Source of the DNA: an uncultured Mailhella sp.
GTDB lineage: Bacteria > Desulfobacterota > Desulfovibrionia > Desulfovibrionales > Desulfovibrionaceae
Length of the DNA stretch: 41,286 bases
Assembly: GCF_944324995.1 (NCBI RefSeq)
Contig: NZ_CALUYL010000028.1
Location: 1 to 41,286 of the forward strand
Direction of reading: 5' to 3'
Shown here: positions 1-41,286 of the stretch, piece by piece
Layout of the letters: each line of letters starts with the position of its first letter
Numbering within the stretch: the first letter of the stretch is position 1
Made by a program: the position numbers and the translations under genes
Notes under the pieces: generated by a model
Told to the model about the DNA's origin: nothing
Seen by the model: only the letters and a program-made list of their open reading frames with translations
The model's database searches: none

Positions 1-75
<75 letters not shown>

Positions 76-130
76 ATGTGGGCAGAAAAATCTGCCTGAT
101 GCGTCTCGAAGGAAAAATCCGTCTTTAGTA

Positions 131-206
<76 letters not shown>

Positions 207-226
207 ATACGCTCGACGCAGGTGTG

Positions 227-255
227 TTTATAGGGGAAACGACCCCACTCGTCAA
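227..255 (-). promoter_or_regulatory. sigma-70-type promoter of the tRNA-Lys pair
   Basis: On the minus strand TTGACG (250-255) and TATAAA (227-232) are separated by exactly 17 bp, about 20 bp before the 5' end of the tRNA at 206. Spacing, sequence and position all fit a strong housekeeping promoter. Confidence 0.8.
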
Positions 256-320
256 GCATTTTTCCTTCAAAAAATTATTTTTTTTGATTCTATTATAGAA
301 TATCAATTAGTTTCAAATGG

Positions 321-800
321 TTACTTCTTCTTTGCCGAAGCGTGAAGTCTGCACAGCCCAAGGCCGCGCATCAGCCGCCGGATGATGTGAACCAATGTCA
401 TGGCGCAGACTATGCCTGCCGCGATGGCTGCGGCAAGCAGCAGCGTGTACAGAATCTGCTGCGCAAAGGCGTTCCACTCTCCGCTCACGGCAAAGCTCAT
501 GGAGCGATACAGCGACGCGCCGGGCACCATGGGAATGGCGGCAGGCACCAGAAACACGGTGGTCGGCGTTTTTTTGAGGCGGGCCAGCGGCTCGGCGTAC
601 AAAGTAAAGCAGGCCGACGCCAGAAAGAAGCGTATCACATCGCTTTCATACCACGCGCCGAGGGCAAGATACGCCGCCCATCCCACCAGACCGCCGAGTC
701 CGGCCCAGAAGAGTCTGGCGGACTGCACATTGAAAAGAACCGCAAAGCCGAGCGCGCCGGTAAAAGCCGTGACGAGCTGAATAATCCATTCGGTCATCAT
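321..800 (-). CDS. yjjB: YjjB/ThrE C-terminal family membrane protein
   Basis: This 159-residue, very hydrophobic protein has four to five predicted membrane segments and ends in a basic tail. It resembles the YjjB (DUF3815) half of the ThrE threonine/serine exporter family, including a central segment with P-x-x-P-G-x-x-x-Y (VPAAIPMVPGASLY). Family knowledge: YjjP and YjjB act together to export small acids or amino acids. The ATG at 800 is preceded by GGTGAGG at 7-nt spacing and lies just after the yjjP stop, so the two are co-transcribed. The substrate (threonine, serine, succinate or other) cannot be told from sequence. Confidence 0.85.
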   Translation of the reverse strand: MMTEWIIQLVTAFTGALGFAVLFNVQSARLFWAGLGGLVGWAAYLALGAWYESDVIRFFLASACFTLYAEPLARLKKTPTTVFLVPAAIPMVPGASLYRSMSFAVSGEWNAFAQQILYTLLLAAAIAAGIVCAMTLVHIIRRLMRGLGLCRLHASAKKK

Positions 801-809
801 CGTCGAACC

Positions 810-1613
810 TCACCAGATAAGCGTAGGCAGCGCAAAGCCGAACGCAATGAGCGCGGCAAGCACAAAGGCGTTGCAGAAGCCCAGCAGCGCCGACAGGGTA
901 TCGCCGTTGAACACGTCGCGAATGGAGTTTGTCAGCTGCATTCCCGGAATAAGCAGCATGATGTTGCCTATGCTGATCTTTTCCGCCGAATCGCCGAGCC
1001 CGCAGGACACGAAGAAAAGCGCCAGACAGCCGCCCGCAAACGACCACAGCACCGCCGCCACCGTGGACGGAAGTTCCAGCAGGCGGGAAACGGAATCCAT
1101 GTACTTCAAAAACAGACCGATGACGGCAGAAGCCGCGGCGTCGAGCCAGGAGCCGCCGAAAAACAGCGTGAACGACGCGGAAATAAGCGCATGAATGGCC
1201 AGCATGACGGCAAACGAATACTGAGGCGTTCCCGTGCATATTTTTTCAAGTTCGTCTTCGACCACCTCGAACAGCGGCATTTCTTCGCAGATGCGCCGGG
1301 AAAGAGCGTTGAGTCTGGCCAGCTTGAAAAGATCGTATTTGGTGGACGTGATGCGTCTGGTCTGGGTGACGGAGCCGAACATGGGCGAATACACGGTGAC
1401 CACAATGGCCGAGGTAATGGTGAATACATCCACCTTTTCCGCGCCGTAGGCCAGGCAGATGCGCCGGACGCTGTCTTCCACGCGACTGACCTCCGCACCG
1501 CTGATGAGCATTGCCTCGCCGATGTTCAGGGCATTGAACAGAAATTCGCGCGCGTAGTCCAGGGAAGAGGAATGCTGCAGCGCGACCTGTTCCGCCAGAT
1601 AGTATTTCGCCAT
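810..1613 (-). CDS. yjjP: YjjP/ThrE N-terminal family membrane protein
   Basis: This 267-residue protein has a soluble N-terminal part of about 120 residues followed by membrane segments, the arrangement of the ThrE/YjjP (DUF1212) family. Near residues 30-45 it carries the family pattern with G-A-E-x-S-R-x-E-D. In actinobacteria the two halves are fused in one exporter; here they are separate adjacent genes, as in E. coli yjjP-yjjB. The start ATG at 1613 has only a weak upstream purine stretch. Inferred role: inner-membrane exporter of a small carboxylate or amino acid with the yjjB product. Confidence 0.85.
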   Translation of the reverse strand: MAKYYLAEQVALQHSSSLDYAREFLFNALNIGEAMLISGAEVSRVEDSVRRICLAYGAEKVDVFTITSAIVVTVYSPMFGSVTQTRRITSTKYDLFKLARLNALSRRICEEMPLFEVVEDELEKICTGTPQYSFAVMLAIHALISASFTLFFGGSWLDAAASAVIGLFLKYMDSVSRLLELPSTVAAVLWSFAGGCLALFFVSCGLGDSAEKISIGNIMLLIPGMQLTNSIRDVFNGDTLSALLGFCNAFVLAALIAFGFALPTLIW

Positions 1614-1840
1614 AGTTAAACCGTCGCTTCAAGGAATTCAGGAAAGGGGGGAGAACGCTTTCGTCCGGCGCCAAAGGGCTGCGCGCCTACATGTCCGGCA
1701 AGAGCTATAAAAAACGGCCGCAGGGCTTGTCAATGGGGCGAAAACCCGCGCCCAACGCCCGGAAACAAAGCTTCCGGCAGACTGCACCGCTGGTCGCCCT
1801 GCCCGCCGCACTCCAGGCCTGCGCCTCATTTTTACAGGAC

Positions 1841-1875
1841 AAAAAAAGAGCGTTCCCCGAAAGAAACGCTCTTTT
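1841..1875 (-). terminator. Rho-independent terminator after secG
   Basis: An 11-bp perfect stem (1844-1854 with 1865-1875, core AAGAGCGTT) encloses a 10-nt loop. On the minus strand it ends in a run of seven T's (complement of 1841-1847). It lies 20 bp downstream of the secG stop and closes the tpiA-secG transcript. The T-run on the other strand is shorter, so it may work partly in both directions. Confidence 0.88.
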
Positions 1876-1894
1876 GCCGAAAAACCGGAAACTT

Positions 1895-2326
1895 CTACTT
1901 GGCTGCTTCGGCCGGAGCCGCAGACTGCTCGGCAGCGGGCTGTTCGGCGGCAGGAGCCTTTTCCGTTTCCGCAGCCGGGGCCTGAGCGGAAGCAGGCGCG
2001 GCTTCCGTCGCCGGAGCGGCGGCAGGCGCAGGTTCGGTCACGGGAGCGGCGGGCACTTCTTCAAACTGAACATCAAGCACGGATTCCTGCGAGGTGCGGG
2101 TGGAGCTCGTCATGATGTTGTAGCCCAGAGAAGTGCAGATGAAGATGACGGCGAGGAAGGTGGTCAGCTTGGCGAGCACGCCGCCCGCGCCGGCGCTGCC
2201 GAACACGGAGCTGTTGCCGCCTCCGCCGAAAATAACGCCCATGCCTTCGCGGCCGGACTGAAGAAGCACCAGCACAACAAGGATGATGCATACGATAACA
2301 TGAAGAGTCAGGATGGCTGTCTGCAC
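1895..2326 (-). CDS. secG: Protein translocase subunit SecG
   Basis: The 143-residue protein starts with two membrane helices separated by the SecG-type loop LQSGREGMG...FGGGG..SVFGSAG (about residues 20-50), which identifies it as the SecG subunit of the SecYEG translocon. After about residue 75 comes a low-complexity Ala/Pro/Glu tail, longer than the roughly 110-residue E. coli protein but common in deltaproteobacterial SecG. The start is GTG at 2326 with AAGGAG 8 nt upstream. It follows tpiA by 16 bp; tpiA-secG is a widely conserved pairing. Confidence 0.95.
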   Translation of the reverse strand: MQTAILTLHVIVCIILVVLVLLQSGREGMGVIFGGGGNSSVFGSAGAGGVLAKLTTFLAVIFICTSLGYNIMTSSTRTSQESVLDVQFEEVPAAPVTEPAPAAAPATEAAPASAQAPAAETEKAPAAEQPAAEQSAAPAEAAK

Positions 2327-2342
2327 GCGAAATGCTCCTTAA

Positions 2343-3098
2343 CTAGGCATTGATGATCTGATTGAAGCTATCAGCCTTCAAAGAAGCTCCTCCTACCAGC
2401 ACACCGTCCACATTGTCAAGGGCAAGGATGCTGCCGGCGTTGGCAGGCTTCACGCTGCCGCCGTACAGAAGGGGCGTTTTATCGGCCTTGTCGCCGAGGA
2501 TTTCCTTCATGAGCTCGCGGCAGATGGCGTGCGTATGCACGATGTCGTCGGTGGTGGCCGTCTTGCCGGTGCCGATGGCCCACACGGGTTCGTAGGCAAT
2601 GGCCAGAGATTCCACGGGCGTGTCGGCGGGCACGTTCTTCAGACCGAGCTTGAGCTGACGTTCCAGCACGTTGCGGAGCAGTCCGGCTTCGCGCTCTTCC
2701 AGCGTTTCGCCGATGCAGAGCATCACGCGCAGGCCGTTCGCCAGAGCGAAAGCGGTCTTTTCGCCCACGAATTCATCGCTTTCGCCGAGCACATGACGGC
2801 GTTCGGAATGACCGGTCAGCACCCAGGCCGCGCCGCAGGCCTTGATCATGGCGGGAGAAATTTCGCCCGTGAACGCGCCTTCCGCAGCAGGATACATGTT
2901 TTCAGCGCCGGTCATGCCGCCCTTGATGGCTTTTATGGCGTCGGAAGCCTTTTCCAGAGCCGTGAACGGCACAAAAATCACGATTTCGCGGCCCTCGGGA
3001 GCCTGACCGTTGAGCAGTCCGGCCAGCTCGTTCAGCGTCGCAACCGCTTCGGCTCCGGTTTTGTACATCTTCCAGTTGGCGGCCATCAGCTTCTTCAT
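2343..3098 (-). CDS. tpiA: Triosephosphate isomerase
   Basis: This protein interconverts dihydroxyacetone phosphate and glyceraldehyde 3-phosphate in glycolysis and gluconeogenesis (cytosolic). At 251 residues it has the normal family length. Catalytic residues are visible: N8/K10 in AANWKMYK, H97 in TGHSERR and E170 in AYEPVWAIGTG. The phosphate-binding GGSV motif is near the C-terminus. The ATG at 3098 has a purine-rich GAGAGGA upstream. It is separated by about 77 bp from the preceding phosphodiesterase gene and runs directly into secG. Confidence 0.97.
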   Translation of the reverse strand: MKKLMAANWKMYKTGAEAVATLNELAGLLNGQAPEGREIVIFVPFTALEKASDAIKAIKGGMTGAENMYPAAEGAFTGEISPAMIKACGAAWVLTGHSERRHVLGESDEFVGEKTAFALANGLRVMLCIGETLEEREAGLLRNVLERQLKLGLKNVPADTPVESLAIAYEPVWAIGTGKTATTDDIVHTHAICRELMKEILGDKADKTPLLYGGSVKPANAGSILALDNVDGVLVGGASLKADSFNQIINA

Positions 3099-3175
3099 AG
3101 GAACATCCTCTCTAATCTAAAATGAATGGGGAGAAAGTACACCTCTCCTCCAAAAATACAAGTCCCGCGCGGGCC

Positions 3176-4102
3176 TCACTGCGGCGGAAGCGCTGAGACT
3201 GATGCAGGACAATGGGAACGCACGGCCCGTATTTCCCGGGCAAGCCCCGTCTCGTCGTCCACGTCGAGGAACGCGCCGTTCAGGGAAACGGGCCCCTTCG
3301 CCGGTTTGAACGGATGCGGCATGCGCGTGAAAAAACGTTGAAACACGGGTTCAAAATCCATGCCGAGCGACGACTGCTCCACCCCGCACATGCCGACGTC
3401 GCTCATGTACGCCGTGCCGTGCGGCAGAATCTGCGCGTCCGCCGTCTGCACGTGGGTGTGCGTGCCGAGCACGGCGCTCACCTTGCCGTCGAGAGCCCAG
3501 CCCATGGTCTTCTTCTCGCCCGTGGTCTCGGCATGAAAGTCCACCAGACGCACCATGACGCCGTCAAGCTCGTGCCGGATCTCCCCGGCGCAGGCAGAGA
3601 GCGCAGGCCCGGAAGGCAACGTACCATGTTCCGTCAGATTCTGCAAAGCCGCAATCCGCCCTTCCCGCGACGCGCCGAGCGCCGGCGCGCCTTCGATCCA
3701 GCCGAGCGCCGCCCGGAACGGACAGGGCAAAGGATCCATGAACACCGTGCCCAGAAGATTGAAGACGGCGAGTTTCCGCCCGTCGGGAAGCGTGTGAATC
3801 GCGCAGCCTCTTCCCGGAGAGCCCTCAGGATAATTGGCCGGACGAACAAGCCGCCTGTCCTTTTCAAGCCGCGAAAAAATCTCCCTGTGCCGCCACACAT
3901 GATTGCCGGACGTCACCACCTGCACGCCCGCGGCAAAAAGCTCGTCCAGCGTCTCCGAGGTCATGCCTATGCCTCCGGCAATGTTCTCGCCGTTGGCGAT
4001 CACCACCTCCGGAGACCATTCCTCGCGCAGCTCCGGCAGAAACTGCTTTACCGCCAGCCTGCCCGCCTTGCCCACCACGTCGCCGAGAAAAAGAATACGC
4101 AT
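3176..4102 (-). CDS. YmdB-like metallophosphoesterase (TIGR00282 family)
   Basis: The 308-residue protein opens with MRILFLGDVVGKAGR and has metal-ligand motifs D8, E39-N40 (ANGENIAGG), N67-H68 (SGNHVW), a later VDFHAE and GTHTHVQTAD. This is the set typical of the YmdB/Dr1281 family of phosphodiesterases acting on 2',3'-cyclic nucleotides. The start at 4102 overlaps the stop of the HD-domain gene by one base in TGATG, so a longer upstream start is unlikely and translational coupling is expected. In B. subtilis ymdB lies next to the HD-domain RNase Y gene. Here the neighbour is a different, shorter HD protein, so the parallel is only suggestive. Confidence 0.9.
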   Translation of the reverse strand: MRILFLGDVVGKAGRLAVKQFLPELREEWSPEVVIANGENIAGGIGMTSETLDELFAAGVQVVTSGNHVWRHREIFSRLEKDRRLVRPANYPEGSPGRGCAIHTLPDGRKLAVFNLLGTVFMDPLPCPFRAALGWIEGAPALGASREGRIAALQNLTEHGTLPSGPALSACAGEIRHELDGVMVRLVDFHAETTGEKKTMGWALDGKVSAVLGTHTHVQTADAQILPHGTAYMSDVGMCGVEQSSLGMDFEPVFQRFFTRMPHPFKPAKGPVSLNGAFLDVDDETGLAREIRAVRSHCPASVSALPPQ

Positions 4103-4920
4103 CAGCGCGCCGCTCCGCGTCCGTTCCGGCAATCTTCAAGCAGCGCATGAAGTTTTTCTTTGGCCGGACGCAGGCCGGGTGCGTCGGGGAGGCCGGCAAG
4201 CACTTCGTCCATGAGTCCGCTCTCCGCAAGCGCCCTTCGCGTAGAGGCAAAGCGCAGTTCCAGCATCCAGGTGCCGAGCAGCAGACGAAAGTCGTTGACG
4301 AAGCGCAGATCCCCATACCGGGCCACCCGGCCCGCCGTCACGTCTTCCGCCACCTTGGGCGTCCACGATCCGGGATCGTCCGCCACGTGAAGAAGCACGG
4401 CGTCCCGCTCCGGGAGCGCGTTGCCGAGGTAGCTCACCATGACGCGGAAAATGTCCAGCTTGTCGCTGTCGCGCACAATGTCGGTGACGAAACACGCCGC
4501 CGGATCCAGCATGGGAGACAGGGCGTAGCGATTGTGCAGCAGCACGGCGCACTGCGCAAGACGCCGCACCCTGGCGGATTCCTCACGCAGAAAACGCCCG
4601 TCGCGCATGGTCTGAAAGCTCAGCACGGCATGATTGACGGACTTTGCATCCAGAAACGTGCGGTAACGACGAAACTGCGGGAAACGTCCGCAGTCGTGAT
4701 ACAGCGCCGCCAGCACCGCCGCGCGACAGGCTTCGGCGTCTTCGCTCCACTGCCGTTCCGCTTCGTCTTCGGGCAGGGCGTCCACAATGCGCTCGGCGTG
4801 CTCCACAACGCGAAACGTGTGCTCAACCTTCAAACGCAGCGGGGCCGCGTCGGGCACGTCGCGAAAGCCTTCCACATAGTCAAGAAAACGCTTCCGGTAT
4901 GCGGAAAGCTCAATCTCCAT
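4102..4920 (-). CDS. HD-domain phosphohydrolase
   Basis: This 272-residue cytosolic protein has the HD-superfamily metal-site pattern: H34 (VEHTFRV), H75-D76 (LYHDCGRF), H97 (SVNHA) and a later D in RDSDKLDI. HD proteins of this size hydrolyse phosphate mono- or diesters of nucleotides, but the substrate cannot be named from sequence. Its ATG lies inside the end of the small membrane-protein gene (11-bp overlap), and its stop overlaps the start of the YmdB-like gene. The three genes therefore form a tightly coupled unit, which suggests a joint role in nucleotide or RNA turnover. Confidence 0.82.
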   Translation of the reverse strand: MEIELSAYRKRFLDYVEGFRDVPDAAPLRLKVEHTFRVVEHAERIVDALPEDEAERQWSEDAEACRAAVLAALYHDCGRFPQFRRYRTFLDAKSVNHAVLSFQTMRDGRFLREESARVRRLAQCAVLLHNRYALSPMLDPAACFVTDIVRDSDKLDIFRVMVSYLGNALPERDAVLLHVADDPGSWTPKVAEDVTAGRVARYGDLRFVNDFRLLLGTWMLELRFASTRRALAESGLMDEVLAGLPDAPGLRPAKEKLHALLEDCRNGRGAAR

Positions 4921-5140
4921 CTTGTTCTCCCCTCTTCTGCCATTCCTTCAGGCGGCGTTCCCGCTCCTCGGCTTCCTTGAGGCGTATGCGCTTGTTGCTT
5001 TCATCCCATTTCGGATCGCGAAAAATACCCCGCGGTCCGTACAGCGACCGCAGCAGAATAATCACCGCGGCGGAAACAAGCACCATGATGAACACGCCGC
5101 CGAACGTGCCGGTAAACAGTTCTTCAAGAATCTCGGACAA
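4910..5140 (-). CDS. Small single-pass membrane protein, TTG start
   Basis: I place the start at TTG 5140 because AAGGAG (about 5147-5152) sits 6 nt upstream, while no ATG in this frame lies near a ribosome site. The 76-residue product has a short N-terminal part, one membrane helix (roughly residues 14-32, VFIMVLVSAAVIILL) and a highly charged Arg/Glu/Lys tail predicted to be helical (about residues 50-76). Function is unknown to me. The downstream HD gene starts inside its last codons, so it is the first gene of this coupled unit. A purely spurious reading frame is possible but the ribosome site and overlap argue against it. Confidence 0.65.
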   Translation of the reverse strand: MSEILEELFTGTFGGVFIMVLVSAAVIILLRSLYGPRGIFRDPKWDESNKRIRLKEAEERERRLKEWQKRGEQDGD

Positions 5141-5820
5141 GAAACGCTCCTTCGCAAAATTTTTCCGATAGTACCCTCTGGCAGGCCCGTGCGCAAGAGC
5201 GCGGAACCCCACACCTCCGACCTGCGCGGGACAGGTCCGCGTCAGACCGGCAAGGAACAAAATTCCGAAAGGCCGCGCCCACTGCGTGCAGCGCTCCGGC
5301 GTCCGCCCCCTCCCGCCGCGCGAAGACCAGCGCCGAACTCGCCCCGCCGCTTCCGCCTGACCGGGAGCGACTCGCGCGAGGCATTTTTCAGATGACGGCC
5401 TCAGCACCGGAAGACGGCGGGAGCGCCGATGCGCTCTGCTGCTGCGGCATCTCCGGCGGCCATGCTTCCCAAAAGGAAAACAGACTATCGCCATGACCAG
5501 AGGCAAGCGCCGAAGCCGTTCCCGTCCACGACCCGCGGCGGCATCCCTTTTCCCAGACTTTCGGAAAGCCCTCCCCCGCCATTGACGCCTTACCGTTTAG
5601 ACGGTAACGGTATCGTCATCATCCGCTCACGCTTCTTTTGGAACCGCGCCGCGCTTGGATGCGCTTCGACCATCCCGCGCCGCACAACCCGGCTGGCGTT
5701 TTTCGCCTCCTCTTTTCGCGCAGATTCCGAAGAAGATCGCATCCGCATTTCGGAACATGGCGGATCCCTTGCTTTTTTCAAGCATACGAACATCAACCCC
5801 CTGTTTGTGGAGTCAGCCTG
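5141..5820. other. 680-bp GC-rich spacer between divergent units
   Basis: I see no convincing gene here; open frames on both strands lack domain-like sequence. It holds a perfect 6-bp hairpin GACCTG-N7-CAGGTC (5219-5237) in the presumed leader of the minus-strand unit, and a 7-bp palindrome at 5590-5607. The dnaE promoter must lie here but no unambiguous -35/-10 pair stands out. Confidence 0.5.
5590..5607. repeat. Perfect inverted repeat upstream of dnaE
   Basis: TTACCGT and ACGGTAA form a perfect 7-bp stem around TTAG. There is no T-run on either side, so an operator is more likely than a terminator. It lies 214 bp before the dnaE start. Confidence 0.5.
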
Positions 5821-8800
5821 ATGGCCTTCGTTCACTTACATTGCCATACCGAATTCAGCCTCCTCGACGGCGCCATCCGGGTCGCCGATCTGGCGCAGAA
5901 GGCCAAGGCGCTCGGCATGCCCGCGGCCGCCATTACGGATCACGGCAACCTTTTCGGCACCGCCTATTTTTATTCCGCCTGCAAGGATGTGGGCATTCCG
6001 CCCATCATCGGCTGCGAAGTCTATGTCACCCGCGATCACACCGACAAGACCTCCGACTTCGCCAGAGTGCGGCATCATCTCATTCTTCTGGCGCAGAATC
6101 CCGTCGGCTACCGCAACCTCATGCATCTGGTGAGCCGCAGCTGGCTCAACGGTTTTCACTACAAGCCGCGCATCGACAAAAAAATGCTTCACGGCTGCAC
6201 GGACGGTCTGGTGGCGCTCTCGGCCTGCGTGGCCGGCGAGCTGCCCCGCACCCTTCTCGGGCAGAACAAGCTCATCACGGGCGGCGGCACCTTCGACGAC
6301 GCCATTGCCATAGCCAGGGAATACGCCGCGCTTTTCCCCGACCGCTTCTATCTGGAAGTGCAGGCCAACAGCCTGCCGGAACAGGCGCTCGTGAACCAGC
6401 GCATTCTTGAGCTTTCCGACGCCACCAAGCTTCCCCTCGTGGCCACCAACGACTGCCACTATCTCAACGCCGACGACGTGGAAGCCCACGACATCCTGCT
6501 CTGCATTCAGACGCAGGCCAAAGTGGACGATCCCAAGCGCTTCCGCTTCGAGGCGCGCGATCTCTACTACAAGTCCGAAGAGGAAATGCTCGCCGGTCTC
6601 GACGGCGTTCCGCGCGACGCCATGGAAAACACGCTCAAGATCGCGGATCAGTGCTGCCATCTTGAAATCCAGCTCCACGCGCCGCCCTATCACTTCCCCG
6701 TGTACGACCTGCCCGAAGGCATGACCCTGGCCAGCGAATTCTGCCGCATGGCCCGCGAAGGTCTGGAAAAGCGTCTGGAAAAGCATCCGCACCGGGACAC
6801 CATCAATCCGCAGGAGTACCGCGACAGACTCGAAATGGAGCTCAAGGTCATCTGCGACATGGGCTTCCCCGGCTATTTCCTCATCGTGCAGGACTACATC
6901 AACTGGGCCAAGAACAACGGCATTCCCGTGGGCCCCGGTCGTGGCTCGGCCGCCGGTTCCGTGGCGGCGTGGGCTCTGCGCATCACGTCCATCGATCCTC
7001 TGCCCAACAAGCTGTTCTTTGAACGCTTCCTCAACGTCGAACGCGTCAGCATGCCTGATATCGACGTTGACTTCTGCGAAGATAGGCGCCTTGAGGTGCT
7101 CGACTACGTTACGAGAAAGTACGGCAAGGACAAGGTGTCGCAGATTGCGGCCTTCGGTAAAATGAAGGCCAAGGCCGTGGTCAAGGACGTGGGCCGCGCC
7201 ATGGGCATTCCGTTCAACGAGACGACGCGCATCGCCAAAATGATTCCCGCCGATCTCAAGATGACGCTGCAGAAGGCCCTCGACACGGTTCCCGAGCTTG
7301 CGGAAGAATACAAGACCAAGCCGGAAGTTAGGAAGCTCATCGACATTTCCAAGCGTCTGGAAGGTCTCACGCGCCACGCCTCCACCCATGCGGCCGGCGT
7401 GGTGGTGTCCGACAAGCCCATGGAGGAATACCTCCCCCTCTTTGCCGGACGCAAGGGCGAACAGATTGCCGCGTTCGACATGAAGTTCGTGGAAAAGGTG
7501 GGCCTTGTGAAGTTCGACTTCCTCGGTCTGCGCACCATGACCGTGATTTCCAACGCGGTGAAGAACATCGTGCGTCAGGGCAAGGAAGCCCCGGACATGG
7601 AAAACCTTTCCACGGACGACCCCAACGTCTACGACCTGCTCTCCCGCGGCGACACCGACGGCGTGTTCCAGCTGGAAAGCACGGGTATGCGCAAATACCT
7701 GCGCATGCTCAAGCCCTCGGGCTTTGAAGACCTTGTGGCTATGCTGGCCCTGTACCGTCCCGGGCCGCTCAACTCCGGCATGGTGGATGAATTCATCAAG
7801 CGCAAGCACGGCGAAATCGAGGTTTCCTACCCGCTTCCCGAGCTGGAATCCTGCCTGAAGGACACCTACGGGGTCATCGTCTATCAGGAACAGGTCATGC
7901 AGATCGCGCAGATCACCGCCAAGTACACCCTCGGCGGCGCCGACCTGCTGCGCCGCGCCATGGGCAAGAAGAAAGCCGAGGAAATGGCCAAGCAGCGCGA
8001 CATTTTCCTCAAGGGCGCTTCCGAACGCGGCGTGGCCAGGGAAACGGCCAACGAAATCTTCGACCTCATGGAAAAATTCGCGGAATACGGCTTCAACAAG
8101 GCCCATTCCGCGGCCTACGCCTACATCACCTACGGCACGGCATACCTGAAGTATTACTTTAAGGTTGAGTTCATGGCCGCGCTGCTTTCTTCGGAAATCG
8201 GCAACCAGGACAAGATCCTCAGCTACATTGCGGCCTGCCGCGACATGAACATCGACGTGCTGCCGCCCAACGTGCAGATCAGTCTGCGTTCCTTCACCCC
8301 CAGCGGCGATTCCATCGTGTACGGTCTCGGCGGCGTGAAGAACGTGGGCGACGAAGCCATCAATGAAATCGTGCGCTCGCGCGAGGAGGACGGCCCGTAC
8401 AAGTCCCTGCTCGATCTCTGCACCCGCGTCAATCTGCGCAAGGTGACCAAACGCGTGCTCGAAAGCCTCATCAAGGGCGGCGCGTGCGACTGCTTCGGCG
8501 TCAGCCGGGCGGGCATGCTGGCCAGCCTCGACACCGTGGTGGCCCGGGCTCAGAAAAAGCAGAAGGAAAAAAATTCCGCGCAGATATCGCTTCTGGCCTT
8601 TTCGCCTTCCGTGGAAGCCGCACCCATGCCCGGCATCGGATTCCCCTGCGAGGAACAGGACACCCCCGAATGGGAAGACGATCAGAAGCTCGCCTTTGAA
8701 AAAGATTCGCTCGGCTTCTATCTCACCAGCCATCCGCTCCAGCCCTTCCGCCGCGACATGCAGCGGCTCGGCCTGCTCACGCTGGAGGAAATCAGCGAGC

Positions 8801-9351
8801 TCGGCAAGGGCGCGGTGAAGACCGGCGTTCTGGTCACCAGCGTCAAGGAATTCATCACCCGCAAGGGCGACAAGATGGCCTTCGTGCAGGTGGAAGACCT
8901 CACGGGCCACGCCGAGGTCACCATTTTCCCCAAGACCTACGCCACCATCAAGGAAACCCTGCACGGCGAACGGCCGCTCATTGAGCTCGTCGGCACCGTG
9001 GACGCCAAGGACGACGACGATTTCGGCGACGACGAGGAAAACGACGAAAACACCGTCAAGGAAATCAAGCTGCTGTGTGACTCCGCAAGGCCCCTGCTCG
9101 AAGCCTGCATGAGCAGCGATCAGCCCGTGGTGATCCCCTATCCCGTGACGTGCACGGGAGATGCCGACATCGAGGAATTCAAGGCCATTCTGGAAAAGCA
9201 CAAGGGCACGTCGTCGGTTCAGATTCAGTTCGAACTGAACAACCGCAATTGCCTCATGGAGCTGGGTCCGCGCTGGAGAGTGCAGGCCAGTCCGCAGCTC
9301 AACAAGGATATGGACGCCTGGGCCAAGGCGCGCCTTGCGCTGCGGCAGTAA
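5821..9351 (+). CDS. dnaE: DNA polymerase III subunit alpha
   Basis: This is the catalytic subunit of the chromosomal replicase, 1176 residues long and full length for DnaE1. The N-terminal PHP domain begins MAFVHLHCHTEF with H7 and H9 retained. The polymerase active site shows PDIDVDF with D413 and D415, and a third aspartate at about D566 (FDFLGLRT). A helix-hairpin-helix region, an OB-fold near residues 1000-1070 (GVLVTSVKEF...) and a C-terminal tail with an acidic Asp/Glu-rich linker follow. I chose ATG 5821 because it starts the PHP domain and has GGAG upstream; the open frame reaches further upstream but that part has no family similarity. Confidence 0.98.
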   Translation: MAFVHLHCHTEFSLLDGAIRVADLAQKAKALGMPAAAITDHGNLFGTAYFYSACKDVGIPPIIGCEVYVTRDHTDKTSDFARVRHHLILLAQNPVGYRNLMHLVSRSWLNGFHYKPRIDKKMLHGCTDGLVALSACVAGELPRTLLGQNKLITGGGTFDDAIAIAREYAALFPDRFYLEVQANSLPEQALVNQRILELSDATKLPLVATNDCHYLNADDVEAHDILLCIQTQAKVDDPKRFRFEARDLYYKSEEEMLAGLDGVPRDAMENTLKIADQCCHLEIQLHAPPYHFPVYDLPEGMTLASEFCRMAREGLEKRLEKHPHRDTINPQEYRDRLEMELKVICDMGFPGYFLIVQDYINWAKNNGIPVGPGRGSAAGSVAAWALRITSIDPLPNKLFFERFLNVERVSMPDIDVDFCEDRRLEVLDYVTRKYGKDKVSQIAAFGKMKAKAVVKDVGRAMGIPFNETTRIAKMIPADLKMTLQKALDTVPELAEEYKTKPEVRKLIDISKRLEGLTRHASTHAAGVVVSDKPMEEYLPLFAGRKGEQIAAFDMKFVEKVGLVKFDFLGLRTMTVISNAVKNIVRQGKEAPDMENLSTDDPNVYDLLSRGDTDGVFQLESTGMRKYLRMLKPSGFEDLVAMLALYRPGPLNSGMVDEFIKRKHGEIEVSYPLPELESCLKDTYGVIVYQEQVMQIAQITAKYTLGGADLLRRAMGKKKAEEMAKQRDIFLKGASERGVARETANEIFDLMEKFAEYGFNKAHSAAYAYITYGTAYLKYYFKVEFMAALLSSEIGNQDKILSYIAACRDMNIDVLPPNVQISLRSFTPSGDSIVYGLGGVKNVGDEAINEIVRSREEDGPYKSLLDLCTRVNLRKVTKRVLESLIKGGACDCFGVSRAGMLASLDTVVARAQKKQKEKNSAQISLLAFSPSVEAAPMPGIGFPCEEQDTPEWEDDQKLAFEKDSLGFYLTSHPLQPFRRDMQRLGLLTLEEISELGKGAVKTGVLVTSVKEFITRKGDKMAFVQVEDLTGHAEVTIFPKTYATIKETLHGERPLIELVGTVDAKDDDDFGDDEENDENTVKEIKLLCDSARPLLEACMSSDQPVVIPYPVTCTGDADIEEFKAILEKHKGTSSVQIQFELNNRNCLMELGPRWRVQASPQLNKDMDAWAKARLALRQ

Positions 9352-9364
9352 CAAAACCTTTTGC

Positions 9365-9414
9365 GCGCCGGCCCCGATTCCCGCAGGAATCAGGAAAACC
9401 GGCGCATCGTTTTT
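9365..9414 (+). terminator. Two-tier terminator hairpin after dnaE
   Basis: An outer 7-bp stem GCGCCGG/CCGGCGC (9365-9371, 9399-9405) encloses a perfect inner hairpin GATTCC-CGCA-GGAATC (9376-9391). It is followed within 5 nt by five T's (9410-9414). It begins 14 bp after the dnaE stop and ends 22 bp before queD, so it could also act as partial read-through control of queD. Confidence 0.68.
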
Positions 9415-9436
9415 GCATGCGAAACAAGGAGACAGC

Positions 9437-9829
9437 ATGAGCAGATCGGTATGGAGGCTGACCATTCGCGGCGATTTCGCCGCCGCCCACGCCCTGCGGC
9501 ACTATCAGGGCAAATGCGAAGCCCTGCACGGACACAACTATCTGGTGGAAATGGTGGTGGAAGGAGAAACCCTCACGCCCGACACCGAACTCGTGGCCGA
9601 TTTTTCCGCGCTCAAGAAGGAACTCAGGGCGGAACTTGCCGCCATCGATCACGTGTACCTCAACGAGCTGCCGCCCTTCGACGTCATCAATCCCTCGTCG
9701 GAGAATCTGGCCCGCTATCTGTACGGCAGAATGAAGGAACGTCTGGCCTCCATGCCCGTGCGCATGTACAGCATGACCGTGGGCGAAACGCCGATTCAGT
9801 CCGCCACCTACATGGAACTCGAAGACTGA
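9437..9829 (+). CDS. queD: 6-carboxy-5,6,7,8-tetrahydropterin synthase (QueD)
   Basis: QueD converts 7,8-dihydroneopterin triphosphate to 6-carboxytetrahydropterin in queuosine/preQ0 biosynthesis. This 130-residue protein has the zinc and catalytic residues in place: H18 (AAAHAL), C27, H31 and H33 (GKCEALHGHNY), plus a C-terminal glutamate pair in the PTPS fold. AAGGAG precedes ATG 9437 at good spacing. Its stop overlaps the ATG of the next gene (TGATG), so the downstream product is translationally coupled. No preQ1 riboswitch is evident upstream. Confidence 0.95.
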   Translation: MSRSVWRLTIRGDFAAAHALRHYQGKCEALHGHNYLVEMVVEGETLTPDTELVADFSALKKELRAELAAIDHVYLNELPPFDVINPSSENLARYLYGRMKERLASMPVRMYSMTVGETPIQSATYMELED

Positions 9830-10329
9830 TGCCGCGCTCTCCCGCCCTTGCCGCGGCAACACGGCTTGCAGGACGGGCCCTGCCGCTCATGGAAGAATGG
9901 GCCCTCGCCGCGGGAGCCGACGCGCTGATCAACGCCGGGCCCGTATTTCTCCCCCCGGGCGGCCGTCTGCCGAGGCTCCATCCCATGCAGGAAAACGCGC
10001 CGCTTCCGCCCCGAAGTTCCATGGCGGCCGTCTGCTGCTTTGCCCTGACCATGCCGCCCGCGGAGGATCTCGACGCATGGTTTCTGTCGCTCGCCCGGCA
10101 GGCCGGGCACACGCTGATCTTTGACTTCAAAATGCCCGAACGGAATCTCGACTATCCCGGAGCGCTGCTCTTCTCGCCTCTGCGACGTCGCCTTTCCTGC
10201 GGGCGTCACGTTCCCGAGGGAGGGCTGGAAGCGCTGCTCTATCGCCATCGGGACCAGTGCCGCGTGCTTCAGCGCCGCACGCTCGGCGCAGGCGCGCTCT
10301 GTCTCGTACTGGTGCAAAATCGCGACTGA
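9829..10329 (+). CDS. Methyltransferase-like protein lacking the SAM motif
   Basis: The 166-residue product is translationally coupled to queD. Its second half resembles the C-terminal half of class I SAM-dependent methyltransferases: a CCFALTMPPAEDLD segment like motif II/III, then HTLIFDFKMPERNLDYPG like the post-III strand, and a final strand pair ending GAGALCLVLVQ. The N-terminal 50 residues are Ala/Arg/Pro-rich and no glycine-rich SAM-binding motif I is visible, so it may be catalytically dead or a shortened paralogue. The family call is by general resemblance only. Codon use looks like its neighbours, so I treat it as a real gene. Confidence 0.6.
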   Translation: MPRSPALAAATRLAGRALPLMEEWALAAGADALINAGPVFLPPGGRLPRLHPMQENAPLPPRSSMAAVCCFALTMPPAEDLDAWFLSLARQAGHTLIFDFKMPERNLDYPGALLFSPLRRRLSCGRHVPEGGLEALLYRHRDQCRVLQRRTLGAGALCLVLVQNRD

Positions 10330-10765
10330 CGCCGCTGCCGTTTCAGGGCTTTTGCTCCGCCCGCTCAGGCGAAAATGCGTGAAGCAACTCCGGCGCGGCT
10401 CTCCGACGCTCGATTTTCATGAAACCGAAATGCGCCGCCGTCGCGCTTCAACATAAAGAGATGAAGCTGCTGTCGGCGCACCTTCTCTTCGATGCCGACG
10501 GCCCAGCCCACAACGCAGCCGGCGACGCCACACCGGTCGGCGCTCTCCGCGCATCGGAACCATGCCTGCGCGCCCGGCCGGATTGCGTCGCGGGCGCGGC
10601 GACTCGACAGCCGTCGGGATGTGCGTTGCCTGACGGCATGACTGTGCCGCAGACGAAGCAGCCCAAAGCGACCGGAAGAGCTTCTGCCCGACGGCATGCT
10701 TCCGCCAAAGGCGCGGCGGCCCGGCTGCGAAAGCGGAAAGCCCCGCGCCGCCGGAACAAGCTCCG
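10330..10765. other. 436-bp GC-rich spacer between convergent genes
   Basis: No gene is supported. Open frames on the minus strand (for instance around 10365-10700) give Arg/Ala-rich translations without domain character. No clear terminator with a T-run is seen for either flanking gene. A decayed gene cannot be excluded. Confidence 0.4.
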
Positions 10766-11050
10766 TTACTTGCGGGGAAGTTCCATGGACGCGCCCTGCT
10801 CCACGGCGGGCGAAGGCTGCTCCGGCTCCGTCTTGTCGGAAGGCATGCCCATGAGCGCGCCGAGCTGTCCCTTGAAAATGATGTGCGTGGCGGTTTCATC
10901 CGCCAGTTCGCCGAGATCCATGAGCTTTTCCAGAAATTCCAGAATTTCGCCCCGGCGCTCTTCCACCGACCACTTGAAATCTTCCTCAAGATTGCCGGAT
11001 TTCAGATATTCTTCCAGTTCGGCGATGTATTTGGCATTGAGCATGGCCAT
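10766..11050 (-). CDS. Small acidic helical protein, unknown function
   Basis: The 94-residue protein is rich in Glu, Lys and Leu and is predicted to be mostly helical (AELEEYLKSGNLEEDFKW.., GEILEFLEKLMDLGELADE). A Pro-rich tail follows. There is no signal peptide or membrane segment. The ATG at 11050 has TGGAG 7-8 nt upstream. It lies 64 bp after the AI-2E-type transporter gene on the same strand and could be co-transcribed with it. I do not recognise a family. Confidence 0.7.
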   Translation of the reverse strand: MAMLNAKYIAELEEYLKSGNLEEDFKWSVEERRGEILEFLEKLMDLGELADETATHIIFKGQLGALMGMPSDKTEPEQPSPAVEQGASMELPRK

Positions 11051-11114
11051 CTGCAGACTCCAGTATGTTGCGCCCTGAGGCGTGAGAAAAGACGGAACTG
11101 CGCGTTTTTCCGCG

Positions 11115-12149
11115 TCATATTCCGTTGTGCTTTTGGGAAATAAGTTCGCTCTCCACCATGGCCTGCCGGGCCAGGGCCACCATCACCGGGCCGGCAATGA
11201 TGCCCACCGCGCCGAATACCGCCAGACTGCACACGATGGAGAGAAGCAGCACCACCATGGAAACTTCAATGCCCGTCTTGAGAAAGTACGGCCGCAGAAG
11301 GTTGTCGGAGCCGGAAACCACAATGCTGCCCCAGGCCAGCAGCATCAGCGCCGAAGCCAGCGACTGCGTGGCCCACAGATACACGGTGATGGGCAGCCAC
11401 ACGATGGCCGTGCCCGCCAGAGGAATCACCGCCGAAAACACGGCCAGCAGTCCCCAGAACGCGGGATCGGGCACGTCGAGAAGGCGCAGGCCGATGCCCG
11501 TGAGCGTTCCCTGAATGATGGGCACGAACACGATGCTGATGAACACGGAACGACTGGCGTTGTGCAGCACGGCGACAAAGCGATCCACCATGTCGTCGCG
11601 CTGAGGCAGCACCTGGAGCACCACCCGGCGTATGGCCGGGGCGTACACGACGATGAGACAGGTGAATACCATGAAAAGACACACCGACCACACCATGCCC
11701 ATGGTGTCGCCGGCAAGATTCAGACCCTTGGAAAGCACGTTCTTGATGACCGCGTTGACCACGGCATTGAAGTCGTTCTCCAGTTTATCGAGGTATTCCG
11801 GAGCGTTGGGAACATTTTCCACAAAAAAGCGGTACGCCTCGCCCACATGATAGGATATGGCCGGAGGTATGGGATGCCCGTTCTGCCACCAGGCGCTGAG
11901 ACGCCGCGCCCCTTCGAGCGCCTGCGGCACCACCATGACTATCACTATGGTGATGGGCGTGGCCACGCATACCACCAGGCCGACGGAAAAAAAGGCGATG
12001 GCCGAGGTTTTGGCCATTCTCGCGCGCAGCCAGCGATAGACGGGCAGCGTAAGCGCCGCCGTAACGGCCGCAATAAACACGCTCGTAAGATACGACGAGA
12101 GCAGCGTAAACCATAAAACAATAGCAACAACAGCCAGACAGCGGGCCAT
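11115..12149 (-). CDS. AI-2E family transporter (PerM/YdiK-like)
   Basis: The 344-residue integral membrane protein has about seven to eight helices. Two N-terminal helices surround a basic loop (YRWLRARMAK), then there is a soluble stretch (about residues 70-150) and a C-terminal helix bundle with the AI-2E-family pattern LLDVPDPAFWGLLAVFSAVIPLAGTAIVW. The family was named after E. coli TqsA (autoinducer-2 export), but other members act as Na+(Li+)/H+ antiporters or have no known substrate, so the substrate here is open. GGAGG lies 5 nt before ATG 12149. Confidence 0.88.
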   Translation of the reverse strand: MARCLAVVAIVLWFTLLSSYLTSVFIAAVTAALTLPVYRWLRARMAKTSAIAFFSVGLVVCVATPITIVIVMVVPQALEGARRLSAWWQNGHPIPPAISYHVGEAYRFFVENVPNAPEYLDKLENDFNAVVNAVIKNVLSKGLNLAGDTMGMVWSVCLFMVFTCLIVVYAPAIRRVVLQVLPQRDDMVDRFVAVLHNASRSVFISIVFVPIIQGTLTGIGLRLLDVPDPAFWGLLAVFSAVIPLAGTAIVWLPITVYLWATQSLASALMLLAWGSIVVSGSDNLLRPYFLKTGIEVSMVVLLLSIVCSLAVFGAVGIIAGPVMVALARQAMVESELISQKHNGI

Positions 12150-12168
12150 GAGACCTCCATAAAGGGCA

Positions 12169-12194
12169 TCGGAGAGGTTCCGACATCTCTCCGA
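12169..12194. repeat. Perfect 8-bp inverted repeat in AI-2E gene leader
   Basis: TCGGAGAG (12169-12176) and CTCTCCGA (12187-12194) pair perfectly around 10 nt, just upstream of the transporter's ribosome site. It may be an operator or a leader hairpin; no T-run follows. Confidence 0.55.
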
Positions 12195-12270
12195 GAATAC
12201 TGGGGAACGCCCGCGATGTCCAGTTGTCCGCGCTTATTCTCCGCCGGGGCTGATTGAGCAAACAAACGAC

Positions 12271-12296
12271 TTGCCTTTATCGCGGCAATAAGGCAA
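12271..12296. promoter_or_regulatory. Candidate TetR operator
   Basis: TTGCCTT (12271-12277) and AAGGCAA (12290-12296) form a dyad with a 12-bp spacer, in the 293-bp region between the divergent transporter and TetR genes. TetR regulators usually bind dyads beside their own gene. The assignment rests only on symmetry and position. Confidence 0.45.
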
Positions 12297-12442
12297 ACCT
12301 GAAGCCGTCAGAAACGTTCTCCGCTCGCGTTCTTTCAGGAATCAGGCACAAGGGAGCCTGTCCGGAGACATTCCCTTTTTCATGGCCGAGGTCTTCCCGG
12401 ACCGAGGCGTACCGTCCCAGCCGGACAACAGTAATAAGGAAC

Positions 12443-13048
12443 ATGAAAAGCGTCACTAAAAAGGAAGCCCTGCTGCAGGCAGCCAAGGAACTTTTCGGCG
12501 AGTACGGTTTTGCCGAAACCACGTTCAAAAAAATTTCCGACAGGGCGGGAGTCGCGCTGGGCCTTCTCACCCACCATTACGGCAACAAGGAAAAGCTGTT
12601 CTTTGCCGCGGGCATGGACGTGCTGGAACATTTTTTGACCGTGCTGCGCTCCGCCACGGAAGGCAAGCCCGACGGCCTTACCGGCGTGCTCTGTTTCTGC
12701 CGCGCCTATCTTGAATTTTCCGTCGATCCGCACACCAACTGGCTCGTGCTCGTTCGCTGCTCTCCCTACAGCGACATGAAGGCCAGCGACGATCGGGAAA
12801 TCATGCTCCGCAAATTTGCGGAAGTGCATCATCTTCTCGAAATCCAGCTTCAGCGCGGCGTTGCCGACGGCACGCTCACCAAGCTCACGCCTTCCAGCAC
12901 GGCGCAGGTCATCGTGGGCCTCATGGTCGGCGCCAACCGCACGCGCGTGCTCACGCCCTACACCTACGGCTCTTCCGAAAACTTCTACACCGAAACCCTT
13001 TCCTTCGTCGAACGCGCCATCACCAGCGGAAAACCCAGGACAGCATAA
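12443..13048 (+). CDS. TetR/AcrR family transcriptional regulator
   Basis: This 201-residue protein has an N-terminal TetR helix-turn-helix (residues about 5-50: KEALLQAAKELFGEYGFAETTFKKIS...AGVALGLLTHHYGNKEKLF) and a variable ligand-binding C-terminal domain. I chose ATG 12443 because it begins right before the DNA-binding domain and has AAGGA upstream, although the frame is open further up. Its stop lies one base before the uppP start, so the regulator and uppP form a bicistron. Likely target: its own operon and perhaps the divergent transporter. The ligand is unknown. Confidence 0.9.
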   Translation: MKSVTKKEALLQAAKELFGEYGFAETTFKKISDRAGVALGLLTHHYGNKEKLFFAAGMDVLEHFLTVLRSATEGKPDGLTGVLCFCRAYLEFSVDPHTNWLVLVRCSPYSDMKASDDREIMLRKFAEVHHLLEIQLQRGVADGTLTKLTPSSTAQVIVGLMVGANRTRVLTPYTYGSSENFYTETLSFVERAITSGKPRTA

Positions 13049-13049
13049 T

Positions 13050-13859
13050 ATGGATTCCCTCCTCACCGCCGCTCTGCTCGGGCTCGTGGAAGGACTCACC
13101 GAGTTTCTTCCCGTCTCCTCCTCCGGTCATCTCGTGCTCGCCTCCAGTCTTCTGGGCTTTTCCGGTCCGGGGGCGTCCACCTTTGAGGTGGTCATTCAGG
13201 TGGGCGCCATTCTCGCCGTGCTCGCCCTCTACTGGCGGCGCTTTCTCGGTCTGCTTCGCCCCTCTGGAAACAAGCGCGGCTTTGCCGGACTGCGCGGCAT
13301 CCTGATGCTCGTGCTCACCACCCTGCCTGCCGCCTCCCTGGGACTTCTGCTGCACGGCTTCATCAAATCGTTGTTCACGCCCGCCACGGTGGCGGCCGCT
13401 CTGGTGTGCGGCGCCGTTCTCATGCTCGTCGTGGAACACGCGCTCGCCCCGAAGCAGAACAACATGCCCGTGCAGAACATCGATCAGCTCACCCCCCTTC
13501 AGGCACTCGGCATAGGCTGCTTCCAGTGCCTCGCCCTGTGGCCCGGCTTCTCCCGCTCCGCCTCCACGCTCATGGGCGGCATGATTCTCGGCGTGCGCCG
13601 CGAAGTCGCCGCGGAATACTCCTTCATTGCAGCCGTGCCCATCATCATCGGCGCAGCGGGCTACGATCTTCTGAAATCGCTCTCCCTGTTCACCGCGGCG
13701 GACGTTCCCTTCTTCCTTGTCGGATCGCTGTGCGCCTTCCTCTCCGCCATCGCCGCCATGCGCTGCTTCATCTCCCTGCTCGGACACGTCACCCTCAAAC
13801 CCTTTGCCGTCTATCGCCTGCTGCTCGCCATTCCGGTGTACCTCTTCATGCTGCGATAA
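13050..13859 (+). CDS. uppP: Undecaprenyl-diphosphatase UppP (BacA)
   Basis: UppP dephosphorylates undecaprenyl pyrophosphate at the membrane, recycling the lipid carrier for peptidoglycan; extra copies give bacitracin resistance. The 269-residue protein has the two BacA signatures: EGLTEFLPVSSSGH (E14, E18, S23-S25, H27) and PGFSRSAST near residues 167-175. About eight membrane helices are predicted. The ATG at 13050 overlaps the end of the TetR gene region with AGGA 9 nt upstream. Pairing with a TetR gene is not something I know as a conserved arrangement. Confidence 0.96.
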   Translation: MDSLLTAALLGLVEGLTEFLPVSSSGHLVLASSLLGFSGPGASTFEVVIQVGAILAVLALYWRRFLGLLRPSGNKRGFAGLRGILMLVLTTLPAASLGLLLHGFIKSLFTPATVAAALVCGAVLMLVVEHALAPKQNNMPVQNIDQLTPLQALGIGCFQCLALWPGFSRSASTLMGGMILGVRREVAAEYSFIAAVPIIIGAAGYDLLKSLSLFTAADVPFFLVGSLCAFLSAIAAMRCFISLLGHVTLKPFAVYRLLLAIPVYLFMLR

Positions 13860-13863
13860 AAAA

Positions 13864-13879
13864 ATTTGCCGAAAGGCAA
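13864..13879. repeat. Small hairpin after uppP
   Basis: TTTGCC-GAAA-GGCAAA is a 6-bp stem with a tight tetraloop, 5 bp after the uppP stop. On the plus strand it is followed by A's, not T's; on the minus strand it is followed by T's. It could stabilise the uppP mRNA end or stop antisense transcription. Confidence 0.5.
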
Positions 13880-13888
13880 AAAAAATGC

Positions 13889-13915
13889 TTGCCAAGGGCG
13901 GTCGTTTTCTATAAG
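13889..13915 (+). promoter_or_regulatory. Probable promoter of first tRNA-Met
   Basis: TTGCCA (13889-13894) and TATAAG (13910-13915) lie 15 bp apart, about 31 bp before the tRNA. The spacing is short, so confidence is moderate. Confidence 0.5.
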
Positions 13916-13946
13916 TACATTCCTGCGCCGGATGATTCCGCAGCAC

Positions 13947-14023
13947 GGCAAGGTAGCTCAGTTGGTTAGAGCATACGGTTCATACCCGTAGTGTCGAGAG
14001 TTCAAATCTCCCCCTTGCTACCA
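13947..14023 (+). tRNA. Elongator tRNA-Met (CAU), copy 1
   Basis: This is a 77-nt cloverleaf with encoded CCA and anticodon loop TTCATAC (anticodon CAU). The D-stem C11:G24 pair and lack of an initiator-type position 1:72 C-A mismatch mark it as elongator rather than initiator. Two oddities are shared with copy 2: a G1-U72 wobble closes the acceptor stem, and position 50:64 in the T-stem is an A-C mismatch. Confidence 0.95.
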
Positions 14024-14033
14024 TAACAATAAG

Positions 14034-14065
14034 AAAGTCCAGGATTCTTCTTGGACTTTTTTTTA
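14034..14065 (+). terminator. Terminator of first tRNA-Met
   Basis: AAAGTCCA (14034-14041) pairs with TGGACTTT (14052-14059) and is followed by a T-run. It lies 10 bp after the tRNA. Confidence 0.88.
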
Positions 14066-14141
14066 TGCCTTCCGCAGAGGCGGCGCATCGCCTTCTGCCC
14101 GCAACACATAATATCGATTACTTTCCATTCGGAGTTCTCCC

Positions 14142-15197
14142 ATGGCTTCCCCTTCCCGTCCTCAGCGCATTCAGGTGTTCGGCCACAAAAACCCTGATAC
14201 CGATTCCGTCATCGGCGCCATCGCCCTTGCGGAACTTCAGAATCAGCGGGGCATTCCCTCCAGCCCCAAGGTGCAGGGCAGCACGAATCCCGAAACCAAT
14301 TTCGTCATGCAGCGCTTCAACATCAAGCCTCCGCGCATTCTGGAAAGCGCCGCCGGCCGTCAGGTGAGTCTGGTGGACTTTTCCGATCTTGCTCAGGCGC
14401 CGCACGGCTTTGAAAGCAGCACCATCGTATCGCTGGTGGATCATCACAAGCTCGGCGACGTCACCACGTCCTCTCCGCTGGAAATGTGGGTCTGGCCCGT
14501 GGGATGCAGCAACACCATCCTCAAGTCCATGTACGACTTCTACGGCGGCTACGTGCCCACCTATCTTGCGGGCGGCATGCTCTGCGCCATTCTTTCCGAC
14601 ACCGTGCTCTTCCGCTCCCCCACCACCACCGACGCCGACCGCCGCGCCGCGGCCGAACTTGCCGAAATCGCGGGCGTGGACGACATCATGGCCCTCGGCA
14701 TGGACATGTTCCGCGCCAAGTCCGACCTGCACGATTCCGCCGACAACCTCTTCCAGCGCGACTACAAGGAATTCGACATCAACGGCCGCAAGGTGGGCAT
14801 AGGTCAGCTCGAACTCATGGACGCCGGCATGATCGATCCCATCAAGGCCGATCTCTACAAGGCCGCGCGCAAGCTGCTCGAGGAACACGACTGCCACACC
14901 GTCATGTTCCTGGCCACCGACATCATCAAGGAAGGCTCGCAGATGCTGGTGGTCTCCCGCGATCTGTCCGTGACCGAAAAGGCCTTCAACGTGACGCTGG
15001 ATCCGTACAGAATGCCCAAGGTGCGCAACGTGGCTCCGGCCTACGCCAAGGAAAACCAGTCGGAATATCACGAACATCAGGGCAATGCCGACGCTCCCTG
15101 GGCCGACGCTCTGGCCGAAAAGTGGATGCCCGGCATGATGAGCCGCAAAAAGCAGGTGCTGCCTTTTCTCATGGATGCCTTTAATTCGCTTGACTAG
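14142..15197 (+). CDS. ppaC: Manganese-dependent inorganic pyrophosphatase (DHH family II)
   Basis: This enzyme hydrolyses pyrophosphate to phosphate, important in sulfate reducers because sulfate activation to APS releases pyrophosphate. Metal ligands are visible: H15, D19 and D21 (GHKNPDTDS), D79 (LVDFSD) and the DHH motif D100-H101-H102 (SLVDHHKLGD). The C-terminal DHHA2 domain carries the substrate-binding S-R-D region (VVSRDLSV). At 351 residues it is about 40 longer than the usual family II enzyme, mostly in a C-terminal extension. GGAG precedes ATG 14142. It sits between two identical tRNA-Met genes, each with its own terminator. Confidence 0.95.
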   Translation: MASPSRPQRIQVFGHKNPDTDSVIGAIALAELQNQRGIPSSPKVQGSTNPETNFVMQRFNIKPPRILESAAGRQVSLVDFSDLAQAPHGFESSTIVSLVDHHKLGDVTTSSPLEMWVWPVGCSNTILKSMYDFYGGYVPTYLAGGMLCAILSDTVLFRSPTTTDADRRAAAELAEIAGVDDIMALGMDMFRAKSDLHDSADNLFQRDYKEFDINGRKVGIGQLELMDAGMIDPIKADLYKAARKLLEEHDCHTVMFLATDIIKEGSQMLVVSRDLSVTEKAFNVTLDPYRMPKVRNVAPAYAKENQSEYHEHQGNADAPWADALAEKWMPGMMSRKKQVLPFLMDAFNSLD

Positions 15198-15218
15198 TTG
15201 CGGAAAAAAACCTATATT
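15190..15218 (+). promoter_or_regulatory. Promoter of second tRNA-Met, overlapping ppaC end
   Basis: TTGACT (15190-15195) and TATATT (15213-15218) are separated by exactly 17 bp and lie 11 bp before the tRNA. The -35 box lies within the last two sense codons and stop codon region of ppaC. Confidence 0.78.
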
Positions 15219-15229
15219 CCCTCTCGCAC

Positions 15230-15306
15230 GGCAAGGTAGCTCAGTTGGTTAGAGCATACGGTTCATACCCGTAGTGTCGAGAGTTCAAATCTCCCCCTTG
15301 CTACCA
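15230..15306 (+). tRNA. Elongator tRNA-Met (CAU), copy 2
   Basis: It is identical over all 77 nt to the copy at 13947-14023, including the G1-U72 wobble and the 50:64 A-C mismatch. Flanking sequence is otherwise different, so the duplication is limited to the tRNA and a few upstream bases. Confidence 0.95.
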
Positions 15307-15315
15307 TGAAAACAT

Positions 15316-15351
15316 TCCCGGGATTCTTCATGAACCCCGGGATTTTTCTTT
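15316..15351 (+). terminator. Terminator of second tRNA-Met
   Basis: TCCCGGG (15316-15322) pairs with CCCGGGA (15336-15342) and is followed by TTTTTCTTTT. Confidence 0.88.
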
Positions 15352-15774
15352 TAATGCTCCGCAACCTGCCTCAGGCGGGCGTCGCTGCGGACGCGTTCAT
15401 CCTTCCTTCTCCCCCGCCGCGCCTTCGATATGACGACATTTTTGCGTCTGTCCCATGCAGCGCGCCGCCTCCGCCTTCTCTTCCGCAACGTTTCCGCACT
15501 CCCGCAGCCTGCGTCGCGTCGCCGCACGGCTGTTTTTCCCCGCTTCATCAGAGCGTCGCGTTTTCTTTTTCCGTTTTCACGCTCCGGGAAGCCGTTTTCC
15601 CGTCTATCCTTCATTCTTCAAACAAGTTTTTATTGTCACGAAAATAGACATGGCGATGGAAATCGGTTATACCTGAAGGAAACATGTATGTACCTTGCTC
15701 CCGATTCGTGGACATGCATGTAACACGCTAAACTATTACGCTTTTTCAATTACCTACTCTAAGGAGCTTCATTC
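15352..15774 (+). other. Upstream region of the formate dehydrogenase operon
   Basis: The first 250 bp is pyrimidine-rich with no gene. The last 130 bp is AT-richer and must hold the fdhA promoter, but no clear -35/-10 or -24/-12 pair can be named. It contains the palindrome ACATGCATGT (15713-15722). Two overlapping mini-frames follow an AAGGA at 15677-15681: 15684-15731 (15 codons) and 15688-15723 (11 codons, better spaced). Either could be a leader peptide. The fdhA ribosome site AAGGAG lies 8 nt before ATG 15775. Confidence 0.45.
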
Positions 15775-18700
15775 ATGGCGTACACACGTAGAAGCTTTCT
15801 GAAAATGGTCGGCGCGGGAGCCATGTGCCTTTCGCTCGCCCATTTTGGATTTGATCTGAAAGAGGCGAAGGCATATGCCACGTCCTTGAAAATTGAAGGC
15901 GCGAAGGAAGTCAGCACCGTCTGCCCCTTCTGCGCCGTCTGCTGCCAGGTCATCGCGTATGTGAAGGACGGCAAGCTCATCTCCACGGAAGGCGATCCCG
16001 ACTTCCCCGTCAACGAAGGCAGCCTCTGCGCCAAGGGCGCGGCCCTGCTTTCCATGTACACCGGCGAACATCGTCTCACCAAGCCCATGTATCGCGCCCC
16101 CTACAGCGACAAGTGGGTCGAAAAGGACTGGGACTGGACGCTGCAGCAGATCGCCCGCCGCGTGAAGACCGCCCGGGACAACGACTTCATCGTGAAGAAC
16201 GCCAAGGGTCAGACCGTCAACAGGCTTGAGTCCGTGTTTTGCATGGGCACCTCTCATGCCTCCAACGAAGAGTGCGCCGTCATTCATCAGGCGATGCGCA
16301 GCCTGGGGGTCGTGCATATCGACCACCAGGCGCGTGTCTGACACAGCCCGACTGTACCGGCTCTGTCAGAGTCGTTCGGACGTGGGGCTATGACGAATCA
16401 CTGGATCGACATCAAGAACGCTGATGCCGTCCTGATTATGGGCAGCAATGCTGCAGAACATCATCCCGTATCCTTCAAGTGGATCATGCGGGCCAAGGAC
16501 GCCGGAGCCACCATCATGCACGTGGATCCCAAGTTCTCCCGCACCTCGGCGCGTTGCGATTTTCATGTGCCGATCCGCTCCGGTACGGACATCGCCTTCC
16601 TCGGAGGCATGATAAACTACATCATCGAGTCGGGAAGCTGGTTCAAGGACTACGTGGTGAACTACACCAACGCCACCTATGTGCTGGCCGATTCGTATGA
16701 CTTCAAAGACGGTCTCTTCAGCGGCTACAACGCCGAAAAGAGAACATACGACCGTTCTTCCTGGACCTTCAAGCGCGACGAGAAGGGAGCTCCCGTACGC
16801 GACTTCACGCTCAAGGACGAACGCTGCGTATTCAACGTCATGGCAAAGCACTACTCCCGCTACACGCTGGACAACGTTTCCAGCATCACGGGCGTATCGA
16901 AAGAAAACCTCCTGAAGGTCTATAAGATCTTCTGCGCCACAGGAAAGCCGGACAAGGCCGGAACCATTCTGTACGCCATCGGCTGGACTCAGCACACGGT
17001 GGGCGTGCAGAACATCCGCGCGTCGGCCATCATTCAGCTTCTGCTGGGCAACATCGGCGTGGCCGGCGGCGGCATCAACGCTCTGCGCGGCGAACCCAAC
17101 GTGCAGGGGTCTACGGACCATGCCCTGCTCTACCACAACCTTCCCGGCTACCACAACGCGCCTCTCGCGCAGTGGCAGACGCTGGAGGAATACAACAAGG
17201 CCAACACTCCCGTCACGCACATTCCCAACAGCGCCAACTGGTGGAGCAATCGTCCCAAGTACGTGACCAGTCTGCTCAAGGGCTGGTTCGGCGACGCCGC
17301 CACCGCGGAAAACGATTTCTGCTACAGCTGGCTGCCCAAGTGCGAAGACGGCGAGGACTACTCGTACATGTACGCCATGGACCGCATGCTCAACGACAAG
17401 ATGCGCGGCGGCTTCATTTTCGGCGTGAACCCCATGAACAGTTTCCCCAACACCAACAAGATGCGCGCCGCTCTGGACCATCTGGACTGGCTGGTGGTGG
17501 GTGAAATTCACAACTCCGAAACCTCGGACAACTGGCATCGGCCCGGCGCTGATCCTTCCACCAAGAAGACGGAAGTCTTCCTGCTGCCCTCCGCGCACCG
17601 CGTGGAGAAGGAAGGAACCATCAGCAACAGCGGCCGCTGGCTGCAGTGGTTCGACAAGGCTGTGGAACCTGCGGGTGAAGCCCGCAACTTCGGCGACATC
17701 TACGTGCCGCTCATCAACACCATCCGCGAGCTGTACAAGAAGGAAGGCGGCGTCTTCCCCGATCCTCTTCTCAAGCTGAACTGGACCGACAAGTTCGACG
17801 CCTCCGACTGGGCAAAGCGCATCAACGGTTTCTTCTGGAAGGATACCGTGGTCAACGGCAAGACCTACAAGCGCGGACAGCTTGTGCCGGCCTTCGGCAA
17901 TCTTCAGGCCGACGGCTCCACCTCTTCGCTGAACTGGCTGTACACCGGCAGCTGGACCGAAGAGGAAGGCAACAAGTCCAAGCGCCGCGATCCCAGCCAG
18001 ACCGAGATGCAGGCGAAGATCGGCATCTACCCGAACTGGTCGTGGTGCTGGCCCATCAACCGCCGCATTCTGTACAACCGCGCGTCCGTGGATCTTCAGG
18101 GCAAGCCCTGGAATCCGGACAAGGCGGTCATCGAATGGAAGGACGGCGCGTGGGTGGGCGACGTGCCCGACGGTCCGTGGCCGCCCATGGCCGACGAGAA
18201 GAACGGACGCCTGCCGTTCATCATGACCACCGACGGCGCGGCGCAGCTCTTCGGCCCCGGACGTGTTGACGGCCCCTTCCCCGAGCACTACGAGCCCGCC
18301 GAGTCGCCCGTGGCTTCGCATCCGTTCTCCAGTCAGCTGACCTCGCCCTGCTTCAAGTTCCACAAAAGCGAGTTCGACAAGTTCGCGGCTCCGGCCGATC
18401 CGCGCTACCCCATCGTGCTGACCACCTACAGCATGACGGAACACTGGTGCGGCGGCGGCGAAACCCGCAACGTGCCCAACCTGCTTGAGGCCGAACCTCA
18501 GCTCTATGTGGAAATGAGCCAGGAACTCGCCAAGGAAAAGGGCATCAATAACGGTGACGGCGTCATCATCGAGAGCGCCCGCGGCAAGGTGGAAGCCATT
18601 GCCATGGTGACCATCCGCCTGCGTCCGTTCACGATCATGGGCAAGACCGTCCATCTCATAGGCATGCCTTTCGCCTATGGCTGGACCACTCCCGGCTGCG

Positions 18701-18816
18701 GCGATTCCACGAACCGCCTCACCGTGACCGCCTATGACCCGAACACCACCATTCCTGAAACGAAAGCTTGCTGCGTGAACATCCGCAAGGCCGACAAGCT
18801 GACCGAAATAGCCTGA
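15775..18816 (+). CDS. fdhA: Formate dehydrogenase alpha subunit, selenocysteine-containing, Tat-exported
   Basis: This is the catalytic subunit that oxidises formate to CO2 at a molybdenum or tungsten bis-pterin site in the periplasm. The reading frame spans 1014 codons with one in-frame TGA at codon 189 (16339-16341). The sequence continues in the same frame as U-HSPTVPALSESFGRGAMTN, which aligns with E. coli FdnG around its selenocysteine. A twin-arginine signal TRRSFLK (residues 4-10) is present, with probable cleavage after AKA near residue 33. The [4Fe-4S] cysteines are C50, C53, C57 and C85. The length of 1013 residues matches FdnG-type enzymes. Gene prediction that treats TGA as stop would split it wrongly at 16341 and 16390. 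Whether Mo or W is used cannot be read from sequence. Confidence 0.97.
16339..16380 (+). promoter_or_regulatory. Selenocysteine UGA codon and bacterial SECIS hairpin
   Basis: Directly after the TGA an mRNA hairpin can form: CCGA (16348-16351) pairs with TCGG (16376-16379), and an apical stem GGCTCT/AGAGTC (16359-16364 with 16368-16373) closes a GTC loop. The loop lies about 24 nt after the UGA, the distance expected for SelB recognition in coding-region bacterial SECIS elements. Confidence 0.8.
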
Positions 18817-18862
18817 TTCAGGCGGGGCGCGCCCTCGCGGCGCGCCCCTCAAGGAGTACGCG

Positions 18863-19522
18863 ATGCCTAAAGCATTCCTCATAGACACAACAAGATGCAC
18901 GGCCTGCCGCGGCTGCCAGCTGGCATGCAAGGAGTGGCACAACCTGCCCGCCAACGCCACCAAGCAGCGGGGCTCGCATCAGAATCCCCCGGATCTCAAT
19001 CCCAACAACCTTAAAATCGTCCGCTTCCACGAACACTTCGACGAGCAGGGCAACGTGGTGTGGAACTTCTTCCCCGATCAGTGCCGCCACTGCCTCACGC
19101 CGATCTGCGTGGATCTGGCCAATCTTGCCGTTCCCGGATCCATGATTCAGGACAAGGCCACCGGCGCGGTGCTCGTCACGGAAAAATGCAAGCAGCTGGC
19201 TCCGGCCGACATCAAGGCCATCAAGGAAGCCTGCCCGTACAACATTCCCCGGTACAACGAACAGACCAAAATGCTGACCAAATGCGACATGTGCATCGAC
19301 CGCGTGTCCGCAGGTCTTCAGCCCATGTGCGTGAAAACCTGCCCCACGGGCGCCATGTTCTTCGGCGAACGCGCGGAAGTGCTGGAAGAGGCGCAGAAAC
19401 GTCTGGCCCGCATCAAGGAACGCTATCCCAAAGCCCGCCTTGTGGACACGGAAGACGTGAGCGTCATCTATCTTCTGGCCGAGGAGCCCAAGCACTATTA
19501 CGAGTTCGCGAGCTTCGGCTAG
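18863..19522 (+). CDS. fdhB: Formate dehydrogenase beta subunit (iron-sulfur)
   Basis: The 219-residue electron-transfer subunit has ferredoxin-like cysteine groups: C12-x2-C15-x2-C18-x3-C22, C74-x2-C77-x4-C82, and a C-terminal set within CPYNIP, KCDMC and MCVKTCPTGA. This fits the three-cluster beta subunit of soluble periplasmic Desulfovibrio enzymes rather than the membrane-anchored E. coli FdnH, as it ends without a transmembrane helix. It has no signal peptide and is presumably carried out with FdhA by the Tat system. AAGGAG lies 6 nt before ATG 18863. Confidence 0.95.
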   Translation: MPKAFLIDTTRCTACRGCQLACKEWHNLPANATKQRGSHQNPPDLNPNNLKIVRFHEHFDEQGNVVWNFFPDQCRHCLTPICVDLANLAVPGSMIQDKATGAVLVTEKCKQLAPADIKAIKEACPYNIPRYNEQTKMLTKCDMCIDRVSAGLQPMCVKTCPTGAMFFGERAEVLEEAQKRLARIKERYPKARLVDTEDVSVIYLLAEEPKHYYEFASFG

Positions 19523-19525
19523 CCT

Positions 19526-19634
19526 CATGCCGGAGCGCCCGTCCCGGAAGCGGCCTTCGGCCGCCTTCACGGGCACGAAGTTCGGAGCTTCCGCCCTGCG
19601 GCGAAGCCTTGCGCTTCAGCGTCGCTCCGGCATG
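19526..19634 (+). repeat. Branched inverted-repeat element between fdhB and fdhE
   Basis: A perfect 12-bp outer stem, CATGCCGGAGCG (19526-19537) with CGCTCCGGCATG (19623-19634), encloses at least two further hairpins. One is GAAG-CGGCC-TTC-GGCCG-c-CTTC (19547-19568) nested in CCCGT/ACGGG. The other is GCTTC-c-GCC-CTGC-GGC-GAAGC (19587-19607). The whole forms a multi-branched fold of about 110 nt. It starts 4 bp after the fdhB stop and ends 76 bp before fdhE. It may be a REP-like element or an mRNA stability/segment barrier; no T-run follows. Confidence 0.7.
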
Positions 19635-19710
19635 CACTCGCAACCGGGCATTGCCCTAACCCTGCATTTCATCGGCGGCCTTTGCCGCTTCCAGTTTCTC
19701 AGGAGTCACC

Positions 19711-20634
19711 ATGGCCGAATCCCGTCAGACCGTTTCCGAAACCCTTGCCGGCATCGTTGAGCGCAGACCCGTGCTCGCGCCGGTGCTGAACGCGTTCGCC
19801 CCTCTGCTTGAGGCGCGTTCCGCGCTGCCGGAAAAGCTTTCCCCCATGATTGAGGAAAGCGGCTTTGTCCTGCCCCCCTGGCGGCAGGAACGGGCGCAGC
19901 AGGGGGCGCCGCTTCTGGCCGGAGCCAGCCTGAAGGGACTTTTCCCCCTTCTGCGGAAATCGGCCGACGAGCTGCTGCCTCTTCTGGAAGCGCTGCCCGG
20001 CATGAACGGATACGCCGACGCGCTCACGTCGTTCTTCCAGAAGGAAGAGATGTGCATGCGCGCCGCCGACACGCTCCTCACCGGGCACGAAACCGCGCTC
20101 GCCGAGGCCGCGGAAGAAACGCATCTGCCGCCCGCCGTGCTGCTGTTTGCGCTGGAGGTCGTGGTCGGACCCGTTCTGCGGGCCCTGGCGCTGAAGTACG
20201 ACGCCCCGTGGGACGAACGTGCTTCCTCCTGGATGCAGGGTTTCTGCCCCGTATGCGGCTCCTTCCCGTCCATCTCCTATCTGGACAAGCGCGTCTTTGA
20301 CGAAAAGAACGCCTTTCTGGCCGGAGGCGGAGGAAAAAAACATATGCATTGCGCTCTGTGCGGCACCGAATGGCACTTCCGGCGCGGAGCCTGCCCTTCC
20401 TGCGGAAAGGAAGGTTCCGGCGTCATGGAATTTCTCCGCGAAAGCGAAAACAGCCGGGGCGAACGCATCGACTGGTGTACCAAGTGCAAGAGCTACTGCC
20501 CGACCGTGGATCTGCGCGAATGTGCCGGCACGCCCGACATGGACGCCATGGCGCTGGGCATGATGCATATGGACATTGTTGCCGCTCAGAAAGGGCTGAC
20601 GCCTCTCAAGCCCTCCTTCTGGAATCAATTCTAG
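19711..20634 (+). CDS. fdhE: Formate dehydrogenase accessory protein FdhE
   Basis: This 307-residue cytosolic protein is needed for maturation of Tat-exported formate dehydrogenases; it binds iron through paired cysteines. Four CxxC pairs are visible: C179/C182 (GFCPVCGS), C214/C217 (HCALCGTEW), C228/C231 (CPSCG) and C256/C259 (WCTKC). The N-terminal 170 residues are helical. AGGAG precedes ATG 19711. Its place inside the fdh operon agrees with the role. Confidence 0.95.
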   Translation: MAESRQTVSETLAGIVERRPVLAPVLNAFAPLLEARSALPEKLSPMIEESGFVLPPWRQERAQQGAPLLAGASLKGLFPLLRKSADELLPLLEALPGMNGYADALTSFFQKEEMCMRAADTLLTGHETALAEAAEETHLPPAVLLFALEVVVGPVLRALALKYDAPWDERASSWMQGFCPVCGSFPSISYLDKRVFDEKNAFLAGGGGKKHMHCALCGTEWHFRRGACPSCGKEGSGVMEFLRESENSRGERIDWCTKCKSYCPTVDLRECAGTPDMDAMALGMMHMDIVAAQKGLTPLKPSFWNQF

Positions 20635-20677
20635 CCACTGCCTCCGGGCACTTCCCCAATCTACCGGGAGAATGCGC

Positions 20678-21124
20678 ATGAAACCGCTTTTTATTCTTAC
20701 CCTTCTTCTCTCCCTCGCCTGGTGTACGCCGGCGGAAGCTCAGGACTTCAAGGCCAATCTCAAGTATCCGAAAAATCCCATCGTGCTTGGCGGCGAAGTT
20801 TCTCCCCGCATGGCTGTCACCTTCAATCACAGCTCCCACAGCAACGTCCCCTGTGATACCTGTCATCACAAGCCCCGCTGCGTCATCTGTCACTACAGTC
20901 CTTCGGAAGAAAAGTCGCCCTACGCGTCGTGCAGCAGCAATGCCGGCTGCCATACCGTGCAGGGCAGAAGCAATCAGCAGGACAGCCGCTTCATGGCCTT
21001 CCACAGCAGAGAAAGCATGCGCTCCTGCTTCGGCTGCCATCGCAGAATGAGCCTGGAGCACCCCGAATTCCAGGGCTGCCGTCCCTGCCACCCCAACAAC
21101 ATCCAGCCGGACGAAGAGAAGTAA
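20678..21124 (+). CDS. Periplasmic c3-like cytochrome with five heme motifs
   Basis: I prefer ATG 20678 (MKPLF) over the ATG two codons upstream because GGGAG then has a normal 7-nt spacing. The 148-residue product has a signal peptide (residues 1-21, cut after AEA). Heme-binding motifs are C59DTCH, C68VICH, C85SSNAGCH (CxxxxCH), C117FGCH and C134RPCH. The FNHSSH segment (H51, H54) and CHH (H64) match the class III cytochrome c3 pattern. The mature protein has exactly ten histidines, five in motifs and five others (H51, H54, H64, H109, H128), enough for five bis-histidine hemes. Classical c3 has four. Likely role: electron acceptor of the formate dehydrogenase. Confidence 0.88.
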   Translation: MKPLFILTLLLSLAWCTPAEAQDFKANLKYPKNPIVLGGEVSPRMAVTFNHSSHSNVPCDTCHHKPRCVICHYSPSEEKSPYASCSSNAGCHTVQGRSNQQDSRFMAFHSRESMRSCFGCHRRMSLEHPEFQGCRPCHPNNIQPDEEK

Positions 21125-21142
21125 TTCTCTGCATCCCCTGAT

Positions 21143-21184
21143 AAAAAAGCCTGCGCCTCGAAAAAACGATGCGCAGGCTTTTTT
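21143..21184 (+). terminator. Terminator of the fdh operon
   Basis: A 14-bp perfect stem (21143-21156 with 21171-21184, core GCCTGCGC) ends in six T's. The A-run on the other side makes it symmetrical, so it can act on both strands. Confidence 0.92.
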
Positions 21185-21666
21185 ATGGCAGAAAAATACC
21201 GTTCGAGGAGGCTCTCGATCCGTCATCGGAAAGACGCCGGGTTCTGCTGTACCCTCGTCGGATGCGTCGAACCTCTGAAATATGCCCCGACATGCGGCAT
21301 ATTTCTTGCTGAACAGGCGTCGGACACACCGAAATACGGCAGTCAACAGGCAAAGACATCGCCGAAGGCGACAGGACGAAGGAATCAGCAGCCTGTCCAG
21401 ATCGAGCGCCAGCAGCCGGAGTCGAAGCGACGGAGAAAAGCAAAGAGGTTCGGCGGTCTCTGGAAAGCCTCGGTGCAGGGGATAGATGAGGGCAAGATCG
21501 CCGACGCCGGAAAGGTATTGATGCCCACAGGCAAAAAGCTGATACATGTCAGCCTGACTGATGCCGAACCCGCGCCTTGCATCTCGGCAAAGCTTTTTCC
21601 CCTTGGGCATCCGGCAGACACCTCTTCCCCTGACGGCAAGGAGCATGTCCGGCGCAGTAAAAGCAC
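21185..21666. other. 480-bp spacer without recognisable gene
   Basis: Frames are open on both strands but their translations show no domain or signal. It contains a perfect 9-bp hairpin AAATATGCC-N9-GGCATATTT (21278-21304) and a small one TCGCC-GAA-GGCGA (21360-21372). Nothing else can be supported. Confidence 0.45.
21278..21304. repeat. Perfect 9-bp inverted repeat in gene-free spacer
   Basis: AAATATGCC (21278-21286) and GGCATATTT (21296-21304) pair fully around a 9-nt loop; on the plus strand it runs into TTTCTT. It could be a weak terminator of an unannotated RNA or an operator. Confidence 0.55.
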
Positions 21667-21702
21667 AAAAAAACGCCCCGGAACAACATTCCGAGGCGTT
21701 TT
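21667..21702 (-). terminator. Terminator of tRNA-Phe
   Basis: On the minus strand AACGCC and GGCGTT form the outer stem with an inner CGGAA/TTCCG, followed by a T-run (complement of 21667-21673). It lies 15 bp downstream of the tRNA. Confidence 0.88.
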
Positions 21703-21717
21703 CTTTGACATTGAAAG

Positions 21718-21793
21718 TGGTGCCGAGGGACAGAATCGAACTGCCCACACGGGGATTTTCAGTCCCCTGCTCTACCAACTGAGCTACCTCGGC
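21718..21793 (-). tRNA. tRNA-Phe (GAA)
   Basis: This 76-nt cloverleaf has acceptor stem GCCGAGG/CCTCGGC, encoded CCA (21718-21720) and anticodon loop CTGAAAA giving GAA. Confidence 0.97.
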
Positions 21794-21805
21794 ACAACAA
21801 AAGGC

Positions 21806-21834
21806 AATGTACTGCAGCTTTCGACAAAAGGCAA
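21806..21834 (-). promoter_or_regulatory. Promoter of tRNA-Phe
   Basis: On the minus strand TTGCCT (21829-21834) and TACATT (21806-21811) are 17 bp apart and end 12 bp before the tRNA. Confidence 0.7.
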
Positions 21835-21865
21835 GCACTTTTTTGCGTTCGTCGCAGTTCTCTTC

Positions 21866-22870
21866 CTATTCCGTAAGATTGCCGGGGCCCTTGGGGATGG
21901 AGGCCTCGACAATGCGCACCTTGTAGTCGCTGGCTTCCGCCGGAGGATTGACGAAGATGATCGTAAAGGGAACTTCATTGCCCGGCAGCACGTTGGTGTT
22001 GGCTTCCACGATGTCGAGCTTGTTGTTGAGCACCTTGTCGAGTTCTTCCTTGTCGAGCAGCTCCAGCTGGAAGGAGCTCATGCTGTTGCCGGCAAGCTGC
22101 TGCTGCGAAATCAGCTTGTTGCCGTTCGCGTCGTCCAGTTCCGCCTCCAGCCTGATGAGCTCGCGGGGCGCGGGGAAGTTGTTCTTCACCTTGCCTTCAA
22201 TGATGACAAGGTTGCCCACCTTCTCGTTCTTCACCTGATACTGGCGCACATCCTGCAGCACAAGCTCGCTCACCAGCGACAGAGGATCCGAAGGATCCGC
22301 CGTTTCCAGACCGAAATAGGGAGCCACCAGCCCCTTCAATCCGTCCAGGTAATGGGTGTTCTGCCACATCCAGCCGCAGCCGGCCGCAAGCGCCAGACAC
22401 ACCAGAAAGCTCGTCAGACGGGGAAGGATGGAACTCTTTTTGCGGGGCATGTCCAGACCGCCGAACGACGCGGCACTGCCGTCGCCGTCGAGCCTGAGTC
22501 CCTGAGAGGCGCGTCTTTCCCTCACGCGCTCTCTGCCGCCGTGCGCGTCGGCGGGCTCGTCCATCGCGAGCTCAAGGCCTCCGTTCCGGGCACTGCGGGG
22601 GCTTGCGCCGCCAAAAGACAGGCCGCCTTCGTCATGCCGCTCGGGCGCGCGTTTTTCCGGTCTGTCGCCGGCAAGGTCAAGACCGCCGCCTCGGGTCGAT
22701 TCTCTGCCCTTTTCCTCGCCGCCGAGAGAAAGTGCGGGAGGATCGGTCTTTTCTTCCAGCGGAAGCGTGAAAATATGACGGCAGACCGAACAGCGGAGCT
22801 TGGCGCCGGGTCTCACCTTTTCATCTGGCAGACGATAGACCGTATTGCATTGAGGGCAGGTAACATTCAT
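21866..22870 (-). CDS. Zinc-ribbon membrane protein (MJ0042 type, DUF3426-like)
   Basis: The 334-residue protein starts with a zinc ribbon C5-x2-C8...C27-x2-C30 (MNVTCPQC...LRCSVC) of the MJ0042 type. A 110-residue low-complexity linker has six loosely spaced GGLxL-like repeats. One membrane helix (about residues 152-170) leads to a periplasmic C-terminal domain resembling DUF3426. I chose ATG 22870 since it begins at the zinc ribbon and has GGAG 8 nt upstream. Function is unknown; the layout suggests a cytosolic sensor part joined to a periplasmic domain. It is last in the tlpA-hpt-this unit. Confidence 0.82.
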   Translation of the reverse strand: MNVTCPQCNTVYRLPDEKVRPGAKLRCSVCRHIFTLPLEEKTDPPALSLGGEEKGRESTRGGGLDLAGDRPEKRAPERHDEGGLSFGGASPRSARNGGLELAMDEPADAHGGRERVRERRASQGLRLDGDGSAASFGGLDMPRKKSSILPRLTSFLVCLALAAGCGWMWQNTHYLDGLKGLVAPYFGLETADPSDPLSLVSELVLQDVRQYQVKNEKVGNLVIIEGKVKNNFPAPRELIRLEAELDDANGNKLISQQQLAGNSMSSFQLELLDKEELDKVLNNKLDIVEANTNVLPGNEVPFTIIFVNPPAEASDYKVRIVEASIPKGPGNLTE

Positions 22871-22921
22871 GAAACAATCTCCATCATTATGTGATAGCAC
22901 CGAGACCATACACCGCCTGCA

Positions 22922-23443
22922 TCAGCAGTCAAGCAGCTCGTAGATGCCGGGAAGCGTGCGATAGCGTTCGGCGTAGTCGAGGCCGTATCCCACAATGAAG
23001 CCCGCGGGCAGATCAAAGCCCACGAAGTCGGAATGCACGTCGAATTCCCGGCGTTCCTTCTTGTCCACGAGAGCGGCAAGCCGTATGGACTTCGCTCCCC
23101 GTGAGGAAAAATACCGCATGAGAAAGTCCATGGAACGACCGGTGTCCACGATATCCTCGACAATGAGCACGTGACGGCCCTCGAGAGAGATTTCCACGTC
23201 CTTGGTGATCTGCACGTGCTCGCTGCTGCTTGCCCGATCGCCGTAGCTGGCAAGACGCACGAAGTCAATGAGCACATCGGACTTCATGGCGCGGACCAGA
23301 TCGCTGAAAAAGGGAAAAGCTCCCTTCAGCACACATACGGCAACCACGGAATCCTCTCCGTAAACGGCGTCAATCTGGGCGGCCATTTCCTCGACGCGTC
23401 GCTGAATGACCGCCGCACTGAATATTTCCTTCATCTGATTCAT
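22922..23443 (-). CDS. hpt: Hypoxanthine phosphoribosyltransferase
   Basis: This purine salvage enzyme makes IMP (and GMP) from hypoxanthine (guanine) and PRPP. The 173-residue protein has the PRPP-binding motif VLIVEDIVDTGRS (about residues 95-107), an early VAVCVLKGAFPFFSDL motif and a C-terminal VGYGLDYAERYR. Three starts are possible: GTG 23449 (overlapping the tlpA stop), ATG 23443 and ATG 23434. None has a strong ribosome site, so coupling to tlpA translation is likely. I take 23443. Confidence 0.93.
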   Translation of the reverse strand: MNQMKEIFSAAVIQRRVEEMAAQIDAVYGEDSVVAVCVLKGAFPFFSDLVRAMKSDVLIDFVRLASYGDRASSSEHVQITKDVEISLEGRHVLIVEDIVDTGRSMDFLMRYFSSRGAKSIRLAALVDKKERREFDVHSDFVGFDLPAGFIVGYGLDYAERYRTLPGIYELLDC

Positions 23444-23448
23444 GCGCA

Positions 23449-23967
23449 CTACCGTCTGATGAGACTCATGAGAAACTGTTTCATTTCCGGTCCGGGCACA
23501 TAGCCCGCCTCGCTCGCCTCGATATGTCCGTCCCTGTTGTAAATGACGTTGAAGGGAATGGCGTCTATCCTGTAGGCGCGGGAAAGTTCCTCCCCGCCGT
23601 AGTACACGGGATAGGCTCCCATCATGCCCATGGACTTCACAAAGGAATCCGCCTCGCGGATGTTCTGGTCGATGGCGATGCCGATGATGAGCAGATCCTC
23701 CTCGGGAATTTCCTTTCTCATTTTAATGAGTTCCGGAATTTCCCGACGGCACGGTCCGCAGAACGCGGCAAAGAAGTTCACCAGAATCACCTTGCCGTGA
23801 TTGGCGGCCAGCTCGTCGAGAAGTTCATAGGTATGCACGGGTTTCAGCTGGGGGGCCTTGTCCTGACCGAACGCCACGGAGCAGGGAAGCGTCAGCGCGA
23901 GGGCGACGACGCCCGTCAGCAGCACTCCCGCCATGCGACGGAAAAAGCCCAGCGGCCTTGTTTTCAT
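23449..23967 (-). CDS. TlpA/ResA-like periplasmic thioredoxin
   Basis: The 172-residue protein has a signal peptide (residues 1 to about 34, with R-rich start and cut near AFG) and a thioredoxin fold with active site C70-G-P-C73 in FFAAFCGPCRREIP. The cis-proline loop is at DAIPFNVIYNRDG. Such proteins reduce disulfides in the periplasm, often for cytochrome c maturation, which would fit a cell rich in multiheme cytochromes. AAAAGGAG lies before ATG 23967. It is first in a unit with hpt and the zinc-ribbon gene. Confidence 0.9.
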   Translation of the reverse strand: MKTRPLGFFRRMAGVLLTGVVALALTLPCSVAFGQDKAPQLKPVHTYELLDELAANHGKVILVNFFAAFCGPCRREIPELIKMRKEIPEEDLLIIGIAIDQNIREADSFVKSMGMMGAYPVYYGGEELSRAYRIDAIPFNVIYNRDGHIEASEAGYVPGPEMKQFLMSLIRR

Positions 23968-23997
23968 ACTAATCTCCTTTTCCTCAGAACATGTGCC

Positions 23998-24028
23998 CGC
24001 GGAAGGCTTTTCTTCCGCGAACTTTTTT
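23998..24028 (+). terminator. Plus-strand terminator between divergent tlpA and rpoH
   Basis: CGCGGAAG (23998-24005) pairs perfectly with CTTCCGCG (24012-24019) around GCTTTT, followed 3 nt later by six T's (24023-24028). The minus strand has no T-run after it. There is no annotated plus-strand gene upstream that it could end. Confidence 0.8.
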
Positions 24029-24045
24029 AGGTGTACTGAAAATCG

Positions 24046-24072
24046 TTGAAAACGCCAACCTTAAACTATAGG
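24046..24072 (+). promoter_or_regulatory. Possible rpoH promoter
   Basis: TTGAAA (24046-24051) and TATAGG (24067-24072) lie 15 bp apart, about 58 bp before the start codon. The spacing is short, so this is tentative. Confidence 0.35.
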
Positions 24073-24130
24073 ATACATTCCGGCAATCACGCTTCCACCC
24101 CCGGAGGCCCGCCGAAATAAGGATGACTCC

Positions 24131-25480
24131 ATGACGAAAATTTCCGATGCGCATGAAGCGGAGCTGCTCGCATCTGCCGATGAAAAGCCGGCCCGCGCTT
24201 CTGCCCGTGTCAAAAAAACAAAAAAATCCCGCAAGGATACTGATATCATAGATATCACTGCGACTCCGGTTTCGGACGACTCCGGCTCTCCCGCCGCGCC
24301 TTCGGGAAAAAACGCGGACGAGTCCGAAAAAAAATCAGGCAGGCGCAAAGGCCGCGCTGCAAAAGCGAAGATTTCGCCCGACGTCGAGGTTGCGGAAGAC
24401 GACGAGCTCTCCGCCGACAACGCTCCGTCCGACGTTCCGGACGACGATGCCGACGACTCCCCCGAGGTGATGGAAGCGGAACTCGAACAGGCCCGCGACG
24501 GCGAACTTCTTCCCGACGACGCCTCGCTCGACGAGCATTTCGACGACTTCGACGACAACGGCCGCGTCATTGATCTGGGCAGCAATCTCCCCGCCATTGC
24601 GGAAGACCGTCTGCCCAGCGTGCCCATGCGCGACAATCTGCAGAACTATCTGCGCGAAGTGAGCAAATTTCCGCTTCTGGAGCCGGAAGAAGAAACCGAG
24701 CTGGCCCGCCGGGTGCGCGACAACGGCGATCCCAAGGCGGCGTTCCGGCTGGTGTCCTCGCATCTGCGTCTTGTGGTGCGCATCGCCATGGACTTCCAGC
24801 GCCGCTGGATGCAGAACGTCCTCGACCTCGTGCAGGAAGGCAATGTGGGCCTTCTGCGCGCCGTGAACAAGTTCGATCCCGACAAGGGCATCAAGTTTTC
24901 CTACTATGCCTCGTTCTGGATCAAGGCCTACATTCTCAAGTTCATCATGGACAACTGGCGCATGGTGAAAATAGGCACCACCCAGGCGCAGCGCAAACTC
25001 TTCTACAACCTGAACCGCGAGAGGCAGAAGCTCATACTTCAGGGCTTCGATCCCGACGCGGCCCTGCTTTCGGAAAAGCTCGGCGTCACGAAGGATCAGG
25101 TGGAGGAAATGCAGCAGCGTCTCGACTCGGGCGACGTGTCTCTCGATCTGCCCGTGAGCGACGACAGCGGCAGCGCCTCCCGCATGGACTTTCTGCCCGC
25201 GCTCGGTCCGGGCGTGGAGGAAGGCATTGCCGATTCGGAAGTGTCGCGCCTTGTCCGCGACAGCATCCATGAACTCATTCCTTCCCTTTCGGAAAAGGAA
25301 GTCTATATTCTGGAGCACAGACTGCTCACCGACGAACCGGCCACGCTCCGGGAAATCGGCGAGCGCTACCATGTTACCCGTGAACGCATTCGCCAGCTGG
25401 AAGCGCGCCTGCTGGAAAAACTGAAAGAACATCTCGGGCGCGAGATCAAAGACTTCTCGGAAGAATGGATACAGCCATAG
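24131..25480 (+). CDS. rpoH: RpoH-like sigma factor with long acidic N-terminal extension
   Basis: Residues about 166-449 are a group 3/heat-shock-type sigma factor. Region 1.2 is DNLQNYLREVSKFPLL. Region 2 has LVQEGNVGLLRAVNKFDPDKGIKFSYYASFWIKAYILKF, then the RpoH-type box NWRMVKIGTTQAQRKLFYNL. Region 4 ends in VTRERIRQLEARLLEKL. That core is about 284 residues, equal to E. coli RpoH. The first 165 residues are Lys-rich then strongly Asp/Glu-rich and have no sigma similarity. AAGGA lies 7 nt before ATG 24131; a 3-codon mini-frame ATG at 24123 overlaps the start. It is followed at 23 bp by a TPR lipoprotein gene. A related alternative sigma identity is possible. Confidence 0.85.
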   Translation: MTKISDAHEAELLASADEKPARASARVKKTKKSRKDTDIIDITATPVSDDSGSPAAPSGKNADESEKKSGRRKGRAAKAKISPDVEVAEDDELSADNAPSDVPDDDADDSPEVMEAELEQARDGELLPDDASLDEHFDDFDDNGRVIDLGSNLPAIAEDRLPSVPMRDNLQNYLREVSKFPLLEPEEETELARRVRDNGDPKAAFRLVSSHLRLVVRIAMDFQRRWMQNVLDLVQEGNVGLLRAVNKFDPDKGIKFSYYASFWIKAYILKFIMDNWRMVKIGTTQAQRKLFYNLNRERQKLILQGFDPDAALLSEKLGVTKDQVEEMQQRLDSGDVSLDLPVSDDSGSASRMDFLPALGPGVEEGIADSEVSRLVRDSIHELIPSLSEKEVYILEHRLLTDEPATLREIGERYHVTRERIRQLEARLLEKLKEHLGREIKDFSEEWIQP

Positions 25481-25503
25481 CTCTTCCGCCGCACAGGACA
25501 TCC

Positions 25504-27309
25504 ATGTTCACCCATATTCCATCCCTTTTCCGAGTCCGGGGGCGTCTGTCTTCCTCCAGTCCGGCACAGCGCCTGATGTTCGCCTCCACCCTCGCGCTCA
25601 TGCTGCTGCCCGCAGGCTGCGCCACGGGCAACGGCCCCGTCGCCGGAGAGAACGACCTGTTCTCCCCGATCAAGCTTTCTCCGCAGGCCCCCTCGCAGCG
25701 GGCCGAACTCATCTTCGCCCAGCTCAAGCTCGACAGCGCCCTCGGCCGCAACGACCGCGAAGCCGTCATCGACGCCTCCAACCGTCTGCTGGAATTCGGC
25801 ACCGGAGCCTATCGACTGCCCTCTTCCGCGCCCATCATCGACGCGGCCATCTGGCTGCTCGCCCACGACTGTGAAAAGGACGCCGCCCCGCTCATCCGGA
25901 AGGCGTCCGCCCAGATGCCCGACGATCTTGCGCTGGTGTCCCTTCAGGCCGATCTGCTCATCCAGAACAACAAAAGAAATGAAGCCATCAGTCTGCTGCG
26001 CGCCTTTGCCGGCAAACATCCCGCCGACGGGCAGGCGCAGGCGGAACTGGCCCTCGCGCTTCTGCGCAGCGCCCAGCCGCAGGAAGCCATGAAGGTGTTC
26101 CGTCAGATACCCGAAAAGCAGCTGACGCCGCAGATACGCTTCGCCTACGCGCAGGCGCTGAACGTGTCCGGCCGCTTTGCCGACGCCAGACATCAGCTTG
26201 AAGTCGCCGTGAAGGAAGATCCCGAATACTCCGAGGCCTGGCAGCTTCTCGCGCTCACGCAGGAAGAGCTCGGCCATCCCAAGGAAGCGGAAAAAATCTA
26301 CCGCACCCTGCTGGAAAACGATCCCGAAAACCGCAGCGCGCGTCTTTTCCTGCTCCGCCTCATGCTGCAGGAGGACAACATGGACGCCGTGGTTTCCATG
26401 GTCGCCTCCACGCAGGATCCGCTGCACTTCGCCGTGGCCGCCGCGGCCATGCTCATGGACGAGAAACACCCGGATCAGGCCGAAAAGCTGCTCTCCCGTC
26501 TCGAAAAGCAGGAAGGCATGCCGGACGGACTCTTCTTCTATCATGCGGCGCTGCTTTATGAATCCAATGCCGACGTCAACCGCGCGCTCGACTACCTCGA
26601 AAAGGTGTCCTCCCAGAGCCCGGAATACGACAAGGCCCTGCGCATGAAGGTGCGCATTCTGTACGAGCAGAAGCGCATTCCCGAGGCGCTCCAGGCGCTC
26701 GACGCGCTGCGCGTGCTTCATCCCGAAGACGCGGAGCCTCTGCTGCTCGCCTCGGAACTGTACGCCGGACAGAAGAATTTCGACGCTGCGGACAAGGCCG
26801 TGGCCGAGGCGCTGCGCCTGCATCCCGACAACGAAGGCGCGGCATTCCAGCAGGCCTATCTGCAGGAGCTGCGGGGCAACAGAAAAAAAGCCATGGAACT
26901 CATGGAAAAATTCATTGCCCGCTACCCCGACAACGCGCTGGCGCTCAACTACGTGGGCTACAACCTAGCCGACGGCAACAGGGATCTCGATCGGGCCTAC
27001 CGGCTCATCCAGCGCGCCGTGGAGCTGGAACCCGACGCCGACTTCATTCTTGATTCCCTGGCCTGGGTGCAGTACCGCCGCGGCAAGCTCGACGACGCGT
27101 GGGAACAGATTCAGAAGGCCCTGAACCTTTCCGGCAGGGACGAACCCAAGGATCCCGCCATGCTCGAACACTACGGCGACATCGCCGCGGCCCGGGGCGA
27201 CGCGGATTCCGCCCGTACAGGCTGGGGGCAGTCCATGGAACTGTTTGAAAAACTCGGCTATCCCGAAGACGCCGAAAGAGTGCGCCTCAAACTGGAAAAA
27301 CTGCAATGA
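25504..27309 (+). CDS. TPR-repeat lipoprotein
   Basis: The 601-residue protein has a lipoprotein signal with lipobox LPAG-C39 and then many degenerate tetratricopeptide repeats through most of its length (for example PEYSEAWQLLALTQEELGHPKEAEKIYRTLL). The C-terminal part has the LNYVGYNLADGNRDLDRAYRLIQRAVELEPD stretch common in deltaproteobacterial TPR lipoproteins. It probably acts as a protein-interaction scaffold at the envelope. ATG 25504 was chosen because it leads directly into the signal peptide. Its stop overlaps the next lipoprotein gene. Confidence 0.88.
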   Translation: MFTHIPSLFRVRGRLSSSSPAQRLMFASTLALMLLPAGCATGNGPVAGENDLFSPIKLSPQAPSQRAELIFAQLKLDSALGRNDREAVIDASNRLLEFGTGAYRLPSSAPIIDAAIWLLAHDCEKDAAPLIRKASAQMPDDLALVSLQADLLIQNNKRNEAISLLRAFAGKHPADGQAQAELALALLRSAQPQEAMKVFRQIPEKQLTPQIRFAYAQALNVSGRFADARHQLEVAVKEDPEYSEAWQLLALTQEELGHPKEAEKIYRTLLENDPENRSARLFLLRLMLQEDNMDAVVSMVASTQDPLHFAVAAAAMLMDEKHPDQAEKLLSRLEKQEGMPDGLFFYHAALLYESNADVNRALDYLEKVSSQSPEYDKALRMKVRILYEQKRIPEALQALDALRVLHPEDAEPLLLASELYAGQKNFDAADKAVAEALRLHPDNEGAAFQQAYLQELRGNRKKAMELMEKFIARYPDNALALNYVGYNLADGNRDLDRAYRLIQRAVELEPDADFILDSLAWVQYRRGKLDDAWEQIQKALNLSGRDEPKDPAMLEHYGDIAAARGDADSARTGWGQSMELFEKLGYPEDAERVRLKLEKLQ

Positions 27310-28160
27310 TGACCCGACGCTCCTTTTTTCTTCTCGGTCTTGTGCTGCTGACCGCGCTTTCCGGGTGCGGTCCCAAGGGCATGCCCATCGTTCCCGACAG
27401 CGACGCCGCCGCCCGCTGGCAGGCGTTCAAGGAACGCTCCGCCCGTCCCGCGAGCTACGACGTGCTCTCCGGCAGTCTGCGTTTCGGCCCTGTCAACGAC
27501 ACCCGGAGAGTGACCTATCTGCTCTGGTCCGCCGCCACAGCCGGGCCTGACGTGCAGGATCATCAGGGCCCGGCCGGTCTTGACGATGCGGAACGCAATC
27601 CCGGCTTTTCCGACGACGAACGCACCATTCGTCTCGAAGTGAACGCCGGGGTGGGGGCCAACGTGGCCAAGGCCGTGTTTGAAAACGGACAGATGCTGCT
27701 CGTGCTGCCCCGCGACGAAAAGGCCTACGCCGGGGCCGAGACCCCGGACACCCTGCGCAGACTGCTGGGCCTGCCGCTGCCCATGCGCATGAACAGGCTC
27801 AACGACTTTCTCGCCGGACGCTATCTCTCCGCTCTTGACGTCCCCGCCCCGGAGCGCTACCTCACCGGAGGTGACGGCAACATCATCTACAGCTACAGAA
27901 GTCACGGCCGAAGCTGCGAACTGGAGCTGAACGCCGACGCGCTTCCCGTCCGCTGGACCATCGACGGCAGATGGTCGCTGAATCTTGCCTACGACGACAA
28001 GGGACTTCCCCGCCGTCTGGACGGAAAAATGGACAGCGATGGAAGCGAAATGCGCATGGTGCTGCTCGTCAAGGAGCGTTTGCCTTCCGGCAGCGTGCCC
28101 GAATCCGGCATGGAGCTGGAAGTGCCGGCGAACTTCGCCGTCTATTCGCTGGATCAATAA
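27306..28160 (+). CDS. Outer-membrane-type lipoprotein, LolB/DUF4292-like
   Basis: The 284-residue protein has a lipoprotein signal (MTRRSFF..., lipobox LSG-C21) and then a beta-rich domain with alternating hydrophobic strands. The general pattern (ARWQAFKERSARPASYDVLSGSLRF, later IIYSYRSHGRSCELELNADALPVRW) recalls the LolB/LolA-like or DUF4292 fold, but I cannot name the family securely. Its ATG overlaps the stop of the TPR gene (ATGATGA), so the two are translationally coupled and may act together at the outer membrane. Confidence 0.78.
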   Translation: MMTRRSFFLLGLVLLTALSGCGPKGMPIVPDSDAAARWQAFKERSARPASYDVLSGSLRFGPVNDTRRVTYLLWSAATAGPDVQDHQGPAGLDDAERNPGFSDDERTIRLEVNAGVGANVAKAVFENGQMLLVLPRDEKAYAGAETPDTLRRLLGLPLPMRMNRLNDFLAGRYLSALDVPAPERYLTGGDGNIIYSYRSHGRSCELELNADALPVRWTIDGRWSLNLAYDDKGLPRRLDGKMDSDGSEMRMVLLVKERLPSGSVPESGMELEVPANFAVYSLDQ

Positions 28161-28211
28161 CCGGGCGGGGCCGCCCCGCACACAGACATCGCGTCACTAC
28201 TGGAGACTGAC

Positions 28212-28643
28212 ATGAGCATCATCTACATCGCGTCCGACCATGGGGGCTTCAATCTTAAAACCTTCCTTGTGCAGTACCTCAAGGAAAAGGGACACGACGT
28301 CCACGATCTCGGCCCTTCCGATCCCGCAAGCTGCGACTATCCGCTCAAGGCCCGCGCCGTGACGGACGCCCTGCTCAAGGATGAAAACGCCGTTGGCGTT
28401 CTCGTGTGCGGCACCGGCATCGGCATGAGCATGTCCGCCAACCGCGTTCCCGGCATCCGCGCGGCGCTCTGCACCACCGAATTCCACGCCACCTACGCCC
28501 GCGCCCACAACAACGCCAACGTCATCTGCCTCGGCGAACGCGTGACCGGTCAGGGCCTTGCCGCCAGCATGGTGGACGTGTTCCTGAGCACGCCTTTTGA
28601 AGGCGGTCGTCATCTGCGCCGCATCAATCTGTTCAACAAGTAG
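28212..28643 (+). CDS. rpiB: Ribose-5-phosphate isomerase B
   Basis: The 143-residue enzyme interconverts ribose 5-phosphate and ribulose 5-phosphate. Family motifs are ASDHGGFNLK (D9, H10), the anion hole loop VCGTGIGMSMSANR with C67 or thereabouts, and RAHNNANVICLGER. GGAG precedes ATG 28212. Length and sequence are standard, and it lies 18 bp before radA. Confidence 0.96.
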   Translation: MSIIYIASDHGGFNLKTFLVQYLKEKGHDVHDLGPSDPASCDYPLKARAVTDALLKDENAVGVLVCGTGIGMSMSANRVPGIRAALCTTEFHATYARAHNNANVICLGERVTGQGLAASMVDVFLSTPFEGGRHLRRINLFNK

Positions 28644-28660
28644 CCGCCCGGGAAGAGGCC

Positions 28661-30010
28661 ATGCCGAAAATACGGGAAGTCTATGTCTGCCGTTCCTGCG
28701 GAGCGCAGAGCGCGCAGTGGCAGGGGCAGTGCCCCAAGTGCCGGGAGTGGAACACTCTTGAGCTCACCCGCCTTGCCCCGACTTCCACGGCTCGGCCTCA
28801 TGCGGCAAAGCACGCCTCCGCCACGCGCATTCAGCCGCTGGCAAGCGTCTCGTGCAGCGATCACGCCGCGTTCGGCACGGGACTCGACGCGCTCGACCGC
28901 ATTCTCGGTCACGGATTTGTGCCCGGCGCCGCCATTCTTGTGGGCGGAGAGCCGGGCATAGGCAAATCCACGCTGCTGCTCCAGCTCGCCGGAGCCGTGG
29001 CGCGGGAAAACAAGCTCGTGCTCTACGCAAGCGGCGAAGAATCCCTGCCGCAGATACGCAGCCGCGCGGAGCGCCTCGACGTGCTGCACGACAATCTTCT
29101 TGCCGTGGCCACCAGCCGGGTGGAAGACCTTTTTCCCGTGCTTGAAGATCCCGACGCGGCCCCGGCCCTCATGATCGTGGACTCCGTGCAGACGCTCGCC
29201 TCCGACAACGCCGAAGGCCTGCCCGGCAACGTGAGTCAGGTGCGCACCGTGGCCACGGAACTTGTGGAGCGCTGCCGCCGTTCGGGCACCACGCTGGTGC
29301 TGGTGGGGCACGTCACCAAGGACGGCACCCTTGCCGGACCGCGTCTTCTGGAACATCTTGTGGACACGGTCATTTCCCTGGAAGGCGACCGGCGGGAAAT
29401 GTTCCGCATGCTCAGGGTGCTGAAGAACCGCTTCGGCCCCAATCAGGAACTGCTCATCTTCCGCATGGCGCGCAAGGGTCTGGAACTCGTGGAAGACCCT
29501 TCCACCTTTTTCCTCGGCGCGCGCGACACCTCCCTGAGCGGCACGGCCGTGGTCATGGCCGTGGACGGTCAGCGCCCCTTTGCCGTGGAAATTCAGGCTC
29601 TCGCCACGCGAAGCTATCTTTCCATTCCCCGCCGCACCGGCCTCGGCTTCGACGTGAACAGGCTGCATCTGCTGCTCGCGGTGCTGGAAAAGCGCCTGCG
29701 CCTCAACTTCGGTCAGGCGGACATCTACGCCAAGGTCGGCGGCGGCATGCGTCTTCAGGAACCGGGGCTCGATCTTGCGCTGGTGGCGGCCCTGCTCTCC
29801 TCCTTCTACGACATTCCTCTGCCCGAGCGCTGCGTGCTCTGGGGCGAAGTGGACCTCAACGGTCAGGTGCGCCCCGTGTCCGGTCAGGACGTGCGCATGA
29901 AACAGGCCCTGCGCCTCGGCTACTCGCCCATCATCTGCCCGGAGAACCCCAAGAGCAAGGGCATCGCCACAGTCTCCGATCTGCAGCGCATTCTCTTCCG
30001 CAAGGGATAG
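28661..30010 (+). CDS. radA: DNA repair protein RadA (Sms)
   Basis: RadA promotes branch migration in homologous recombination. The 449-residue protein has the N-terminal zinc finger C10-x2-C13-x10-C24-x2-C27, Walker A GGEPGIGKST (95-104), the RadA-specific KNRFG motif (255-259) and the C-terminal Lon-like domain (GRVDLNG-type stretch WGEVDLNGQVRPV). It is the last gene of the rpoH-rpiB-radA run on this strand. Confidence 0.97.
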   Translation: MPKIREVYVCRSCGAQSAQWQGQCPKCREWNTLELTRLAPTSTARPHAAKHASATRIQPLASVSCSDHAAFGTGLDALDRILGHGFVPGAAILVGGEPGIGKSTLLLQLAGAVARENKLVLYASGEESLPQIRSRAERLDVLHDNLLAVATSRVEDLFPVLEDPDAAPALMIVDSVQTLASDNAEGLPGNVSQVRTVATELVERCRRSGTTLVLVGHVTKDGTLAGPRLLEHLVDTVISLEGDRREMFRMLRVLKNRFGPNQELLIFRMARKGLELVEDPSTFFLGARDTSLSGTAVVMAVDGQRPFAVEIQALATRSYLSIPRRTGLGFDVNRLHLLLAVLEKRLRLNFGQADIYAKVGGGMRLQEPGLDLALVAALLSSFYDIPLPERCVLWGEVDLNGQVRPVSGQDVRMKQALRLGYSPIICPENPKSKGIATVSDLQRILFRKG

Positions 30011-30263
30011 GCCCCGCTTTCTGCGCGGGCATACCCTTTGTCCATCCCCTCTTCCTTCCCCCTTCGGCAGGCAGCACCGTGCCAGATCGCCATCATCTCC
30101 GTGGTCGGAGTCTGGCGGAGCTCTCCGCCGTCTGCGCTTCGCGTCGCGGCCTGCGTTTCAAAAAGAAACGGAACATGATAAAAAGCTCGTCATGTTCCGT
30201 CTGCATCGCATGCGGAAAAAGCCGCCGGAAGGTTCCGACGGCTTCTCTTCTTTGCTGTTTTCG
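30011..30263. other. Spacer with stacked hairpins between radA and prmA
   Basis: The radA and prmA genes converge here. After radA there is a GC-rich imperfect hairpin (about 30011-30031). Then come CGTTTC-AAAAA-GAAACG (30154-30170), a perfect 9-bp GGAACATGA/TCATGTTCC (30170-30178, 30190-30198), and the prmA terminator. No gene is supported. Confidence 0.55.
30216..30244 (-). terminator. Terminator of prmA
   Basis: On the minus strand AAGCCG-t-CGGAA-CC-TTCCG-g-CGGCTT is followed by T's (complement of 30216-30220). It lies 20 bp after the prmA stop. Confidence 0.82.
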
Positions 30264-31166
30264 TCAGTTCACGCGCGGCCAGTACAGGCACACCCAGTCG
30301 TCGGCCTCGGGATTCTCGCGGCTGGCCGAACGCGTGGGATCGCTCGCCGGAGAAGGCATGCGCAGCTCTCCCGGTTCGCCCATGGCCGCGTAGGCTTCCA
30401 GCATGCCCGGCACCTGCACGGACAAAAAGCCGGAAAGCACAAGGCATCCGCCCGGCCTGACCAGCGGCATGAGCTGGGGGGCCATTTCCTTCAGCGGTCC
30501 GGCGAGAATGTTGGCAATGACCACGTCGAAGGTCTGCCCCTGCACCAGTTCCACGCTGCCTTCCTGAATGTCGAACTGCGCGGACACGCCGTTCATGTCG
30601 CAGTTTTCCCGCGAGTTGCTGATGGAAAGCGGATCGATGTCCGCGCCGAAGCCGGACAGGCCGAGCTTCACGCAGCCTATGCCGAGAATGCCCGTGCCCG
30701 TGCCCATGTCGAGAAAGCGCTGACCGGCCTTGAGCGCACCCGCCCGATGCAGCAGCGACATGGCTTCGAGGCACATGGTGGTCGTAGGATGATGACCGGT
30801 GCCGAAGGCGGACTTGGGCTCAATGACGATGGGTATGCTGCCTTCCGCGGGTTCGTCCTTCATCCACGGCGGAAGAATGAGGAAATCCCCGGCCTTCACG
30901 GGCGTAAAGTAGCTGCGCCAGCCGGAAAGCCAGTCCCTGTCGGGAAGGGTTTCCCGGCTCATCACGGCGTCCGGCAGCTTTTCGGCCAGAACCTGCGCCG
31001 TCAGATCCCGCACATCCTCGTCGTCGCAGGTGATGCGAAAACGCGTGCTGCCGTCAGGCAGCGATTCCTCTTCCCATCCCGCCGAGGCGTGCTCGGCCAC
31101 CAGCGCTTCGGCAAGAGGAAAATACTCCTCTCGAACTACGATATCCAGACGATACAACTGCGGCAT
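30264..31166 (-). CDS. prmA: Ribosomal protein L11 methyltransferase
   Basis: This 300-residue enzyme trimethylates ribosomal protein L11. It has the N-terminal targeting domain (residues 1-70) and the PrmA catalytic signature PKSAFGTGHHPTT (118-129). SAM motif I is FLDMGTGTGILGIG (151-164) and the catalytic-loop motif is VIANILAGPL. I placed the start at ATG 31166, which has AGGAG 6 nt upstream; the frame is open further up but without family similarity. Confidence 0.95.
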   Translation of the reverse strand: MPQLYRLDIVVREEYFPLAEALVAEHASAGWEEESLPDGSTRFRITCDDEDVRDLTAQVLAEKLPDAVMSRETLPDRDWLSGWRSYFTPVKAGDFLILPPWMKDEPAEGSIPIVIEPKSAFGTGHHPTTTMCLEAMSLLHRAGALKAGQRFLDMGTGTGILGIGCVKLGLSGFGADIDPLSISNSRENCDMNGVSAQFDIQEGSVELVQGQTFDVVIANILAGPLKEMAPQLMPLVRPGGCLVLSGFLSVQVPGMLEAYAAMGEPGELRMPSPASDPTRSASRENPEADDWVCLYWPRVN

Positions 31167-31339
31167 ATCACACTCCTGCCGTTTTCTTTTCTGTCCTGCG
31201 CGGGAAAGTCCGCCTTCGTGATGTACCATCTGAACCGCCGCTTGCCAAGAACACTTGACAGCCGCCCCGCTCTGCCGCACATTCGACGCGTTGCGCCCGA
31301 ATCCGGGCCCTCACCTCATCTCTTTTTTCGGAACAACGC

Positions 31340-31942
31340 ATGGATCTCAACGGACTTATCGTCGGCCTCGGCAATCCGGGAGCCCAGTACAGGGGAACGC
31401 GTCACAACATCGGCTTCATGTCGGTGCAGACCCTGCTCGAAGAAGTGGAACGCGGCAACGGCCGCGCCCCGGAACAGCTTTCCGGCTCCAAATTCAACGC
31501 GCTGCTCTGGCGCATTCAGATTCCCGGCGGCGGCACGTGGCTCGTGGCCGAACCCCAGACCTTCATGAATCTGAGCGGCGACGCCGTGCAGCCGCTCATG
31601 GCCTGGTATCGCCTGACGCCCGAACAGCTGCTCGTCGTTCACGACGAACTCGATCTCGAACCGGGCAGGCTCAAGCTCAAAAAAGGCGGCAGCGCGGCCG
31701 GTCACAACGGCATCAAATCCATACAGCAGCGCCTCGGCACGCCCGAATTCTATCGTCTGCGCGTGGGCGTGGGCAAGCCGCAGAACAGAGAGCAGGTCAT
31801 CCCCTGGGTGCTCGGACGCTTCGGCGAAGCCGAACGCGACATCATGAACAAGACCTTTCCGAACATCGTCGACGCCGTCATCCGCTTCGCCGTAGACGGC
31901 CCCGAGCGCGCCATCAACGTGGTCAACACCCGCAAAAAATAG
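31340..31942 (+). CDS. pth: Peptidyl-tRNA hydrolase
   Basis: Pth frees tRNA from stalled peptidyl-tRNAs. The 200-residue protein has the signatures [20 protein letters not shown] (catalytic H22, N23) and the later [25 protein letters not shown] possible promoter upstream is TTGACA (31255-31260) with CACATT 17 bp on; the -10 is poor. Pth is divergent from prmA and followed by rho after a separate promoter. Confidence 0.97.
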
Positions 31943-31960
31943 CCGGTTCCTCTCCGGGAC

Positions 31961-31989
31961 TTGCCAATGGCGGGAAAAACCTCTATAGT
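31961..31989 (+). promoter_or_regulatory. rho promoter
   Basis: TTGCCA (31961-31966) and TATAGT (31984-31989) are separated by exactly 17 bp. They leave a leader of about 105 nt before the rho start, a region that in many bacteria serves rho autoregulation. Confidence 0.72.
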
Positions 31990-32100
31990 TCTCTCGCTGA
32001 CCGTTGTTCTGCGGTCTTTTTCCCTTCTCTTTCTTTCTTGTCTTCACGCCCTTCCGGCGTGATGTCCCCTGTACTTTCTCCTTTTCCCGGTGGTATCTCT

Positions 32101-33426
32101 ATGCCCATACGGAAACGTAAAGCTCCCGTCGAGCCCGAAACTGCAGAATCTGCCCCAATTCTTGACGAAAGCGTCCTGAATCTTACCGAACTCAAGACCC
32201 GCAAAATGCAGGATCTCATGGATCTGGCGGACAAGTATCAGCTTGAAAACGCCAGCTCCATGCGCAAGCAGGAACTCATCTTTGCCCTGCTGCAGGCCTG
32301 CGCCTCGCAAAACGGCGTCATCCACAGCGACGGCGTGCTCGAAATACTGCCCGACGGCTACGGATTCCTCCGTTCCCCGCTCTGCAGCTACATGCCCGGC
32401 CCCGACGACGTGTATGTCTCCCCCTCTCAGATACGCCGCTATCATCTGCGCAAGGGCGACTGCGTCTCCGGACAGATCCGCCCTCCCAAGGAAGGCGAAC
32501 GCTATTTTGCGCTGGTCCGCGTCAATGAAATAGGTTTCGAGCCGCCGGAAAACGCCCGGCATCTGGTGCTTTTCGACAACCTCACGCCGGTCTATCCCGA
32601 CCAGCAGTTCCGCATGGAGACCGATTCCAAGAACATGTCGTCGCGCATCATCGACCTCATGTCTCCCATCGGCCGCGGACAGCGCGCCCTCATCGTGGCT
32701 CCGCCGCGCACCGGCAAGACCATACTGCTCCAGACCATCGCCAACGCCATCAACGCGAACTATCCCGACGTGTACCTCATCATTCTTCTGGTGGACGAAC
32801 GCCCGGAAGAAGTCACGGACATGGAACGCACGGTGAAAAACGCGGAAGTGGTGAGCTCCACCTTCGACGAACCGCCGCAGCGCCACGTGCAGGTGTGCGA
32901 AATGGTGCTCGAAAAGGCCAAGCGCCTCGTGGAACGCAAGCGCGACGTGGTCATTCTGCTCGACTCCATCACCCGTCTGGGCCGCGCCTACAACACCGTG
33001 ACCCCCTCCAGCGGCCGCGTGCTTTCCGGCGGTCTGGACGCCAACGCCCTGCAGCGGCCCAAGCGCTTTTTCGGCGCGGCGCGCAACATTGAAGGCGGCG
33101 GCTCGCTGACCATCATCGCCACGGCGCTCATCGATACCGGCTCCCGCATGGACGAAGTCATTTTTGAAGAGTTCAAGGGCACCGGCAACTGCGAAATCTA
33201 TCTCGACCGTCATCTCTCCGACAAGCGCGTGTTCCCCGCCATCGACATCAACCGCACCGGCACCCGCAAGGAAGACCTGCTGCTCGGCGAGGACGTGCTC
33301 AACAGAGTGTGGATTCTGCGCAAGATACTTGCCCCCATGTCCCCCATCGACAGCATGGAATTCCTGCTCGACAAGATGAAGGGCACCAAGAGCAACAAGG
33401 ACTTTCTGAGCGGCATGGGACGCTAG
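32101..33426 (+). CDS. rho: Transcription termination factor Rho
   Basis: The 441-residue RNA helicase has the N-terminal Rho-N helical region, the cold-shock-like RNA-binding domain ([16 protein letters not shown]..., with [12 protein letters not shown]) and the ATPase core. The core shows Walker A PPRTGKT (201-207), the Q/R-loop region and ERPEEVTDM. The first 55 residues form an extension before the Rho-N fold, longer than E. coli Rho (419). I chose ATG 32101 as the first in-frame start with a purine-rich GGTGG upstream. Confidence 0.97.
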
Positions 33427-33455
33427 GCCGCCCGGAGCACCGCGCAGAAAAGGCG

Positions 33456-33484
33456 TTGACAATATGCCTGTTGCGGTGCATAGT
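33456..33484 (+). promoter_or_regulatory. Promoter of tRNA-Arg
   Basis: TTGACA (33456-33461) and CATAGT (33479-33484) are 17 bp apart and end 28 bp before the tRNA. Confidence 0.78.
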
Positions 33485-33512
33485 CCCTTCCACGTCGGGG
33501 TTCTTCCCCCTT

Positions 33513-33589
33513 GCGCCCGTGGCTCAGCTGGATAGAGCGACAGCCTCCGGAGCTGTAGGTCGCGCGTTCGACTCGCGCCGGGCGCACCA
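33513..33589 (+). tRNA. tRNA-Arg (CCG)
   Basis: This 77-nt cloverleaf has acceptor stem GCGCCCG/CGGGCGC, encoded CCA and anticodon loop CTCCGGA giving CCG. Confidence 0.97.
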
Positions 33590-33598
33590 TGAATTTCA

Positions 33599-33627
33599 GG
33601 GATACCGGAAATCCGGTATCCCTTTTT
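33599..33627 (+). terminator. Terminator of tRNA-Arg
   Basis: GGGATACCGG-AAAT-CCGGTATCCC is a perfect 10-bp stem with a tetraloop, followed by five T's. Confidence 0.95.
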
Positions 33628-33667
33628 CTGTATGCAGCCTGTTCATGACTGCCAAGAGAGGCCCGCA

Positions 33668-34315
33668 GTGTTCATCGTCCGACTTCTCCTTCTGGTTCTC
33701 GTGTTTCTGCTCGCCGGCTGCGGCACTCATTACAACGTCGCCGTCGATTCCCTGCGCGACACGAATCAGCCTTCAGGCACGGTGTACGTCGCGCAGCCCG
33801 GCAATGAAGGCGTTCACAACACCGATCTGCTGTTCAAGGACGTCGTGCGTCAGCTCACTCCCGCGTTCCGTTCCCGGGGCTACACGCTCGTGGACGACGT
33901 GAAAAACGCGGACAACTCCGCTGTCATCACCTACTGGATGGACGAACCGCGCGTCCACATCAATACCGACACCGTTACGCGATCCTACCCCGTCGTGGTG
34001 GGCTACGGCAAACATCGCCGCGTGGAATACATGTATGTGGACGAGCCCGTCGTCACCAGCACGACCATCTATACCGCCAACCTGCGCATCGAAGCCTACA
34101 GCCTTACCCCGGACAAGAAGCAGGAACGGCAGATATGGCGCACGGCCCTGCGCTGTTCCGGAGGCACGGAAGATTTCCGCACGCTGCTCTTCAGCATGGT
34201 GCAGGTGCTGCCTTCCGTCATGTCCACGCAGAGCAACGGCATGCAGTACTATGACGTGTTCATCGGCGAAGACGGCGAAATAGAAGTGAAGAACATGGCG
34301 GACGGCATGTTCTGA
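33668..34315 (+). CDS. Lipoprotein of unknown function
   Basis: I place the start at GTG 33668, which leads directly into a lipoprotein signal (MFIVRLLLLVLVFLLAG-C18) and has GAGAGG upstream. The 215-residue protein then has a beta-strand-rich domain: VYVAQPGN, a helix LLFKDVVRQLTPAFRSRGYTLV, VITYWMDEPRVH and a Tyr-rich TIYTANLRIEAYSL. This layout is seen in small envelope lipoproteins that bind peptidoglycan or membrane partners, but I do not recognise the family. It stands alone between tRNA-Arg and the mod genes. Confidence 0.75.
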   Translation: MFIVRLLLLVLVFLLAGCGTHYNVAVDSLRDTNQPSGTVYVAQPGNEGVHNTDLLFKDVVRQLTPAFRSRGYTLVDDVKNADNSAVITYWMDEPRVHINTDTVTRSYPVVVGYGKHRRVEYMYVDEPVVTSTTIYTANLRIEAYSLTPDKKQERQIWRTALRCSGGTEDFRTLLFSMVQVLPSVMSTQSNGMQYYDVFIGEDGEIEVKNMADGMF

Positions 34316-35033
34316 TTTATGCCGCGCTGCCCCCGCAGCGGACGGACGATGCCACGACGGCAGCCTTGCGCCGTGCCGGGCGCTGAACGCCGCGCTCCAT
34401 CGGAGTCAGAACAGTGCCGACGCGGGGCGAGAACGACGCTGCGCCTTCCCGAATGGAATCCGACGTGCGCCTCCAAGCTGCCATGCGCCGGAAGAATAAA
34501 CGACGCGTGCGGGAAGGCCGCCGCGCAAAACCGAACCGAAGCCCGGCATCGACCAACGGCCGCTCCTGCGGCGAAGCCGGACAACGCCCTCCGCAGGCGG
34601 CCCCTGCTTCCGGAGCCTGACCGAAACCTTATCTCCCCGCCTGCTCTCCGCCTGCCGCTAAAGAAATGATGCGGCACACTCTGCGCTTTGCGCCGCGCGG
34701 CAAGCCGCCCCCCCTCATCCCGCGCTCCCCACGCTCCCGCACGCTCCCGCACGCGCCTGCAAAGCGGCCTGCTGTTCCGCCGTTTGCAGCGCAACCTCAT
34801 TCGGGCTTCGTGTTGCGCACAACCTCGCGCGCACCAGCTCTCGGCAAGTGTGCGCAGCCTCCAGAATGCCACGCTCTCGCCATGCCCCCCTTCCGCCGCC
34901 TCGCCCGGGTGCCTTCATGCGCCGTCACGCCTCCCCCGCGCCTTGAATTTCTGAAAATTTTGTCAGGATATCGCCCCTTCGGCTTGCTCCGCGTCTCCAT
35001 TCCTGTTATTTTGAAATGGAAAGGAGCGCTCCC
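34316..35033. other. 718-bp GC-rich spacer before modB
   Basis: No gene is supported; the frames are Arg/Pro/Ala-rich and featureless. It has a 10-bp unit repeated twice exactly (34731-34750) after a near copy, and a long hairpin CTGCAAA-GCGG...CCGC-TTTGCAG (34757-34789). The last 60 bp turns AT-richer and carries the modB ribosome site. Confidence 0.45.
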
Positions 35034-35714
35034 ATGGAATTTTCCCTCTTCGGGCAGCAGTTTTCTCTGTTTCCCATCATGCTGTCGTTGAAAGTCGCCG
35101 GATTGTCCACTCTGGCCTCCCTCGTGCTCGGCACCCTTACGGCCCGCATTCTCGCAAGGCGACGCTCCGTCTGCGCGGCCGTCATTGATTCGCTCTGCAC
35201 GCTTCCCATGGTGCTGCCTCCCACCGTGCTGGGCTACTATCTCATTCTGCTGCTGGGCAGAAACGGCGTCTTCGGCCCGGTGCTGCAAGAGCTCGGCCTT
35301 CAGTTCATGTTTTCCTGGCAGGGCGCCGTGGTGGCGGCCACGGTCGTGGTCTTTCCCCTGATCTACAAGTCGGCGAAAACCGCCCTTGAACAGGTGGACG
35401 CCAACGTGGAAAAGGCCGCCCGCACGCTGGGAGCCTCGGAAATCGCCGTGTTCTTTTCCGTCAGCCTGCCGCTCGCCGGACGCGGCATTCTTTCCGGGGC
35501 CATGCTGGCCTTTGCCCGAGGCATGGGCGAATTCGGCGCAACCCTCATGCTGGCCGGCAACATTCCGGGCAAAACCCAGACTCTCGCCCTCGCCATCTAC
35601 GACGCCTTTCAGGCCGGAAACGACGCGCTGGCCGCCGGGCTCGTCATCCTGACTTCGTGCATCTGCGCCGCCATTCTCGTGACCGCCGACTATCTGCTGG
35701 GAGGTTCCCGGTGA
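35034..35714 (+). CDS. modB: Molybdate ABC transporter permease ModB
   Basis: The 226-residue inner membrane protein has about five to six helices. The cytoplasmic coupling (EAA) loop ANVEKAARTLGASEIAVFFSVSLPLAGRG (about residues 123-151) is typical of ModB. AAGGAG lies 7 nt before ATG 35034. Its stop overlaps the modC start (GTGA). Together with ModC and the periplasmic ModA encoded downstream on the other strand it would import molybdate or tungstate. Confidence 0.95.
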   Translation: MEFSLFGQQFSLFPIMLSLKVAGLSTLASLVLGTLTARILARRRSVCAAVIDSLCTLPMVLPPTVLGYYLILLLGRNGVFGPVLQELGLQFMFSWQGAVVAATVVVFPLIYKSAKTALEQVDANVEKAARTLGASEIAVFFSVSLPLAGRGILSGAMLAFARGMGEFGATLMLAGNIPGKTQTLALAIYDAFQAGNDALAAGLVILTSCICAAILVTADYLLGGSR

Positions 35715-36529
35715 TCGATCTTTCCGTTCAAGCCACGCTCAAGGGGCGGCACGGGGCCTTTTCCCTCGACGTCAGCCTCAAAAGTTCCGCCTCGCGTCTG
35801 GTGCTCTTCGGCCCTTCCGGCTCGGGCAAAACCCTCACCCTGCAAATGATCGCCGGTCTCGTTCATCCGCAGTCGGGGCACATCATTACCGACGACGCCG
35901 TGTTCTTCGACTCCGAAAAAGGCATCGACATGCCCGCCCGCAAACGCCGCATCGGCTACGTGTTTCAGGACTACGCGCTCTTTCCCCACATGACCGTCCG
36001 GCAGAATCTCGCCTTCGCCCTGCAGCAGCAGGAAAAGCACGTTCCCGTTCTCGGCAGCGCCTTTCGGGCCATGTTTCCGGCCAGACTCAGCGACGAGCAG
36101 GAGGCCTCCCTTCAGCTCATGCTCGACCTTCTGGAAATCGCTCACCTTGCCGACCGCAGGCCGTCGCAGATATCCGGCGGACAGAAGCAGCGCGTGGCCC
36201 TGGCCCGGGCGCTGCTCATTTCTCCGCGCCTGCTGCTTCTCGACGAACCCTTTGCCGCGCTCGATCCGCTGCTGCGCATCCGCATGCGCAAGGAAATCGC
36301 CGGCATTCTGGACAACTGCGGCGTGCCTCTCATCATGATTACCCACGACCCGGAAGACGTGGACGCCTTTGCCGAAGACCTCGCCGTGTACGCCGACGGC
36401 CGCATTCTCGCCATGGAGCACAATTTTCACACGCGTTCGCTTTTCGCGCAGGACTCGCTCTCCTACCTGTCCGACATTCTCACCAGAGGCGGACAGGCCG
36501 AACGCCCCTTCGGCTTCGACGACGTGTGA
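35711..36529 (+). CDS. modC: Molybdate ABC transporter ATPase ModC, short form
   Basis: The 272-residue ATPase has Walker A GPSGSGKT (34-41), the Q-loop in GYVFQDYALFPHM, signature ISGGQKQR (154-161), Walker B LLLLDEPFAALD and switch histidine ITHD. It starts with GTG at 35711 overlapping the modB stop. It is about 80 residues shorter than E. coli ModC (352). It ends soon after the ATPase domain and appears to lack the C-terminal TOBE/Mop molybdate-binding regulatory domain. A short insert (about residues 105-130) follows the Q-loop. Confidence 0.93.
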   Translation: MIDLSVQATLKGRHGAFSLDVSLKSSASRLVLFGPSGSGKTLTLQMIAGLVHPQSGHIITDDAVFFDSEKGIDMPARKRRIGYVFQDYALFPHMTVRQNLAFALQQQEKHVPVLGSAFRAMFPARLSDEQEASLQLMLDLLEIAHLADRRPSQISGGQKQRVALARALLISPRLLLLDEPFAALDPLLRIRMRKEIAGILDNCGVPLIMITHDPEDVDAFAEDLAVYADGRILAMEHNFHTRSLFAQDSLSYLSDILTRGGQAERPFGFDDV

Positions 36530-36705
36530 GCCGCCGCGCAGCTCGCGTTGCTCTTTCCGACCGCAGGCGCTTCCGGTACAAGTTCCGGTGCGGGCTCCGG
36601 CTCAGATGCCGACAAGGCGTGGACGACGCCGTGCCGACGCTCCGGCTTCCGCATGCCGGGGCAAACGGCAAGCGCATCTTGCTGCGTCGCCTCTCTCTCA
36701 GAAGC

Positions 36706-36738
36706 AAAAAAGCCGCCCCATCCGAAGACGGGACGGCT
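36706..36738 (-). terminator. Minus-strand terminator beyond modA
   Basis: On the minus strand GCCGTCCCG pairs imperfectly with GGGGCGGC around TCTTCGGAT and is followed by six T's (complement of 36705-36711). It is the first T-tailed hairpin after modA. Confidence 0.65.
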
Positions 36739-36913
36739 CGATGGCGACGTCGTCAGGAACCGACGGGATCTGCACGGCTTCTCTGAATCTCTTTTCGGAA
36801 TGCGACGATTCGGCCGGACGCTGCAACAGGGGGTTGTCCGCAGCGCCGCAGGAACGGCTTGCGCAAGGCCGCAACCATCCGCAATGTTTCCGAAATCCGC
36901 CGCCGCGCTTGAG

Positions 36914-36945
36914 TGCCGGGCAACGCCGTTTCGCATTGCCCGGCA
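36914..36945. repeat. Perfect 10-bp hairpin after modA
   Basis: TGCCGGGCAA (36914-36923) and TTGCCCGGCA (36936-36945) pair fully around 12 nt. There is no T-run on either strand. Confidence 0.6.
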
Positions 36946-37003
36946 GACACGGAACTTTGTTGACGCAGCGTTTTGTTTTCCGGCGCGTTATGTGCGGAAT
37001 GTT

Positions 37004-37750
37004 CTACTTCACCGGACTGAAACCGTAATGAGCGAGAATTTCAAGACCTCTCGGAGACAGCACGAAGTCCACGAACTTCTGAGCAGCCTTTCTGTCGGCG
37101 CTGTTTTTGGCAACGGCAATGGGATAGCACACCGGTTTGTGGCCGGTCATGGCCGTGACGATGCGCACGTCCTTGCCACCGGCAAGCGCGTCGGTGCGGT
37201 ACACGAAGCCAGCGTCGGCCTCGCCGCGCTGAATGTAGCTCAGCACCTGACGCACGTTGTTGCCGAACACGAATTTGCTCTGCAACGCCTCCCAGGTTCC
37301 GGCGCTGGTCAGCGCTTCACGGGCATAGCGCCCGGCGGGAACGCTCTCGGGCGTGCCTATGGCTATGTGCTTCACGGCGGCGTCGGCAAGCCCGTCCGGG
37401 CCGGTCAGCGTTCCGTTTGCAGGAGTGATGAGCACAAGATCATTCAGGGCAAAGTCCCTGCGCGTGGCGGGATCCACCAGCGACTTCTTCACGGCCGAAT
37501 CCATGGTTTCCTGATCGGCCGAGGCGAACACGTCCACCGGAGCGCCCTGCTCCATCTGACGAAGCAGATTGTTGGAAGACGCAAAGTTCAGGTTGACCTT
37601 CACCCCGGTTTCCTTCGTGAACTCCTGCGAAATCTGCGTGAAGGATTCCGACAGGCTCGCAGCCGCGGAAACCGTGAGTTCCGCAGCTTTCGCCGCGGAT
37701 GCGGCAAGGCCCAGGGCAAGAACAAGGGCAAGGGCGGCAAGTTTTTTCAT
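37004..37750 (-). CDS. modA: Molybdate-binding periplasmic protein ModA
   Basis: The 248-residue protein has a signal peptide (residues 1-22, cut after AKA). The ModA fold is visible in ELTVSAAASLSESF (oxyanion-binding Ser residues), VNLNFASSNNLLRQMEQGAPVDVFASAD and the later GEADAGFVYRTDA. It captures molybdate or tungstate for the ModBC importer. The gene is on the opposite strand to modBC and has its own promoter, so binding protein and importer are not co-transcribed. GAGGAGG precedes ATG 37750. Confidence 0.95.
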   Translation of the reverse strand: MKKLAALALVLALGLAASAAKAAELTVSAAASLSESFTQISQEFTKETGVKVNLNFASSNNLLRQMEQGAPVDVFASADQETMDSAVKKSLVDPATRRDFALNDLVLITPANGTLTGPDGLADAAVKHIAIGTPESVPAGRYAREALTSAGTWEALQSKFVFGNNVRQVLSYIQRGEADAGFVYRTDALAGGKDVRIVTAMTGHKPVCYPIAVAKNSADRKAAQKFVDFVLSPRGLEILAHYGFSPVK

Positions 37751-37780
37751 GAGCTCCTCCTCATTTCAATATTTGCTTAC

Positions 37781-37808
37781 AACATACAAGATTTATTTCT
37801 TTTTTCAA
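37781..37808 (-). promoter_or_regulatory. modA promoter
   Basis: On the minus strand TTGAAA (37803-37808) and TATGTT (37781-37786) are 16 bp apart, about 31 bp before the start codon. Confidence 0.6.
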
Positions 37809-38160
37809 TCACATTCGCACAATTTTTTTATGAAATAAAATCGCATGCAATATCAATGCCTTATTTTTCATCATCGGAGACATTTCCGATAAAAGGAACG
37901 TCGAATCGGACAAAATTTTCATGTCGCAGTCAAAAAAATCGCGTCTGATTCACTTTTGTGAAAAAATTTTTCATGCAAGATGTCCTGTTTTTCGACAAGA
38001 TTTTTTCAAAAAAACATAAAAATAGTTCTCTATGGAAAATAAAAGCATGCCATGATCTTTTCTTTTTATCCATTTTATAGGATAACAAACACGACTTTTA
38101 GTCCTTTTTTTTCTTTTTTCAGGACAAGCGCCATCCTTCCTTCCAACGCCCGAGGTCGTC
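37809..38160. promoter_or_regulatory. AT-rich divergent control region, modA and phosphatase gene
   Basis: The region is far more AT-rich than its surroundings. It contains three ATCGGA half-sites: ATCGGA 37873-37878, TCCGAT 37885-37890 (a dyad) and ATCGGA 37905-37910. It also contains a dyad TTATCC/GGATAA (38066-38071, 38080-38085), and GTCCT/AGGAC (38101-38105, 38121-38125) just before the phosphatase gene. These are candidate operators, perhaps for a molybdate- or tungstate-responsive regulator. The regulator is not in the window. Confidence 0.45.
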
Positions 38161-38754
38161 ATGCCCGTACTTCATCTGCTCCGTCACGGCACCCTTCTCC
38201 CCAATCCCGAACGCCGTTTCGTCGGTCAGCGGGACATTCCTCTTTCCGACGTCGGGCGTCGTCAGGCAAGGCAGGTTAGGCAGGATCTGGCCGCCGTTCC
38301 TCTGACGGAGGCATGGACCTCCGATCTTCCCCGCTGCCTGGAAATGTCGGCCATCGCGCTCGATGGCCGCAACGTGCCCGTGCAGATCGAACCGGCGTTT
38401 CGCGAAATCAATCTGGGAAGCTGGGAAGGTCTGACCAAGGCGGAAGTGGACGCCCGTTTTCCCGGAGCCGTGGCCGCCCGGGGAAAAGACCTCTGGAACT
38501 ACGTCCCCGAAGGCGGAGAATCCTTTGCCATGCTCGCCTCGCGCGTGTGCAGCGCCCTGTACCGACACCTTGCCGACATGAGAGGCGACGCCCACGCCCT
38601 TCTTGTGGCGCATTCCGGAGTAAATCGAGTGATTCTCATGCGTTATCTTGCTCTCGACATGCGGGATTTTTTTGCCGTCCCCCAGCCCTACGCGGCCTGC
38701 ACCACGCTTTTTTACGACAGCGACGACCTCGCCCGGCTCGCCACATTCTGCTGA
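38161..38754 (+). CDS. Histidine phosphatase family protein
   Basis: The 197-residue protein belongs to the phosphoglycerate mutase-like phosphatases. The catalytic motif LLRHG (R8-H9) is at the start, the phosphate-contacting arginine in TSDLPRCLEMS (about residue 58), the acidic GSWEGLT motif follows, and the second histidine is in LLVAHSGVNR. The size suits CobC-like alpha-ribazole phosphatases or general phosphatases; the substrate is unknown. Its place beside the molybdenum genes may point to cofactor nucleotide handling, which is only inference. The frame begins at ATG 38161 without a strong ribosome site. Confidence 0.85.
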   Translation: MPVLHLLRHGTLLPNPERRFVGQRDIPLSDVGRRQARQVRQDLAAVPLTEAWTSDLPRCLEMSAIALDGRNVPVQIEPAFREINLGSWEGLTKAEVDARFPGAVAARGKDLWNYVPEGGESFAMLASRVCSALYRHLADMRGDAHALLVAHSGVNRVILMRYLALDMRDFFAVPQPYAACTTLFYDSDDLARLATFC

Positions 38755-38970
38755 GTCGCCCCGCTCCTCAGGACTGCAACGCCGGCTCGCCCGCCGTCCA
38801 TTTCAAATGTTCCGTCGGCAATACTCCCTGCCGTCCGACGCAGCACAAGAACGTGGAAGCCCCGCCGACTCGAAAAACACCAGGCAGCCGACGACCGAAA
38901 GGTCATTTCAAAATAAATTTTCCGCGCAGCGCCTCCCTGTTCCGTTCATAAGCCCACGCGCATGCCAGTT

Positions 38971-39066
38971 TTACAATAGAAAAAACTTTTTTATTGTAAT
39001 TTTTCCATTACAAAAAATAAAATATATGATGTTTTATTATCAGATATGAAACACAATGATATTGTG
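38971..39066. repeat. Inverted-repeat array with TTACAAT/ATTGTAA core
   Basis: There are three dyads. TTACAATA (38971-38978) pairs with TATTGTAA (38992-38999). The same central TTGTAAT (38994-39000) pairs with ATTACAA (39007-39013). CACAAT (39052-39057) pairs with ATTGTG (39061-39066). The shared ATTGTRA core suggests a regulator array 60-160 bp upstream of the promoter. The AT-rich setting raises the chance of random dyads. Confidence 0.55.
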
Positions 39067-39129
39067 ATTTAAGTTTCAAAGCATTTTTCTGCACTCTGAA
39101 AAAAGTATCATTAATTTTCCTTTTATATC

Positions 39130-39158
39130 TTGACGAAAAAATTCTGTTTCAATATGCT
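39130..39158 (+). promoter_or_regulatory. Promoter of the molybdopterin-binding gene
   Basis: TTGACG (39130-39135) and TATGCT (39153-39158) are separated by exactly 17 bp. The expected start near 39165 puts the folded leader about 20 nt from the mRNA 5' end. Confidence 0.75.
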
Positions 39159-39187
39159 TATAGCAAGTTTTCGAGTCTGTCTCTGCT

Positions 39188-39280
39188 AAAGCATTATGCC
39201 ATGCAGACAGTCCTGAACCCCCAGAGGCTCACAGGGTAAGGCGGGAAACGGCCTTGCCTCCATTAAATGCTTCGGCATGG
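39188..39280 (+). promoter_or_regulatory. Candidate riboswitch (molybdenum/tungsten cofactor type)
   Basis: A closing stem AAGCATT (39189-39195)/AATGCTT (39266-39272) encloses two hairpins. One is CCTGAACC...GGCTCACAGG (39212-39235, with internal loops). The other is a perfect 8-bp GGTAAGGC/GCCTTGCC (39235-39242, 39251-39258) with loop GGGAAACG. A hairpin ATGC-TTCG-GCAT (39267-39278) competes with the closing stem and is a possible expression switch. The position before a molybdopterin-domain gene and next to a molybdenum enzyme suggests a Moco/Tuco-class riboswitch (Rfam RF01055). The family match is from memory of its features, not from an alignment. Confidence 0.6.
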
Positions 39281-39389
39281 AAAGAAAACATGGATGAACG
39301 ACGCGGTTTCGCGTTCTTTTCCGGTTCTGTCTCCGCAAAAGTCCGCGCCGCGGTCATGCTGCTGTTTCTTCTATCGACGAGCCTTTTCT

Positions 39390-40421
39390 ATGTCCAAAAT
39401 TTCCATGAAAACCATTCCCGTCTCCCAGGCCGTGGGCACGGTGCTCTGCCACGACATCACCCGCATCGAACCCGGCGTGCAGAAAGGACCGGTGTTCCGC
39501 AAGGGGCACGTCGTCCGGGAAGAAGACATTCCGGTTCTGCTCAGCGTGGGCAAGGAAAATCTTTACGTGTACGAACCCCTGCCCGGTCAGGTGCATGAAA
39601 ACGACGCCGCCGTGCGCATCGGCAACGTTGCGGCCGGTAAAAACATCGAGTTTTCCGAAATCAAGGAAGGCCGCATCAACTTTCTCGCCGCCGAGCACGG
39701 CCTGCTTCGCGTGGACGAAGCCGCCCTCTCCCGCGTGAACGCCTTTGACGACATCGTGCTCGCCACGCTGCACACCATGCAGGAAGTGCAAAAAGGTCAG
39801 GCCGTGGGCGGCACGCGCATCATTCCCCTGCTCATCGAAGAAGAGAAGATCGCCCGTCTGGAAAGCACGGTGAGCGGCCCCGTCATCGAGGTGCTGCCCT
39901 TCCGTCCGTTCAAGGTGGGCATGGTCACCACCGGCAACGAAGTTTATTCCGGACGCATCAAGGACGCCTTCGGCCCCGTGCTCCGGCAGAAATTTGAAAG
40001 TCTCGGAAGCAGCATTCTCGGACAAAACTTTTCCGACGACTCCATCGAGATGACCGTGCAGGGCATCCGCGACTTCATCGCGCAGGGCGCCGACATGGTG
40101 GTCTGCACGGGCGGCATGTCCGTGGATCCCGACGACCGCACGCCCGCCGCCATCCGCGCGGCCGGCGGCAAGGTGGTCACCTACGGGGCTCCCACCTTCC
40201 CCGGAGCCATGTTCCTGCTGGCGTATATCGACAATATTCCGGTACTCGGGCTTCCCGGCTGCGTGATGTACCACAGGGCGAGCATTTTCGACCTTGTGGT
40301 GCCGCGCCTCCTGGCCGGGATTCCCGTCACCCGGGAAGACATCGTGGCGCTCGGCCACGGCGGTTTCTGCGCAGGCTGCGGCGAATGCCGCTATCCGAAC
40401 TGCGCCTTCGGCAAAAACTGA
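39390..40421 (+). CDS. Molybdopterin-binding domain protein with Cys-rich tail
   Basis: The 343-residue protein has a SAF-like N-terminal half (TVLCHDITRIEPGVQKGPVFRKGHVV) and a MoCF/MoeA-type pterin-binding domain from about residue 175. The latter includes VGMVTTGNEVYSGRI and the GADMVVCTGGMSVDPDDRTP loop. It is shorter than MoeA and lacks parts of its domains. The C-terminus ends in a four-cysteine group C327-x2-C330-x2-C333-x4-C338, which could bind zinc or an Fe-S cluster. The start at ATG 39390 is taken because similarity begins at MKTIPV (39405); ribosome sites near both are weak. It lies 80 bp before the molybdenum hydroxylase gene and probably helps insert or handle its cofactor. Confidence 0.85.
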   Translation: MSKISMKTIPVSQAVGTVLCHDITRIEPGVQKGPVFRKGHVVREEDIPVLLSVGKENLYVYEPLPGQVHENDAAVRIGNVAAGKNIEFSEIKEGRINFLAAEHGLLRVDEAALSRVNAFDDIVLATLHTMQEVQKGQAVGGTRIIPLLIEEEKIARLESTVSGPVIEVLPFRPFKVGMVTTGNEVYSGRIKDAFGPVLRQKFESLGSSILGQNFSDDSIEMTVQGIRDFIAQGADMVVCTGGMSVDPDDRTPAAIRAAGGKVVTYGAPTFPGAMFLLAYIDNIPVLGLPGCVMYHRASIFDLVVPRLLAGIPVTREDIVALGHGGFCAGCGECRYPNCAFGKN

Positions 40422-40501
40422 TCTTCCCGCATCGGCCCGTATTCGGGCGATCCGCTTCCGCGGCCGCCCCTCCTCTGGATTCCTCTTAAAAGGAGCTGCC
40501 C

Positions 40502-41286
40502 ATGTTCATCAAATCCCTCCTTGTCAACGGCGTCCGTCGTCAGGTGCTTGTCAATGCGGATGACTCGCTTGCCAACGTCCTGCGCGACCAGCTGCAGCTT
40601 ACCAGCGTGAAGCTGGGCTGCGAAAAGGGTCACTGCGGCGCCTGCAGCGTCATCCTCAACGGCAAGCTCACGCGCACCTGCGTGCTGAAGATGAAACGCG
40701 TGCCCGATGATGCCGCCATCATCACCCTGGAAGGCATCGGAACGCCCGATCATCTGCATCCGCTTCAGGAAGCGTGGATTTTCCATGGCGCGGCCCAGTG
40801 CGGCTTCTGTACGCCCGGCTTCATCGTGGCGGCCTACGCCCTGCTGCAGGAAAATCCCTCGCCCACCAGAGAGGAAGTGCGCGACTGGTTCCAGAAGAAC
40901 CGCAACGTCTGCCGCTGCACGGGCTACATTCCGATCATCAACGCCGTCATGGACGCCGCCGCCGTCATGCGCGGCGACAAGGACATTGAGGAAATCCGCT
41001 ACAAGGAACCCGCCGAAGGTCATCACCTCGGCTCCACCAAGCCGCGTCCGAGCGCCGTGGCCAAGGTGACCGGCACCGCCGAATTCGGCGCCGACGCCGC
41101 CGTTCACATGCCCGCCAACACGCTGCATCTGGCTCTCGCTCAGGCCAAGGTTTCCCATGCCAACATCAAGGGCATCGACACCTCCGAAGCCGAAAAGATG
41201 CCCGGCGTGTTCCGCGTGCTCACCCACAAGGACGTCAAGGGCAAGAACCGCATCACCGGCCTCATCACCTTCCCCGACAACAAGGG
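40502..41286 (+). CDS. mop: Mop-type molybdenum hydroxylase (aldehyde oxidoreductase), 5' part
   Basis: 261 codons are visible and the frame runs off the window. The first [2Fe-2S] site is C40, C45, C48, C60 (GCEKGHCGAC...TC) and the second is C100, C103, C137, C139 (CGFCTPG, CRCTGY). These are the numbers I recall for D. gigas aldehyde oxidoreductase. The start of the molybdopterin domain (VAKVTGTAEFGADA) follows from about residue 180. This is the single-chain xanthine oxidase family layout without an FAD domain. Ribosome site GGAG lies 6 nt before ATG 40502. The substrate (aldehydes or other) depends on the missing part. Confidence 0.93.
   Translation, partial: MFIKSLLVNGVRRQVLVNADDSLANVLRDQLQLTSVKLGCEKGHCGACSVILNGKLTRTCVLKMKRVPDDAAIITLEGIGTPDHLHPLQEAWIFHGAAQCGFCTPGFIVAAYALLQENPSPTREEVRDWFQKNRNVCRCTGYIPIINAVMDAAAVMRGDKDIEEIRYKEPAEGHHLGSTKPRPSAVAKVTGTAEFGADAAVHMPANTLHLALAQAKVSHANIKGIDTSEAEKMPGVFRVLTHKDVKGKNRITGLITFPDNK

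Follow-up and report, generated by a model that had tools for sequence, protein, structure and literature searches.

A Moco-type riboswitch leader before a molybdenum aldehyde oxidoreductase operon in Mailhella, with a predicted translational ON platform

The window analysed here is a stretch of 41,286 nucleotides from an uncultured Mailhella sp. of the Desulfovibrionaceae (contig NZ_CALUYL010000028.1). Close to its end, a folded leader precedes genes for a molybdopterin-binding protein and a molybdenum hydroxylase, and an earlier sequence-only reading had proposed that this leader is a molybdenum- or tungsten-cofactor riboswitch. The locus raises the question of whether the leader belongs to that family, which of the two cofactors it would sense, and whether the cofactor would turn its genes on or off.

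The aptamer and its operon

In a search against Rfam 15, positions 39157-39303 of the forward strand match RF01055 (Moco RNA) over the full length of the model (1-135) with 63.3 bits, 27 bits above the gathering score of 36, and with an E value of 4.5e-13 for the window, far beyond chance. The other above-threshold Rfam 15 matches in the window are six in number, and every one is a tRNA. The leader almost certainly belongs to the Moco-type riboswitch family. The RF01055 search, which the sequence-only reading had itself proposed, thus supports its assignment, and a folded leader is present where it had been placed. Its extent had been drawn too narrowly at 39188-39272, as the aptamer runs from 39167 to 39289. 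The receptor region in P2 agrees with the Rfam consensus, and the GGAAAC that carries the GAAA tetraloop on P4 is invariant in all 25 aligned family RNAs.

The alignment comprises 25 of the 27 matches from the family; L017 (27.5 bits) and L018 (26.3 bits) lie below the cut-off and were dropped beforehand. RNAalifold finds 32 pairs in these RNAs, 15 of them with compensatory change on both sides, and these changes fall in P2, P3, and P4. Across the 24 distinct rows, 97.1% of the cells are paired and the covariation score is 0.308 vs 0.111 in shuffles. On paired cells, on doubly changed pairs, and on the covariation score, none of 500 shuffles comes as high; on further pair types, 5 of 500 do. 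P1 is identical in every row and therefore provides no covariation evidence, while P5 lies outside the counted structure and draws no covariation support. The P3 stem occurs in 23 of the 25 RNAs, is missing from L012 and L016, and carries one A-C mismatch in the window. The P1 strands GUUUUC and GAAAAC (alignment columns 11-16/143-148, 25/25) are more constant than pairing alone requires.

The individual helices of the sequence-only reading fared differently. Its hairpin at 39235-39258 is P4, and the covariation check that it had asked for finds changes on both sides in 5 of its 10 pairs. The UUCG hairpin at 39267-39278 is also present, as the tip of P5 and a part of the aptamer, but it is no competitor of the true closing stem. 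That stem is P1, 39167-39172/39284-39289. The closing stem proposed at 39189-39195/39266-39272 is rejected: all seven of its pairs form in 2 of 25 RNAs (the window and its own species), it is paired at 67.3% vs 67.4% in shuffles, which is chance-like, and its covariation score is equalled or exceeded in 434 of 500 shuffles. It connects the P2 tip with P5, a link that is probably coincidental.

The riboswitch heads a two-gene operon that encodes a protein with a molybdopterin-binding domain, followed by a molybdenum aldehyde oxidoreductase (MOP), and the matches to PF00994 and NF045668 confirm both genes as they had been read. The MOP fragment in the window scores 460 bits with NF045668, and a complete copy from the same species reaches 1637 bits, the cut-off being 1100. 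The MOP gene seems to be divided between the end of the window contig (G000 C28) and the start of another contig of the genome (G000 C12). The PF00994 protein has the C-terminal motif CxxCxxCx(Y/F)PxCxF (CxxCxxCxYPxCxF in the window), which can be read in a forward frame at 75 of the 80 related loci, and which is perhaps a metal site of a maturation factor. The target had been considered less usual for such a riboswitch. It is not, as genes for Moco-using proteins are already listed among Moco RNA targets in PMC2408646. The placement before a Moco enzyme operon agrees with the typical targets of the family, which are operons for Mo transport, Moco synthesis, or Moco enzymes, and the window leader adds a well-supported Moco RNA whose operon target fits the known list.

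The genome of the window has 2.9 Mb in 44 contigs and contains two Moco RNAs. The second, at C1:41576-41717 (L001/L028), scores 70 bits and precedes a ModA-like binding protein, a permease, and an ATPase, which are separate from the modA/modBC of the window. In the window, modB and modC on the plus strand face modA on the minus strand at 35016-37750, 1.4 to 4 kb upstream of the operon. The genome encodes MoaA (above cut-off) and one aldehyde:ferredoxin-oxidoreductase N domain (AFOR_N). A search of it for ModE gave no match, with a positive E. coli control.

Table 1. Features of the leader and operon in the window (positions of the 41,286-nucleotide stretch)
Feature	Position	Strand	Remarks
Conserved upstream box ATTGTGATTTAAGTTTCAA	39061..39079	+	first 12 bases ATTGTGATTTAA upstream of 8/8 class B leaders
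Sigma-70-type promoter TTGACG-17-TATGCT	39130..39158	+	9/12 matches
Moco RNA, whole Rfam match	39157..39303	+	RF01055 model 1-135, 63.3 bits
P1, 5' strand GUUUUC	39167..39172	+	identical in 25/25 sequences
P2 hairpin, tetraloop-receptor-like internal loop	39175..39212	+	7/11 P2 pairs changed on both sides
P3 hairpin, Moco-type mark	39214..39231	+	4/5 consensus pairs form in the window
P3 3' strand AGAGGCUC, predicted to pair with the ribosome-binding region in unliganded RNA	39223..39230	+	minimum-energy fold
P4 with GAAA tetraloop at 39245-39248	39234..39259	+	5/10 pairs changed on both sides
P5 hairpin, UUCG loop at 39271-39274	39260..39280	+	folds in single sequences
P1, 3' strand GAAAAC	39284..39289	+	identical in 25/25
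Expression platform, 100 bases from P1 to start codon	39290..39389	+
Ribosome-binding region CGAGCCUUU	39378..39386	+	GAG core 8 bases upstream of ATG
First gene, 343 aa, molybdopterin-binding domain PF00994	39390..40421	+	75.3 bits vs 26.6
Second gene, molybdopterin-dependent aldehyde oxidoreductase (MOP), cut by contig end	40502..41286	+	NF045668 best match

Leader classes among relatives

Among 288 genomes of the family, 17 match RF01055 and 15 are above the cut-off; 10 of these 15 fall among the 19 genomes listed for the window's genus, its own genome included. The cut-off is passed by 16 of 348 genomes of the order and by 76 of 395 genomes drawn from the phylum. All three of these large searches apply stricter filters, which lose weak matches. 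By these counts the Moco motif is widespread in the phylum and has a patchy distribution in the Desulfovibrionaceae. PMC3766115 describes MOCO as ubiquitous in gamma-proteobacteria and sporadic elsewhere.

The class B leaders, to which the window belongs, comprise eight loci in eight genomes, two of which are one species (the window, L025, L014, L022, L027, L008, L013, and L019). They stand before the PF00994 protein, and MOP comes next in every stretch that extends far enough. In Rfam score the window ranks second from the bottom among the eight, and the lowest value, 60.4 bits, comes from the other genome of its own species. All eight leaders share the same -35, a 17-base spacing, and a TAT(G/C)NT -10 that ends 8-9 bases upstream of P1; the promoter with exact spacing that had been read at 39130-39158 is confirmed. 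The region 38900-39500 contains five promoter-like sites, this one included, where 0.9 are expected. The transcript should start at, or just upstream of, the P1 5' strand. Two upstream boxes, ATTGTGATTTAA(A/G)TTTCAA at 39061-39079 and AAAAAAGTATCATTAATTTTCC at 39099-39120, show few changes across the class B leaders, and the former resembles a CRP/FNR-type site.

The ten class A loci precede a ModA-like binding protein. One such protein was scanned, and it scores 60.2 bits with TIGR01256, just below the cut-off of 62.5, and has a Pfam SBP_bac_11 match. A permease and an ATPase follow in the six long class A stretches that contain the whole gene (L028, L029, L036, L038, L040, and L042), and in L021 the binding-protein gene is truncated. 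The class D leaders (L012 and L016) lack P3 and precede modA. The class C leaders (L003, L015, and L004, in genomes G108, G095, and G174) are Moco RNAs with P3 that stand 250-500 bases before an aldehyde dehydrogenase; L009 and L020 have a leader of this kind followed by a short reading frame as the sole feature seen. Classes A and C have an element further downstream, GTTTTC-N(2-3)-TGTGAGC (e.g. L001:1676-1691), which repeats the P1 5' strand and complements GCTCACA of the aptamer; it is a possible anti-aptamer.

A survey of PF00994 genes kept 80 related loci of 271. A Moco RNA precedes the gene in six of them, namely in five of the six Mailhella-named loci and in Desulforadius tongensis. It is absent upstream of the gene (64% identity) in L103, Candidatus Mailhella excrementigallinarum, and from the other 73 loci, and a general link between Moco RNA and the PF00994 gene was dropped. 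With a criterion of at least 45% identity on the same strand within 1 kb, MOP directly follows the gene in 37 of the 80 loci and does not in 41, and in two the contig ends too early.

Expression platform, direction and ligand

A moaA-type platform, with the ribosome-binding site inside P1, is not found in the window, as P1 ends at 39289 and the start codon is at 39390. In the class B leaders the start codon lies 86-100 bases past P1, GAGC precedes the ATG in all eight, and its GAG, a weak ribosome-binding core, is 6-8 bases upstream of the start. In the minimum-energy fold of the window, AGAGGCUC forms an 8-pair helix with the ribosome-binding region. ViennaRNA ensembles were computed for 24 leaders, either free or with the aptamer pairs forced, and the region from -14 to -5 was scored; every fold is a calculation without ligand, tertiary contacts, or transcription kinetics. 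L004 has no close start codon and is therefore outside this set, and in the remaining class C leaders the short reading frame supplied the start codon. In the free ensemble, the probability that the start region pairs with the aptamer is 0.49-0.90 in 8/8 class B leaders, whereas it is 0.00-0.06 in 14/14 class A and C leaders, and 0.00 and 0.21 (L016) in class D. In the window, bases 39224-39230 pair with the scored region at 0.93-1.00, and the pairing of this region to the aptamer is 0.73 in the free RNA and 0 when the aptamer is forced. Forcing the aptamer raises the unpaired probability of the start region in 7 of the 8 class B leaders (from 0.27 to 0.46 in the window); the accessibility is unchanged in L019, at 0.20 and 0.20.

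The unliganded fold is more stable than the aptamer fold by 2.6-12.7 kcal/mol in 8/8 class B leaders (8.6 in the window) and by 0.5-1.5 kcal/mol in 9 of 10 class A leaders. A stability gap also exists elsewhere, at 6.1 (L005), 5.0 (L003), 4.4 (L015), 6.3 (L012), and 8.9 kcal/mol (L016). When bases -30 to -1 were shuffled, the pairing was as high in 7, 0, 3, 0, 9, 8, and 7 of 100 sequences for seven class B leaders, L025 being omitted because it hardly differs from the window; taken by itself, the window gives a modest result, at 7/100. Swapping in start regions from class A and C leaders mostly abolishes the pairing, with means of 0.00-0.18 and a highest single value of 0.58. The sequestering strand is not conserved, since it is a P3 strand in the window and L025 and a P5 strand in the other six, and the folding tests are not independent because the class B leaders are related.

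Pairing of the start region to the aptamer in all eight class B leaders, and hardly in the 14 sister leaders, predicts a translational ON switch. Transcription would begin at the foot of P1. In the absence of cofactor, the weak P1 and P5 would fail to hold, and aptamer strands (the 3' strand of P3 here, the 5' strand of P5 in the other six of the eight) would pair with the GAGC region and sequester it, and translation would be low. Binding of Moco would close the aptamer, take up the sequestering strands, and leave the ribosome-binding region free, so that the enzyme and its likely maturation partner would be made. We regard a two-gene operon under a Moco-type translational ON switch as moderately probable. 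Such a leader would probably restrict the making of the molybdenum enzyme and its partner protein to times when the cofactor is available.

The usual OFF arrangement of Moco riboswitches has to be weighed against this reading. In it, a ligand-stabilised P1 would let a hairpin at 39296-39316 with UUUU terminate transcription, or would block an upstream frame that opens at 39290. A hairpin GAACGACGCG-GUUU-CGCGUUC-UUUU can indeed be drawn by eye downstream of P1, E. coli moaA is regulated in the OFF direction according to PMC2408646, and terminators are present before related operons, a clear one of 11 pairs and six T in L161 before MOP and one seen by eye in L120 before the same two-gene operon. 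However, the terminator scan omits the 39296-39316 hairpin and reports for the window one weak site at 39350, where 0.6 are expected by chance; the hairpin drawn by eye (39296-39320) occurs in one species, and by eye none of the other six genomes has it in its platform. The ATG at 39290 is present in 4 of 8 class B leaders, and the upstream frame was dropped as a general mechanism for this reason. Moreover, it makes little sense for a cofactor to repress an enzyme that requires it. The OFF reading is thus judged unlikely, and the translational ON switch is kept as the preferred one.

The ligand itself is addressed by P3: according to PMC2408646, RNAs with this stem go with Moco and those lacking it with the tungsten cofactor. 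The absence of P3 that marks the tungsten variant is not observed in the window, where the hairpin at 39214-39231 forms 4 of 5 pairs, and its presence favours Moco over the tungsten cofactor as the ligand. G295, a genome of the same order, agrees with this rule as a natural Moco/tungsten pair of RNAs as read here: its P3 RNA (L048/L161) precedes MOP, and its P3-lacking RNA (L050) precedes an AFOR_N enzyme. The tungsten cofactor as ligand would suit the AFOR_N domain in the window's own genome, a mark of tungsten enzymes, and the RNA that heads this operon in Desulforadius tongensis (L120), which seems to lack P3 as read here and fits the rule less simply. Against it stand the two RNAs of G295 and the P3 stem, which the window shares with most family RNAs (23 of 25), and we consider a tungsten ligand very unlikely. 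Least probable of all is that the aptamer is intact but a protein does the sensing, or that the element is decaying in the window species. The A-C mismatch in P3, the two lowest class B Rfam scores (63.3 and 60.4 bits), both from this species, and the fact that in PMC2408646 direct binding of Moco had yet to be demonstrated for a Moco RNA, that of E. coli included, would agree with it, but the aptamer core is conserved and the RNA precedes the same gene in eight genomes, two of them of one species. Direct binding of Moco is the prediction retained here.

Other lineages and comparison with known systems

The same two-gene operon stands behind a Moco-family RNA in Desulforadius tongensis of the Clostridia (L120:5783-9918). 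This RNA scores 48.4 bits with a model built in this analysis, and it is followed by a clear hairpin and T run that is seen by eye and was missed by the scan because its loop is longer than allowed. In G295, a Moco RNA and a terminator-like hairpin of 11 pairs precede MOP by itself. Counting Mailhella, three lineages thus have family RNAs at the head of MOP operons, and their platforms differ. A distant family of four genomes (f19) has 17 Moco-family RNAs. RNAs that lack P3 as read here precede [NiFe]-hydrogenase operons in 4/4 of its genomes (L199 by scanning; L200, L204, and L208 by sequence likeness) and aldehyde dehydrogenases in 3/4 (L197, L201, and L203), with TupA-like transporters, AFOR-like genes, and a molybdopterin oxidoreductase in addition. 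A hairpin with a T-rich tail is found within 95 bases past the aptamer in L198, L199, L202, L208, and L209, is weak in L200 and L201, and was not found within that distance in L197, L203, and L204. The hydrogenase part is not new, since PMC9481103 reports tandem tungsten-cofactor riboswitches before hydrogenases.

The class C leaders of the relatives concern another aldehyde enzyme. The dehydrogenase of G095 matches PF00171, and its nearest NCBIfam is ExaC at 619 bits, below the cut-off of 900; those beside the other two class C leaders were matched by blastp. The class C dehydrogenase belongs to a molybdenum-free family, and G095, G108, and G174 also encode MOP elsewhere in their genomes (27 genomes searched). 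The link is not general, as a Moco RNA occurs at 2 of 30 fetched aldehyde dehydrogenase loci, the third class C case (G108) being outside that set. The G174 leader has a good hairpin of 12 pairs with a T run, but the antiterminator, when forced, comes out 8 kcal/mol weaker than the fold with the terminator, so that switching there is unproven; the L031 and L035 leaders have weaker terminator-like sites only. Moco RNAs before a molybdenum-free aldehyde dehydrogenase suggest a cofactor-dependent choice between aldehyde enzymes. It is a tentative idea, and more doubtful than the ON switch itself, that Moco RNAs act as an aldehyde toggle, ON for MOP in Mailhella and turning the ExaC-like dehydrogenase of the relatives off when Moco is plentiful. 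The seemingly P3-lacking RNAs of f19 on aldehyde dehydrogenases and [NiFe] hydrogenases run parallel to it.

Adenosylcobalamin riboswitches control B12-independent isozymes. PMC3766115 names a category 'Isozymes of B12-dependent enzymes'. The proposed class C logic is alike, in that an RNA of cofactor type would control a substitute enzyme that does without the cofactor, but the aptamer and ligand are different, and the parallel concerns the related genomes and not the window leader. If the dehydrogenase cases hold along with the ON direction, Moco RNAs would, like B12 riboswitches, govern a change from metal enzymes to metal-free substitutes, and the aldehyde metabolism of these sulfate-reducer relatives would be tied to the molybdenum supply.

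In the literature, a search joining Mailhella and riboswitch found nothing, the main text of PMC2408646 does not name Desulfovibrio and has aldehyde once, in a reference, and the passages of PMC2996986 used here contain nothing on Moco. A separate, bis-MGD-dependent activation of torCAD is proposed in PMC10845959. The leaders of aorA in Pelobacter carbinolicus are likewise predicted molybdenum-cofactor riboswitches before aldehyde-oxidising enzymes (PMC3543383), but these enzymes are tungsten aldehyde:ferredoxin oxidoreductases, a family unlike that of the window. The Tuco/Wco tungsten-cofactor variant has the same core, without the P3 that the window contains (PMC2408646). The closest described relative, the Moco RNA of E. 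coli moaABCDE, resembles the window leader in its P1-P5 fold, GAAA tetraloop, P3, and position as a 5' leader (PMC2408646), and PMC12121620 reports that it modulates termination. In contrast, the E. coli ribosome-binding site lies in P1 and that of the window about 90 bases past it, and the E. coli RNA is an OFF switch over cofactor synthesis, whereas the window leader is predicted to be an ON switch before a Moco enzyme operon (PMC2408646 for E. coli). If the ON direction is true, the Mailhella leader would give the opposite output to the E. coli member of the same family, through an aptamer that sequesters the translation start.
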